Source of the DNA: Amanita rubescens
Taxonomy: Eukaryota > Basidiomycota > Agaricomycetes > Agaricales > Amanitaceae
Direction of reading: 5' to 3'
NCBI GenBank assembly: GCA_015039365.1
Contig: WION01000058.1
Span: 152,257-216,256 of the forward strand
Length of the DNA: 64,000 bases
Shown piece by piece: positions 1 through 64,000 of the stretch. Numbering within the stretch: the first letter of the stretch is position 1; every line of letters starts with the position of its first letter. The notes below the pieces were generated by a model, which was not told the origin of the DNA, ran no database searches, and worked only from the letters and a program-made list of their open reading frames with translations. Made by a program: the position numbers and the translations under genes.

Positions 1-48
1 GTGGCCAGGTTTGTGGCCAGGTTTGTGGCCAGGTTTGTGGCCAGATTT
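1..48. repeat. 12-bp tandem repeat, four units
   Basis: The window opens with four head-to-tail units of GTGGCCAGGTTT (the fourth has one change). They run into a short GCN-rich stretch (about 50-74). The array starts at base 1, so it probably continues outside the window. The unit is in phase with the codon length, but no gene supports translation. It is a simple minisatellite. Confidence 0.9.
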
Positions 49-137
49 GCGGCGGCGGCTGCTGCTGCTGCTGTCGCGAGGCACGAGAACAATACTGTCC
101 AATGTGAGCATACCAACCCCACGCAGAAGAAAGCGAC

Positions 138-556
138 TCACTCAGAATCCCTGGCATCCAACTCTCCTTTATCCAAGTCACGCCTCGCCAAAGAATTTTC
201 ATCTTCCCAATAATCTCGTATTTTGATGTCTTCCCGATTCGAAAGATCTCGTGCAGCATGCGGGTGTTGCGAACCAGGAGTTGGCTCCAAGCTATTAACA
301 ATTCCATTGTACAGATAGTGCGTGAGAGACCAAGGGGCAAAATCTAGAGTGATCACACTCCAACGACAGTCAGTCACGAAAACCAAATGTTTGACAAGGT
401 AATAACATACTCAAGCGCTCGCGATTGTATCTTGCCAGGTACGGCGCGTGATATGATATCTGGGGATCCATATCCGCGGGCATCGATAATAGGATGAGAA
501 AGGACAGCTCCTTCTGCGGCCAGGAGCGTTGCAAGGACGAACGCGACCTTCGGCAT
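138..556 (-). CDS. small secreted protein, tandem copy A (121 aa)
   Basis: Model complement(join(138..357,411..556)). The 53-nt intron has a GTATGT donor. The product starts with a classical signal peptide (MPKVAFVLATLLAAEGAVLS), followed by an acidic, Arg-rich tail with a dibasic ARRD site and an EDENSLARR stretch. There are almost no cysteines, so it is not a Cys-knot effector. Its neighbour at 1308..1739 has the same exon lengths, the same phase-2 intron and aligned motifs (RDLS, the YW-D/E-DEN segment, LARR), so the two are tandem paralogs. Secretion is inferred; no function is recognised. The dibasic sites would allow Kex2-type processing, which is only a possibility. Confidence 0.75.
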
Positions 557-1307
557 ATGGAAATCAAAACGAACGTCGGTTTAAATGGGCAATTGAAATT
601 CTGCAAAGCTGGAACGACGACATCGGTCTCTGATCCACACTTTTTCTTTTTGAGAAATACGCTTACCGACCAGCACTCTTTGATGCACGAGAAATAGCTT
701 TTAATTATGCGGTGAGTATGCTGTAACGATATATAGGCCAAAGCAAGAGCACTCACCGACCTGCGCTTTCTCTCGATGAGAACGGAAGAGAGTCGGGGTA
801 CAAGAAAAATCACCGTTGGCACGCTTCGCTTTTATGTGTCAGATATTGATCATCATCGCGGCAGATGCGCTCAGAGGCGTTGATGCCGCCTGATGCCGCG
901 CTATGTATCTAACTTCGCTACCGACTGACCTGGATACCAGTTGATGTTGCTCACTGCTTAGGAGAATTGTTACAATAAAAATGTTTCAAGAGAGTATCCG
1001 ATGGTATCACTAATACTGGTAAGACGAACTATCTGGATTGTGTCCCCTGCGTCCCTTGTATCCTCCCGACAACACTTTTGGCAACACTTCGCACACCATC
1101 ATGATTAACCCATTTTCTGAAGGTGGAAGGATATTTTTGAGCCCACGATTGCACATGAGAATTATCCAAAACTGTGTCCACGATGTGGGGTTTGCCGGCT
1201 GCAGTTTGACCTGGTTTGTCACTTCCGGTGCTATTTGGAAGTTCCAGTATCCCCATATGATTCACTATCCAGTGTCAGCACACCAACCCTACGCAGAAGA
1301 TAGCGAC

Positions 1308-1739
1308 TCACTGAGCTTCGGTATATTCCCTCTCCATCAATTCATTGTCCAATCCGCGTCTTGCCAAATGATTTTCATCCTCGTCCCAATAACCCCGCGT
1401 TTCGATGTCTTCCTGATCCGAAAGATCTCGTGTAGAGATAGTTGCAGTCACAGTCAGGTGCGGCTGTTTCGATGGCTCCAAACTATCGACTATTTGATCG
1501 TACAGATCCTTCATTGGGATGAAGCCTGTGCGAATCGGAGGACTTCACTGACAGTCAGTCGCAGAAACAAAAAGATCAATGGAAATAACATACTCAGACG
1601 CTCGGCGCTGTATAATGCCCAGTTCAGAGCGTGGTACGATGTCTGAGGACTCATGTCCATGGACATTAATAACAGGACGAGAAAAGACAACTCCCTCCGT
1701 GGCTAGGAGCGCTGCGAGGACGAATGCGACTTTCAACAT
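1308..1739 (-). CDS. small secreted protein, tandem copy B (126 aa)
   Basis: Model complement(join(1308..1542,1594..1739)). The 51-nt intron has the GTATGT donor; the AAG acceptor is chosen because it alone keeps the frame. The signal peptide is MLKVAFVLAALLATEGVVFS. The mature part contains RDLSDQEDIETRGYWDEDEN and an LARRG site, parallel to copy A. Both copies have matching upstream DNA (near 608-830 and 1805-2020) with motifs such as ACCGACCAGC and likely 5'-UTR intron donors, so the promoter was duplicated with the gene. Unknown function; lineage-specific secreted protein. Confidence 0.75.
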
Positions 1740-2139
1740 ATGGAAATCGGAACAAGAGAAACCAAATCGGTGGGTGAGCAATTTAACGAAAGGGAGATTC
1801 TGCAAAGCTGGGACGACGACATCAGTCTCGAATCCCCAAGTGTTTGGATGCTTAAACTCACCGACCAGCACTATTAAGTTGCACGAGAACAGCTGGATTA
1901 TATAGTGAGTTTATTATGGCCGTCGCGCGCATCGAAGCGAAGGCACTCACCGACCAGCGCTTTCTTTCGATGCAAAGGGAAGAGAATGAAAGGAACCTTG
2001 ATGGAAACCGGTGACCTTATTTATATGTCGGATTAAATAATCATCACACGCATCGGATGCCAAGGAAATCTCAAGTCCGAGTTATTATTCAAATGCTGCC
2101 GCGCTATGTATCCACAGCTGGAATGCCAGCATATTGTCT

Positions 2140-2467
2140 GGGGTACTTGGAAGAAGTAAAAAACTGAACTCATTCAAGTTACTCGCTTCACAAAGAAGGC
2201 TGGATTAGTCATCCAGGTCCAGTAACCAATAACTCCGATTCCTGTGCACGAAGCCGTGCCGTCAATCGACAGCCGTTGATGCAGTGGGCGCCGGGAGGAC
2301 CCCTGAAAACTCCGGCCTGATAGAGGATAAAAACCTTGGGCGAAAACTTTGGCGCAATTTTGGACGTGGGAAGTTGTTTGTATCTATGTACCGTTGGACT
2401 CACCTTGCTGTTTCAGCAAGGTAAGGAAAAGCAAGGTACCCAACATCTCTTCGCCGGCGTCCTAGCA
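2140..2467. other. intergenic, presumed promoter of the SRPK-like kinase
   Basis: No coding region is recognised between the secreted-protein duplication and the kinase start at 2468. The stretch must hold the kinase promoter and 5' UTR. No clear TATA box or repeat was seen. Confidence 0.4.
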
Positions 2468-3877
2468 ATGATGTTCCCAACTTACAAATACAAATTATCC
2501 AGCTTATCTTCAATAGAAGACATTGAGTTGTATCAACCTGACGGATTTCATCCGGTCTCGATTGGCGATATCTACGCCAACGGTCGGTACAAAATACTGC
2601 ACAAGTTGGGTTACGGGGGTTCGTCTACTGTATGGCTCGCACGAGACCTACGGCCGCAGCCAGGTGATTCGGACACTCTGGTCGCTTTGAAGGTTCTTTC
2701 TGGCTATGATTCCGCCAATCCGACGGACGAGATCCCAGACATTTTTGTCCCCGATAAGCTTGATGTGTTCGCTAGCGCCACGCGTAACCCCGCTCCTCAA
2801 AATTTCCTAGCCGTAAAGGACTACTTCACAGTGGAAGGGCCAAATGGAAAGCACATGTGCATTGTTACTCAATTTGTTGGAGCGAGTGTACTTTCTATGG
2901 GATCCAGGATACCTGGGAGCGGGCGGCTCCGGGGAGATTTGGCGAGGAAGGTGGCAAAGCAAACCGCTGACGTGGTGGAGCTCATGCATTCCGCGGGACT
3001 TGTACATGGAGGTTCGTCATATTTACAGCTATGTCGAAAGTGAATTGCTAAACTCCCCTCAGATTTAACAACATCCAACGTCCTTTTCCAGGTCTCACCC
3101 CGGGCCCGCAGATGGTCCGACGAGGAAGTCTACTCGATGCTAGGTGAGCCTTGGACAGAAGAAATTAAAACCATGGACAACTCACCGCCTGGGCCACACG
3201 CTCCCCGCGAACTTGTCCAACCCGTTGATAACTACGATATCTCTTCCCCGTCTTTCTTAGAGGAAAACATTGTCGTCACCGACTTTGGTCAATCCTACGA
3301 CATAACGGCTCCGCCAAAGGGTTACAATCCGGGTACAGCATTACACTATTTCTCCCCGGAGGCTCGTCTCGACAACATCGTCACCCCCGCTTCTGACATA
3401 TGGGGATTGGCGTGCACCATCTTCGAGAGCCGTGCTGGATTCTCGCTATTCAATTCATTTCTCCCTTCTGAATCTTCGGTTTTACAGGATATAGTTAGTA
3501 CGTTGGGTAAGCCACCAGAACCTTGGTGGAGCAAATTCGAGAAGCGTCACGTGTGGTTTGAGGAGAATGGCGAACCGAAGGTTCAGGTGAACGGCGAGCC
3601 GTCGTTTCCAGCGAGAAGGACCTCTATCCGAAAGTTGTTGCAAACGATTGGAGATTATGATAATGAGGGGGTGGATAGTGTGAGACACGGGCCCATGATG
3701 GAGCCTCCTGGGACGCGGCTTGAAGAAGATGAGCTTGAGCTTTTGAGCAACCTATTAGAGAAGATGCTCAGGTATCAGCCGGAGAAAAGAATCACGATAA
3801 AAGAGGTGGTACGGCATCCTTGGTTTGGGTACACACCACGGTCAGGGATGCGTCTCGACGGTTGTGAAATAGCTTAA
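2468..3877 (+). CDS. SRPK-like Ser/Thr protein kinase (452 aa)
   Basis: Model join(2468..3011,3063..3877); the 51-nt intron splits the catalytic-loop Asp codon. A Gly-rich loop (KLGYGGSSTVWLARD) and VALK are followed by HGDLTTSNVLF, the catalytic loop, in which HGD replaces the usual HRD. Then come DFG (VVTDFGQSY), an SPE in place of APE (FSPEARL), the subdomain IX motif SDIWGLACTIFES and a final RITIKEVVRHPWF. The large spacer between N- and C-lobe motifs is typical of SRPK/CMGC kinases. All key residues are present, so it should be active. SRPK-type kinases phosphorylate SR-rich splicing and mRNA-export factors; the substrate here is unknown. The start is the first of two adjacent ATGs. Confidence 0.85.
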
Positions 3878-4898
3878 GGATTTGTACAGTCATTAAGTGG
3901 CTTGTGCACAGGAGTTAAGTCTCAGAGTCGGAAGGATGAATACCATGGTTCACGTTCTGAGCGCTCAAGCAGCGTGACATGTAGGATACATACCTCTCAT
4001 CATTCATCGTGGCTGCATCTTTAACTATTCGCTATCATCTTGGGCCCTACGCGCTGTTCATGCGCGCATGTTATATCAAATACCAACCCTCTCGATTATT
4101 TTCGTGAAAAATATCGAATGATATGAACCTCAGATTTCCGAAAAAAGCGGCGAGTTCTACATGCGACATTCGTTATAAGTAGGCAAATTGCAGGGGTTTA
4201 CTCGTATCGGGGTAGTCTGGTTAGTACTAGCCCAAGGCATGGCCATGGATGCGCTTTGCTTGGACAATGGATACTTATTGTCCTAGTAATTGCTCAAGAA
4301 TACGATTTATAAAATGAAAGCTGTGGATCAACAAGGCGAAATAAGTTGCTCCGTTCGCAGAGTCTTCAAACCGCCGCTGACCTCCATGACTGTGCTTGAG
4401 ATGCCTGCCTGGCTCAACGGTGTTGCGCTTGGAGTAAAACTAGGCTGCCAAGCAGCGACTTAAGAGACCGTGAGTTTGCTTGTTCGTTGGATGACCGTGA
4501 CGACAAAGTTGTAAAGGTGGCATGCTCGCCTTCTGACTATTACTAGGCATTCTTTCATTCTCAAGGGCAGGCGGAAAACAAGGATCGAAGAGACGACGCC
4601 CCATTCGCCTCTTGCCATCGCCGTTCTTGTTTTACAAGGGCCTTAGGGGCATCATTACAATCAATACTGATAATCCGAGGTCATGGGGTTGGGGAATAGG
4701 AAATGTACTGCGGAAACGACTCGGAGGATCCGAAGCATCAATCTTGCGGATGTCGCATCAAGAGTATCGTACTTATCTGAAACTGCAATTTGCCAGGTAT
4801 GTAAGTAGAAGGCGGAGACCAATATAGCAGTAAATATAACACCAACGGAAGAAAAAAAAACAGCAAGGAAAACAGCTAACGTACAGCCCCGATGCACA
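3878..4898. other. convergent intergenic region without recognised genes
   Basis: About 1 kb between the 3' ends of the kinase (plus) and the Hrp1-like gene (minus). Only short, unconvincing ORFs occur. It should contain both 3' UTRs and terminators. No tRNA, repeat or transposon was recognised. Confidence 0.4.
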
Positions 4899-7236
4899 TC
4901 ACCTAGCATATGGATGGAAACTATGTTGCCCTCGCGATGTGACACGCGCTGGACCTCCTGCATTCATACCCATCCGGTTCATACCACCCATACCACCAGC
5001 CATAGCCCCCATCCCCGCTCTCATCCCCATTCCCATATTTCCACCCATACCACCCATACCGCCCATACCGCCCATCCCAGCACCAACGCCCATCCCGCCA
5101 ACGCCCATACCAGGCGCCCCCATCGGGCCCATTCCCAGCCTCATCGGCCCCATATTCCCCATCGCACCCGCACCCATCATCCCCATCCCCCCACCCATCA
5201 TATTGTTCATCCCTGCCATGCCCGCACCCATCATGTTATTCATCCCACCCATCCCCATCCCCATCATGGCCATCGGATTCATCCCCATCATTGGCATACC
5301 ACCACCCATCATAGGCATCTGATTCATACCACGCTGGAACATCATCGCCATAGGATTAGGTTGCTGAGGCGTAAACGGTATATTCATCGGCGTATTCCGA
5401 TTCTGTGAGGCATCATTGAACATCCCTGCGTTCTGCCCCCCATTCCGGTTTTGATCCCGTTGGCTACGCGGTTGTGCCATCTTAACCTCAATCTGTGGGG
5501 TAACGGAACTCAATCAATGTCTGCACCACAAACAAGCGCAAGATCGTTCACAAACCTGCTTGTCGTCAAGAATCAAGCCAATCTTGCCCACCAACTGCTC
5601 CGCATTGCCTCCGTCCTCAAACGTGACAAATCCAAACCCTTTTGATCGTCCACTCTCTCGGTCGACCATCACCGTGGCATCGACCACCTTGCCATATGTA
5701 GAGAAAAACTCTTTCATGGATTCGGCAGTTGTGGAAGGCGCAAGCCCACCGACAAAGTATCGCGTGTTCCGTAGGTGCTCTTCCCTAGGAATCGCACGTT
5801 TAGGATCAATCTACAGATGCCTCATCAACACGGGCCACGTATAAAGCATCCACAAAACAAAACACACCTGTTTTCCATCCAGAAAATGCTCCCGGCCAAC
5901 AACTAAATTGACAGCATTAGGATCTTCAAAAGTCAAGAACGCAAATCCTCTAGATGTCCCACTCGCATCTCGCATGATGGTGCAGGCGTCAACCTTTGAG
6001 ACGTGTAAACGTGTTAGAACGAATTCTTAAAGCGACTCCGGATAGACGGTAAAGCATGAAGGCTATACCTTTCCAAACTGTGAAAAATAATCCCTTAAAC
6101 CTTCTGCTCGCGGGCAAAAGGGAACAGGGAATCGAGTCGAAAGAGGGGAGGAACATAACAAGCATTGATTAGCGGTATGTAAAGGTATGCATCGTAGCAA
6201 GGAGATAATATACCGTCTGTTGTGTCCCAGTTTAGACCACCAATGAACATTTTGCTACATGTCCAGATCGTAAGCGTAGGTGGAAGTAAGATAGATAGTT
6301 TTAGTCGAGTCGTGTAGGTCCAAGTAGTCGAGTGGGTGTTTCCAAAGAGCAAAGAGAAAAAGAGGTCGTAAGCGATATCAGTATCCAGTCAGACCCAGAA
6401 TCAAGATGAAAACATGGCCAATCAACAGGCAGCGCGGACAAGTCAGATAGCGACAATGACACAGGTAGACCGACAAGACAGGTATCGAGATGAGCATATC
6501 ATATGTCGTATCGTAGCTGTACCATCTGTTTTTCGCCGTAGGAGAGACGTGCTATGCGAACGAGAACAAAAACAACGGGGAAAAAAATAACCACCGGCGC
6601 GTGAAGCACATATGACCGTAACAAGGTAGCCCGACCGCTTTTATGGACAAAGCAGTGCGAGAAATTCAACAATGTGGCATTAGCAACGTACTCACCCAGC
6701 ATCGTGCATTTCCGAGGGCTTCTTGCCAAAGACAGGGTCGCCGGAAGTCGTCCCCTCGTGCGTTGCAATTTTCGAGGTCGCAATCCTCTGCTGCCGCTCC
6801 TGGCTTGGAGTTTGCTGGTAGGCTGAAAATTGTCGAGCAATTTGTGCGGAATAGGATAGTGTATTTGATGACGTGGATCTTGGAGATGCGGATTTAGCTG
6901 GTAGTGACCCGTTAGATTGAGTAGGTGACGGAGCAGTGGTAGAGGCGGAACTGGTTGTTCCCACCGCTCTTGCTGGCAGCTCGTAGGGTTTGGCATCCGA
7001 ATTAGTTCTCGTTCTGTTTCCCTCCGTTTGAGATACATTGTCTTGTTGTTCTGTCTCCCCCATATATTGAGAGCCGTCTTCAAGTTCCTCCTCTACTTCG
7101 TCGTTGAGCGGAACTGCATATTCGTTGTCGTCTTCCCCGTATATGTCTACATCGGTTCTCAGCCTTAAGGTCGATGTACTAATGACAGCATAGACTCACC
7201 GCCGTAAATGTCTGAGTCCAAGGCTGCCTTCGACAT
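4899..7236 (-). CDS. HRP1: Hrp1/Nab4-type hnRNP, two RRMs (512 aa)
   Basis: Model complement(join(4899..5492,5556..5810,5868..5993,6069..6103,6214..6254,6696..7146,7200..7236)); every junction keeps phase. Residues 1-160 are acidic then Ser/Thr/Gln-rich. RRM1 (about 163-240) has MFIGGLNWDTT and RGFAFLTF; RRM2 (about 247-325) has RYFVGGLAPS and KGFGFVTF. The tail is a long Met/Gly-rich region (MGG, MNNMMG repeats) ending in TSRGQHSFHPYAR, a conserved terminus. Yeast Hrp1 is the cleavage factor IB subunit that binds UA-rich polyadenylation enhancers and shuttles between nucleus and cytoplasm. Intron 2 is 441 nt, far longer than its neighbours. The 3' end faces the SRPK-like kinase. Confidence 0.9.
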
Positions 7237-7372
7237 TGGGTAATTGTCCTGGTGGAGGTGCTGGGATGGGTGAGGCGGTGGACGAAAAGGTCAGGTTTAT
7301 GTGGAGCGGCGACCCTGAGCTCCACGTGACTGTGCGTGCATATTGTGATGTGACCGACTGTAGTATGTACAG

Positions 7373-10349
7373 CTACGCTACGTACTTGAACTTATTCTTA
7401 TCATCTGGGCTCCTCTCCAAGTAATCAGATTCAACCAACGCATCAATCCGCTTCTTTATCTGATCCACATTGGGCTTGAAATGACTAGACACCGCATCAA
7501 TGGTTGCAATCTTGAGCTGCTCGAATGAGAGCTCCTTGCGCGCTTTCATTATCCGAACAATAGCAGCGTCAAGGTAGTGTTTTCTGTCACCCTCGATAGC
7601 CATATTAGTGCGTTTTGATTCTTCCGGCTGTAGAAGACCTCGTAAGTTTTACTGTCGAATAATGCGAAATGGTACTGAACGCACCGAAATCTTCGCCTGA
7701 ATTGAGCTGATGTGAATTTTCGACCTCGGGTCTTCAAAGTCAGCATTGAACCGGAATACATCTCCATCATTCACATCACGTCCTACTGGAATCTTCCTCA
7801 GCACCCTTATTTTCCCGCAAGCTAAACTTTGAAGTGTACGCCTCAAGTCCCCGTCATCTGCGGAGAGTTCTGAACGAGTGCACACCATGACAAAGAAAAT
7901 GTTGACGAACCCATTCTGACTTGTTCTTTGATATCCGAAAACGGTATTTCCGTCGTTTCGTTGAACAAGAGCAAAATTACGGCTTGGTACAAGCTCACAG
8001 ACAGCTCCTTTATCCCGGGGTCAAACTGCGCAATCAAACTAGCCGTTCCGAGTGCATGGTCCCAATCCAGAACGTGTTGAGCGTGTTTTACCTTATAATA
8101 GGTGCCAAATGCTGTCAGATCAGCTTGCATCTGCGTACGAACCAATCAGTGATGCATCCGCGGAGCGTAAACAAGAGACTGACCCCAGGAGGCAAATCGA
8201 TCCCGCTTTTCGGCACGGTAAATGGCCAAGCACTCCTTTGAAGCACCATAACTGTAAGTTTCTGCCCGGAGCTCTCAAGTGCGAGCTTATCGTGATATTC
8301 CCTCATGATCTCCTTGGACAACGCGAGATCCTTGAACATATCTTCACCCATTCCAAACTCGGGATCGTACTCTGCAACTGCGTCAATCTCTGCTATGACA
8401 AATAACCGAGTACTCACTCTGTTTCAACTTCCTAATCATTCCCTTCTCGAAATCGTCCGATGCACTTCGTCCGAGCAACAACCGCTTGGCCAATGCACGA
8501 TGGTAAAACGACCTGAACACGTCTTTATCATCCGTGAACCTGTACAATGCCAACACCTTGTCCAGTTCCGATTCATACGCCCAGTCACTTGCTTGTCCCT
8601 GCCCTTTCCTCATCGCCTGGTCCAGATGCTTCGCGATCTGCTCTGCCGGAGCCAACCTCCGAGCTTTGAATCCGAGAGCAAACGCGTCAGACAGGGCATA
8701 AACGAACTCTTTACCGGGCACTTTGGGTGGAATGGCACTGGTGGACGGCGCTGGAAGGGACGAAGTAGGTTCAGAAGTAGTTATGGACACGTCCTTTGGT
8801 TCGTCAACAAAGGCGGTGTTTATAATTTGATCTGCAAGATCTTTGAGGTCCAAAAGGCGTTGAACCATTTCTTCATCTTGGGCTTGATCTTTGACGATAT
8901 CGGCTACAGACGTCTAGTTGGATGATAAGCAAAACGTACGTCAAATGGAAAGGATGCGTACCTGTATATACTTCTTGAACGATGCGCAGAGCGCCTTGGT
9001 GCCATCTACACGCGCGAATAAGGCATACATGGACCCGAGTGTCTCGACATCTCTACGTCCCATATGTATAGAAACGGCTGGATACAGGTATTAGTTAACT
9101 CCGACCACGAAAAGTAGATACTTACTTTCGTTGGCCAACCAATCGATGCGATTCGTCCACAAGGCCACTTCGGTCACTTTGCGCACAAGACTCCAACTAC
9201 AGATAGGGAGTATCTTTGCCCGCTTAATCTCTTCCTCGAGCCGCAACTTCATATTCCGGAAGAAATCGGGAGCATCATCTTTCATCGTCTTGGAAAGTCT
9301 TTCGGATTCCTCTTCATAGAACTTGCGTGCAACTTCAATGTAACGGTCTTCGAATAAGTTGTACTTGTGGTAAATGAGAAGCTGCTTGATAAGGAGTGGG
9401 ATTAGATCTCTCTCGTCATGCTTAAGCCTGCTACGTCGTCAGCAAAAGAATGGTACGAACCACATGAAGTACCTGAGAGACCGTTCCCAGTTTACCCAGC
9501 TTTCAATGTCTGCCCGGAGGCGGTCAACGATTGGCTGGTTGTCGAAAATGCGGGTGTTGAAGATTGAGAATGCCAGCTCGCTATGGCCGAGATTTAACCA
9601 AACCATAAACTCAATCACGGATTATTGTATACGCACCGTATGTGTGCTACATTGCGAGCTTTAACAACATATACTTGATCCAGATAAGTAAGGAGGGACT
9701 TAAGAAGGTCCTGATCATGCCGCAGTCCGATTTCAGCTGATATACGCGAACCTCAAATTTTTGTACACACCGTCTGCGTATTGAACCATTCGCATACATC
9801 GACGAAATGACGTATCCATTCTATTCCTTTGACGTCCATCTGGGTAAGAATTTTGCTCAATTGCCCCGTACAGCGTTCAAACTCCAGTTTAAGCGTATCA
9901 TAAAGACCTTCGCCTTTATCTTCCACGAGAACAATCGAACGACAGGCATTATAAATTGTCTCGTATGTAGCTGGAATGATTTCTGGATGTTCCTTGGTTA
10001 GGATAATGCGGATGCAGCGATGGAGGAGGGCAAGTTGAGTCTGTGGTAGAACGGGCTTCTCGTCTGCAACTTCGTTCCGTCAGTGAAACATGAAATCCTC
10101 TAAATGGAGACACATACGACGAGACCCGATGATTTCGATCTTTATGGGACCTTTTGAGGCCTTTGGCTGCTGGGATTTCGAGTTTGGCCTAGATGCTGTG
10201 GCAGAGTCAGAGTCGGTGTCGAGACGTGGAACCTTGCGACTAATAGATGCCGACGCATCGTATAGCGTGTCGTTTACTGCAGTTGGACGTAAAGAGGTGA
10301 ATCCATTGGAGGTTCGAGGAAGTGAGAGAAGTGAGAACAGGATCGACAT
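7373..10349 (-). CDS. CUL4: Cullin-4, scaffold of CRL4 ubiquitin ligases (818 aa)
   Basis: Model complement(join(7373..7627,7685..7857,7911..8130,8184..8371,8418..8913,8962..9077,9126..9427,9473..9580,9637..9710,9771..10063,10118..10349)). The sum divides by three. Cul4 rather than Cul1/3 is indicated by MFKDLALSKEIM, LRRTLQSLACGKIRVL and KVPGKEFVYALSDAF. The C-terminal winged helix holds the neddylation motif IVRIMKARK and the protein ends in YVA. The N-terminal helical repeats (LLKSLLTYLDQVYV) would contact DDB1. CRL4 acts in DNA repair, replication licensing and, in fungi, in heterochromatin assembly. The second-exon acceptor could instead lie 6 nt upstream (10069). No frameshift was found. 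Confidence 0.92.
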
Positions 10350-10940
10350 GTTGATGGTCAGTAGCTACAAATCCGAGTCCATTGACAAGTTCTCACGAGC
10401 GTGAGCCATAAGAAATGTGGTGAAAGAAGAGTTTGAAAGAACTCATGAATATATAATAGCAATTGTGTTAAGTACCGCTAATGACCTCATCAACAATCTC
10501 AGAATGCCATGAATGCGGAAAAATCCAGACTCTCCGCAGTACGCCCGTGAATATTGGACAGTATCACACTGCTTTTGAAGCCGCTGTCAAGCCCCCGTCG
10601 TGCTCACACAGCCCATAGAACTCAATTTTCATGAGATCCGGAGGGCTTTCAAAGTGGTGAGGTACCAGCGATGTCATTGAACGGTGTGTGTGCGAGATAC
10701 ATGGTGAATGTCTACTTCGCCGAGCTACATCCCAACTCGGTAAGAAACGACGAGCGAGACGAGCATATATGCTGGCCAGTCACTATGATCCTTCTAAAAG
10801 AAACAGTCAGAACCAGTGACAACCACCATCTTACGCTAAGCCGAACTTGGACATCGCACTGAATGTACGGTGTATGCCGTGTCAATTTGGTATCAGTATC
10901 ACACCGTCCCAGAACAGGGAGGAAAAAATGCACTCTATCA
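10350..10940. other. upstream region of CUL4, no gene seen
   Basis: This holds the CUL4 promoter (transcription to the left). Only short ORFs without family resemblance occur. No element was recognised before the dispersed repeat that begins near 10940. Confidence 0.35.
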
Positions 10941-11375
10941 AATACCAGTCAGCAATCTAGTAGTTCTGTACGACAAGAACAGAATGCCCCTCGTATGTTA
11001 GTCCAGGCCTCAACACCGGCTGACTTGGAGGAGAAGAATCTCTGTAGACCACACTGGATACCAGCAAGTGTTCACACCCCAGTATGTGGACCAGCCAAAC
11101 CAATTACATCACAGATTCGAATCGACTTTGCGTCGATTCGATCTGTGGGGTGTTACAAGTTGAACGACGAACAGTCAATTCACCCCGGAAGTGTCATATG
11201 GTGCGTTACTACGAACACCTCAGAGGCAGGACATTAACTTGGCACGGGCAGACGTCATCCAGACGCTCGGCCGTTGGCCAGCGGTGCGATGCACCGATAA
11301 CACCGATAGGGCCATCGTAACCGTAGGTTCGCTGACTGGAACACTTACCATGGTGGTAGTTGATGAAAGAGACAA
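10940..11375 (+). repeat. dispersed repeat, copy 1
   Basis: Shares ordered blocks with 14370-14875 in the same orientation: ACCAGTCAGCAATCT, CCCCTCGTATGT, GTCCAGGCCTC, ATCTCTGTAGACCA, CACCTCAGAGGC, the GGTGCGATGCACCGA-type block, ACACCGATAGGGC and a GTAGTTGAT ending. Divergence is substantial, so it is old. It contains an inverted repeat at 11112-11145 that copy 2 lacks. No coding capacity was recognised; it may be a non-autonomous transposon relic. Confidence 0.7.
11112..11145. repeat. inverted repeat (hairpin) inside dispersed repeat copy 1
   Basis: Two arms of about 14 bp (CAGATTCGAATCGAC and GTCGATTCGATCTG, one bulged base) are separated by a 5-nt loop. The related copy at 14370-14875 has no matching palindrome. 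It could be the inverted end of a small inserted element. Confidence 0.6.
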
Positions 11376-11915
11376 AAATCCAAATTCAGGTTATAACTCC
11401 GCGGCATTCACACGCTCTAATAGTAATAGTAATTACCTTATGTAGCACGTAGAGTGTTTTTTGTTTCCTGGCAACCGTATCGAGCTCGCGTCCTCTATAC
11501 CAACTTAGCGCCGTACATGCAATAATACGTGCATCGTCTGCGTATGCAACAAAATCCTGCAACCTTCAACAAGATGTTTGCGAGGCCAGAACCCGTCTTT
11601 CCCAGGCAATTGATCCGGATACACGCTCTCTCTCCTTTGGTGGAACTTACCACCGCTACTTGCTCCCACCATGAGATGTCTGAAGAGCAGAGACGTTCTC
11701 ATGCAGCCACAGTGGCTCAGCTCATTATCTAGAAGTTTGGAACCTTCAATCACAATTTCACATTGAAAGAAGATTTATAGCTACGCCAGGTCTACAACAC
11801 AATCTATCTCCAACCAGGTTGCAAAAGAGTCAAAATTTACTAATGTTACCTGCGGGAGCGGAGCAAACTTGTACAACACTAAGCATCGACCCGTAAGCGC
11901 AACTGCCGGAAGGAG
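11376..11915. other. spacer downstream of the APH-like gene
   Basis: No gene or repeat was recognised. It should contain the 3' UTR of the APH-like gene, which ends at 11916 on the minus strand. Confidence 0.35.
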
Positions 11916-13148
11916 TCAATGAAGCTTTCGGATTCCCTCGTCCGAGTCTGATTCATCTGAATCAGGAACCCAATCGACCCGGCCATCGGCGTATGCCTTT
12001 CCAGTCCCCGCTTCTTCTGTTGCCACATAACGCTCGAGACGGCCTTGCATCATCTTGTTGCTCCACAAAATCCTATTCATGAAGATAGCCTTGAAATTAT
12101 TGAGAGTCGAACATCTTCCTGAGGGTATGCAAGCCTGGGCTTCGAAGTAACGAGCCGTACCGGGTGGAAACTGTTTCCGAATAGCGCGAACAAAGTGTGG
12201 TCGAAGGATAGCATTTTCCTCGTAGAGGTTTTTGGAAGTGTCAACGTCTTGTATGAAGACTGGGTATTCGTAGAGAAAATAAAGAGGCGCAGTGTGTGCA
12301 TGATCCCAATCTATGACGCCGACAAGGCGTGGAGGGGAAGTGCCACCGCTGACTGTGGGATCAGTGAAAAGAAGATTTTGACCATCAAAATCTGTGTGCC
12401 GAAGTCGGAAGGGTGGACGGATATATGGCTCGTTCTTGTGCGAGGCGAAATAATTCTCCAAGATGTCCCGTACTTTATATAATAGCATGCGATTCTCCCC
12501 GGATATGCTGCTACTGGACGAAAAACGGTCAATGAAAAGGTTGAGATAATCAAACATAGATCCGAAAGGCCCGTCGGACATGTCTTCGATCACCTCTTGC
12601 CCATTGATGTTCTCCATCATGTGGTGTAGCAGTGGTCCAACGGAGCCGTCTTCAGTGATAGAACCCGTAGCTTCGAATTCCATGTTTGCAAGCTGACCGA
12701 GCACCCAGGCGATCTGGGTCAAAACGTCTTTCTTGTGCTCTAACGTGAGATCATCCCAGATTTGGTAAAGGTTTACGCCTTCGACGTAATCCATGACAAG
12801 GTATTGCATACCGACCTCGTTGGACGGCGAATCCTCGAAAAAGTGGACGACGGGAACGGGTATTGAAGTACGTAAGCGGACGAGCGTCATCGTGGCAACT
12901 TCACTGCGCAATGCAGACGGATGGCGGAGCGATCGACAGAGGCGTGCTATCAGTTTCCGGCCATCTTCTGTGTTGAGCATGTAAATTTCGTGATACGTGC
13001 CGCGAGTAACTTTCTGACAAGATGTGATCGTCCGGCCAATACGTGTATGGACGAGATCGCTGAGTCCTGTTAGATTAGGTTTTAGCTCGGGATACTCATC
13101 ACTCTCGTATTCATCATCGTCGAGGCTTGGGAGGATGGAGAGAGACAT
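11916..13148 (-). CDS. APH-family phosphotransferase / kinase-like protein
   Basis: An uninterrupted frame from the ATG at 13148 to 11916 (410 aa). The N-lobe contains YHEIYMLNTEDGRKLIARL, then YLVMDYVEG (hinge). The catalytic motifs of the aminoglycoside phosphotransferase/choline kinase fold follow: RHTDFDGQNLLF (Brenner box, catalytic Asp) and GVIDWDHAHTAPLYF (metal-binding DxD-like). Fungal members act on unknown small molecules; resistance activity should not be assumed. The tail is acidic (DSDESDSDEG). The same frame continues upstream without a stop, and two upstream exons (see 13312..13715) join in phase, so the real start is probably further right. Confidence 0.75.
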   Translation of the reverse strand: MSLSILPSLDDDEYESDEYPELKPNLTGLSDLVHTRIGRTITSCQKVTRGTYHEIYMLNTEDGRKLIARLCRSLRHPSALRSEVATMTLVRLRTSIPVPVVHFFEDSPSNEVGMQYLVMDYVEGVNLYQIWDDLTLEHKKDVLTQIAWVLGQLANMEFEATGSITEDGSVGPLLHHMMENINGQEVIEDMSDGPFGSMFDYLNLFIDRFSSSSSISGENRMLLYKVRDILENYFASHKNEPYIRPPFRLRHTDFDGQNLLFTDPTVSGGTSPPRLVGVIDWDHAHTAPLYFLYEYPVFIQDVDTSKNLYEENAILRPHFVRAIRKQFPPGTARYFEAQACIPSGRCSTLNNFKAIFMNRILWSNKMMQGRLERYVATEEAGTGKAYADGRVDWVPDSDESDSDEGIRKLH

Positions 13149-13311
13149 GGTCTTGGAAAGCAGGAGACTCGGATGATGATATTGAGCTGGAAGCTGGACC
13201 CCCAATGAGCTGATTAAAGGGAACACATCAGCAATCCTGGAGGTTGCTCTGGAGTTCAACTTGACAAGCGAAACATAAGTTTTGTGGCAAACAAAGAAAA
13301 ATTATGCATAC

Positions 13312-13715
13312 CGTTTCCTTTTCTCCCAGAGCGTTTGACCTTGGTGCTCAGGCTCAGACATTGGTCGCAATATTTCTGTGGCCGTAAGACATAGAGCTTA
13401 AAAGAACAAGGCCTGCTCACTCAGACGTCGTATTTTCTCGAATGTGCCTTGCCGCCAACACCAATTGAGAAGTTTCGTCAAATTTGAATTCTCGTCCCCA
13501 TTAGGATCCGACGAGTACTTCTCCACAATGTCTTCTGCATTTTCGATGTTTGCAAACTTCTGATCAAGCTTGTCTTTAGCAGAGATTACTACACGTTCGA
13601 GGATGTAAGATTCAGGCGGGATCTTGTTGCGATCTGGGCTCCGTGCATATACAAAAGTATCCGATGAAGTAGGATCAAGGATGTCGTCGTCAACGAAGTC
13701 AAGTATGTTGGTTCG
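13312..13715 (-). CDS. probable 5' exons of the APH-like gene (start unresolved)
   Basis: A 64-nt exon (13312..13375) lies between a CACAG acceptor and a GTATGC donor. A longer stop-free exon ending at 13421 (GTGAGC donor) encodes KIPPESYILERVV and LLNWCWRQGTFEKIRRL. Phases fit exon to exon and into the APH frame near 13235-13245. No in-frame ATG precedes a stop at about 13722-13724, so another exon or a different acceptor near 13640-13660 is needed. It could instead be a small independent gene. The N-terminal segment is not recognised. Confidence 0.5.
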
Positions 13716-13724
13716 ATGTGAACA

Positions 13725-14369
13725 TAGAACGTATTATATGGTACACTGCGACTTGTATAAGTTGGATCTATGCGTGTCGATGCTTTAGTGTCTCACGAGG
13801 GATAACTCCTGCCCAAGAGAGGATATCCGACTACTAAAGATTGATACCTGCTAGACTAACAAGTGACATTTGAATCTATGATTGAATGATAGTGTAGTGA
13901 TGAGTCTGATGACTATGAACAACCTAGAATGAGCTAAATGGATGGGTGAAGCCCCAGGAGGGACTCCCGGCCCAAAACACTGGGGGTCGGCAAGGCGAGC
14001 TGTGAGGACGGGCGGGCGCCGAACTGGTCAGCCTTGCGACACCTGGCAGCGCGTCGGACAGAGAAGGAAACATAAGCAGGTGGATATCACCGCCTACCTT
14101 CCTCTGGTTGGACCTGTGAGTGGGTGTGGCGGGTGGGTGCGAAAAAGATGACGGAAGCTGCTGCGAGGTAAACGAGCTTCCCGACTGCGAGGTGGCTGAG
14201 AAAGAGAAGGGCGACACCGCCACCTCGCGCGCCTACATCCAGACTCCTACCCAGTCCCTCGGACGTACTTTTGGCCCGATGAACAATCCGATTGGCATTC
14301 CACATTCATTGTTTGTACAAACGGCCAGTCAAAGGGTGGGTGTGGTGTAAGGTCGCAAAGAACTAGAAT
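13725..14369. other. intergenic, low-complexity G/C-rich stretch
   Basis: Contains only compositionally biased short ORFs on both strands around 13920-14340. No domain, repeat copy or RNA gene was recognised. It may contain the promoter of the APH-like gene. Confidence 0.35.
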
Positions 14370-14875
14370 CGCACACCAGTCAGCAATCTGGCTTTGTATG
14401 ATTAGATGGAAACAGCCCCTCGTATGTCGGTCCAGGCCTCCAACATGTAATTGCTTATGCAGGTTATCTGGAGGAGAGATATCTCTGTAGACCATGCCAG
14501 ATGCCTCTGGCATCGGAGGCGAGATTTGCACCCCTGGTCATGGGCCATCCAGACATGTTGGCGAGTAGAACGACCCAAAGTCTTTTCATAGTCGTGGAGA
14601 GAACGTTGCAGACATGTCCGCCCGGGAGGATGCCCTCTAGGGTCGGGCGTCATTTGATACGCTACTTCCACGCTAGCATCACTAGGATGCAACTCGGAGG
14701 CGCATCGTTTAGTGCGTGACGACAAGCACCTCAGAGGCCGAGAAACAAGTGCAAGCGCGCGGACGGGAAACGATAGTATCCCACTGCCGCAAGCTGCGGT
14801 GCTATGCACCGAATGACACCGATAGGGCTGTCGTAATCGTGGTACTTACCATCGGTGTAGTTGATAAGAGATCCG
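14370..14875 (+). repeat. dispersed repeat, copy 2 (abuts the WDR59 promoter)
   Basis: Diverged copy of 10940-11375 in the same orientation (CAGTCAGCAATCT, CCCCTCGTATGTCGGTCCAGGCCTCC, ACACCGATAGGGCTGTCGTAATCGT blocks). It ends about 80 bp before the WDR59 start codon, so it makes up most of the proximal promoter of that gene. Confidence 0.7.
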
Positions 14876-14957
14876 TGTGAACTTTACTTGTTATAGAGTA
14901 CGCCATATATGGCAACTTCTGGCCTATGAGGTATTCATAATTCATTATTCAACGCTC

Positions 14958-17900
14958 ATGTCAAACCTGAGGCGGTCTCTCTCTGCCGTCCATTTCGATG
15001 AGCTGAGCACCTTACAGGATACAAGACAACCATCACGCGATTCCTCACTGACCGACTCTTCCGCCGAACCACTACAACCTCCACCTGAATACCGGCATTA
15101 CAGTCCTCATATCCTCCACTCACATTTTTCCAACCATGAACGTAGTTTCTACCACCACCTGCGAGAGCGTGGCTCAGAATACGCTGTTGATGCGGATGAA
15201 AGCGAAGGAGAAGAGCGAGAAGATGTCGGAGAAATAGGTCACTCGTCTATGACGCGCGTTTCGGACTCTGCTACAAAACACGGTTCAGACGCAGAGGAGC
15301 AACGGCCTTCGATGCTTATACGCGGAAGAAGACAGCCTTCAATAACTTCTTCTGACCCCGATGTGGATATTGCTCCTGGTAGCTCGACATCGAGTGCAGC
15401 CAAAATTTCACCAGGCTTTGGGAGCAACTTGAAACGGAGCTTGCAAATTGATATGAAAGACCTGGTTGGCGACTCTGTGGCGAATGTTCGTGTCGTTAGT
15501 TCTCTCTTCCGCGATGTGCTAATAACAGAACTACTTTTTAGATGAGCATTAGCCCAGGGTCTCGAGATGTCGTTTTGGCAGCGTGCGTATCATTTCGTCT
15601 AGCTATTTTAAACGCGTTTTGATTAGAGCTCGTACACGTAGTCGCCGAGGGATGTACATCATTGACCTCGAAACACCGCTTGAAGTACCTCGCTTTCTTC
15701 CTCAAGGTGGAACGTGGGACGTTGCAGACGTGCAGTGGAACCCGCATCCTACTCGCGCAGAGTACATCGTATCCACCTCTGCTGAAAAATTGTATGTTCC
15801 GTAACTCTACTCTTCTGCGGGCGGTTTATACGAACAAGCTTAGGTTGATTTGGAACTTGGTGCTCCGCGGCAAAACCAACATAGAGCACGTTTTACAGGC
15901 TCACTATCGTGCCATTACTGATATCAATTGGCATACAACGGAATGTGATACGGTCGTCAGTACTGGTATCGACTCTTGGGTATGGGCTTGGGATTTACGT
16001 GATCCTAGGAAGCCTATCTTTGGTGGGTTTTATTTCAAAGGATTAGTGTACTCGCTGACGCGCGTATCCCCAGGTTTGTCTGCGTTTAAATGTAAGCAAA
16101 CCATTTCATCAATTCAACAATCTAACATGCCATAGCCGGAGGGACGCAAGTCAAGTGGAACAGACAAGATGGCAACATCTTAGCATCCTCGCATGCTAAT
16201 GAAGTTTACATCTGGGACCGTCGAGTACGTTTGAATCCGTTTCGTTTTATGCGATCGTTTCTCATTATGCGTTCCCAGAAAGGATCTCTCCCACTAACTC
16301 GCATTCATGCTCACAACTCCAAAATCTATGGTATCGACTGGTCACACAACCTCCGGAACGAGATTGTCACATGTTCTCTTGATAAATCCATAAAAGTATG
16401 GGACGTCTCGGAATCTCGCATATCCAACATGTACGGCAGCCGGCCGACTAAGGTGTCATTCCTCGACAAAATCAAGGAGAATGAGTTTAGCATCCGCGGC
16501 CCGTTGGCGCAATGCGACCCTATAAGGATCATCAACACTCATTATCCCGTTTGGCGGGCAAGATACTTGCCATTTGGGAGAGGCATTTTGAGCCTGGCGC
16601 AGAGAGGAGAGACGGCGTTGGAGATGTACGCTTTGAATGGTCCCGTGGAAAACAATACGGCAGTTGAAGTCTTTGAAGGCCATACAGATGTTGTGAAGGA
16701 GTTTGTATGGAGAAAAGGAGATTACGGTACGAATCTTTTATTCTTCATGTTATTGTTCATTAAATGCTCGATTCAGATGAATTCCAACTAATTACGTGGT
16801 CGAAAGACCGAACGTTGAAGTTCTGGCCTATAGACATGGAAGTGTTGCAGGTGCGTTGACGGTCATTATTCTTCTTTTTGCAATGCTTATTTAGTGGAAT
16901 CAGAAAGTCGGGTATGAGTCGGACCCGTCTAGGAGCAAGCACCGCGGCAGCATGCGGCCACACACCATTTCGTACAGAAATCCACCTGACGGCGTGGACC
17001 ATGTAATGGCGTTGTCAGGACCCTCGAGAAACCGTCCAACCTTCGTTCAAGTGCGTCCTGTCATCTTGCCCGACATACAGTATGTGCTTTCTATTTCCTT
17101 CGTTTCATTGTATCTTACTCAAGTGAAATTAGCGCGGCAGGTACTTTGCGTGAGTAGTTGCAGCCTCATGTTCAGTTTTGTAATATAACCAATTTCATTA
17201 ATAGGAGCGACGACGAAGCCGATAAATGTGCTCGCTAACACCTCGGCAAGGCCAAGAGGGGAGACTATGAGCCGAGGGATTGGGATTGGACCTGGGAAGA
17301 GTGCAGCAACGATCAACGCCTTCATGTGGTTGTCAAACGTCAAAGTCGGGGAACCGAAGGAGAATAGCTCCGGCCCTGCGAGTAAAGAGAGAGATGGAAG
17401 GTCCCGATCAAGACTGAGCTTGAAGATGAAGCAGTTGGAGCCTGCTGCTGCTACGGTCGCCGATCGTATGGGTTCGACGGAATTGGGCAAGAGAAGGAGA
17501 AGCGAAAGTAGATCCAGGGCTGTAGATGGCCAGGATTCGACTGGCCAGTCACTGCAGGACGAGTTGAGTTTCTTTTCCTGCTGTATTGAAGGGAACGCTG
17601 ATTGTTTAAAAGGATTACAACCGTATTGACCAAGCTCCAGGCGCACAAGATCAAGCTCGAAAAGGTGATTTGATCGTTTTTGCCTAGTGACGATGTGCTC
17701 ATAAACTCTCACAGCATGACTTGACGAAGAAGCTCAATTGCACTTTAGGTCTACACGGTCCATGGGGCGAAGTCCACAAGTTACAGGTGTTTATCCGGGT
17801 TACATTCACTTTTCCCCGCGATTATCCTCATGCCAAGTATCCACATGGGATCCCGACTGTTGATTTGGAGCGGAACCCTCTTATCCCCATTTCTCTCCGT

Positions 17901-20632
17901 GCATTCATGCTTCGTCGCCTACGGACCATCCGAGAACGGCGCCGCCCATGTCTTGAAGCGTGTCTCCGGTTCCTTCTCTTTGGCGACGAAGAGGAAGAAC
18001 AGCCTGGGCCTGTCCTACACATGGACTCCGAAAGCTCTTCAGAGGAGGAATCCACGTCTGTAGGTCGGGAGAGAAGGAAGAAGAAGAAAGAAGTGCCTGC
18101 CATCAGCATGTTGAGGAACCATAAGAATTTGGCGGAACCTCGGACTTCTCAAGGGACGTTTGGGCCTAATGGGGAGCTGGTGTGCTTCTTCCGTGCATCG
18201 CCGAGGATTGTGAGGAACGTACTGAGGGGGCTGACGAATGGGACTGCCAGTGGTTCCGACGTGACGCCTATGTCGCCTCCCAAGCAACTTGAAGAATTAC
18301 CAGGTACGCCTCACGTCGGAGCTTTCCCAGACCAAGATGGTGGAATGCCCGGGCTGCTGAGATCTCCTTCGCTCGTTCAAGATGCCATGTGGAAGCTGGG
18401 AGTCGCGGCAAAGGATAGGGATAGAGGGTTGAAACCTCTAACCGACGCTCGGCGCGACGAACCGGGAAACGGTATTGTCAGGGTGATGGCGAACGTTTTA
18501 GCGTATTCGCGGCAGGCGAAGGCCAGGAGGGAATCTGATGGAACTCATCACCCGATATCCGGGGCCGCCTCTGTCAATGGTGGGGACGGCGGGAAGAATT
18601 ATGCATTTGTTGCTACGAGGAGTACGGTGTTCCTTGTGAGCACGAATGAGACGGCGGGTCCTGACAAGAAGGTGGCTGTCGGGTATATATATGCTTGTCC
18701 TGAAGAGGGTTTGGTGGAGGTCTGTGCGCGGAATGCGAAGAACGCGAGAGCGTGTGGGAGGTATGACCACGAAAGGGTCTTCAAGATGCTTCAGACGTTG
18801 TTTGTTGTTGAGAAGAGAAGAGGAGCGGGGAATGTTAAAGAGGACAAGGCTGGCTTTGCGTCGGATATCCTAGCGAAGCGGGTGGTCATGGATCTGTAAG
18901 TTTAATTGTATTTCTTGGTACGTTTGACTCTAACCATTTTACATTACAAGATATACGGACTTTGCAAAAAACAAGGACGTTCAGATGCTCGGCATGCTGT
19001 CTATGCTCGTGCTGCAAACTCGTTATTGCACACTTGAGATTCTGGGTCCTTTTGCTATGCCCGCATCTTCTGCAAACCCCATTATAACACAACAACGCCT
19101 TACATCTCGCCCTGACTTTGGTGGGATTGTCAACTCGTCAACTATGCTGACTGTTCCTAAAATCGGCCCGGTTGATTATTTCAACCTTACCAGAGCGATA
19201 AACGGTGCAGCGCCTATGCCGCCCTCGTCTCCGGAATGGCCACGTCTGGCCACTATGCCTATGTCCCCTCCGCCGCCTCTGTCCAATCCGAGCACATCTC
19301 GCGGTTCGTGGTCCAGTTTGTTTGGAGCAGGCGGCGTCAAGCAGTTTGTGCAGGAGACGTTTACGAAGGATGGACCACAGACGCCATTGATCGTGTTGGA
19401 TCCTAGCACGGTTGCGGAGAATGTCAAAGGCGGAGAGGGAAAGGCTGGACGGACGTTGTCCGGGGGATCTGGAGCGAGCGGCAGGGCTTTGGAAGGTGTT
19501 GGTGTGGTTACCACGAAGCAGCAACAGCAGCAACCCCAGCAAAAGAAAGGGAAGCAGCGGAGAGAATCTGCGTATGCAGTGCTCCAGCCGCAACCGCAGT
19601 CTCAGAGTGCTCAAATGGGGCCGTTGCCGTTACAGCAACTACAGGCAGGACTCGATGGTCCGCCTCCGCTGCCACCACCACCGCCGTCGACGAGGTCGCG
19701 AAGTGAGATTGTGCCTGGGCCCTTGAAGGCTTCTCTCTCGTATTCGTCTACTTCATCGGGAGGATCGTCTGGGGCCGGATCCGGGACTGGGATCAAGAGG
19801 TCGCCCTTGGTGCCCATTGAGAATGTCGATTGGGGCACGAGAAGGCGGGGTGGTGGTAGGGAGGCGGATAAGGGGAAGAAGAGGGTTGTGTTCCAGGAGG
19901 ATGAAGGAGATAGGTGAGCGCTTTGCGCTGAATGGTGCACATGTTGCAATGTTAATGAGTTTCTGTTTAGACAGCCGCCCTTGTTTGGCCGGCAGCTGGT
20001 TGAGCAATTCAAGGCGCATGTGCATGCGTATGCGGAGATTCTGCACCGGTGGAAGATGGACCATCAGAGGTTGGAGTTGCTTAAAGCCGTCGGCAAGAGT
20101 ATGTCAATGAAGAAAGAAGCAGAAGGGCATGGAATCAGTAAGTACTTGATCGGAAGCGCGTCCCGGTGCGATTGAGTGATGTATCTTTGCAGATATGGCC
20201 AAAGTGTGCAATGTGTGTTTGACGACAACAGACAGGAACGGATGTCCAGTATGCGGGAGCCGAATCGGGGCTTTGCTTTGTTCGGTGTGCCGATTACCTG
20301 TCAAAGGTACTCAGACTATATTGCTTTTGCGATAGCGGTGCGCTGATGCTTCCTCTCTTCCAGGACTGTCAAGGACATGCATGTTGTGCTTCCATGTTGC
20401 GCACATGTCATGTCTAAAAAAGATGACTGTACCCATGTGTCCCACCGGGTGCGGATGTTTTTGTGATGGACAGTACGGAGAATGGGATGTGGGGAGTGCT
20501 GTTGGGCCTGGGACGTCGGTGCAGCATATTCCTCCATCGACGAGAGCATCATCGGTTATGCCACCTGATTTTGATGCAGTGCTGCATTATCGGACACAGT
20601 ACACGCCTTCACCCAGTTTGTTATTGTCGTAG
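14958..20632 (+). CDS. WDR59: WDR59/Sea3-like SEA (GATOR2) complex subunit (1604 aa)
   Basis: Model join(14958..15485,15542..15582,15642..15791,15844..16022,16074..16091,16136..16224,16279..16726,16777..16850,16904..17079,17133..17140,17205..17562,17613..17664,17715..18895,18951..19913,19971..20137,20193..20306,20364..20632), all in phase. A Ser-rich leader (1-176) precedes the WD40 propeller (MSISPGSRDVVLAA, GGTWDVADVQWNPHP, DRTLKFWPID). The RWD domain (about 690-790) has TLGLHGPWGE and FTFPRDYPHAKYPHG. Long Pro/Gln/Ser-rich linkers follow. The C-terminal zinc RING/ribbon has CNVC, CPVCGS, CSVC, CMLCFHVAHMSC and CPTGCGCFC. In the SEA/GATOR2 complex it controls TORC1 signalling at the vacuole. 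Exons of 18 and 8 nt are predicted. No frameshift. Human WDR59 is about 970 aa; the extra length is linker. Confidence 0.9.
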
Positions 20633-21310
20633 CACTGGTTCGCCCTTATAATTTCACAACAGAAGATAGCCAACTGTGACCTGCATTCGGGAAGCCCCAG
20701 TGCAAATAGGTCCTTTGTGTGGAAGGTAATTAACTGACATGGCAGTATCTGATGCTGTGATGCATATGAATCTCAGTCAAGATGGTTGGCCAATGCAGGT
20801 TATAGTTCGTTATCTATTGTAAAGACAGCAGGGGTGGGACTCTTGGTAGAGAAAGGGGTTCAGGCGGGTAGACGGTGTATTTGGTGATTCCGTGGTGAAT
20901 TAGTCGATCAACGGGGCCGTGCGGGTTTGCCCCTTGTTCATTCGGTTGTCCGTGAGATCACCAGTTTAAGGATATCGATGGCCTTGGATATGCCACGCGA
21001 AGCCCATAGTATCACAAAGTTTTGTTTTTGTGATTGATCATGGCAGGTAGTATGCAGAATTTGGAACTTGTCCTGTTGAACCACGTCCTGCGGTCGACGA
21101 GAGCATCGTCGGCTATGCTGCCTGATGCCGTCTACACCTTTGCAGCCAACTTTGTAATATTGTAACGGTAGCGGACAAACAAAGAGTCACCGGCCATATT
21201 CCAAAAGATCGCACACGCTGTCGCGCCATCTCCGCAGGCCCGCTCTCGTGATCTACTCGGATCGTACGAGCAGTAATCCTATAATTGCCAACCTATCATG
21301 GCTTTGGTGA
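20633..21310 (+). repeat. WDR59 3' flank, part of a segmental duplication
   Basis: The stretch matches 30640-30990 in order and orientation (GACGAGAGCAT-GTCGG, AAACAAAGAGT, GATC-TACTCGGATCG-ACGAGCAGTAAT, CCTATCATGGC). It also repeats part of the last WDR59 exon (CGACGAGAGCATC and CTGAT near 21090-21130 resemble 20535-20572), so some copying happened inside the flank too. No gene is recognised. Confidence 0.7.
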
Positions 21311-23106
21311 CGAGCTTCTACGAGTCGCGACGAAAGCAACTTTATTCCCTATTCAACCACTTGTCGGTATGAGCGAGCAGGTCTACGGTCGGGGTCCATG
21401 GTTAAAAACTTGGAAATATTGGAAGAGCGGTCGCTGTTGCTGCTCTTGCAAGAGTTTCTGCTATTGGTCCTGATTTGACTGGCAAACCTGTTGTCGTGTC
21501 GAATGCTCGAAACCATCGAATTAACGGCAAAGGTATGAAATCTTAGTTGCATGATAGACTAACTAACTCTCATCAGCCATTCAATGAATACCTTTGTGAT
21601 CGTCATCACCAGCACGCCGCTACATTTGATTCCACCTCAACTCCTCTCGCGTTGCCCGAGCCACGTTGTCCCCGACATAGAGAACACGGAAAACGAGGCA
21701 TACCTAAACCCCCAGCCAGCGCGACGCCAATTTCGCGGATGGTAAAGTCACCAGTCGTGTTTCCTCTTATTCCCAGAAACTAGAGAATATGGCCAAATAC
21801 ACGGTGGTTGAAGGGTGGACGCAGTTCGGGAAGAGGGACGTGCAATAGTGATGGTGCTGAGATAGACAGAGGGAAACGGGAACAATAGAGAAGGAGGCCG
21901 AGGAAAGTAGGCCACAAGATTCGTGAAGGATCATTTGAAGACCGAGCCGAGCGAAGAAGAGGGCTGCTTTACCGAAGACGGCTGCATTGGTTACAACGTT
22001 CCGCAAGATCCTTTGCTTGCTCCAAATGAACGACGGATCCCCAAGTCTAGTGTCAGTGACGTCCCACTCGCCTGCGGGTACATCTTTAACGGACGAAGAA
22101 AGACGACAGCCTACCTCTTGCACAAGTGCAGCAGTGCCAGTTTGTATCGACGAACCAAGTTACGAGATCCTAGTTGGCCAGAACTGCCTGCACCGCTCCT
22201 TCCCCTACCTTCGGAAGCTGTCGTATTTCCTTCCAAAAAGCAAGACAAGCTGACCAACCGTCGTCGTCTATCGCTAAATTGTCATACTGCACGAGCGGAC
22301 CGGCGGATGCAATCGATGATCTCTGTAGCGTTCACGGCAACGATCTCGGATGGCATTGTCAACAGCAACCATGGTACCTGGTCGAAGGGAATAAACGCAG
22401 CAAAAGGGAGATTGGTCTCGCTCATTCGCATCTTGAGAATTGTGACGGGGTCCAACGGATAGCGTTGAGCGAACATCGGGAATATCCGACACGAGGAAGC
22501 TCTAGTCTTGACGGGCTCGGGGAGTGCGTAGTCAAAAGGTAAAATCGAGTCCTACCCTACGACAAACGGAACACGGCTTACAATCGGAGCGACCAGCGTT
22601 TACGGCGGTGGGCGTCACAGATGAACACTCGGTTCTGACTTTGAGGAAGTGATAGGGAACGATATCCACATTTCTGTCGGGACGATATCGTTCTTTCGAG
22701 TGTCCAGCTGTCGCTCGGGAGGCGTTCGCAATAGGAAAGAAGTATGATTGAGTGAGACACCGTTGCCGTTCGGACGGTGACAGCCCGGACGGCGAGTTTC
22801 CAATGAAGCTTCTGTGTCGGTGGGACTCCCGATAAGGGGAAGTCTCCAAACTGATTGTTGCCGGGAATTGAACGGAAAGATGCTTTAGCAAATGGGATAG
22901 ACTCGGACCAGAAGAGGGAATTGTTTCTCTCGATGCCAGTGGACAATGGCCCTTTGTACCAGGTGAGAAGGCAGCCTTCGAAGTATTCATCAGCAAGGGT
23001 AAGCGGAGGGCGACTCATGGAGGCAATGGTAGTGACGATTGCGGCCTCGGGACGTGAAGGGACTTTTTTCAAAAAAAAGAAGAAATCCTCATTTAGCCTG
23101 CCCCGT
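21311..23106. other. 1.8-kb spacer with unrecognised short ORFs
   Basis: Several overlapping ORFs on both strands (for example 22578..23072 minus and 21923..22462 plus) show no family motif I know. No intron set joins them into a credible protein. It may be a decayed element between the WDR59 flank and the CpG-poor NLR block. Confidence 0.35.
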
Positions 23107-23600
23107 TAATAGTTATGCCTTTGGCACATGGTAGTAGGTAGGACATCCACTATACATATGGTATACAAATTGTGAGTCTGCCTGTGGGATGTCTTTGGCC
23201 ACCAAAGATAGGTGCACTGTGTGCCAGGTTGGTGAGGTGACTCTTCATTATTTCCTTCTCTTCAAATTTCGCAGTGATGCTGAACAATCATTTTTTGGGC
23301 ATTAGTACATTCATCCTCTTCTGAGAGTCATGTGTAGATGAGTTATGTTTTTGAAAGCTGTTTACCTTTTTTGAAGTTTTCTTGTACATTGTGGGGATCT
23401 GCAGTTAAGGTTGGTGTCAAAAGTATACTGGAAGTACACTCAGCATGACAGCACCCAGTTGGTACTAGTACAGTGCATTCAGTCTTGTAAAGCAGACATG
23501 ATCAAAGGCAATTTCAAATTATTTTTAACCATAAATGTTCATAACACCAGACTCCAGTATTCAGCATACTATTCATCACCGGGCTACGGCCTACTGTACA

Positions 23601-26600
23601 CTACATATATGTATATTCTTGTTTTGCTCCATATTTCAGCAACAGATCCACAATGGACTTGTGATCCTGCTCAGATGCAGCCACACTGTGAAGAGCTACA
23701 TTAAGGTGCTCCTGTGGTGCACCATGATCAAGCAGTACTTGCACAGCTGCTTCATTACCTCTAAGAGATGCTGCTTGCAGTGCATTAGAAACTTCTAATT
23801 TCACAACATAAAGGCTGCTTTCATCACTGTCATTGACATTATGATGTCCATATGCCTCAATATGCACAGTGTGGTTGCAGCTGACATTGGCACCTGCTTG
23901 CAATAGCAATTCCACAATCCCCACATGACCCACATATGATACAGCTTGTAGGGCATTTCCATACTGTCCTCCCTGTGCATTCACATCAGCATGTGTTTCA
24001 ACCAGCAGCTCAACAATGTGTTTGTGACCCCTATATGATGCAGCTTGCAGGGCATTTCCAAACTGTCCTCCCTGTTCATTCACATTTGCTCCTCTTTCAA
24101 CCAGGAACTGAACAGTGTGTTTGTGACCCTGATATGATGCAGCTTGCAGGGCACTTCCATACTGTCCTCCCTCTGCATTCACATCTGCACCACTCTCAAC
24201 CAGAAACTCCACAATGTCCCAGTAACCATAAGGTCCATAACATGATGCAGCCTGCAGTGCATTTCCAAATTCTCCTCCTTGTGCATTCACATCTGCTCCT
24301 CCCTCAACCAGCAGTTCCACAATGTCATTGTGACCCCAATATGATGCAGCCTGCAGGGCACTTCCATATTGTCCTCCCTCTGCATTCACATCTGCACCAC
24401 TCTCAACCAGTAGTTCCACAATGCCCCAGTGACCATAACATGATGCAGCCTGCAGTGCATTTCCATATTCTCCTCCTTGTGCATTTGCATCTGCTCCTCC
24501 TTCAACCAGCAGCTCCACAATAGCATTGTGACCCCAATATGATGCAGCTTGCAGGGCACTTCCATATTGTCCCCCCTCTGCATTCACATCTGCACCACTC
24601 TTAACCAGTAGCTCCACAATTCCCCAGTTACCATAACATGATGCAGCTTGCAGAGCATTTCCATATTCTCCTCCTTGTGCATTCACATCTGCTCCTCCTT
24701 CAACTAGCATCTCCACAATGTCCTTGTGACCCTGATATGATGCAGCCTGCAGGGCACTTCCATACTGACCTCCCTTTGCATTTACATTTGCACCCCTCTC
24801 AACAAGCAGCTTCACAATGTCCCAGTGACCATCATATGATGCAGCTTGCAGTGCATTTCCATATTCTCCTCCTTGTGCATTCACATCTGCTCCTCTTTCA
24901 ACCAGCAGTTCCACAATATCCCCATGACCCTGATATGATGCAGCTTGCAGGACACTTCCATACTGTCCTCCCTTTGCACTCATATCTGTGCTCCTCTCAA
25001 CCAGCAGCTCCACAATGTCCCAGTGACCATAACATGATGCAACTTGCACAGCATTTTCAAGTTCTCCTTGTGCATTTACAGCTGCCCCTCTTTTGACCAG
25101 AAGCTCTACAATGTCCTTGTGATTCCAATGTATTGCAGCTTGCAAGGCATTTTCATACTGTCCTCCTTGTGCATTCACATCTGCTCCTTTTTCAACCAGC
25201 AGCTCTACAATGTCCTTGCGATTCCAATGTATTGCAGCTTGCAAGGGATTTTCATCCTGTCCTCCTTGTGCATTCAAATCTGCACCTCTTTCAACCAACA
25301 GCTCTACAATGTCCTTGTGATTCCAATGTATTGCAGCTTGCAGGGCATTTTCATCCTTCACATCTGCTCCTCTTTCAACCAACAGCTCTACAATGTCCTT
25401 GTGATTCCAATATATTGCAGCTTCCAGGGCAGTTTCATACTGTCCTCCTTGTGCATTCACATTTGCTCCTCTTTCAACCAGCAGCTTCACAATGTCCTTG
25501 TGATTCCAATGTATTGCAGCTTGCAAGGCATTTCCAAACTGTCCTCCCTGTGCATTCACATTTGCTCCTCTTTCAAGAAGCAGCTTTACAATGTCCCTGT
25601 AACCAAAACATGATGCAACTTGCAGGGCATTTCCATACTGTCCTCCTTGTGCATTCACATCTGCACCTCTTTCAAGCAATAACTCAACAATACCATTGTG
25701 GCCATGATATAATGCAGCATGCAGGGCATTTCCAAACACCCCTTCCCATGCATTAATATCTGCACCTCTCTCAAGCAGTAGCTCAACAATATCCTTGTGG
25801 CCATAATGTGATGCAACCTGTAGTGCATTTCCAACTTTAGCACCACAGGCATTGATATCCATATCTGGATTATACTTTAGAAGGACCTTTATGATAGCCA
25901 TGTGTTTATTCTGTGATGCTACACATAATGCTTCTATGATCTCAATGTCCCTCCTGACACTTGGTAGCAACCACTCAGTTGTTATCACAAGGCCATGAAA
26001 TGCAGCACAATGTAAAAGGCTTGATCTTTTCATATCTTCTATGTATGGATATATCCAATGTGTTGCATTATGTATTCTAATCCAGTTTTGAAAAGCAAGG
26101 CTTGTAAGTACAAAAAGTTTCTTGATCTTTTCAATAACATCAAGTTCCTGATGGGCCTCTAGGATATGCTGTGGCCAATATGCTGCAGAATATCTAATAA
26201 GTGACCATTCATCTCCTGCATCAGTATGACTTTCATCTCCTGCATCATTATGACTTTCATCTCCTGCATCAGCATGACTTTCACTTTTAGAGTCAAGTAT
26301 GCAAGTCAAACAACATTGCCCTATAAAACTCCACCCTTGTGAGGGATCCATGATCACATTGGCCTGTATGGTCCTTTGCTTTTTTAGAATGTACTGCTTG
26401 ACAGATGCGTGTGCTAGTTGTATTGTGCTATCATCCATTCTAGTCACCAGACTAGAACAAATTTTTAGAATATCTAGTGGAGATGATAGCTTTCCATCTG
26501 AATCAAAGGTATTCTTTTCCATATCAAACTCCACAACAGTTGCCAGATACTCCATGTGCAATGGTTCCTTTGCAAATGCCAACCACATAAACAGTTTTAC

Positions 26601-28527
26601 AGCATCTAGTGCATCAGCAGGGGGAATTCTGTTAAGAATTTGGTCATATGTTTCTTCCAATGTTATAGGAAGACTATCAAGAGTGAATTTCAATGTTCTT
26701 TTCCTTTTAGTGCATTTCTTTAGCTCTTCCAGTTGACATGCTACCCAACGGAACCTATTTACCATTAGGTACATAGATCCTTGGATTTGAAAGAAAATAC
26801 TTACATCCCATTGGCCTTTTCCAAGAGCACCATTCTAATATCATTTTTTTCTGTTATGCCCCATTCCTTCAATCCTGGGGAGGATTGGAGCATATCATTG
26901 ATGTAGTTTTCAATGTCATTATCAACTGCCTCACAAGTCATATCAACTGCCATGGGCTCCATTGGTGTTAACAATTCAGTAATTTGTTGTTCTTGCCTGC
27001 TGGTAACCAGCAAATGCAATTGTTCTAGGCCCTGTCTATGTAGAGTTTCAATTTGCATCAAAACCTTCTCCACCTCCAGACATTCATCCAGAGCATCAAT
27101 AAGAATGTAAGTGTCTTTAAAGCCACATATAAATTGTCTCAAAATTTCAAGCATGATTTCATTTGATGGTTTTGAAAGCCCATTCCGACATTCTTTAGTA
27201 TAAGTGTTGTTCAGAAGTGATTGATCTTGTGGTTTCCAAGCAAGAAGATGGACAACCAATGAATTGAGAATTTCAGTGGCTTGTCTCTTTTTGGCATCAG
27301 AAATATCACAGTAGAAATATGCAATTCCAATGGAATCCTTTGGATTGATAGAATGAATGTCTTGGACAACCTTGGAGCTTCAAGACATCAGTGGAAAATC
27401 ATGAAAAGCCACTGGTCTTACAAAAGAATAGTTTTTCCAGCACCAGCTACAACTAGCATTGAGACTCTACAGGCTTTTCCAGTTTTGATATATGCTTACA
27501 GATACCATGGATCCACATGAATGAATTGGGCTTCTGTTTCCATTCCACATACATCTGGTATCTCAGGAGCCATGATCCAGTGTCAGAGTGACATTTTTCA
27601 AGGGCATTTTTATGGTTAGTAGATGGATCAGGTGGCATCAGCCACTGTCTGTACTTCTCTTTTACATATAAGAAGTCAAATCCTGATTCCTGATAACAAT
27701 GTGAAATGCATACCTTCAACATGTGAAAGTTGAGGAGCCTGGTGGACTACAATATGTGATGATGAACATAATCAAGTCTAGTACTAGTGGGAACCTACCA
27801 TTTATAATCTACAAAATGTCAATGAAGCCCTCCAAATTGCTAGTGACACATACCTGATCCCTCTGAACCACAGTGAATGAGGATCCTTTGACTTCAAAGT
27901 GATGTGCATGGGCAAAGAAGACAGTATTTCTAAGTGAAATTAGCAAAGCATAAACCCAGGAGTGTCACATTTTGAAATTGATGGCAACATATTTGTGAAA
28001 TGATTAATAATTGTCCTTGAAAGAATAGCCTTATCCACTCACCCATTCTGAATGGCAGGTACTGTTCCTGTGGGTTGACTGAAACAAAGATTAGTTGGTG
28101 GTGGATGGCTTTTTCAGAGACTTGCCTGTTCTGTTGGGCCATGGGATTGGTTGAGCCAATGTTCTCAGTATTCACCCCAAAACTCTTGTGAGAATCAGAT
28201 TGCCTGAAATAATAATTAAATAAGGTTGTCAGTATGTACATAGATGGATTTTTGCAACACAGACTTATTTTGCTGGGGTATTGCATTGATTCCAGAGTCA
28301 GTCTTCTTGGGATTGGTCACAGCAGCCTGCTGAGAATTGGTGGGTTGTCTGAAATGATGGTTAGCATTGTTGGCAGATGAATTTTGAGATCCTGGCCTGT
28401 TTTGCTGGGCTATCACAGTTGAGCTAATATCTGTAGGTATTGAAGTTGTGTTGTTATCTTCAACACCAATGTCATTCTTCAGGTTGTGAGTACCCTGGCG
28501 ACTGAATTTCGAGGGAGAGCATCCCAT
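23601..28527 (-). CDS. NACHT-ankyrin NLR-like STAND protein 1 (about 1485 aa)
   Basis: Probable model complement(join(23601..26754,26805..27377,27422..27446,27500..27658,27714..27746,27799..27808,27854..27929,28039..28203,28265..28527)). It starts MGCSPSK, a myristoylation/palmitoylation-type N-terminus. A Gln/Asn-rich region is followed by HHFEVKGSSFTVVQRDQIIN, the leader segment of basidiomycete NLRs, then WLMPPDPSTNHKNAL. The NACHT has Walker A GISGAGKTIL and Walker B YILIDALDEC; FRWVACQLEELKKC marks the following helical region. About 22 ankyrin repeats (VELLVERGADVNAQGG) finish the protein. STAND NLRs act as ligand-triggered switches in fungal non-self recognition and regulated cell death; the ligand here is unknown. 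The 28039 donor (GTGGAT) is weak, so linkage of the first two exons is less certain than the rest. The body is almost free of CpG. Confidence 0.8.
24130..25030 (-). repeat. 198-bp higher-order ankyrin dimer array
   Basis: Within the ankyrin part, two kinds of 99-bp unit alternate: one reads SALQAASYWGHN...EGGADVNAQGGEYG, the other NALQAASCYGHWG...ESGADVNAEGGQYG. At DNA level the dimers are nearly identical over several rounds, unlike the more varied repeats at 25030-25850. This is the mark of recent expansion by unequal exchange of two-repeat units. Confidence 0.8.
26213..26284 (-). repeat. 24-bp minisatellite in the NLR1 coding region
   Basis: Three tandem units encode an ESH-x-DAGD octapeptide (x = A, N, T) between the post-NACHT helical region and the ankyrin repeats. 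It is in frame and probably forms a flexible acidic linker of variable length. Confidence 0.8.
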
Positions 28528-28599
28528 GATGATAGTGATGGAAGAGAGATAAGTGTGGTGGGAAAATGCTATGGCAAGGGTCACGTTCGTCACACTGGC

Positions 28600-29519
28600 T
28601 CTTTTGAGATTGCCACGTGCTCTGGAGACGCACTCAAGCGACGGTTCGAACTTCGTCCTTTCCTTGTGTTAATATATGCCAAAGTATACCTCACATCCGT
28701 GCTAGGCAAGGGATGTATGTGAATTGATATCAAGGAGCACCAGATCAGACACTAACACTTGTTGCGCGGTCGAGTCGGCATGGTCATACTACTTGACGGT
28801 ATGCACTGCTAGCTGTGCCCACTGTACACTACAGCGCGTGCTTCTCGTACAAGTCTAACCGCGATTGTCCTCAGGAAAAGGGATGAAATTGACCGTGAGC
28901 TAATAGTAGTACTTCAAGATCTACAGTTACTGGGCGTTTGGTTATGCAACTGATATATCAACAGCCCACGGCTAATTCATGGCAAGGCCACCCGCAATGG
29001 TTTGCAGGCTTTTTTGGCTGTGTTTTTCTTTTCTTTTTTTTTTGGGGGGGGGGTCGGGATGTCCTATTCTCAGCGTACGCAGTGCCTCCCACTCGTTTTC
29101 GCTCATCTCACCAAAATTAAATCTCTCAGAATGCATAAATTCGACCCCTGAGGACGATCAGGCCAAGGCTAACAGCGCTAAGCCCGCCTGATTTCTATTC
29201 TCCACTGTGCCATCATTGAAATCCGCGGTACTCGTCATCAGATCCGTCATCCACAGCTGTTAGAGATGAGTGCAGCGCTCCGAAGCCTCAGTCAGGACCA
29301 TCTGACACCCAATGGCGCTCTCCCAGCCTACCGCCATCCCCAGCGCGGCTCCGTTTTTGTTCCATTTCCGTTCCGTTTACGTGTGTCGTTGGTATCCGCC
29401 AAAACAGTGGGTGGGAGGTTGGGAATTATTGCGGAGTGCGGAGAAGAGCTGCCAGCTTTGATTTACGTCGAAGCTTTCCAGAACCGAGATGGTGCTACGC
29501 TCGAGAGGGCCACCTCTCT
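28600..29519. other. spacer between NLR1 and the WDR59 duplicate
   Basis: Should hold the NLR1 promoter. It contains a T-rich run followed by ten or more G residues (about 29020-29052), a homopolymer that may be error-prone. A short open frame at 29266 has no recognised product and may be part of the degraded duplicate. Confidence 0.35.
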
Positions 29520-30990
29520 CAAAGGTGGGATGGCGGAAAGATCTATGTGTTTTCGCTACGAGGAGCACGGTGTTCCTCGTGAAGGTCCAGGCAAGAAGGT
29601 CGCCAGAGGTAGCGTTCAAAATGTTTACTGCACGTCGTATGGATCTGTAAGTTTCGACCCGTATTCATGATATATATGGTTCAATTAACTATCTGCTTTA
29701 CAAGAACAAAAGACACGTTCACTGCGTTCAGATGCTCGTCGAGGCTGTCAAACATTTCAGTTTTGTTGAGCGAACGGTTCCTAAGCCGGCGGGAGGACGA
29801 CGTTGGACGTATGACTGCCTGGAAGTACATAACAAAGCGGTATCAGCCGCCCCAAGGAAAACAAAGGACGACAGAGAAGAACAATCGGACCGTAATCGCA
29901 CAACGCCTAAACAGGACGACAAAGAAATGGTAGATAAAAGACATGGCAGTCCAGACTCCACCCCCGCCGTTCGGGGTCACCCTCTGGCCGCGTGGCTGCC
30001 ATTGATAACGATAACGTCAATTGGGGTTTGAGAAGGCGGGAAGACCACGGGGATGGTAAAAGAGTCCGAGAGATGCTGATAAGGGGAAACAAGAGGTTTT
30101 TTTTTTCATGACGATAGGTGAGCGTCACCTTTGGAACGCACGTTTGTCGTGGTTTTAATTATGGGGTTTATGGGGTTTTCTTGTTGCCGGTGTTTAGAAC
30201 AGCCGCCGTTTGGTTGGTTGGAACTTGGCAATTCTCGGCACGTGCATTTATGTTTTTAGCATTTTCGGCGGGGGATGGAGTTGGTCGCAAGACCGTAACT
30301 ACTAACTAGGTCATTGAGAAGAGCAGAAGGGCGTGGAAGCGTAAGTAATTCAGAAACGAGTACTTGTAGTACCTGTGCAGTTGAGTGATTTTTTTTTGGG
30401 TTTTGCAGAGCGGCGGCAGAAGGACCAGATGTCCGATATGCGAGAGCCGAAATGGGGTTCAGGAATCAGTTGTGGTACCGGTTGAGGACCTGTCAAAGTT
30501 GCTTCGGACTTTATTGCGTTGCGATAGTGGCGCGGCGCTAATGCCGTTGTGGATACCTCTAGGCTAGTAGGAATGGCGTGCTTCGATGCCGGACACATGT
30601 CAAGATAACTGTACTGCCCATGTGGGTGTTTTGTTTTTTTCTGATGGCAGGCTGGCAGTACGCAGAACTTCGACTAGTCGCAAAGTCTTATTAAACCTGG
30701 GGTCATTCTACTGTCGACGAGAGCATTGTCGGTTATACCGCCTGATCGTGTATTTTACCGTGACTCGGTGTAGCCATGTACACCTTTGTCGAGTTTGTTC
30801 TTATCGTTGGCGTAGCTCCAAGATAAACAAAGAGTGGTCGTGTGCCCAGATATTCTAAAAGACTCTTCTGGCCGCACAACCTACACATTCGCTATCGCGT
30901 CATTTCGACAAGTCCCTCGTGGTCTATTCGGATCGCACGAGCAGTAATACTATAATTACTGGCCTATCATGGCGTTGAGCTGTCAGATCG
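29520..30990 (+). pseudogene. decayed direct duplicate of the WDR59 3' half
   Basis: Blocks in the same order as WDR59 exons 13-17 and its 3' flank are visible: GCTACGAGGAG-ACGGTGTTCCT (as at 18614), ATGGATCTGTAAGTTT (exon 13 donor, 18890), ATTGATAACG...TGAGAAGGCGGG (19817), AGGTGAGCG (exon 14 donor), GTTTAGA-ACAGCCGCC (exon 15 acceptor), TTTTGCAGA-, ATATGCGAGAGCCGAA (exon 16, 20251) and the flank up to CCTATCATGGC. Spacings are shorter than in WDR59, so parts were deleted, and frames are broken everywhere. Introns are kept, so this is DNA-level duplication, not retrotransposition. Confidence 0.8.
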
Positions 30991-31857
30991 TATGTCATAT
31001 CTATTACGTGATTTGTTTTACGTAATGGTCGTTTTTCTTTCGTTTTGAGCTCGTTTTTGAAGCGCTTTGGTTGGTGTTTTTTGGTACGTTGTGGTGGTGG
31101 GTGAATGCGTTTGTGCGTACTTGGAGGCAGAATGGGCACAGGAGCGTTGAGTAGAGTTTCGACTGGGGAGACGGTTATCAGGAATCACAAGGTTGGGGTG
31201 TTCCAGCGTGCCTGGGACTCGGGACGCGGGACGGTTAGAAGGCGCACAAGGCTTGTATTGGTAGGACGAGCGCTCGATGGATAGTCATGGGGGCTCATGG
31301 AACCGGGGAAGGTCGGTCATCTTTACGCATAAAAAGGCGCAAAAGTGGGTGGGTGGTAGTGCACCCCCTGGCATAAAAAATATGGCGTCAGTTGTAGCAG
31401 CTGCGGTGATTACGTCGCCTAGTGCAGTTCGGTCTGTGCAAGCGACAATTGCGATTGGCGCGCTTAGCGTCTGGATCGCATCACAGCTTCCAGATTGCCT
31501 AGAAGCGGTTGACGCTTGCTCTGATCTTTACAACTTGTTTCCGCTCACGGAGTCATCCACTTTCAACATTCCGCGCTCATCCTCCGCCTCCGCCACAACG
31601 GCACCACTGCCAGGCCTCGCGCCGTTGCCATTCTCTCTACCCGCTCTCTCTTTCTAGCTACTCTCCTCATCTCTTCTTTCCGCATCTTTGGATTCTATCT
31701 TTCCATACTTGCTCTTTTCCTCTTCCTCATCTGCTATTTCACTGGCACTCCTTACTCTCAAGCCGTTCACCGCTCTCGACGTCTAAACACTTTCACCAAA
31801 TCTCTCTTTTCCAACGCTCGCCCTCTCAAATTCAAACTTTCCCGTCCTCGGTTTAGG
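30991..31857. other. promoter region of PSD1, pyrimidine-rich
   Basis: A long C/T-rich tract (about 31540-31850), typical of strong fungal promoters and leaders, precedes the PSD1 start. Open frames here are by-products of this bias. No separate gene is claimed. Confidence 0.45.
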
Positions 31858-33681
31858 ATGCTGCTTTCCTCAAGGAAGCAGGCTTCGTCTAAAGCTTCGC
31901 TGGCATTTGCGAGGTGGGGAACGGACAAGACTTCAGCTTTGATCCGGAGTGTGAAGAGTCATGGGAGGGGGATTAGGAAAGTTGCGTATTATTCAACCGC
32001 GAGACCGGATAACCAGACCGGCACTGGGTCCGGTGCTGCGGGTCCAGAATGGGGTCCTGGCTTGCCTCTCTATCGTCAGTGTTTGCGTTTTTTTTGGCAT
32101 TTTTCTTCTTTCTGACGAGGATGCAGGGAGAATCATCACTGCGTGGACGGAGACGCCGACAAAGTGGTATCCGCTTCCTATTGCGGTTGGAGCGCTGTTG
32201 CTCGTTGCGATTCAGTACCGCAAGAAAGTCAAGCAGGCGCAGAAAGAGGTCCACCTAGACGAAAATGGTGTGGAAGTTGTCAAACTCAAGGGTCCGTGGC
32301 ATGTACGTTCTATTCGTTGGCGTTCTCTATATAACGAGTGTAACTAAATTAATGGGTACTAGGTTCATGTGATAGGTGCTCTCCCTCTACGGAACATGTC
32401 TCGTTTGTGGGGTTATATCAACTCGCTAGAGTTGCCAGTGTGGTTTAGACCTTATGGGTTTAAATTATATGCAAATGTGTTTGGATGTAATCTGGACGAG
32501 ATTGAGCAACCGGATTTGACGGCGTACAAAAGTCTGGGAGACTTTTTTTATAGAAAGTTGAAGCCTGGCGTGAGGCCTGTCGATGGTGCTGCTTTGGTGA
32601 GCTCAGCGTCTCGTCGTGAGAAATAAACTGACGATGGGGAGTCAACAGGTCAGCCCAGCGGATGGCACGATTCTCCATTTTGGAACGATTACAGATCTAC
32701 GGGTGGAACAGGTCAAAGGCATCACGTATTCCCTTGACGCCTTTTTGGGCGTGGACAGGCCAAGTAACATCAAGGCTGTTGTCGAACATAACCCCGATAT
32801 GGCAGTCGTCGATGACGAAGAGTTTGCAAACGTGAATGGAATCGAGTACAGTTTAGGACAACTATTGGGCGGTGGAAACTCCAATGGTTCCTCGTCTCCT
32901 TCCGGTCTGACGCCAACACAGAACGGATTCCAGACGACTTCTGCGAAAAGGAACGAAGACGAGGGTGACGCGTCTGTTGTGGAGCCTAAGCGGAGTTTGC
33001 AGGAGACTATCGCTCACGATGTATCCGTCGTGCAAAGCATGGGCATGAAAGATTCGCTCTCGCTCTCTAAACCCAAGCACGAGCGCAGACACAGTTCGTA
33101 TGTCAAGAGTCTGCGTCCGGGGAATTCTCTCTTCTTTACTGTGGTGTATTTGGCACCTGGCGATTATCACAGGTTCCATTCGCCTACGGCGTGGGTGGTT
33201 GAGAAACGTCGCCATTTTGTGGGAGAGCTGTTTAGCGTGTCGCCGTGGATGGCAAAGAGGCTTGAGGGGTTGTTTGTGTTGAATGAGCGCGTGGCGTTGT
33301 TGGGTAAGTGGAGGTATGGGTTCTTCGGCATGGTGCCCGTGGGTGCGACGAATGTGGGGAGTATTGTGGTCAATTTCGATCAGGTCAGTGCAGCCTCGTT
33401 GAGTTGGTCCTCATTGCTGATGGATGGTATTAATACAGAACCTGCGGACGAACGTGCGTGGGAGAAAACCACCCCCTGGCACGTACAATGAGGCTGTGTA
33501 CTCTTCTGCCTCTACGTTACTAAACGGCCAGCCTCTCGTGCCCGCGCAGGAGATGGGAGGGTTCAAGCTCGGAAGCACGGTTGTCCTCGTGTTTGAGGCG
33601 CCGGATGATTTCGAGTTTGCAGTGAGGCCTGGGCAGAAAGTCAAGGTTGGGCAGAAGTTGGGAGACGTGGATCGCAAGTGA
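31858..33681 (+). CDS. PSD1: phosphatidylserine decarboxylase, mitochondrial type (534 aa)
   Basis: Model join(31858..32074,32127..32302,32363..32596,32649..33383,33439..33681). The first about 55 residues are Arg/Ser-rich (RGIRKVAYYST), a mitochondrial presequence. One membrane segment follows (WYPLPIAVGALLLVAI). The decarboxylase domain has SPADGTI, APGDYHRFHSP and GFFGMVPVGATNVGSI. LGSTVVLVFE near residue 498 is the LGST site where self-cleavage makes the small subunit and the pyruvoyl group on Ser500. Psd1 makes phosphatidylethanolamine from phosphatidylserine in the mitochondrial inner membrane. A Ser-rich insertion (about residues 330-390) separates the PSD motifs. All catalytic residues are present and there is no frameshift. 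The start is chosen for the presequence; the frame is open further upstream. Confidence 0.92.
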
Positions 33682-33884
33682 CGGGTTCAGAAAACATGAT
33701 ATCTTTTCTCTTCAATTTTTTGATTTGTTTTTTTAAACGCATTGTCCATCCATAAGTAACAATCCAAATGATATGCAATTTACAATTGAGAGTGACACGA
33801 GGGTTTGAGAGTTGTGACAGTGACACGGGCTTGCACGCCGCCGCCTCCGCCGCCGAAAGTCCCTTGTGCTTTCTTCTCATCGTC

Positions 33885-34085
33885 GCCTCCACCACTCCTG
33901 CCACTTATACCCTCCTCACCAATAACTCGCCGCATACTTCACAGCACGGCCCACGTAGAACCAAGTCACTCTACTGGCCATCTGCGTGCTTCGCCTCACC
34001 ATATCATACATCACTTGGCGGATAGTAAACCTGTTCAACGCAAGGGGAGAAACAAAACAAAGATAAGATCAGCACCGGTACGCAT
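33885..34085. repeat. segment repeated at 52845-53015
   Basis: About 160 bp are highly similar to 52845-53015 (CCACTCCTG-CACTTATACCCTCCTCACCAATAACTCGCCGCATACTTCA, then ACGTAGAA-CAAGT, CTGTTCAACGCAAGG and AGATAAGATCAGCAC-GGTA). It lies between PSD1 and CHS7. Identity is clearly higher than that of the other dispersed repeats, so the copying is younger. Confidence 0.85.
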
Positions 34086-34524
34086 TTTTTTTCTTCGCTT
34101 AGGAAGCGAGAGAAGCTAACAAACTCACCCTTCCCATCTTGATTGAACTTGCACGTACCCTCCCAACTGCGTCATCGTCTCCGCTCCTTCCTCTACTTCC
34201 ATCTCTGCCTTGACCTCGGCTTTTAATTGGACTTTTGTCCGTTTTGGCACGATTGGTGTCACCAACGTCGGTTTCTGCGCTGGCGTCGCCATACCCGCGG
34301 GTTCCGTCTCCGTTTCTATACCCGTTGTTGGCATTGTTGTTGTTCCTCCGCCGCCTCCTCCTCCATCGCCCTTTTCTGAACCTATATCTGCACACATCCC
34401 TTTTTCTGTCGCCGTCGTCGTGGTCGTCGCCCCTGGATCGGATCCAACCACTGCAGCCAAAATCGCAGGTTGGACAACGCTCGTCTTTACCCACGTAAAC
34501 ATTTTAGCAAGAGCGGCAGCAGAA

Positions 34525-36019
34525 ATGGGAATATCGTTTGGATCGTTTAATGAGATTTGCCAGACGGCGGCGTTGGTCATTTGTCCACTCCTCGGATCTG
34601 ACCAAGGTATCGAGCCGCTCTGTTACAGTAGGAACGTGGATGTCGGCGGAACCTTGATTTTTCAACCCTGTGAGTGTCCTCGTGTTCCTATGCGTCGTTG
34701 GCGTTGTGGTGTGGTGGGAGAAGGATGGAAAGGGAGAGATTGTTTTGTTTGTTATATGACAGGAGATGGTTTGGTCTGGTTTCGAATGTCGTGATTTCTA
34801 GGACTTGGCCCCTGATTCGCTTTTTCCTTTCTTTTTTGCGTCACGAAAATGTCACAATACTGACTACTAAGCTCTCTAGCAACATGCTTCGTGCATATAG
34901 TCGCGATAATAATGACCGCAATTATGATCTACCATATTCGGGGCAAGTACACCGCCGTAGGTCAGCCTCTCATTCCTTTGCTTGTATCTCATCCGAGACG
35001 CTTGATCGAGCTGATACATGATGTCGCACGCCACAGGACGGAAAGAAATTGTATTGTTTTTCTGGACATACATGGCCATTGAGCTTCTCGCCGTGTTTTT
35101 AGATTCCGGTATCATACCCACTGCTAATACCAGCTATCCGGTGAGTTTAATTGTTCTGGATCGGCACGGGATGAGTTGACGATCGGTGTCTCAGTGGTTT
35201 GCGGCTGTGTATACCGGTTTGGTAGCCACTGCGTACGCATGTTTGCTCATCAACGGATTCGTCGGGTTCCAATTCGCTGAAGACGGTACTCCGCTGTCCC
35301 TCTGGGTGCGTATTCCGCACTTCCGCGATCCGTCTCTCCAAACCACGTGTATCTAACCCCCGTTCTCTAGTTCCTCCGCATCTCATGTATAGTCGTCTTT
35401 GGCGTCTCGTTCTTTATCGGGATCGCCACGTTTAAAGCTTTCGCCGGTTTCAGCTACGCCAAGCCTGTCGCACTATGGATTGTCTACATTCTATGGCCGC
35501 TCGTTTGTGTGGTCATTTATATCATCTCACAACTTATCCTTGTCTTCCGGACACTAGAAGATCGTTGGCCGCTCGGTGACATCGTATTCGGCACCGCGTT
35601 CTACGCCATCGGACAAGTCCTACTTTTCGCGTTTAGCGTGACAATATGCAACGCCATCAAACACTACATCGATGGCCTATTCTTCTTCACGCTCTGTATT
35701 CTCTTGAGCGTGATGATGGTATACAAATATTGGGACTCTATCACCGTAAGTCTCCTATCCCTATGTTGCCCCCTTTTTCTTCTTTGCTAACTGGCGTGCG
35801 TAGAAAGAGGATTTGGAGTTTTCCGTCGGCTCCAAAGCAACCGTTTGGGAAGTGAAAGATCCGCTATTGACCCCTGGTGGACATGCCGGTCCAGGCGGGT
35901 ATGACGATGATGGAAGCGCGTATCATGCGCCTCCGAGTCTTGTGGGTGGCGTGAACGGGCAGCAGTATTATCAAAAGTCTGCAGCGAGGGGGTACCCGCC
36001 GATTGCTGATCGGTATTGA
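34525..36019 (+). CDS. CHS7: chitin synthase export chaperone (343 aa)
   Basis: Model join(34525..34669,34880..34960,35037..35140,35195..35305,35371..35745,35804..36019). The start [18 protein letters not shown] and then [19 protein letters not shown] are the conserved Chs7 N-terminus. Six to seven hydrophobic segments follow ([85 protein letters not shown]). Chs7 is an ER membrane protein needed for export of chitin synthase Chs3 to the cell surface. The cytosolic tail is Gly/Tyr-rich. The first intron is 210 nt, the others 50-76 nt. The reading frame is intact. A minus-strand frame over exon 1 is an artefact of composition. Confidence 0.92.
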
Positions 36020-36595
36020 TTTGATCCGTGCTTATAATGGAAGAGCGACTGGCAATCGACCGAGTCCGGGGGGCGATGGTGCGATGATGGATTCTTGTTC
36101 ATTCTTTTTAGTGAAAAAGGACACAGATATTGAACGGGACTCGATTTTTTCTCATTCTTTCTCCCTTTCCTTCCCTGTTCTTGTCGCTGCCCTGTTGACC
36201 TGTGCATTGCCTTTCCCTACATTTCCCTTTTTGGTAGTAAGTCATACCCGCCCACTCGTTAGTTGCGTAATTATCCATAGAGATGATGAGGATGTATATA
36301 AGTGCTGCATACACTACGTAGCTTATATTTAAAGTATGTATGAACCAACATCCAACTTGTTGTGTATGTTTAAAGCTGATTAAGGGGTGTCCTCCTTTGA
36401 GTCATTGAATTGCATTCTCAACTATGGAAAGGAAGTGAAATATGAACTTCAATGTGGCCAATTGGGAATAATGTTGCATATCATAATACATAAAATTTGA
36501 TGTAAGCATAAGGATGTCTACTGTACTGCATGCATATCCAGGAACACCTATGACTTGTTAGCTTTTATTAAGAGGAGCATTTGAATTTCAGCATA
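36020..36595. other. 3' spacer between CHS7 and NLR2; CpG loss begins
   Basis: No gene. CpG dinucleotides stop abruptly near 36320, so the rest of the spacer already belongs to the CpG-poor island that covers NLR2. It should contain both 3' UTRs. Confidence 0.5.
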
Positions 36596-39500
36596 TTATT
36601 GTACTGATGGATTTGCTCCCCTGCTCAACAGGAGCCTTACAATTTCAGGATACCATCTTGCAACCTGCAGTGCAGTACCATATGCACCACCCTGAGCATT
36701 CACATCTGCTCCTTTGTCCAGAAGGAGTCTGATAATTTCAGCATTACCCTCTGCTGATGCAGCATGCAATGCAGTACCATATTCATCACCCTGAGCATTC
36801 ACATCTGCTCCTTTGTCCAGAAGGAGTCTGACAATTTCTGCATTGCCCCACTCTGATACAGCATGCAATGCAGTACCATATTCACCATCCTGAGCATTCA
36901 CATCTGCTCCTTTGTCCAGAAGGAGTCTGACAATTTCAGCATTACCCTCCACTGATGCAGCATGCAATGCAGTACCATATTCACCACTCTGAGCATTCAC
37001 ATCTGCTCCTTTGTCCAGAAGGAGTCTGACAATTTCAACATTACCCTCCACTGATGCAGCTCGCAATGCATTTCCATATTCACCACCCTGAGCATTCACA
37101 TTTGCTCCTTTGTCCGGAAGAAGTATGACAATTTCTGCATTACACTCCACTGATGCAGCATGCAATACAGTACCATATTTATCATCCTGAGCATTCACAT
37201 CTGCTCCTTTGTCCAGAAGGAGTGTGACAATTTCTGCATTGCCCCTCTCTGATGCAGCTTGCAATGCATTGCCATAAAATCCACCCTGAGCATTCACATC
37301 TGCTCCTTTGTCCAGAAGAAGTCTGACAATTTCTGAATTGCCCTTCACAGATGCAGCTTGCAATGCAGTACTATATTGACCACCCTGAGCATTCACATCT
37401 GCTCCTTTGTCCAGAAGAAGACTGACAATTTCTCTGTAACCCTTTTCTGCTGCTGCATATAATGCAATGGGGCCATAAAGGAGTCCACCCTGTGCATTAA
37501 CATCTGCTCCATTGTTCAACAGAAACTTTACAATTTCTGCTTGACCATCAGATGATGCAGCCTGCAATGCATTGCCATATTCTTCATCCCATTCATTCAC
37601 ATCTACTCCTTTCTCCAAAAGCATTTGAACAATTCCTATATTTCCACCTCTTACTGCAACATGAAGAATCCCTGCATATGATTCAGGAAACTCTTTATTG
37701 TTTATGCTCAAGCTCTCCACAATATCTTTCAATCTAAGCAGTGCAGCATAATGAAGTGGTGATGCATGATGATAATACCAGCTTATTTTCCAACTGTCAT
37801 CATAAATTTCACTCCATTTGAGAAAGGTACCATTTTTATCTTGGAAAAACATTGTTCCAATGTTGTGCAATGATGTATTCTTGTTGCTAAGCTGGTAGTG
37901 ATTTGGCCAAAGATTAACTGAATACAACAACAGTGGAAATTTGGTCTCATTGGCATGCCATCCATCTTGCATAAGATACATCAAACAGCAGTGAGCAATG
38001 GAAGCATGACCTGAAGCTAAATCAAGCAACCCAATCTTACTTGGTTTCTGAAGAAAGTACTCCAGCACAGATGCATGAGCTAACTGAACTGTGTCAGAGC
38101 CTGTATTTATTACAAGACTGGAGCACATGTGCAACACATCTGCAGCATGTGCCAGTCTCAGACTAGGATCAAAGTTACCACTGAATGGATCAAACATCAC
38201 AGCAATGGCTAGTTGCTCTTGTGTTAAAGGCCTCATTCCTAACACTAACCACTGCATAATAATCTGTGCAGATGACTTTTCTCTTTCATGGATTCTCTGA
38301 AGTATTTGATCATATATGGTTTCAAGATCCTTTGGAAGGCATTTCAATGTGTCCATAAGCACCTTTTGGCTTGGACAGTGTCTCAGCTCTTCAATTTGGC
38401 ATGCAACCCAGCGAAACCTACCCAATTACTTTAAGTTTTCATCATAATCAGACACCATGATACATACATTCCATTTGCTCCTCTGATCAGGGCATTCTTC
38501 ACATCTTGTTGTACTTTATGACCCCATTTCCTCAATCTGTGATCTTTTCCAACAACTGAATTGATGTAGGATATGATGTCACTCTGAACTAACCCTGCAG
38601 ACAGGGATATCTCAGCCAGGGTATATTCTCCCATGATGACAATGATTTCCTGCACTCTCCTGCTGCTCACTAAAAGGTGAAGTTGTGGCAATTGCCACTC
38701 ATGAATAACCCTAATCACTTGATCAAATAGCTGGTCATAATCATCACATTCATCCATAGCATCAATAATCATGTAAGCATGCTTGAAGCAACTGAGGAGC
38801 CTCATCAGAAGATGAAGGAGTTCATCCTCTGTTGGCTTGTGTAACTGATCATGTTGCTCATAAAGTTGTTCCATGAGGAGATAATTTTTTGATTTTGCTG
38901 TGAAACTTAATGTTAGAGATGAAAGAAGACTTTCAGATGTTTGCTTTGCTTTGTCATTGATATCAAAATAGAAATAGGCCAAACCAGACCCAGGTTGATC
39001 CTTGACAATGGTTTTGAGATTCTCAATGATGGTGGAACTAATCTTTCTTAAGTGGCTAGGAAAAAAAGAGTAGCAGCATGCTCACCAGATGATTGTTTTT
39101 CCACAGCCAGCTATCAATCTTTGGGTCAATGACCATTAAACCTGTGCATCTCACTCACATATGCCATTGATCCAGATGAGAGAATTAGCTTGCTCCTTCC
39201 AAGCAATATATCTTTCATCCCCAAGTAGCCACTGACCAGTGTCTTGATGGTACTTTTTTCTAGCACTGTTATGATTAATTGATGGATCTGGGGCAGTCAA
39301 CCACTTTTTGAATTTTGCTGCCAACACAAGGATGACAAATCATTATAAAAGTTTGGTTAGACAACAAACCAAGAAGCTCTTCTGTATTTACTAGACATAA
39401 TATTTGAGATAAAAAATTTAATCATATTATTGCGACATGTGACGCACGGTTTATCTGGTCAAAGTCACATCAATTTTCAGCGTTGCACGAGTGATAAACA

Positions 39501-39636
39501 CACATACGAAGTTACCATGGACTTCAGTAAATGTACCATCCTTGATATTGATGTTCATATTGACAACACACAGTGGTGGTGGGCGATCAAGATGCAGAGA
39601 TGGCCTGCGTGTCACGATGCCGGTCACATTTTCCAC
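36596..39636 (-). CDS. NACHT-ankyrin NLR-like STAND protein 2 (about 884-910 aa)
   Basis: Model complement(join(36596..38417,38468..39037,39086..39110,39159..39317,39370..39390,39448..39454,39508..39636)). The ATG at 39558 is the likelier start, since the frame to 39636 begins with GTG. The leader is INIKDGTFTEVHGNFIN; then WLTAPDPSINHN, Walker A GISGCGKTII, Walker B YMIIDAMDEC and FRWVACQIEELRHC. About 12 ankyrin repeats (IVRLLLDKGADVNAQGG) end in SRGANPSVQ. The exons of 159 and 25 nt and the tiny leader exon (7 nt here, 10 nt in NLR1) match NLR1 in phase and position, so the two are paralogs. It lacks the MGCSPSK region. Role as for NLR1: presumed immune-like switch. Coding frames are intact. 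Confidence 0.82.
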
Positions 39637-39639
39637 GAT

Positions 39640-40511
39640 ACGGGATCTTCTTGACGACTATCCCCTAGCCTATATCTCTTCCCTCATTCTGTCTTTCGCT
39701 GTTCAGGTTCTCAAATCGACGTTTCCCCTCCTGGTCCTCCAACCGTTGTCCCGTCCCACATATCCCACAAATTTCACAAATTTTTTAACTCCTTTACCCT
39801 CGCCACCACGTCTTTCTTCAAGTTCTGTTAAGACCATCGTGTCTACGCAGTCCTTCTCGTACCCTCAGCAGTTCCAATACTAGTTGCCTCCACTCATCAT
39901 CGAAAGCACAACCGGTGGTGGCACAGCAACAACCGGAGTGAGACAACTTGCTCCGTGCCTATGCTGAGCGTAAGATGTCTGATGGCGTCAACTGCGTTCC
40001 TCCAACTCCCCTCACTGCTACCAACGGCACTAGCCTGGTCGACATGCTCCGCACCCATGCGAGGGTAACTGGTCCTTAACTACAGCTGCGGCCCGATAAC
40101 TCTACCTCTCCCTTCGCTTCTATCACAGTACCGCCCCCGACCATACTCCGCCGAGAATATACGGAACGTAAAGTCGTAGCTCATACTTCATGAACACGTG
40201 GGAGGGGGCGGAGAGCGTATACAGATTATGTGGCGCAGCGGAGAGATGCGGTCGCCCAGTCAGGCATTGCTCTCATGAAGATGCAGCCTTTATCTCCCAT
40301 ATACGCAAACTGACCGTCTTTTACAGCCCGCTGCCTTTTATTGATAACCCATGCCCATCCATTATCGATGTACGTATGCATGTTCTCTTATGTTGATTTG
40401 TGTGAGACAGTATGCATATTGTCGTATCAATGTAAGGCGTATGTCAGATATTTATCAGGGTACAGAGTTGAGCTGAGGGTCTCAGGCTATTCTACATTCC
40501 AATATCATATG
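39640..40511. other. spacer with gene fragments downstream of the F-box gene
   Basis: Contains the NLR2 promoter at its left edge. A fragment around 39953-39995 encodes AYAERKMSDGVN, which recurs at 43153. Stops break all frames. The right part should be the 3' region of the F-box gene. Confidence 0.4.
39950..40020 (+). repeat. coding-like repeat fragment, copy 1
   Basis: Reads AYAERKMSDGVN followed by TPLTATNGT. The fragment at 43148-43230 reads AYAERRMSIGVK, then SSFTAAPD. Both show CTGAGCGTA-GATGTCT at DNA level. It looks like remains of one unknown gene or element family. Confidence 0.5.
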
Positions 40512-41921
40512 TTACGTTGACCACTTGATATCATCATCTTCCAAGTCCCAGCCGACATCACTGCCGTTGATATGCAAACAGTCATGATACACGAAGCTGA
40601 AGTTAACGCCGTGTTCTTTGCATATTTTCTGGAAAGCGTCTGGCATCGGTTTAAAACTATCCAAGACCATGGTTACCCGCTGTAGCCGCTCAACGAAAGA
40701 GAGCCGTTCAGCAGTACGAGATGCTACCATGGCCGTGAACCTCTCCATGTCGTTAGTTGAGTTACCAGGGAAAACCATTGTCAATGCCTTAAGTCGGGGT
40801 GCGAGCGATGGCATGTTAAGGCGACACGTCAAGAGATCGTAGTGAAGTTGATAGTGGGGAGGACCAGAACCATTAACGCGTATAGTTAAGGATTTGATAT
40901 CTGGTGAGCGCTGCAAAATTGCGAGGAAAGCACCGCTCGAGTCGAAGTGCCCGATGTACAGGTTTTGGAGGGTGCATTTTGATCTGTCCAAGAACGGCGG
41001 GACCACTGGTTCCAATTCAAGGAGCGACGTACTGTCATCTATATATAGCTGACCAAGTGAAGGAGTTTGGAGAACTTTTAAGATCATAGGCTCCAAAGTT
41101 CGCAAAATTCTTAGACGTGGAAAAGTTATGATTGTCATGTTGTCATAATCCTCTGAAGTTTCCTCAAGCATGCTGGGTATAACCAACTTCTCCAAATTAT
41201 GCAATTTGGGGATAATTTTGTGAAACGGGTGCCCGAGAAAGCCTGTGAGCACGAGAGTGGTAACATTTGACCAGTCAAAATGCCATTCCCAGACGGCATT
41301 CAATTTGACATACGTCAGGTTGGGCGCGATCTCGAAACAGTCCCCGTAGTCCCAAAAACGATTTGTGTGCCAATACGACTCGGTATTCAGCTCGAGGGAA
41401 CGCAGGTGAGGAAGACGATCCTTTACAGGGGAGAGAATTGAAACGTCGGATTTTAGGAGAGAGATTGAAGCATCCAGCCATCGCGCAGATTCTGGGATAA
41501 ACGCTTGGAGAACTTTACCCGTTTCGAACGGACCCTGTATGTTGAAAGAAAACAGTTGCCCCCGATTACACTGCAGGAAAACCTTGGCCATAGAAATGAT
41601 ATCGTTAACTGACTTCTCATATGAATTCCGGTCCTCGAATACTAAGCGTAACGTGCTCCAGAATTCTGTACTCATCGACCGAAATATTATCCGCCACGTA
41701 GAGCAGATGTGACCGAGGTACCATGGAAAGTTGATAGAATGACCGTTGCTGCGTACGTGCATGGACGAGGAGAAATACTTGAAAATTTCTCGTATAATTT
41801 CTGTGGGCGCGGATTGCCATGCCGCGATAGTAGTAGTGTCTGGAGAAACGCCAATCTCTCCCGAACTTGGTCTATTGTGAGTTATCAGACCATGAAGATG
41901 ATGAACGAAGACTCACGCCAT
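40512..41921 (-). CDS. F-box protein with degenerate leucine-rich tail (454 aa)
   Basis: Model complement(join(40512..41871,41917..41921)). A 5-nt first exon (ATGGC) is followed by a 45-nt GTGAGT intron. The F-box-like segment reads APTEIIREIFKYF ... INFPWYLGHICSTWRII ... EFWSTL, the agaricomycete pattern in which the second helix carries G-x-IC-x-W. A long irregular LRR-like region follows (LPHLRSLELN, NLTYVKLNAVW, LHNLEKLVIPSM, LGQLYIDDSTSLL). Such proteins are thought to be SCF ubiquitin-ligase substrate receptors; the target is unknown. The frame is intact. A related but broken gene lies at 55273..56632. Confidence 0.8.
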
Positions 41922-42153
41922 GAGGTATTGCTCTCAGATTAGGTTGATATCACGTTCAACGATCGCGGGTTAAATTGCGGCTTCAGCTTGGTCGTCCGTG
42001 TGTTGGTCCGTGCGCGTGAATCCATACTTGCTCTCAAACTCGTTCATCCTGTCGCAGGTCAAACCCTAACGCTGAAAAGCTATCTCGAATAAAAAAGCCA
42101 CCTAGAGTCCGATCTCTGGACCGCATTGCAGAGGTACACGTCGTCGCCATGTT

Positions 42154-42432
42154 TTGTGCTTTTTCAACTCACCCGGAGCCCCAGCTCTGCAACAAAGAAC
42201 GCTCCCATACCCACCAGACAAAGCAGGGTCATACCTCGACGGTATCAACACTTGCACTAAAGAATTCTATACCCACCATCCAGAGGGAGCCGCAGGCACC
42301 TTTGCCGACTTGTCAAGACTTCGTGCATCGCGCTGGACACGACGCCGCGTCCGCTTATTCACAGGCGACATCCACATGAATATGGAGGGAGAATCACTCG
42401 AAGGACTCATCGTCCGTAGCCAGATCACATAA
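42154..42432 (+). pseudogene. unrecognised coding-like fragment (92 aa)
   Basis: The open frame has balanced composition (SYLDGINTCTKEFYTHHPEG, LFTGDIHMNMEGESLEGL). No family recognised. No splice sites connect it convincingly to the next fragment at 42524. Confidence 0.3.
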
Positions 42433-42523
42433 TCACGGTGGGCATGTTGCCCTATCACCCCTGTTCCACCTTTTTTCTTGATAATGAGGTCAAATTCGAT
42501 GGACCCTGCCTCATGTACCGCGA

Positions 42524-42808
42524 TTGGAGGGAAGAAACAAAATCTCTCCCAACCACGTATGCGAAAGACGGGACTATACTTTGCCTGAGACGAAGGTTTT
42601 TGTAGATTGGGCCATCAAGGAAGTTAAACGGAATCCGGGAGCGTTTGCGCAGTATCAGATTAATAAAGGGATTATCAAGACAAGGAAGATGTTGGAATGG
42701 CTTGTGTCGAACGATGGGAAAAGGCAGTTCGTACAGCCGGCACTTCTCTCGTCAAGATACAGAATGGTTAACGTTCTCCTTGCTCTACGTGGTAAGTCGT
42801 TCCTCTAA
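42524..42808 (+). pseudogene. unrecognised coding-like fragment (94 aa)
   Basis: Reads KVFVDWAIKEVKRNPGAFAQ then IKTRKMLEWLVSNDGKRQF, which looks like real helical protein. The preceding sequence is coding-like in another frame (about 42500-42590), suggesting a frameshift or intron. Unknown function. Confidence 0.35.
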
Positions 42809-43147
42809 CAATGGACGATGCCTAATCCACTACATTAGTACTTGATGTACACCAGGTTGACAACTACCTCCTTCCTCCCGGTCCCATCACTTACCAGATC
42901 CGACCACAATTGCCCAGCCAATGTTCCTGCCTTGCCGGTTGGCTTGATACCTTCATTCCTAGTGCTACACCTTTCAGCCCCACAAACACCCTGACCTCCC
43001 GCCGTTACACCTTTCTGTAATGATTGATATGCTCCGCATAAGCAGAACATTCCCCAAGCTACTACTTCTGTTCCTGCCATCATCCAGCTGACACCGCCTC
43101 TCTCTTCTACGCTTCAAGCTCCGTCACTGGTAGCACTATCAGTGACC

Positions 43148-43470
43148 CCTCTGCGCCTACGCTGAGCGTAGGATGTCTATTGGCGTCAAGCATTCTCCAT
43201 CCTCTTTCACTGCTGCCCCGGACTACATGCACCGTGCGTACACAGAAGATAGAGCCCCAGCTCACACTTCCGATCCCGGTCCCCGCGCCATGACACCGAA
43301 ACCAAAAAAAACGACCTTTTTCCCTGGTAGCGCGTTTATTAGGCCGGTTTGCTTAGTTCTCGCTAGGAAAACGGGAAAGAAGAGTAGAGAGAGAGAGAGC
43401 AGACAGGTCACGCCGCTGTTGCTCCGACTGCTCTGTACCTATCGACTTCTTCCTCTTCATCATTGACGAG
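43148..43470 (+). repeat. coding-like repeat fragment, copy 2
   Basis: Begins AYAERRMSIGVK and resembles 39950-40020 at DNA and peptide level; see that entry. The remainder is Lys/Arg-rich with an AG-rich run near 43380-43400. No function recognised. Confidence 0.45.
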
Positions 43471-44185
43471 GACAGCGGGAAGTGCAGAGTTGTACAGTAA
43501 ACCATCATTGGCATTGCTCACCTGCCAAAGGCGTCAGGCTGAGCTTGCTGTTTATACCCTCGTTCAGCGACGTGGATAAGATCCGGTCCCCAATCACTGC
43601 CGCCTACGGTCAGTACACCCACAATCGCCACAATCTCCACTTCGATGGCAAGGATGCTAGGGTTCTTGCGCCTCACCTAGCGTCGTTCTCCCACATGAAT
43701 GATGAACTGCATCCCTGTGGAATCCCCCGACGCCGATATCTTGGTTATACCATCTCCTGGGGTCAAGCGCTCATCTTCACCCTTCATTGTTACCCTTACC
43801 GGCACAGATGTCATGTTCCGCGCCCTACGCCGACTCAGCACGTTCCAACGAGGAAGAGTCATGCTGATTGCATAATTTCAATACCATCGCGCTGAGCAGG
43901 AAAGAGTCAAGACCGCTGTTTCTGTCGTTCTCCCGGCACTGGCATGCTCAAAACCGTGTCAAGACACGTGGCCCGGACCTTGCGTGTTCGACTCGTACGT
44001 ATTGACTTGCTATATACGTGTTCCTTTGCTGATACTCTTAATGAACCAACGAAGAAGCCAAAACTGGGAGCGAGCCAGACCAAGCCAGAGTCGACGCCTT
44101 CCACTCTTCTCGCCTCCTTGGCTGCTCGCGCTCTACTGGAATAGTCTTTTAAGACTCTCCCCACTATCTGGCACGTAACGGGTCC

Positions 44186-44566
44186 GTGCGCGGAGGTCCA
44201 ACCATTGATCCCAACGCGTCCTTTCTGAGCTCAAGCCTTCTTCCTCTTGGAACTATACAACGATCGGACCTTTTCCACCAGCTGGACGTTATCATCAACG
44301 TGTCGGGGGAATGCCATTGGCAGAGAGGGGCCGTCAAGCCTCAACTTGAGCTTCTATGCCAGGTGGAGAAAATATTACGGAGGGAACTGAAGTACAAAGT
44401 AGCGGAGAAACATCAGAAACCTGGCCCGAGGAGGAGCATTCCGTGTTCCTCCCTGACACCACGCGTATGGGATAGGAGGGTGATATCTCTCACTGTGGAA
44501 AAGGCGGCTCATGAAAAGGCGGTGACAGAAGTAGGCAGACGCATAAGCTTGCAAAACCCTTTATAA
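44186..44566 (+). other. unrecognised ORF (126 aa)
   Basis: Open frame with coding-like stretches (LFHQLDVIINVSGECHWQR, LELLCQVEKILRRELKYKV). No domain or splice context recognised. It may be a gene fragment. Confidence 0.25.
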
Positions 44567-45219
44567 GGAGGGGGAAGTTGAAAAGATGCATATCGCGGTT
44601 GGGACGAGAAAGAGTACATTGGATATTGGTCTGAATGAGCCCGGGGTTGCGGGCGAGGATAAGTGGGATGTGGCCTTAGGTGGGTTGTCTCGTTCATTGA
44701 GGTTCACGTTCATCGACAATGTGCGCAGCTTCAAGAATATGACTTGATTCGGTTATATAATTAACTTCGTACGTCACTTTGAGCGAGAAGTATACAATAG
44801 AGATCTACCGTCCGGCAAATAACACGTTTGAGTGAGCGCTATTGGATATAACGGCTCTCTATAGAACACAGAAATTAGATGAGCCAGCATATAGACCGCG
44901 CGATAAACGACGCTCACGCCTTGCATCCCAGAATACTATCCAACCCTGGGATTGCCTGCTAATAATCAGCCGAAGACTTGAATTCTCTCGTGTCACCTCG
45001 TCACGAAAACCCGCTCCTTCATAGTGATATCGATAACGCGCCATAGCAATCCAGAAGGTGGATTGTGCCTATGTAAGTGGGACTCACGTAACTGGGGGCT
45101 TTGGACAGGCTGTGTATCCAGATATATCATTTCCCGCCAGGATTTGAATCCTGATATTCACCCACTAGTTCCCCTTCAACCCCTCTGTCCTTTCCCCAGT
45201 CCTGTTCCCTCCATTAGAA

Positions 45220-46251
45220 ATGGCAGCCAACAGGGTTCGTACTCAATCCCAATCTCGTCTACAACTAATATAACCCGTGTTCTATCCAGGCGCTCCTGAG
45301 AGAATACAAGCTGGTCGTCTTCGGCGGAGGAGGTATGATATTACCCGCCGGTGTCCCTTATCCCCGTGGTTTGCCACGATGGTTACTGCAATCTTAGGTA
45401 CCGGAAAGACCGCGTTAGCGCTTCAGTTCATTCAAAACAACTTCATGGAGAAGTGTGATCCAACAATCGAGGGCGAGTGACATGATTTATCATATCTACT
45501 TCTTAAAATCGATCCAGAAACAGATTCATATAGAAAGCAATGTTTTATAGATGACGAAGTTGCTCTTCTGGACATTCTCGACACAGCTGGCGGAGAGGAA
45601 TACGAGTACGTGTCACCGTGTTGCTTGGTCTTCTCCCTTCGCCATGCCTCATGGAGATCCCATTGTGCTCTTTTTCTAACTGACATCTAGTGTTAATGAT
45701 GTTATTGCAGGGCGATGCGGGGGCTGTATATGCGGGGCGGAGAGGGCTTCTTACTTGTCTATTCAATTACCTCTCGTCCTTCGTTCGAGCAAATCAGTGT
45801 TCTTCATCAATCAATACGGCGTGTCAAGGGCCAAGATTCTTTCCCCGTCGTCGTTGTTGCAAACAAGAATGACTTGGGACACGAGCGCCAAGTTGGCACA
45901 AACGGTACACGTGTTCAAGTTTTATTATCGTCCTCCTTGTTCTAACCACTGCATCAGAGGGACTCAATCTCGCCAAATATCTCGGGTGCAAATTCATTGA
46001 AACGTCTGCTAAGGAGCGAATCAGTGTCGACGAGGCGTTCATTGACCTTGTCCCCGAGATACGCAAGCATAAGGTTTGCCTCTTTGTTACCTGGAATTAC
46101 ATCTGTTCCTATTTGGACATTAAGCCAGATTTCCGTGGTGTTCCTCTTCGTAGAGAAACGTCAGGTGATGTTTGCTTGTTTGATTGCCCTTCAATCGCTC
46201 TCATAATATTACCTCTCTGCTATATACTTCAGTCGTCTCCAAGTCCACTAA
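45220..46251 (+). CDS. Ras-like small GTPase, divergent (about 184 aa)
   Basis: Model join(45220..45234,45290..45332,45398..45472,45524..45605,45711..45904,45958..46073,46154..46164,46233..46251). The first six exons are well supported, the last two weak. P-loop GGGGTGKTAL, switch I CDPTIEDSYRKQ, switch [19 protein letters not shown] (VVANKNDL) and ETSAK are present. DTAGGEE has Gly where Ras has catalytic Gln61, so slow GTP hydrolysis is expected. The PTIEDSYRKQ junction requires a GC-AG intron (donor GGCGAGT at 45473). No CAAX box is found at the predicted end, so membrane anchoring is missing or the 3' exon is misjudged. The gene is followed at once by the plus-strand kinase copy. Confidence 0.75.
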
Positions 46252-46261
46252 TGGCGACCGC

Positions 46262-47739
46262 AATCCTAGGGAGTAGCTCGATCCTGTTTTGAAACGTGGT
46301 CTCATCAGTTCGCCCTCCCCGTATCCTCAATGGCTTGCAACCCTCACTAAGGTACTGTGTGCACCACCGATGTATCAATCCGCAACTAATAATGCTAGTC
46401 ATCGACACGCACCGAGTCAACAGTTAGCAATGTTACTCTTGATCGTATATGTGACCTGTTGGATCGATCCGAATCTTCTGTTGTTGTACCTGAATTGAGT
46501 ACTTCAGAAACTATGTCCCTGCTCGATTCTCTTCTTCACGTATGTGCATTTTCCACTAGTTTGTTCATAATTCACTCCTTTAAGCTGCTCAGCAACGATA
46601 CCCTTTCGAATTCGGGCATTCAAGATGCAAACCGGAAGGCCAGGAAACTGATGCTCAAGTTGATATCGACCGACGTCATGCCCAAATCTTTGTTCATTGC
46701 TGGTGTCAAGACGGATTTTGACCCCATTGGGATCGGGGGCTTTGGGCGTGTTTTACAAAGGCAAATACAAAGGAAAACAAGTGGCACTAAAGATAGTGGA
46801 CAAAGGCCATAGAGATGTTAGCACGATGCCGTTCTTTTCTCACCGAAAGTACTGATTTTAGGTAAGGGTTCAGTCGGTCAAGATTTCTGTCGAGAAGCAC
46901 TAGCGTGGCGATCACTCGCGCATCGGTTTATCATCCCCCTACTGGGAATATTCGAAAAGAAGTCGCAGCTATACCTCGTCTCACCACTCATGCAGAACGG
47001 AACATTAAGTGACTGGAGAAAGAAGCATATACCACCCATATTTGAGCTCCGTAGGCTGGTGAGGTCACTTGAGTGGTTGACAGAATTTTAATAACATCAC
47101 GCACTCCCGTTAGATGCTAGAAGTAGCTGAGGGCTTTCAGTATATTCACTCAGAAGGGATTGTGCATGGGGATTTGCATGGAGTAAGTGTTTTGACACGA
47201 ACTGATCGGGAATGCTGAGTGTCATTTCTTACCAGGCGAATGTTCTACTTGATTCCAACTTCCATTGCCAAATCACTGATTTCGGGTCGACGCGGCATTT
47301 TGAAGCCACTGTTACACGATCCACGACAGCGCTTTCCTTAAATTCAGCTGCGCCCGAGTTATTTGGAATGTGCATCGAGTGTGGCCAGTTTGATTGCGAC
47401 CGATTCCACGAAGGTCGCGAGAAGCAACATAGCGTCAAAACAATGGAAACTGATGTTTACGCGTTTGGGTGCCTTTACTATGCGGTGGGTTATAAGTTGT
47501 CGTTAACTTAACCCAGCATGTTGAGAGACTTGTGACTTGCGCAGATATTCTTTGACGCTGTTCCTTTTCGTGAAGCAACCGGCTTTCAGATCGTGCCACT
47601 TCTCATGAGCGGAAAACGCCCTGATCGGTTGGAAAGTCCACAAATGGACGATAACACATGGAATCTTATCCGGAGCTGTTGGGAATCTATCCCTTCCAAG
47701 CGACCGAAAATAGAACAAATAATGGAGTCGTTGACATGA
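46262..47739 (+). pseudogene. TKL-type kinase, inverted-repeat copy 1 (frameshifted)
   Basis: Exons can be followed from the PQWLATLTK segment (about 46320) through STSETMSLLDSLLH, KARKLMLKLISTDVMPKSLF, GGFGRV, RRL, YIHSEGIVHGDLHG, ITDFGSTRHFEA, APELFG and ETDVYAFGCLYYA to the stop at 47739. HGD, DFG and the C-lobe are conserved. Compared with the minus-strand copy, one extra base lies at about 46750-46760, immediately after the Gly-rich loop, and ruins the frame through the Lys strand. A TAG lies upstream in the frame linking it to the Ras gene, so no Ras-kinase fusion is claimed. Apart from this indel all exons are open, so the damage is recent. Confidence 0.75.
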
Positions 47740-48013
47740 AGGTCGGCTCAACCATCATTTATATGATATCTATGCTAAGATTAAACAACCTGCCCCTCGG
47801 GAAGACGTGATCCATTGGCTTTGAATTCGTATTTTTGACCGTGCCTCATACGCCCTCTTATCTGACTAATTCCCACAACTTTATCGTTAACGAAATGGAC
47901 CTGGCTCATACAACCTTCTCTCATGTAGTGGACTTGGCATGATATGATAGTGATATTAACATGGACAGCTATTCTATAATCATCGTAAATATAAAAATTG
48001 ACGAGTACCTACA
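47740..48013. other. spacer between the inverted kinase copies
   Basis: About 275 bp of A/T-rich sequence separates the tail-to-tail kinase copies. It is the loop of the large inverted repeat. No gene was seen. Confidence 0.6.
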
Positions 48014-50983
48014 CTAATCAAGCAGAGTCAACAACTTCCTTATTTGTTCTATTTTCAGCCGCTTGGAAGGGATGGTTTCCCAACAACTCTGAACGAGGTT
48101 CCATGTGTTAGTGTCCATTGGTGGACTTTCTAACCGAAGAGGGCGTTTTCCATCCATGACAAGTCGCATAATTTGAAAACTGCTCGCTTCATGAAAAGGA
48201 ACGGCATCAAAGAATATCTGTGTAACAAGTCGCTCAATATGCCGGTATAAGTTAGGGATAGCCTAAAACTGACCGCATAATAAAGGCAGCCGAACGCATA
48301 AATATCAGGTTTCCATCGTTTTGGCGCTATGCTGCTTCTCGTGACCTTCGTAGCATCCATCGCAATCGGTCTGACCACACTCGATGCACAGTCCAAATAA
48401 CTCGGGTGCAGCGAAATTTAAAGAGAGCGCTTTTGTCGATCGTGTAACAGTGGCTTCGAAATGTCGCGTTGATCCGAAATCAGTGATTTGGCAGTGGAAA
48501 CGAGAGTCAAGTAGAACGTTCCCCTGGAACGAAACGAGATAAGCTGATTGGAAATGTTGGATATTCAGAGTGCTTACTCCATGTAGATCGCCATGAATGA
48601 TTCCTTCCGAGTGAATGTACTGAAGGCCCTCAGCTACCTCTAGCATCTGATGAGAATGAGCGATGTCACTGAACTGACAGCTACTGTTATCTTACCAGCC
48701 TGTGTATCTCGGACTCTAGTACGGGTGGTTCTTGCTTCTTTCTCCAATCACTTATTGTTCCATTCGTCATGAATGGTGATACGAGGTACGGCTGTGATTT
48801 TTTTTCAAATATTCCCAACAGGGGAAGGATAAAACGGTGTTTGAGTGATCGCCACGCTAAGGCTTCCCGACAGAAGTCTTGACTGAGTGAATCCTTGGCG
48901 AATATCAGTAGTGACCTTCATGAGCAAAGAACGGCAACGAGCTAACATCTCTATGGCCTTTGTCCACTATCTTCAGTGCCACTTCCCGTCCTTTGTATTT
49001 GCCTCTGAAAACGCGTCCAAAGCCTCCGACCTTAATGGGATCAAAATTCGTCTTGACGCCTGTAATAAATAAAGATTTGGGCATAACATCGGTCGATACC
49101 AGCTTGAGCATCAGCTTCCTAGGCCTTCCGGTTTGTATCTTGAACGTCCGAATTTGGTAGGGTATCATTGCAGGCTAGCTGAAAAGAATGAATTACACTA
49201 CTGATCTAGCAAGAAAATATATACATACATTGAGAAGAGATTCGAGCAAGGATTTGGTTTCTGAAGTACTCATTTCAGATGCAGCAACAGTATGTTCAGG
49301 CTGATCCAATATTTTGTGGATACGATCAAGGTCAACTTTGTTGACTGATTGTCTGCGTGTCATTAACTAGCAATTATCAGTTACAGTATATTCATACCTA
49401 TTCATACCTTGGAAGTAGTACCTTAATGAGGGTTACGAGCCATTGAAAATCTGGGAAGGACCAACTGACGGGACCGGGACCGTGATTGTTCGCACCCGTC
49501 ATCTCGATTGAAACCTGTGCTAGATAGTTTGAATGAGAACGAGAGAGGATTTTCTCGTAATGGTTCAAGTTTTGAGTCATGGTGATCAGGTGGTCTTGAA
49601 TATCGGATAGATAGAGGCCCTACAGTGTGTTGTTGCATCAGGACGAGCGGAGGGAAGGGAAGAGGGGAAGAAAAAAAACGAACAATGGAGTCAGAGGTAG
49701 GCGCCATTCTCCAGTTCTCATTATATCTCTTGGCCAAACTCTTGACGACGTCCGCTTTACTTCCTATCAACCGTAATAAACCCATCACCTTCTTCCGGGA
49801 GGTCCCGATCCGACGTAACATGTCGGTCTGCTCGACTTCTTTGAGGATCAACACTAGCTCGTTGATACTGTCAACTTCATACTCGATGCTCTGGATGAGA
49901 GGTCTGAAAGCGTCGGTGATGTCGTCGATGAGGGCGTATGAGATCCAGTCAGAGGTGACGGTGATGGAGCCTTTGAATTGTTTGATCCGGCGACGAACGT
50001 TTTGAGGATGCGGAGTAGGTTGGAAATGGAACTGTGTGTGTGTGTTAACTTGTCAGAGGGGTTGCGTGCAAAGAAGCAAAAGACCAACATACAGAGAGAA
50101 TGCCTTCTCGGAAGACGATGATGTACATGTTGGTGGGCTCAAGGTATGTAGGTTCGTATGGATCTTGCCCAAAACTGCGGAAACAAACGAGATAGTAGCT
50201 TTTGAACAGCTCAATCTTTTCGCGTGCTTCTTCCATGAGAATATCTTCCGCTGTTAGAGGATGGATGGAAAACACTTCACTAAGCATCTTCATTTCCTCC
50301 TGTGTGGGACTGGTAACGTCTAGCCACCACGCTGAGGTATCCGAATCGACGTTGACACCTTTTTCGTGATATGTGTGTTTGCGTGCCGGGTCAAATCTGG
50401 GATTGGACGAACCTGATCTGCTTTTGTCCGGGTCTGGCGAGGGAGGCGGGTGTATACCCGAGAATAGATCCCTGAATGATTGGCCGTCTGCGGGTAGTTC
50501 ACTCAAACTACGAGAGTGTATCGTCGCGGCAAAGGAATTGGAATAAAACGAGAAACGGAACGGCCGGTCGTGACCTGTGTTAAGTATCCCGCTTATTCTG
50601 TCTCCGCGGTGTACTTGAAGAGGCGAGATATCCAGTTTTGTCTTTTCCTGGGCGGCAAATTGCTCCATGCTAGCGAAATTAAAGCTGGAGCGAGACATGT
50701 TTGCCTGATAAGTGGGAAGGTCGTAGCGAGCAGAGGCCGTCAAGTCATCCTCTTGACGGGGAGGAGCGGTGTGTGCAGCGAATAGAGAAGACTCGCCTGG
50801 TGGCAGCGAGTGGTGCAAAGGACTGGTGTCGTCGTCAAGGATGCCATTTGGGATAGTGGTGGCGGTCTGTTCTATTTCACGCTCCTCCTGAGGGTCATTG
50901 AAGTCGAATGGACGAGAAATGGTTGGAGAATGGCGAGGCCTTGTAGTAAGATCATGGTGCGGCGCGGGCACGGTTGAAGCCAT
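48014..50983 (-). pseudogene. ALR/CorA Mg-transporter N-part fused to TKL kinase (copy 2), broken
   Basis: Exons complement(48014..48217, 48274..48523, 48578..48646, 48696..48893, 48947..49174, 49229..49352, 49408..49619, 49684..50031, 50093..50983). The first two exons and most of the third are an Alr1/Mnr2-type CorA cytosolic domain (WWLDVTSPTQEEMKML, LTAEDILMEEAREKIELF, SDIQDHLITM, ILSRSHSNYLAQVSIEMTGAN). Right after ANNH, where CorA proteins enter the two membrane helices with the GMN motif, the same exon continues in frame into FPDFQWLVTLIK, the kinase leader. The GMN helices are absent. The kinase part has GGFGRVFRGKYKG, VALKIV, HGDLHG, DFG and APELFG. Two single-base insertions (about 49117-49125 and 48304-48312) break the kinase frame; a CTAG acceptor 4 nt downstream would bypass the first. 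Transport is impossible without the membrane part. Confidence 0.75.
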
Positions 50984-51309
50984 CCTGCTAACACCGTCTG
51001 GCCGCTTTCAACGACTTCTAATTTCGGATTCAAGTCCAGGGTTTGTTCTTTTATGTCGTAACACTAACAGTGTATTGTCTTTATCTCTTCAGCACGTCAT
51101 TCTAGTTCAACTCTTTCTGCGACTCACATTTGCATCCTCGTCATCAGCGCCGTATTCCTCTCTTCCAACGTCTTCACTTGTTTCTGGTACGTTTCAAGCG
51201 AATTCGTTCCATCCATCGCGCGAATCGAATCAATCTCTCGATTAACGAGCGATCATCGGTGCGAAAAGACGGCTGTTAATGTGGATTGTTGCTTGCCGGC
51301 TTCTGTCAT
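50984..51309. promoter_or_regulatory. divergent promoter between the CorA-type gene and the 51.3-kb gene
   Basis: About 325 bp separate two divergent start codons (50983 minus, 51310 plus). It must carry both promoters. No specific factor site was identified. Confidence 0.45.
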
Positions 51310-52492
51310 GTCCGCCCCTCCGAAAAGTCACAAACGCAAGCGCGGCATCCATGATACTCCCGTCGACCTGACTAAAATGCAGCTGGCCAGACAGCGACTA
51401 TCGGCGTTGCAGGAAGAGTTGATGGGTATTGAAGAAACTGAGGCTGAAATGGTGGAGATCATGAAGCACTTCGACGCCCTACAGGGTATTCTTGGCAGTA
51501 CAAAGAAGCCCGTGAGTTGAATCGTTAAAGGATTTTGTGTCTCTTATCTCAAACACCTATAAGAAACTTTCGTTTTCCTCAGTGTCACGATCCCAACTCA
51601 CAGAGATGGGACTGAAGCGAATACCTTTCCTGCTGAACGACGTTGCATTGGATGCGCGGAGTCGCAACTTCGTCTATTGATCCGAAACACACAGATGCTC
51701 TTTGCTTGCAGATCACTCGAATCCATCGCTCAACAAGTAAGAGAGTAAGTTTAACTCAGTCGCACATTATGCATGATGTTTGACAATGTAACGACTGTTT
51801 GCAGTTCGAAGCAGGCGCTCGAATGATCCTCGATGCCATTCTCTTGACCATTGCCGACATCTCTCTTGACGCGAAAGAAAAACTCCCTGTAGCAATCTTC
51901 CCAGATATGCGAATCGCGTCCGGCGATGGCGTGTTGGTGAAGAATACTGTAAACCAGTTTGAAGTGTGGCTCACCGGCAACGTTGATTATGGGGTCTGCA
52001 CCTATAAACACGAGGCAAATCGCCGTACGACCTGTTTGATTAATTTCTTACTCAACGTCACCTCGACAATCTTTCCCAGCTAAGGTTCTCGGAGCATCGC
52101 TGGACGATCTTATGATGTACACGGGAAATTGTATCTTGCCGGTCGAAGCGAAACGTGATAAGGAAATGTTGATTGATTGTATGCCGGAAGCTACTAGTCA
52201 GGCTATCGCTTTGAGCGAGGTAACCAGGTGCGTGTTCAATTTCTTTGCCTTTGGCGTCACTGATTACCATGTACCTAGTAATAATACTGTTCGGTATTGT
52301 TTGTCCGATGGTACCAAATGGATGTTTCAGGTGTACACCAGTGATGCCCAAGGAAACCGCATCTCGTATGAAGGCCCCTTACTCACAATCGTGCAGCCAC
52401 ACCTTGAGGTTGGCGAAGACTTCAAGAAAGATGTACAACGCCTCGTGGAGTTATTGTATCATTGGGTACTTATGTCTGGCTCCAAATGCTGA
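51310..52492 (+). pseudogene. agaricomycete PD-(D/E)XK-like nuclease-fold protein, frameshifted
   Basis: Starts MSAPPKSHKRKRGIHDTPVD with a coiled-coil (LSALQEELMGIEETEAEMVEI), then LKRIPFLLNDVALDARSRNFVY, FEAGARMILDAILLTIADISL, WLTGNVDYGV, ILPVEAKRDKEM and PEATSQAIALSE, ending in LVELLYHWVL. This order matches a large family I recall from mushroom genomes. The Asp of GNVDY and the E-x-K of VEAK fit a restriction-endonuclease-like active site; that is my inference. After NFVY (about 51674-51680) two extra bases (TG) break the frame before the IRNTQM-type continuation, so this copy is probably inactive. Other junctions are splice-consistent. Confidence 0.6.
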
Positions 52493-53486
52493 ATTGTAAC
52501 GATAATTGACTTTTTTCCCACATATTCACAGCTTGGTGATATCCAGAATGATCCCCTTTGCACAGTTTAATGTTACTGCGAGTTAGGTAGATTGGACGCT
52601 CATAGTACTTATCATGTCCTCATTTTTACAATAAATAGTCTCGCCTCTTGAGTCTCTGTGGAGAGGGCGAAGATATACACACCAACTTTGGCAGGACCGT
52701 TCTTGGGCTACGAAATGAGGAAGGCGGTATGCAAGCGAAGCCATTGCTCCACACTGCCCCCAGGGTTCACTGTACCGTCTGCGAGCGTGATGACCTTCTC
52801 TCACAAAAGGAGTCACCTTACCGCGTCCAGACCCGGGCCTCGCTTTTTCCACCACTCCTGTCACTTATACCCTCCTCACCAATAACTCGCCGCATACTTC
52901 ACCACCCGGACCCACGTAGAAACAAGTCTCTCTACTAGCCATCTTCGTCCTGCGCCTCACCATAACCTGTTCAACGCAAGGCAAGAAACCGAAGAAAGAC
53001 AAGATCAGCACTGGTACACTAAGTTGTGAGTCCACAAGTCGAATCTTGGCAGGGTTTAGCGGGGAAGCGGGGGCCTGGGCCAAATGTCGGATTGCGTTGG
53101 ACTTCAGGAATTCCACTCAGACGGCAACGTTATCGGCGTAGAGTCCATGATCGATGGTGAGAAGCGCTCGTGCTGAGCGCTACAGTGAGGCTTGGAGGAT
53201 TACGTGACCTGGAGTGAATATTCAGTGCTTCCAAAGTCGCCGGCACATCCCTAGCGGTAGAAGACTGGGCCAACGCGGATAGTCTAATCACAAACTTTGA
53301 AGAAGCGTGCGGAGATGGGTGTTCTAGTGACTCGCGTTGAGGGATGCGGTGGGCAGTTTACATGCAAGCGCCTTAGGGCTGCAGGATGCGCTGGTATGTC
53401 ACCTGGGTGATAGTGTATTGGAAGACGAGTGATAATACATCAAGTGCCTTTTGTTATTTACGAAGTGTAGTCCAACAAATAAAGTA
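52493..53486. other. spacer with a duplicated segment
   Basis: The only recognised content is the segment at 52845-53015 that repeats 33885-34085. The remaining sequence has short ORFs without recognisable products. Confidence 0.4.
52845..53015. repeat. segment repeated at 33885-34085
   Basis: Counterpart of the repeat between PSD1 and CHS7, same orientation, with long identical runs. This copy lacks about 20 bp (CATACATCACTTGGCGGATA-type stretch) present in the other. Confidence 0.85.
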
Positions 53487-54927
53487 TCATATAATGCTTA
53501 AACTAGCGTCTGCAGAGCTCAGGGCTTCAGGACAACTACCGCTGAATATAGGTTTAATTTCTGCAATTCTTTCAACCGGGGATACTGTAAATTGAAATAT
53601 ATAGAGGCGTCCATCCTGCAAGATGAATGAATCAAGGGCGACTGTGTTTGTCGATTCTGGCACGTAGTAAACATTGGATGCGATAGATTCCAGGCCGCCT
53701 TCATCATATTCAAGGACTCCCCTCGAATCTGTATAAGCGCAATTTTCGGATTTGGTTAGCGAGTCGAGTCTGGATTGATGAGGTGATCGGTGATGCAATG
53801 GGTTTACTGGTCACATCATTCCTATCCTCGCGGCTGATGAGGCAGATCATGTCAGAGATGTCATCCGAATGAAGGGAAGAGGCATCCTCGAATAGTCGTG
53901 CGAGTTGTTCTAATGTAATGTTTGATATCGCCTTGCGAACATCCTCCTGATATTGCTGGAATCGATCTGTCTGGCCGAAAATGTCGATACATAACCGGGG
54001 TACTGGGCCGAAAAGATCATATACATCATCGATGCCTGCATGGTCGGCAATTCCACAGTATTGATGCCCTGGTGGATTTCAGGGCATGAGTATGAATCCC
54101 ATACACAAGACGCAGGGGACTCACGCATAGCTGATCTCTGTTCGTGTCCATGGGTTCATGATGATGGTAAAGGCACTAACAGTCTTATTCAATCGCTTCC
54201 ATCGTTCCTTATTCGGAGGGGTGGAGTAATATCATGAATAGGCGGGTGCCCTGTGGAACGAGGTGGGATGGAATGCCCTCTTCGGATTCGTCGGAATCGA
54301 CAACAGTCCAAACAAATTTGTGGAAGAAGGATGGGCGGAATTTATCTGGAGCTTTATAGACGCCTTCTTCTACAAACAGCAAACAAGACCCTTCCCGATA
54401 CCAGATGACTGGCTTCCTTTCTGCAAGGCGTCGGCGCAGCACATAATACACCCAGACGCTCTTCCCTTTCCACACAATGCATGCATTGGTACTAGTCTGA
54501 TGAATCGGAAAGGGAACTCACCGATGCCAGGTTGCCCTGTGATGATAGCACCAGGTGCCACTCCCTCAGCCTTTGAGATGCCATCGTTGATTGTCTCGAG
54601 ATAATTGTATACCCGAATGTAATCAGCGCGGATCCAAATTTTTGAGCGTTCGAGACCCTTGATGCCGATATTGAGGACATAGCAGCCTGGAATGACATCG
54701 GCGTCGACATCATCCGCATCAAAATTCATATCCATGTGATCTTCGGTCTCAAGCTCGTCTCCTACGGCAGGAATGGGCTGCTGGCTGTTTCTCCACTCCT
54801 GCTCCTCATGTAGCATACTGATTCCCCAAAACTTGGCATGCAGTTTAGCGAAAGGTTGATCGTCGTCGATTTTTGGCCACTGCCCCAGCGGTGCGAAGCG
54901 AACGACAGAGGTGAAGTTGGATTCCAT
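53487..54927 (-). pseudogene. GQPGIGKS-type P-loop NTPase of agaricomycetes, frameshifted
   Basis: Exon 1 (54522..54927) carries an acidic region and WIRADYIRVYNYLE, then Walker A split by a 56-nt intron (ITGQPGIG / KSVWVYYVLRRRLAERKP). It continues VIWYREGS and WTVVDSDESEEG (Walker B-like). At about 54209-54222 a TAA plus one extra base interrupts PSE before ERWKRLNKTV, which continues in another frame to IMNPWTRTEI. Later exons read YDLFGPVPRLCIDIFGQTDR and YVPESTNTVALDSFILQDG. The family is common in mushroom genomes and sometimes joined to Crinkler-type N-termini, but its role is unknown. The phase at the 54.1-kb intron is also off by one, supporting decay. Confidence 0.65.
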
Positions 54928-55272
54928 GTCGTACTCCTATGTCTATCTTGTGTCTATCAGTATTATAATTATATATTTTAAATTGGCCACGGATCCAGTC
55001 GTGGCTCGTGGGAAGGTTTCATGAACCAAATTCGTACTTTCGACGCTGTTTCCTCCGATCTTTGTGCGATAGAGCGCTCATGAAGGCGAAATGAAGGTGA
55101 AGGGTCAGTCGGGCGTGTCACAAGCGAGCGTGACATCCATGTTGATTCAATCATTGCCACGGTATCCTGCCGCGAACGCCAGCATAGAATTGCTCCTCAG
55201 ATATCTCCTCCACCGAATTGTTGGGTTTCCGTGTAGGAGCCACGTGCCGCGAACTCTCTGCATACTGCCAAA
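54928..55272. promoter_or_regulatory. divergent promoter region
   Basis: About 345 bp between the NTPase pseudogene (minus) and the F-box gene (plus). No repeat or other gene was seen. Confidence 0.4.
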
Positions 55273-56632
55273 ATGAGTTCCGAAATACCAACGGAAATTT
55301 TACACGACATCTTTCATCTTCTTTGCGATGAACCTATCGCTCTCCATGATTTAGATAACGAATGTCACTTTTACGAATTCCCGTGGGCCGTTGGACAGGT
55401 TTGTAGGCACTGGAGAGGGGCATTTCTGTCCCACACGCGTTTGTGGACCTCTTTTGCCCTAAAGCCTGGCACTTTCAGAACCGCTCACTTTGTTGAAATG
55501 AACCGCCGCGCGACCTTATACCTTGAACGATCTGGACAGCAGCCTCTCACCATAGACGTGTCCATGCCGTATTCGGGCACCCAAACATTTCCTAAAAAAG
55601 TTTGGGGAATGCTATTATCGTGCTTGAAGCGATGGAAAAAGGCGGATTTGAAGCTGGCAGGTGGAGCAAAGCTAGTCTTGGACGGACTCCTCAAATCCAG
55701 AGGGTACATGTTCGAGCCTCGAGTCCCTCAGGATGTCCATACCCCATTCCCTAGCCCCGGAGCACTACTATAACGCATTCCAAATCGCGCCACACCTAAC
55801 TGAACTTGATCTATCCCACCCCGGATACGTGGCAACATGGCAGTTCCCATGGGCACAATTGACGAAGCTCAAACTTGAACCATCCTGCGGAGAGTTCGAC
55901 AAGGAGAGCAATAATCTGTGGGAAGTTCTATTCCAGTTAGAAAATATCGAAGAGTTACACATCATCACAACCTTCGGCCGCATACTAAGGCACCGTTCCC
56001 CACTTCCCATTATGCGCCTTCCTAACCTTCGGCTTCTCGAAATCTCCTTAGGCTTTGCCATGATCTTCTCCTGGTTCACTGCGCCTTTACTGGAACATCT
56101 TCACATACACGGGCGCTCTGATCCCCGCTACGACTGGGTACACGATGTTCAGCCCTACGAAAGAGAAATAACGTCTTTAATCCAACGTTCATCTTGTCAC
56201 ATTCGCCGATTGGTACTTGATGATTGTAGAACGAAGGAGATGCGCATAATAATGAAATCACTGGCCAGCGTCGAAGAGCTCTCTATTACTTACCCAAGGC
56301 GAACCCTCGATGTAATACAGGATATTACAGGACTTGAGGGCTGCATCTACGTGCCCAAAATGAAGGTGTTGCAGGTTCGGACGCGTAATATTCTTGGGAA
56401 TCGTGTAGAGCAAACAGTGGCCGTAATTTCTCGCCTTCTGGAGGCTCGAGGGATGGGATTGTCCCTTCCGAGCCACGACATTACGCCGCTCGAGAAGTTT
56501 GTGATCTGGTTGGTCTCAGTGCGACTCGGAAAGTTCCCCGATGAGGTCTTGGAAGTGATGCGCAGTTGGCCATCCTTTGCTCAAGTTTATATCAATGGCT
56601 CGGTGCTCGAGCGATTGACTCCATCCCTTTGA
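55273..56632 (+). pseudogene. F-box protein gene with a +1 frameshift
   Basis: The F-box reads EIPTEILHDIFHLLCDEP ... FPWAVGQVCRHWRGAFLSHTRLW, like the gene at 40512..41921. The frame carries on to GLLKSRGY (about 55705). The downstream LRR-like part (SLESLRMSIPHSLAPEHYYN, NAFQIAPHLTELDLSHPG, RLPNLRLLEIS) is in the next frame and runs open to 56632. The shift lies at 55695-55735. A GTACAT...CCTCAG intron of 28 nt would repair the frame but is shorter than any other intron here, so a one-base indel is more likely. Otherwise intact. Confidence 0.65.
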
Positions 56633-57404
56633 TTGTCGTGCTATCCTGGGCTACTGCAAGAGTAGCGGATGCGAGAACTTGGCTGCTTGAACCTAGGGTA
56701 CATTTAGTTTAGAACTTTTTGTACAAAAATTCCGATCTCAGAGTCACGAGGCGAAAGGAGGGAAATGGGCCTTTGTGAGAGTCGAATTATTTTCTTACGC
56801 CCACATTCGCGGCACAACCCGCAACGATGCTTCACGCAGCTTTCCAGATTGATAGCATCGTTGTCCAGTAACCAATACATTGTCATCATCACATAGTAAT
56901 GTCCTCAATGTAACCTGTTGTTGTCAAGAAGAAAATATGTTTAACCGTCATTATTTCCCTCAAGCTCTCCGACGTTCAGCTTCTTCGTCGGTTTTCCTTG
57001 CGAGCTGTCGTGAATGATTACATGGCACGTAGGAAAAACGTACCGATTTAGATGCTGCCTCGTCGTCCGCCGAGTTGTCTTCTTTGTCGAAACACAACAC
57101 TTCAGTTGTTCATCATTCAAGTTGGTCTTGCCAGTACTTCGTAAATGGTTTACAGCTGGCACGCCCGTCGATGTGGCAGATTCCTTTTAAGCCGCACCAC
57201 CAGCGACGAGCGATGTCCCCTCAATCAATCACCGAAATGCGTGTGTTGTTTTACTACTCATTGGAGTCACAAACATCAATAGAAGCCTGTCATGCAGACC
57301 AAACACGAGTATCCCGACAGGAGGCCGTAGGTATTTGAAATTACAGGTTGGGGATACAGTGAACGTGAGGGAGGAGGAAGCGCGAGAGATGATACGACTG
57401 TTGC
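56633..57404. other. intergenic region without recognised genes
   Basis: Short ORFs only on both strands. It should hold the 3' region of the F-box gene. No repeat copy was recognised. Confidence 0.4.
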
Positions 57405-57809
57405 CTAGTCTTCTGTAATAAGAGAATACGATAGACGTCGAACGTCAAACATATATGGCAGAACATCATACACAGTCCACATGAAATCCGGTATGGCGAT
57501 GGACGCAGAGCGACGAGAATCCAGCCTCGTGGACACGACGTCAACACGCGTTGAACATATCCGTGTACCTCCGCCGTCCCTTCGTTCTAATATAGGCCCA
57601 CCAGTAACACTGAGGAAACCAAATGGGTCATCTGGGTCCATAGCAGTCCGCTGCACATTCACCATCGTAATTGGTATCGCCCACGGTTCATCTTTGGTAT
57701 ATTCGTCACATGCACTTGCCATTACAAGTCTGGCTTGACTTATCTTGGCCGCAATGCTGCCGCATGAGATATGCCTATTCTCATTGTTGATGCCACGGCT
57801 TAGATTCAT
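57405..57809 (-). CDS. hypothetical protein (134 aa), divergent from the exonuclease
   Basis: Intronless open frame with mixed composition (SQARLVMASACDEYTKDEPW, FMWTVYDVLPYMFDVRRL). No domain, signal peptide or membrane segment recognised. It starts 6 bp from the exonuclease start on the other strand, which leaves no promoter, so it may be a chance ORF in the exonuclease promoter. Confidence 0.25.
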   Translation of the reverse strand: MNLSRGINNENRHISCGSIAAKISQARLVMASACDEYTKDEPWAIPITMVNVQRTAMDPDDPFGFLSVTGGPILERRDGGGTRICSTRVDVVSTRLDSRRSASIAIPDFMWTVYDVLPYMFDVRRLSYSLITED

Positions 57810-57815
57810 ACTACC

Positions 57816-58615
57816 ATGGTCCTAGTCAACACCATTGAGCTTTTGCACGATTGTCTCGCCGATATCTCCCCTATTCCTGTTCCGACTCTGGCGAATTACC
57901 TCGCAGTCGATATAGAGGGCGTAAATTTGTGCCGAACAGGGCGCATCTGCATCGTGCAGCTGCAGTCCAGTCTTAGTCAGGTTGTATGGTTAGTTGATGT
58001 GACGGTACTAGGCGCCCAGGCGTTTGACGAGGTCGACAAAGAAGGAAGGAGTTTGCGTTCTATTTTGCAGGGACCAGATATACAAAAGGTTTGTCCATGC
58101 CCGTTTCGCGTGTAGTCCCTAAAAAGTTCATTTTACAGTGGTTTTACGATGTGAGAAATGATTCTGATGCCTTGTATAATTTATATGGCGTCAATCTCAA
58201 CAACGTATACGACCTACAACTCCTCGAGTTGGCGAATCGGTTGTCCAGAGGCCAAAAACCGAGGTTTTTGAAAGGTCTCGGGAAGTCCACAGAGGAACAC
58301 CTCGTCATTGATCGTGATTGGCGGGCCATCAAGGAGCAGGGCATCTCGTTGTTCGTTCCATCGATGGGAGGTCATTATGAGATTTTTGAGGAGAGGCCAT
58401 TGGACCCACGCCTAGTCGCATATTGTGAACAAGATGTCACGGTCCTATTCAAACTAGCGAAGGCGTTGAGGGGCAAAATGGGGGGGGTTGGGAAGAATTG
58501 GGAACTTCGCGTTTACAATGGGTCTATATCCCGCGTTGCGCTTGCTTGGGACCCGGGGTACAGAGGCGATGAGAGTGGGCCAACAAGTACCCTTGCAATT
58601 GCACCATCGTTATGA
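57816..58615 (+). CDS. DEDDy 3'-5' exonuclease, RNase D / Exd-like (249 aa)
   Basis: Model join(57816..58088,58139..58615); 50-nt intron. Motif I is LAVDIEGVNL (Asp32, Glu34), motif II FYDVRNDSDALYNLYGVNLN and motif III YCEQDVTVLFKLAKAL (Tyr, Asp), giving the DEDDy set of the RNase D fold. There are no HRDC or zinc domains, so it resembles the single-domain Exd1/Egl-type proteins rather than Rrp6. Such enzymes process or degrade RNA ends, or act as inactive RNA-binding partners. All acidic residues are present, so activity is expected. The substrate is unknown. Confidence 0.85.
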
Positions 58616-59539
58616 AACCGAATTTTCTCTGCACACGATTATTGGTACTCATCTGGGTTGTAATATGCAGTACTGTATTATGTATTTTGATCCGCATGCT
58701 ATGATGTTGGATTGTAGGATCTATTCCATTTCCAAGAGTTTCGAAGGGAGAGAATAACGATTACTTGTGCGGTGAGTCGGTCGACTTTGGCGCGAGTGAT
58801 CGACGTAGTTGCAATAAATTTATGATTGGGTAATTCAACGGCCTTTTCCTCCCAAACTTGTCACGTCAACTATGTTGAAGCAACGCTTTCGGACTGTCAG
58901 GGTCCTGCGCGGACGCATGCATAGAAGCGTCGACCGAGGTTGCACAAAGTTTTGTGAGAGTCGAATTTACAATGAGTGGCTGGCATGCGGCAGTGATCAG
59001 ACTCGCGGCATCACCAAAGTCCAATAATATGGTGCCACTCGAGAAATTACTAGTACTATAGTTGTGGATTGGCTTCGCTTCAATGAAAATGGAACCTTTG
59101 ATATTCAGTTTGGCCATCCGACTCGAGCCTTATGATCTAGTGAACGCTGACTTCCAGCTTAGTCATGCACGCATTACCTTGACCACGCCTTATCTTATGT
59201 TCAAAGTGAACCATAATAGCAATGTATGCCTTATGGTTACGAGGTCCACGCATCGGCGGCAAAACTGAGTTTGCCATCGTGCTCCTTTCGGCCAAGGTAA
59301 GTCAAATGTCGTGCAACTCATCTTAAACTAACTTGCAACATTTTAGCTATGCGTTCCCGGACATGTACAAATACGTTCTTGACATCGTTTCCGCAGACGG
59401 TATCTAATAATCAGGTGGGCCCGTTTTCATGAGAGCGGGGACCACGGTCATTGACAATTTGGAAAGGCCGTTTATTTTCCGCAACCCAACAAACTCGACA
59501 CTGAAACATTCAAACTGAGGAGCCGGCCAAACGTTTAGA
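58616..59539. other. intergenic region, nothing recognised
   Basis: No credible gene on either strand. The left part is the 3' region of the exonuclease; the right part may belong to the hAT relic. Confidence 0.35.
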
Positions 59540-60530
59540 ATGGATGGAAGGTCAGGACTCACCGCGCTTCTTGCCTTGTGTGCTGACGATGGCCGTAGAT
59601 GACCTTGCCCTCGCCAACACGTTGAAACGCCGCCGTAATCATCACGTCTTTGCGTTTCACAAGGGCCTCGCTTGCAGTCTTAACGTCGCAAGTATCATCT
59701 GCCGCAGCAACAGCCTCTTCTCCTACAAAGATTGCTAGTTGACATGGCGTCCCCAGTGTTGAGGATGCGACGGACGAACGAGGTCCTGCGACGGCAACGA
59801 CTACTAGCAGCGCATTCGAATACATGTCCTTTGCGTCCCTTGACGGTCGCAGTGGGTTTAAGAACAACCGGTGCGTCCCAGTCCTTCGTTTTTTGTCATG
59901 CTGACAGAACTGGTGGTACAGAACATCAAACGTACCCAACTCGGCAATGTCGTCCTCTTCTAGGGAAACTTTTTCGGTGTCGGCATTACTGTCCGAGTCT
60001 TCAACTTCAACAACTTTACGGCTAGTAATGGCAGTGGTATCCTCATCATCACTACTATCAGTATCTGCAGGGGTCCCATTATATGAAGCCTGTCCGGCCG
60101 TCGGGTTCATTTTGTTTTGGAAAAGGTAGTCTTAACCCTGTTTGTACCAAGGGGATCACCGTTGCTTGTAGCACACTCAGTAGGGCGACGCTTGCGTGGC
60201 CCGGCGATGATGTTATCATCCTGAGTAGCAATAAGCAAACTGGAGGGCATCTCGAGATCCAGAGGAGGCAGACGACGGAAGAATCTTTTTCCTTGCATGT
60301 GGCTTGCGACTACAACAACTGGTGGCCCCCCGGATGCAGGTTGTACGTTTGGGCTTACCCCATGCGCTGCGCAAGCCCCCTCTGCACGGGTTTCACGGCC
60401 TGAGCGGGCATCCCCCTAGGAAAACCCGCCACAACCCGCGATGCTCCTACTACCCAACCACCCTACATACCCTTACCCGCTACCCGTGCGGGTTGAGCAA
60501 ACCCGTGACAATGACTAGATGTCACGGTAG
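59540..60530 (-). mobile_element. hAT-like DNA transposon relic
   Basis: The minus-strand frame 59559..60110 encodes an acidic N-terminus (DTDSSDDEDTTAI) and then LVKRKDVMITAAFQRVGEGK ... IYGHRQHTRQEAR, which I recognise as the start of hAT-type transposases of agaricomycetes. It ends at a GTGAGT donor and no transposase core (DDE/hAT dimerisation) follows. Upstream, 60395-60515 is dense in CGGGT/ACCCG motifs (CACGGGTT, AACCCGC, TACCCGTGCGGGTTG, AACCCGTGACA), like the subterminal repeats of such elements. No matching left end was found, so the copy is truncated. Confidence 0.5.
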
Positions 60531-61432
60531 ACCCTCGTGTCGGAACTGCTGACATGATTGTCGCGTTGATGCTCAGGAAGCAAGAACTTTCGGTGCTCCC
60601 GACCCAACCGAAACATTCCACGTCCACAGAATGAAATTCGAACCTGCCAACCGCACTATAGTACTCAACCTCAAATGATCGCTTGCGGCCACTGTAACTC
60701 ATCACCGCCGCGATTCAAGCTATTGGTGGTGTCCACCGAAACTTCCCCTTCGTCACCCTCAACTCCGCTCTAGATTTCACTGGACCCCACATGTCCCAAT
60801 CCGACTCTTTCCACGCCTTCTCTTCTGACCAGAACAAGACTATCACTGCCATGTCCACCGCTGAGGGCTTCGCTGGGACAATCATCGACCCAGAAGGCGT
60901 CATACTCTCAGAACCGATCACTCCCAGCCTCTGCCAATAATGTTCAACCGACTGTCTCCTGCGACGTGTCCGTCAACATTCAGGGTGTATTCGACACACT
61001 ACCAGCATCTTCAACGCTCAGCTCCTCGACTGCAGCAGAAAGGTACTCCAGAACACCGTCAAAGCGCCGTACATCAACCGCGGCTTAATCAGTCGCCGGA
61101 CGTTCCTGTGTATCTTCTCTACTATACACAGGCATGAAAAAGGTTCATTAACATACGCCGGCGGGACTCGGGGGGCACGATTAGTGACCTTTTGTTCCGT
61201 ACGAGGTTAATTTGTTGGATGCTTTCAAGACTTTTTACATTAACAAATATGTACGATCGTATTTTAGTTGTTGTCATTCTCAAGTGCAAATAAATTCCTA
61301 TTATACCGAAGTCCCCAAAGTCCTCTGGCTAGAACCGGCCCCATGCACACACCGAAGTCCCAAAGTGGGGGCTGCCCACGCCCTAAGCGGAAAGTGGCCT
61401 ATCCGACAAGAAGTGGCCAAAGCAGAAACCAA
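60531..61432. other. spacer with short coding-like fragments
   Basis: A stretch near 60715-60940 reads RNFPFVTLNSALDFTGPHMS and GFAGTIIDPEGVILSEPI in one frame without stops, but no family is recognised. Other frames are short. It may be a gene fragment. Confidence 0.3.
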
Positions 61433-63698
61433 TCACATTTTCCCGATGAGAGTTAATGCAGGTCCATCAAGATATGGGATTAGCCGCCTTGCATGTGCCC
61501 AAGATGTCATCCCGGACAGCCTGTTTTGGGCAATTCGTTGGAGCTCGCAACGGGCTGCGTCACTTTGTGCTTCCTTACACAACTTTAAGAACGAAGCGGA
61601 AAGCTGGGCTGCGAGTGCAATCCCGTTTGACACATTTTCTCTCCTGGCAATGTCAAGAGACACGATAGCGTCGTCAATGCGTCCTGCCGCAATTTGCGAC
61701 ATGCCCAATTCTAATCTAGTTTCGGCTCCTCCAAAAATGAAAGCGGCACCCCAGAAGATGGGCACCGCTTTCTCTTGGAGAGCAATGGCTTCTGCAAAGC
61801 GGTGGGTAGACCAGTACCGTGTGGCAAGGAACTTCATGCAAAATGCGGAGTCGAGGTCCCGTCCTAGACGTTGATATATGTCTAATGCACGGTTCAGGAT
61901 ATTATAACAATGTTTGTGGTCTCCCAGTCTATGGAAAATAACTCCAATATGTTGAAGGCATTCGGCAGTGGCATGTTCGTCGCCCAACAGGGTAAATATT
62001 TCGGCTGCTTCACAAAGCAAGGCAAGACCATCCTGGACCTGACGCTGAGAAAGTAAAATGTGGGCCTCTTGCTGTTTGCACTGGGCTATCTGGAGTTGGT
62101 CGCCGAGTTCCATGAATATGATTGTGGCTTCGTTAAGATAGTGACGAACGTCACTGGGATCCTTGGAAACTTCCGCCATGGCAAGGAAGCACTGTGCCTC
62201 TCCCCGTTGATCTCCCAAATCACGAAACATCTCTGCGGCCCTTCTGATATTGTGAAGCCCCTCAAAACCACATCGAATTGTCCAAAGTCCAAGGTTGCGC
62301 TCACAGTGAGCAGCGCTGGCCATGTCGCCGAGTTCTGTGAACAATTCAATTGCTTCCTGGTATGGATTGCCCGACTCCATTCTGCCGACTACCCTGCCCA
62401 TGTCACCCAGACTTTGAAGACAGCGCGCAAGCGGTCTCTTGGACTGGAGTCGACGCGCCAGGCTTACTGCATTCCTCATGATTGGCAAATGCGGTTTGGT
62501 GGAGCAGAGGAGAGCAGAGTAGTCAAGGGAAGCCTCTATAGCGCTTTCGCAACCACGATCCAGTGCATGGAGCAGCACCGATTCGATGTTGCTGCCAAAT
62601 GTGGTCAAGTACTGAACGTTCTCAGTAAACTTGGCTTCTCCAGGTTGACAGACGCGCATCCTGGCTTGCTTGAAGACATAGGAGTATACGTCATGAATTG
62701 ATTCGTCGTCGGGTGGGTGAAATTGGAAGAGGTAGGACCGGATCGGGGAATATAATTTCAGTAAATGATCGTCCGGATCAAGCATTGGCAAGTCAGTCGC
62801 AGCTATGTTGTTGATTTCTGGGGCGATGCAAAGCAGCTCGGTGAGCGGCAAACCCCTTGGAAACATGGAGAGAATCCTGAGAAGCTTCCATTTATCTGGA
62901 GTTTTTTCCATGGTATTCTTCAAGGATGCTTCGACCGAAGAACGAAATTCGCGCATCTCGTTTGGGAACTTTTCAAGGAGCACAATCCCATCCCTTTCCC
63001 ACTCATCCAACAGCTCCTCTGGCCTCATATCATGTTCGTTTCCTATGCATGCCAGAACCCCAACCAACGTCGGGTTGAAGCTGACTTTTTGTAGAAGATT
63101 ATCAACGTTTGTCGCAGACCCCTTGTTAAAGGAGAGGAAAATGGATCGAGCGGCATCGGGAGAGAGTGATCCGAGTTGAGAAACCCAGTCGACCACGCAT
63201 GGGACCGTCGTACCGCGCATGGTTATCAATACCGTCAACTGCGGGATATCACGTATAGCACGTAGAATTCCTTCAGCCCGATCTTGCAAATCGTAGTTAT
63301 CCCAAATGCCCTCGAAGCCGTCCAAAACCACAAGTTGTGGAACAGTCACATAGGCAAGTGTGTCTACCACCGTTTGCTGCCACGTGTCGAGCACGAAACG
63401 CCGTCCAAGACAACGTCTTGCGAATTGAATGGGCAGTGGTGACTGTCGACCCAAACACTGGACGAACGTGTTGAGGAATGCTTCTAGTGACGAGAGCCCA
63501 GCACAAGGAACCCAGTAGGAGTGATCACCAAATCGGTCGCGGATAGATGGGTGGCTAACGACCTCTAGAGCGACAGACGTTTTCCCAATGAATGGAGGCC
63601 CGACCACGGCGAGCCCAGTAGTGCCGCTGAGAATCTTTCCAGCGAACTCGTTAATGCAGTCATCCCTACCATATATAGTAGGGCGCGTAGACAGGGCC
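61433..63698 (-). CDS. STAND (NB-ARC-like) protein with TPR repeats, 5' end unresolved
   Basis: One long exon of about 755 codons; the acceptor CTGTAG at 63699-63704 gives phase 2. It begins RPTIYGRDDCINEFAGKIL, the segment that precedes the P-loop in agaricomycete NLRs. Walker A is AVVGPPFIGKTSVAL; PQLVVLDGFEGIW is the Walker B region and VLITMRGT the sensor strand. A winged-helix-like part (LLRILSMFPRGLPLTELLCI) follows. About six TPR-like repeats end the protein (IELFTELGDMASAAHCERNL, MFRDLGDQRGEAQCF, IFTLLGDEHATAECLQHIGV). The architecture is NB-TPR, different from the NACHT-ankyrin genes upstream. NLR-like recognition or signalling is inferred. The frame is intact. The N-terminal effector exon should lie near or beyond the right edge of the window. 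Confidence 0.8.
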
Positions 63699-63797
63699 CT
63701 ACAGTGAACTCCGTGTTAATACAAACTGCAGTAATGACGACGAAGCTGACGAACAATGTTGTATTTTCTGTGGGAGAATAAACACCCTAGAGGAATC

Positions 63798-64000
63798 ATG
63801 AGCAAAGTAAATCACAGGAATGCTGAGCACCGACCAAAATGTGGCCCAGGTATCCTAGAATCCCATCGCGATGGTACGGTGTTGTGTGTCGCTGGATCTA
63901 GCAAAGCAACTCAGAAACAATCTGGTAAGTATTCCCAGTACACTTACCAGCTCATAGTATTGTCCAACGGTAAGTGTGAGTTGAGCTCGAGTTTTAGCAC
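63798..64000 (+). CDS. possible first exon of a divergent gene, runs off the window
   Basis: From the ATG at 63798 (MSKVNHRNAEHRPKCG) the frame stays open to the last base. GTAAGT donors at 63933 and 63972 could end the exon. There is no recognisable domain, and it overlaps the place where the N-terminal exons of the STAND gene are expected, so it may be spurious. Confidence 0.2.
   Translation, partial: MSKVNHRNAEHRPKCGPGILESHRDGTVLCVAGSSKATQKQSGKYSQYTYQLIVLSNGKCELSSSFS

Follow-up and report, generated by a model that had tools for sequence, protein, structure and literature searches.

An in-frame chimera of a pore-less ALR/CorA domain and a TK/TKL-like kinase in Amanita rubescens

Introduction

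What does a gene encode when the cytosolic half of a magnesium transporter runs, within a single exon, into a protein kinase? This question is raised by a locus in Amanita rubescens, which a table in PMC8725588 lists as ectomycorrhizal. The locus lies in a stretch of 64,000 nucleotides, referred to here as the window (contig C526, positions 152257-216256). An earlier note, made from the letters of the window alone, had proposed that an ALR/CorA regulatory domain is fused there to a kinase, that the membrane part of the transporter is missing, and that the fusion arose by an inverted duplication and later acquired two indels in its kinase half. The CorA cytosolic domain is described as a Mg sensor in a passage of PMC3125163, which also suggests that cytosolic Mg regulates Alr1 directly. 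We searched the species' own assembly (75.7 Mb in 786 contigs) for copies of the joint and for the genes on either side of it, and compared the copies codon by codon.

Results

The joint and its copies in the assembly

A 261-base probe covering the joint had seven matches in the genome. Four of these span the joint (C526, C15, C145 and C198), and the other three (C201, C128 and C82) cover one side only. Around the joint, C15, C145 and C198 are collinear with the window at 95.8-98.9% identity, with flanks of ~9 kb for C198 and C15 and of 6.8 kb for C145; C15 and C198 match the window again at 55-58 kb. C15 and C198 differ from each other no more than 40 bases from the joint, including by a 3-base in-frame indel. 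We infer that these two copies are alleles, in which case the fusion predates their split. The segment 55135-56788 of the window is repeated in the genome: a 3-kb probe (55000-58000) returned 53 matches at 70-100% identity, most of them to this segment, which is probably a mobile element or a gene family.

In the earlier note the chimera had taken two indels in its kinase half. Comparison of the copies does not support decay of this kind, as the indels are found in one of the four copies and C15 and C198 are open throughout. A 3.2-kb alignment shows nine inserted columns in the window's contig that are absent from the other three copies. Four of these, at the alignment end, were excluded; the remaining five, which include one adjacent pair, were read by eye. 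At these five columns the window's contig carries the C15 letter and the C198 letter side by side, and two of them are the indels in question, in exons 5 and 8. The 69 single-base differences between C15 and C198 were then used to classify the remaining copies. The window's contig agrees with C15 at 66 of them and with C198 at 3. C145 agrees with C198 at 45 and with C15 at 13; at 10 it has a gap, and at 1 a letter found in neither. Of the 21 gap columns private to C145, 10 fall at C15/C198 differences. This pattern fits an uncertain consensus at heterozygous sites; we take both the window's contig and C145 to be error-bearing, and the two kinase-half indels of the window's contig are probably assembly errors. 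In C526 and C145, reading frames are broken by inserted or missing single bases, often at positions that distinguish C15 from C198, and the ALR gene on C201 has a one-base insertion that is absent from the C128 copy, to which it is 99.6% identical. Numbers of genes and assignments of pseudogenes based on this assembly should be treated with caution.

Structure of the gene

The chimeric gene occupies 48014..50983 on the minus strand, with its ATG at 50983, the end of its stop codon at 48014, and nine exons. The N-terminal region and the start of the CorA domain are encoded by exon 1 (50093..50983) and the CorA cytosolic domain by exon 2 (49684..50031); exon 3 (49408..49619) is itself chimeric and passes from the ALR stalk helix into the kinase leader. 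If intron 3 (49353..49407, 55 bases) is spliced, the frame stays open into the kinase. Exon 4 (49229..49352) encodes the N-terminal domain of the kinase family, and exon 5 (48947..49178) the end of that domain, the glycine loop and the VALK lysine. The remainder of the kinase is distributed over exon 6 (48696..48893; N-lobe, including the helix-C glutamate), exon 7 (48578..48646; catalytic loop HGDLH, or HGDIH in C198), exon 8 (48274..48523; catalytic-loop Asn, DFG and APE) and exon 9 (48014..48217; end of the C-lobe and stop codon). In the window's contig, exon 5 has one extra base and exon 8 a second, neither of which is present in the other three copies. An apparent stop at ~48906 and a later change of frame were considered as a frameshift and rejected, as both correspond to a 53-base intron that is present in the C82 gene as well.

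The C15 and C198 copies were read without edits. Their frames are open end to end, encoding 841 and 851 amino acids, and their gene models have nine exons and eight GT-AG introns of 48-64 bases. Exon lengths differ between them by 27 bases and by 3, each divisible by three.

Parental genes and the junction

The junction lies at 49476..49483 on the minus strand: ALR homology extends to 49483 and Ras-kinase homology begins at 49476. Six bases lie between the two homologies, and CGGTCC occurs twice in tandem at the junction. In exon 49619..49408 (minus strand), the ALR stalk SRSHSNYLAQVSIEMTGANN continues directly into the kinase leader FPDFQWLVTLIK; at the joint itself the minus strand reads SRSHSNYLAQVSIEMTGANN and then HGPGPVSWSFPDFQWLVTLIK. 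On the ALR side, up to 49483, the sequence near the joint is 93% identical to the ALR gene on C128 over 139 bases and 90% identical to that on C201 over 156. On the kinase side, from 49476 on, it is 90% identical to a Ras-kinase gene on C82 over 1562 columns. Beyond the same point the ALR parent reads DANN QINDVLSKLTALGTVLVPMNLVTGLWGMNV, towards its membrane helices and GMN, and the corresponding exon of the C82 gene starts GTADDDDDHNMLRCGPVGPSFPYFQWLATLIKVLLPR. The ALR and kinase frames are joined in phase, within an exon of each parent. The reading and the switch in homology bear out the proposal that a single exon leads from the ALR/CorA stalk straight into the kinase leader, and with it the in-frame ALR-kinase chimera without pore helices.

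Pfam CorA (PF01544) matches residues 219-453 of the 841 (6.2e-29). The parent is an intact ALR gene on C128, encoding 728 amino acids, with GMN at residue 687 and with a 19-residue window above 1.6 on the Kyte-Doolittle scale. In the chimera, GMN is absent from the C15 copy, and neither C15 nor C198 has a 19-residue window above 1.6. The chimera has the cytosolic domain of a CorA/ALR transporter and lacks the two C-terminal transmembrane helices with GMN. No GMN half was found near the chimera; a CorA search of the species' own genome gave nine matches, with ten candidates scored, and none outside C128 and C201 extends over the C-terminal part. The earlier note was right that the pore helices are missing and do not lie elsewhere in the window. 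The ALR half is, however, a second copy beside an intact gene on C128, so the transporter has not been lost from the genome. Upstream, homology to the ALR parent stops about five bases before the ATG; as non-coding sequence diverges fast, this fits a swapped promoter or a diverged one equally well.

The ALR piece as annotated publicly (P0122) aligned with solved CorA chains at E 6.5e-17. Counted by hand on the alignment, Asp 142 and Asp 314 of this piece align with CorA D89 and D253, which form a Mg site of Thermotoga CorA. Both columns are invariant among 40 ALR sequences. A CorA D253K mutant is constitutively open, according to a passage of PMC9276622. The AlphaFold model of P0122 was poor (mean pLDDT 50.6, pTM 0.25), so the fold of this piece is read from its sequence alone.

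The kinase half is matched by Pfam Pkinase over residues 576-834 of the 841 (1.2e-40). An alignment of 34 sequences places the lysine, the helix-C glutamate, the catalytic aspartate, the asparagine and DFG, all of which are present, and the structure model of this domain scored a pLDDT of 87.5 and a pTM of 0.88. The nearest solved kinases include Lyn, LCK and MET by fold, with BRAF at rank 13, and EGFR, BMX, Lyn, CSK and RIPK1 by sequence. This half is predicted to be a complete TK/TKL-like kinase; the label TKL is that of the earlier note. Its likely donor type is the Ras-kinase gene on C82 (L037, C82:97985-100446, minus strand), in which a Ras GTPase is in frame with the same kinase (580 amino acids, 14 exons; Pfam Ras 3.5e-56, Pkinase 3.1e-43). 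One intron of the C82 gene has a GC donor, and the Ras-kinase architecture is itself unusual.

Near the chimera, an inverted gene for a Ras-type GTPase and a kinase (kinase A) lies on the plus strand at 45290..47740, limits approximate. It carries a linker stop and one extra kinase base in the window's contig, and C15, C145 and C198 have neither. The earlier note had pointed to an inverted kinase copy at 46.3 kb, and such a copy does extend over 46.3-47.7 kb, with 77% identity to the chimera's kinase over 1470 columns. The accompanying idea, that an inverted duplication of this gene broke into the transporter gene, does not stand in that form, because the neighbour at 77% is not the closest relative found (the C82 kinase half is 90% identical) and the ALR half represents an additional copy of its gene.

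The kinase family is large, with at least 261 exon-level matches in the species' own genome. Many TKL kinases are noted for Laccaria bicolor in a passage of PMC2838846, and in another fungal kinase lineage extra domains are reported for 16 of 241 members (part of PMC3937382). The kinase follows Ras on C82 and apparently follows Ras at 45.3-47.7 kb. Judging from these arrangements the family seems to change partners, and an ALR chimera fits a kinase family with varied partners. Among predicted proteins, P0139 of A. rubescens has a kinase of the same family followed by HMG boxes, and P0002 of A. brunnescens has a GTPase-like segment before two kinases of the family; both may be genuine fusions or artefacts of merged gene models.

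Intron 3 and the public annotation

Pieces of the chimera are already in databases, under two names. The public annotation of C15 has two models, a magnesium transporter (P0122, 381 amino acids) and a kinase (P0131, 294 amino acids). P0122 spans the joint, reads into intron 3 and ends there (...VLLPRYE). The kinase model on the window's contig, P0132, diverges from P0131 immediately ahead of the second extra base. Whether the chimera encodes one protein depends on intron 3. The kinase leader that follows the joint is the first part of the N-terminal domain of the family. We searched nine paralogous proteins for this domain and recovered eight segments from seven of them, with none in P0140 or P0004. 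The domain crosses the position of intron 3 in 7/8 segments; the exception, P0137, starts later. GT and AG of intron 3 are conserved in all four copies and in the C82 gene, which has the same introns as the chimera in the kinase half. We think that intron 3 is spliced mainly because the paralogue domain, in these predicted models, runs across its position.

Substitution patterns and age

Over the whole gene, 46 aligned codons distinguish C15 from C198 (dS 0.054, NG86), and the differences are unevenly distributed. The first 132 codons have 6 synonymous and 16 replacement differences, as if neutral (P 0.44), and the next 86 codons have 1 and 3 (P 0.67). The CorA part (240 codons) has 5 synonymous and 4 replacement differences (P 0.033). 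The leader (106 codons) has 2 and 2, without significant constraint (P 0.24), and the kinase (277 codons) has 12 synonymous differences and 1 replacement (binomial P 2.2e-7).

Against the parent on C128, the CorA part (239 codons) has 34 synonymous and 22 replacement codons, with a dS of 0.33 and a dN/dS of 0.14; the synonymous excess holds (P 0.003) even if every one of the 22 replacements is assigned to the chimera's branch together with just 17 synonymous changes, half of their number. Over the wider stretch from ILNTG to the joint, polarisation by three Amanita outgroups assigns 17 residue changes to the chimera and 3 to the parent and leaves 13 ambiguous. The kinase of C15 differs from that of C82 at 19 synonymous and 19 replacement codons (dS 0.12, dN/dS 0.27), and the leader is relaxed relative to C82 (dN/dS 0.79 for C15 and 0.60 for C198). 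These counts indicate that the kinase half has been strongly constrained since the fusion and that the CorA half has been relaxed, though not neutral, since the duplication; the extreme N-terminus looks free.

The order suggested by the dS values begins with the ALR duplication, continues with the divergence from a C82-like donor and ends with the split of C15 and C198; the fusion would fall between the last two events. Read by eye, the alignment shows C15 and C198 to be identical in the exons at 50361-49684 of the window, over ~617 CorA coding bases and at synonymous sites too, whereas intron 1, which lies in between, differs; conversion or chance may be responsible.

Discussion

The joint could in principle have been made by the assembler, from two unrelated loci put together at 49470-49500, and the window's contig does bear consensus-like errors. 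The identical joint nevertheless stands on four contigs with shared flanks, and C15 and C198 differ on both sides of it and beside it. As they differ beside it, the joint is no misassembly; the assembly join that the earlier note had named as fatal to its own proposal is contradicted by four collinear contigs, and we regard such an origin as extremely improbable. A different doubt concerns the product. The locus might yield a truncated soluble ALR piece, its short tail ending at the stop in intron 3, and a separate kinase that starts at an ATG within exon 5; selection on the kinase would then concern this second protein. The public models are drawn in this way (P0122 and P0131 on C15, P0132 on the window's contig), and constraint on the kinase domain is far above that on the ALR part. 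We nevertheless consider two products somewhat unlikely, since the separate kinase would be without most of the N-terminal domain that its paralogues keep, and the splice-site dinucleotides of intron 3 (GT and AG) are conserved in every copy of the chimera and on C82.

The uneven constraint bears equally on whether the chimera, as a whole, has a selected function, or is a decaying gene formed by readthrough of a broken ALR copy. Relaxation of the ALR half (17 changes to the parent's 3, with 13 ambiguous), the neutral-looking N-terminus and the relaxed leader would all be expected of a decaying gene. Decay would be hard to reconcile, however, with frames that are open in both C15 and C198, although 46 aligned codons differ between these copies, with exon-length differences of 27 and 3 bases that are multiples of three, and with a kinase that shows 12 synonymous changes to 1 replacement, and the frame breaks sit in the two contigs with consensus-like errors; decay is quite improbable. 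Our preferred reading, to which we give a probability of about 0.57, is that the locus is a young, real chimeric gene of A. rubescens that would encode a soluble ALR-kinase, with CorA replacing Ras as the input. The conserved splice sites and the paralogue domain make a one-protein product likely.

The claim that this is a new architecture agrees with our searches. CorA and kinase occur together in no relative among the matches listed (the best 120 of 883 and the best 120 of 2578), candidates being proteins of 0.55-1.75 times the query length. The earlier note had also advised a search for an intact ALR gene and for the same fusion elsewhere; an intact ALR gene was found on the species' own C128, and the fusion was not among the matches listed. 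We did not find a CorA-kinase fusion named in any of the listed literature titles or openings of abstracts, a search that subscription journals mostly lay outside.

The chimera resembles several known systems in part. Like the fungal ALR/MNR2-type CorA transporters (PF01544), it has the CorA domain and the stalk as far as ANN, with 70-77% identity to 39 aligned relatives, and keeps the Asp residues aligned with CorA D89 and D253; unlike them, it is without transmembrane helices and GMN and has a kinase in their place. It shares the N-terminal domain and the kinase domain with Amanita TK/TKL-like kinases and the C82 gene, but has CorA where the C82 gene has a Ras GTPase. TRPM6 and TRPM7 each combine a TRP channel that has a working pore with an alpha-kinase. 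In these chanzymes, as in the chimera, a Mg-handling protein and a kinase form a single chain (a passage of PMC9276622), but the families are unrelated to those of the chimera and the pore is retained. The chimera lacks the pore helices and is not a chanzyme, which has pore and kinase in one chain. The isolated N-terminal domain of human MRS2 is likewise a soluble domain of the CorA family, in which Mg binding disrupts homomeric interactions (part of PMC9909464); it is, however, a piece of a mitochondrial channel studied alone and without a kinase.

How the gene may have formed and what it might do can be outlined. An extra copy of the ALR gene would have lost everything after the stalk helix, including both membrane helices and GMN. 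Fusion of the truncated copy with the kinase half of a Ras GTPase-kinase gene would have taken place in frame and within a single exon, so that the soluble CorA domain took the place of the Ras domain as the upstream module. After splicing, the transcript would be translated into a single soluble protein of ~840 residues. Through its CorA domain this protein would associate with itself or with intact ALR proteins, and the kinase would be brought to, or controlled by, a Mg-dependent conformational change. Mg sensing by the chimera is a prediction. The fuller proposal is a soluble Mg-responsive kinase that arose by exchange of input modules, the CorA cytosolic half for Ras, as a pore-less counterpart of the chanzymes and one of several partner swaps in this Amanita kinase family; taken as a whole, we consider this unlikely.

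Both parental gene types, a joint located within eight bases, two sequence types and a split annotation are in hand, and a new domain architecture can therefore be studied while it is forming. If the protein is made, it would be a natural experiment on whether a pore-less CorA cytosolic domain can serve as a regulatory input, and would suggest that Ras and CorA modules can replace one another before the same kinase.
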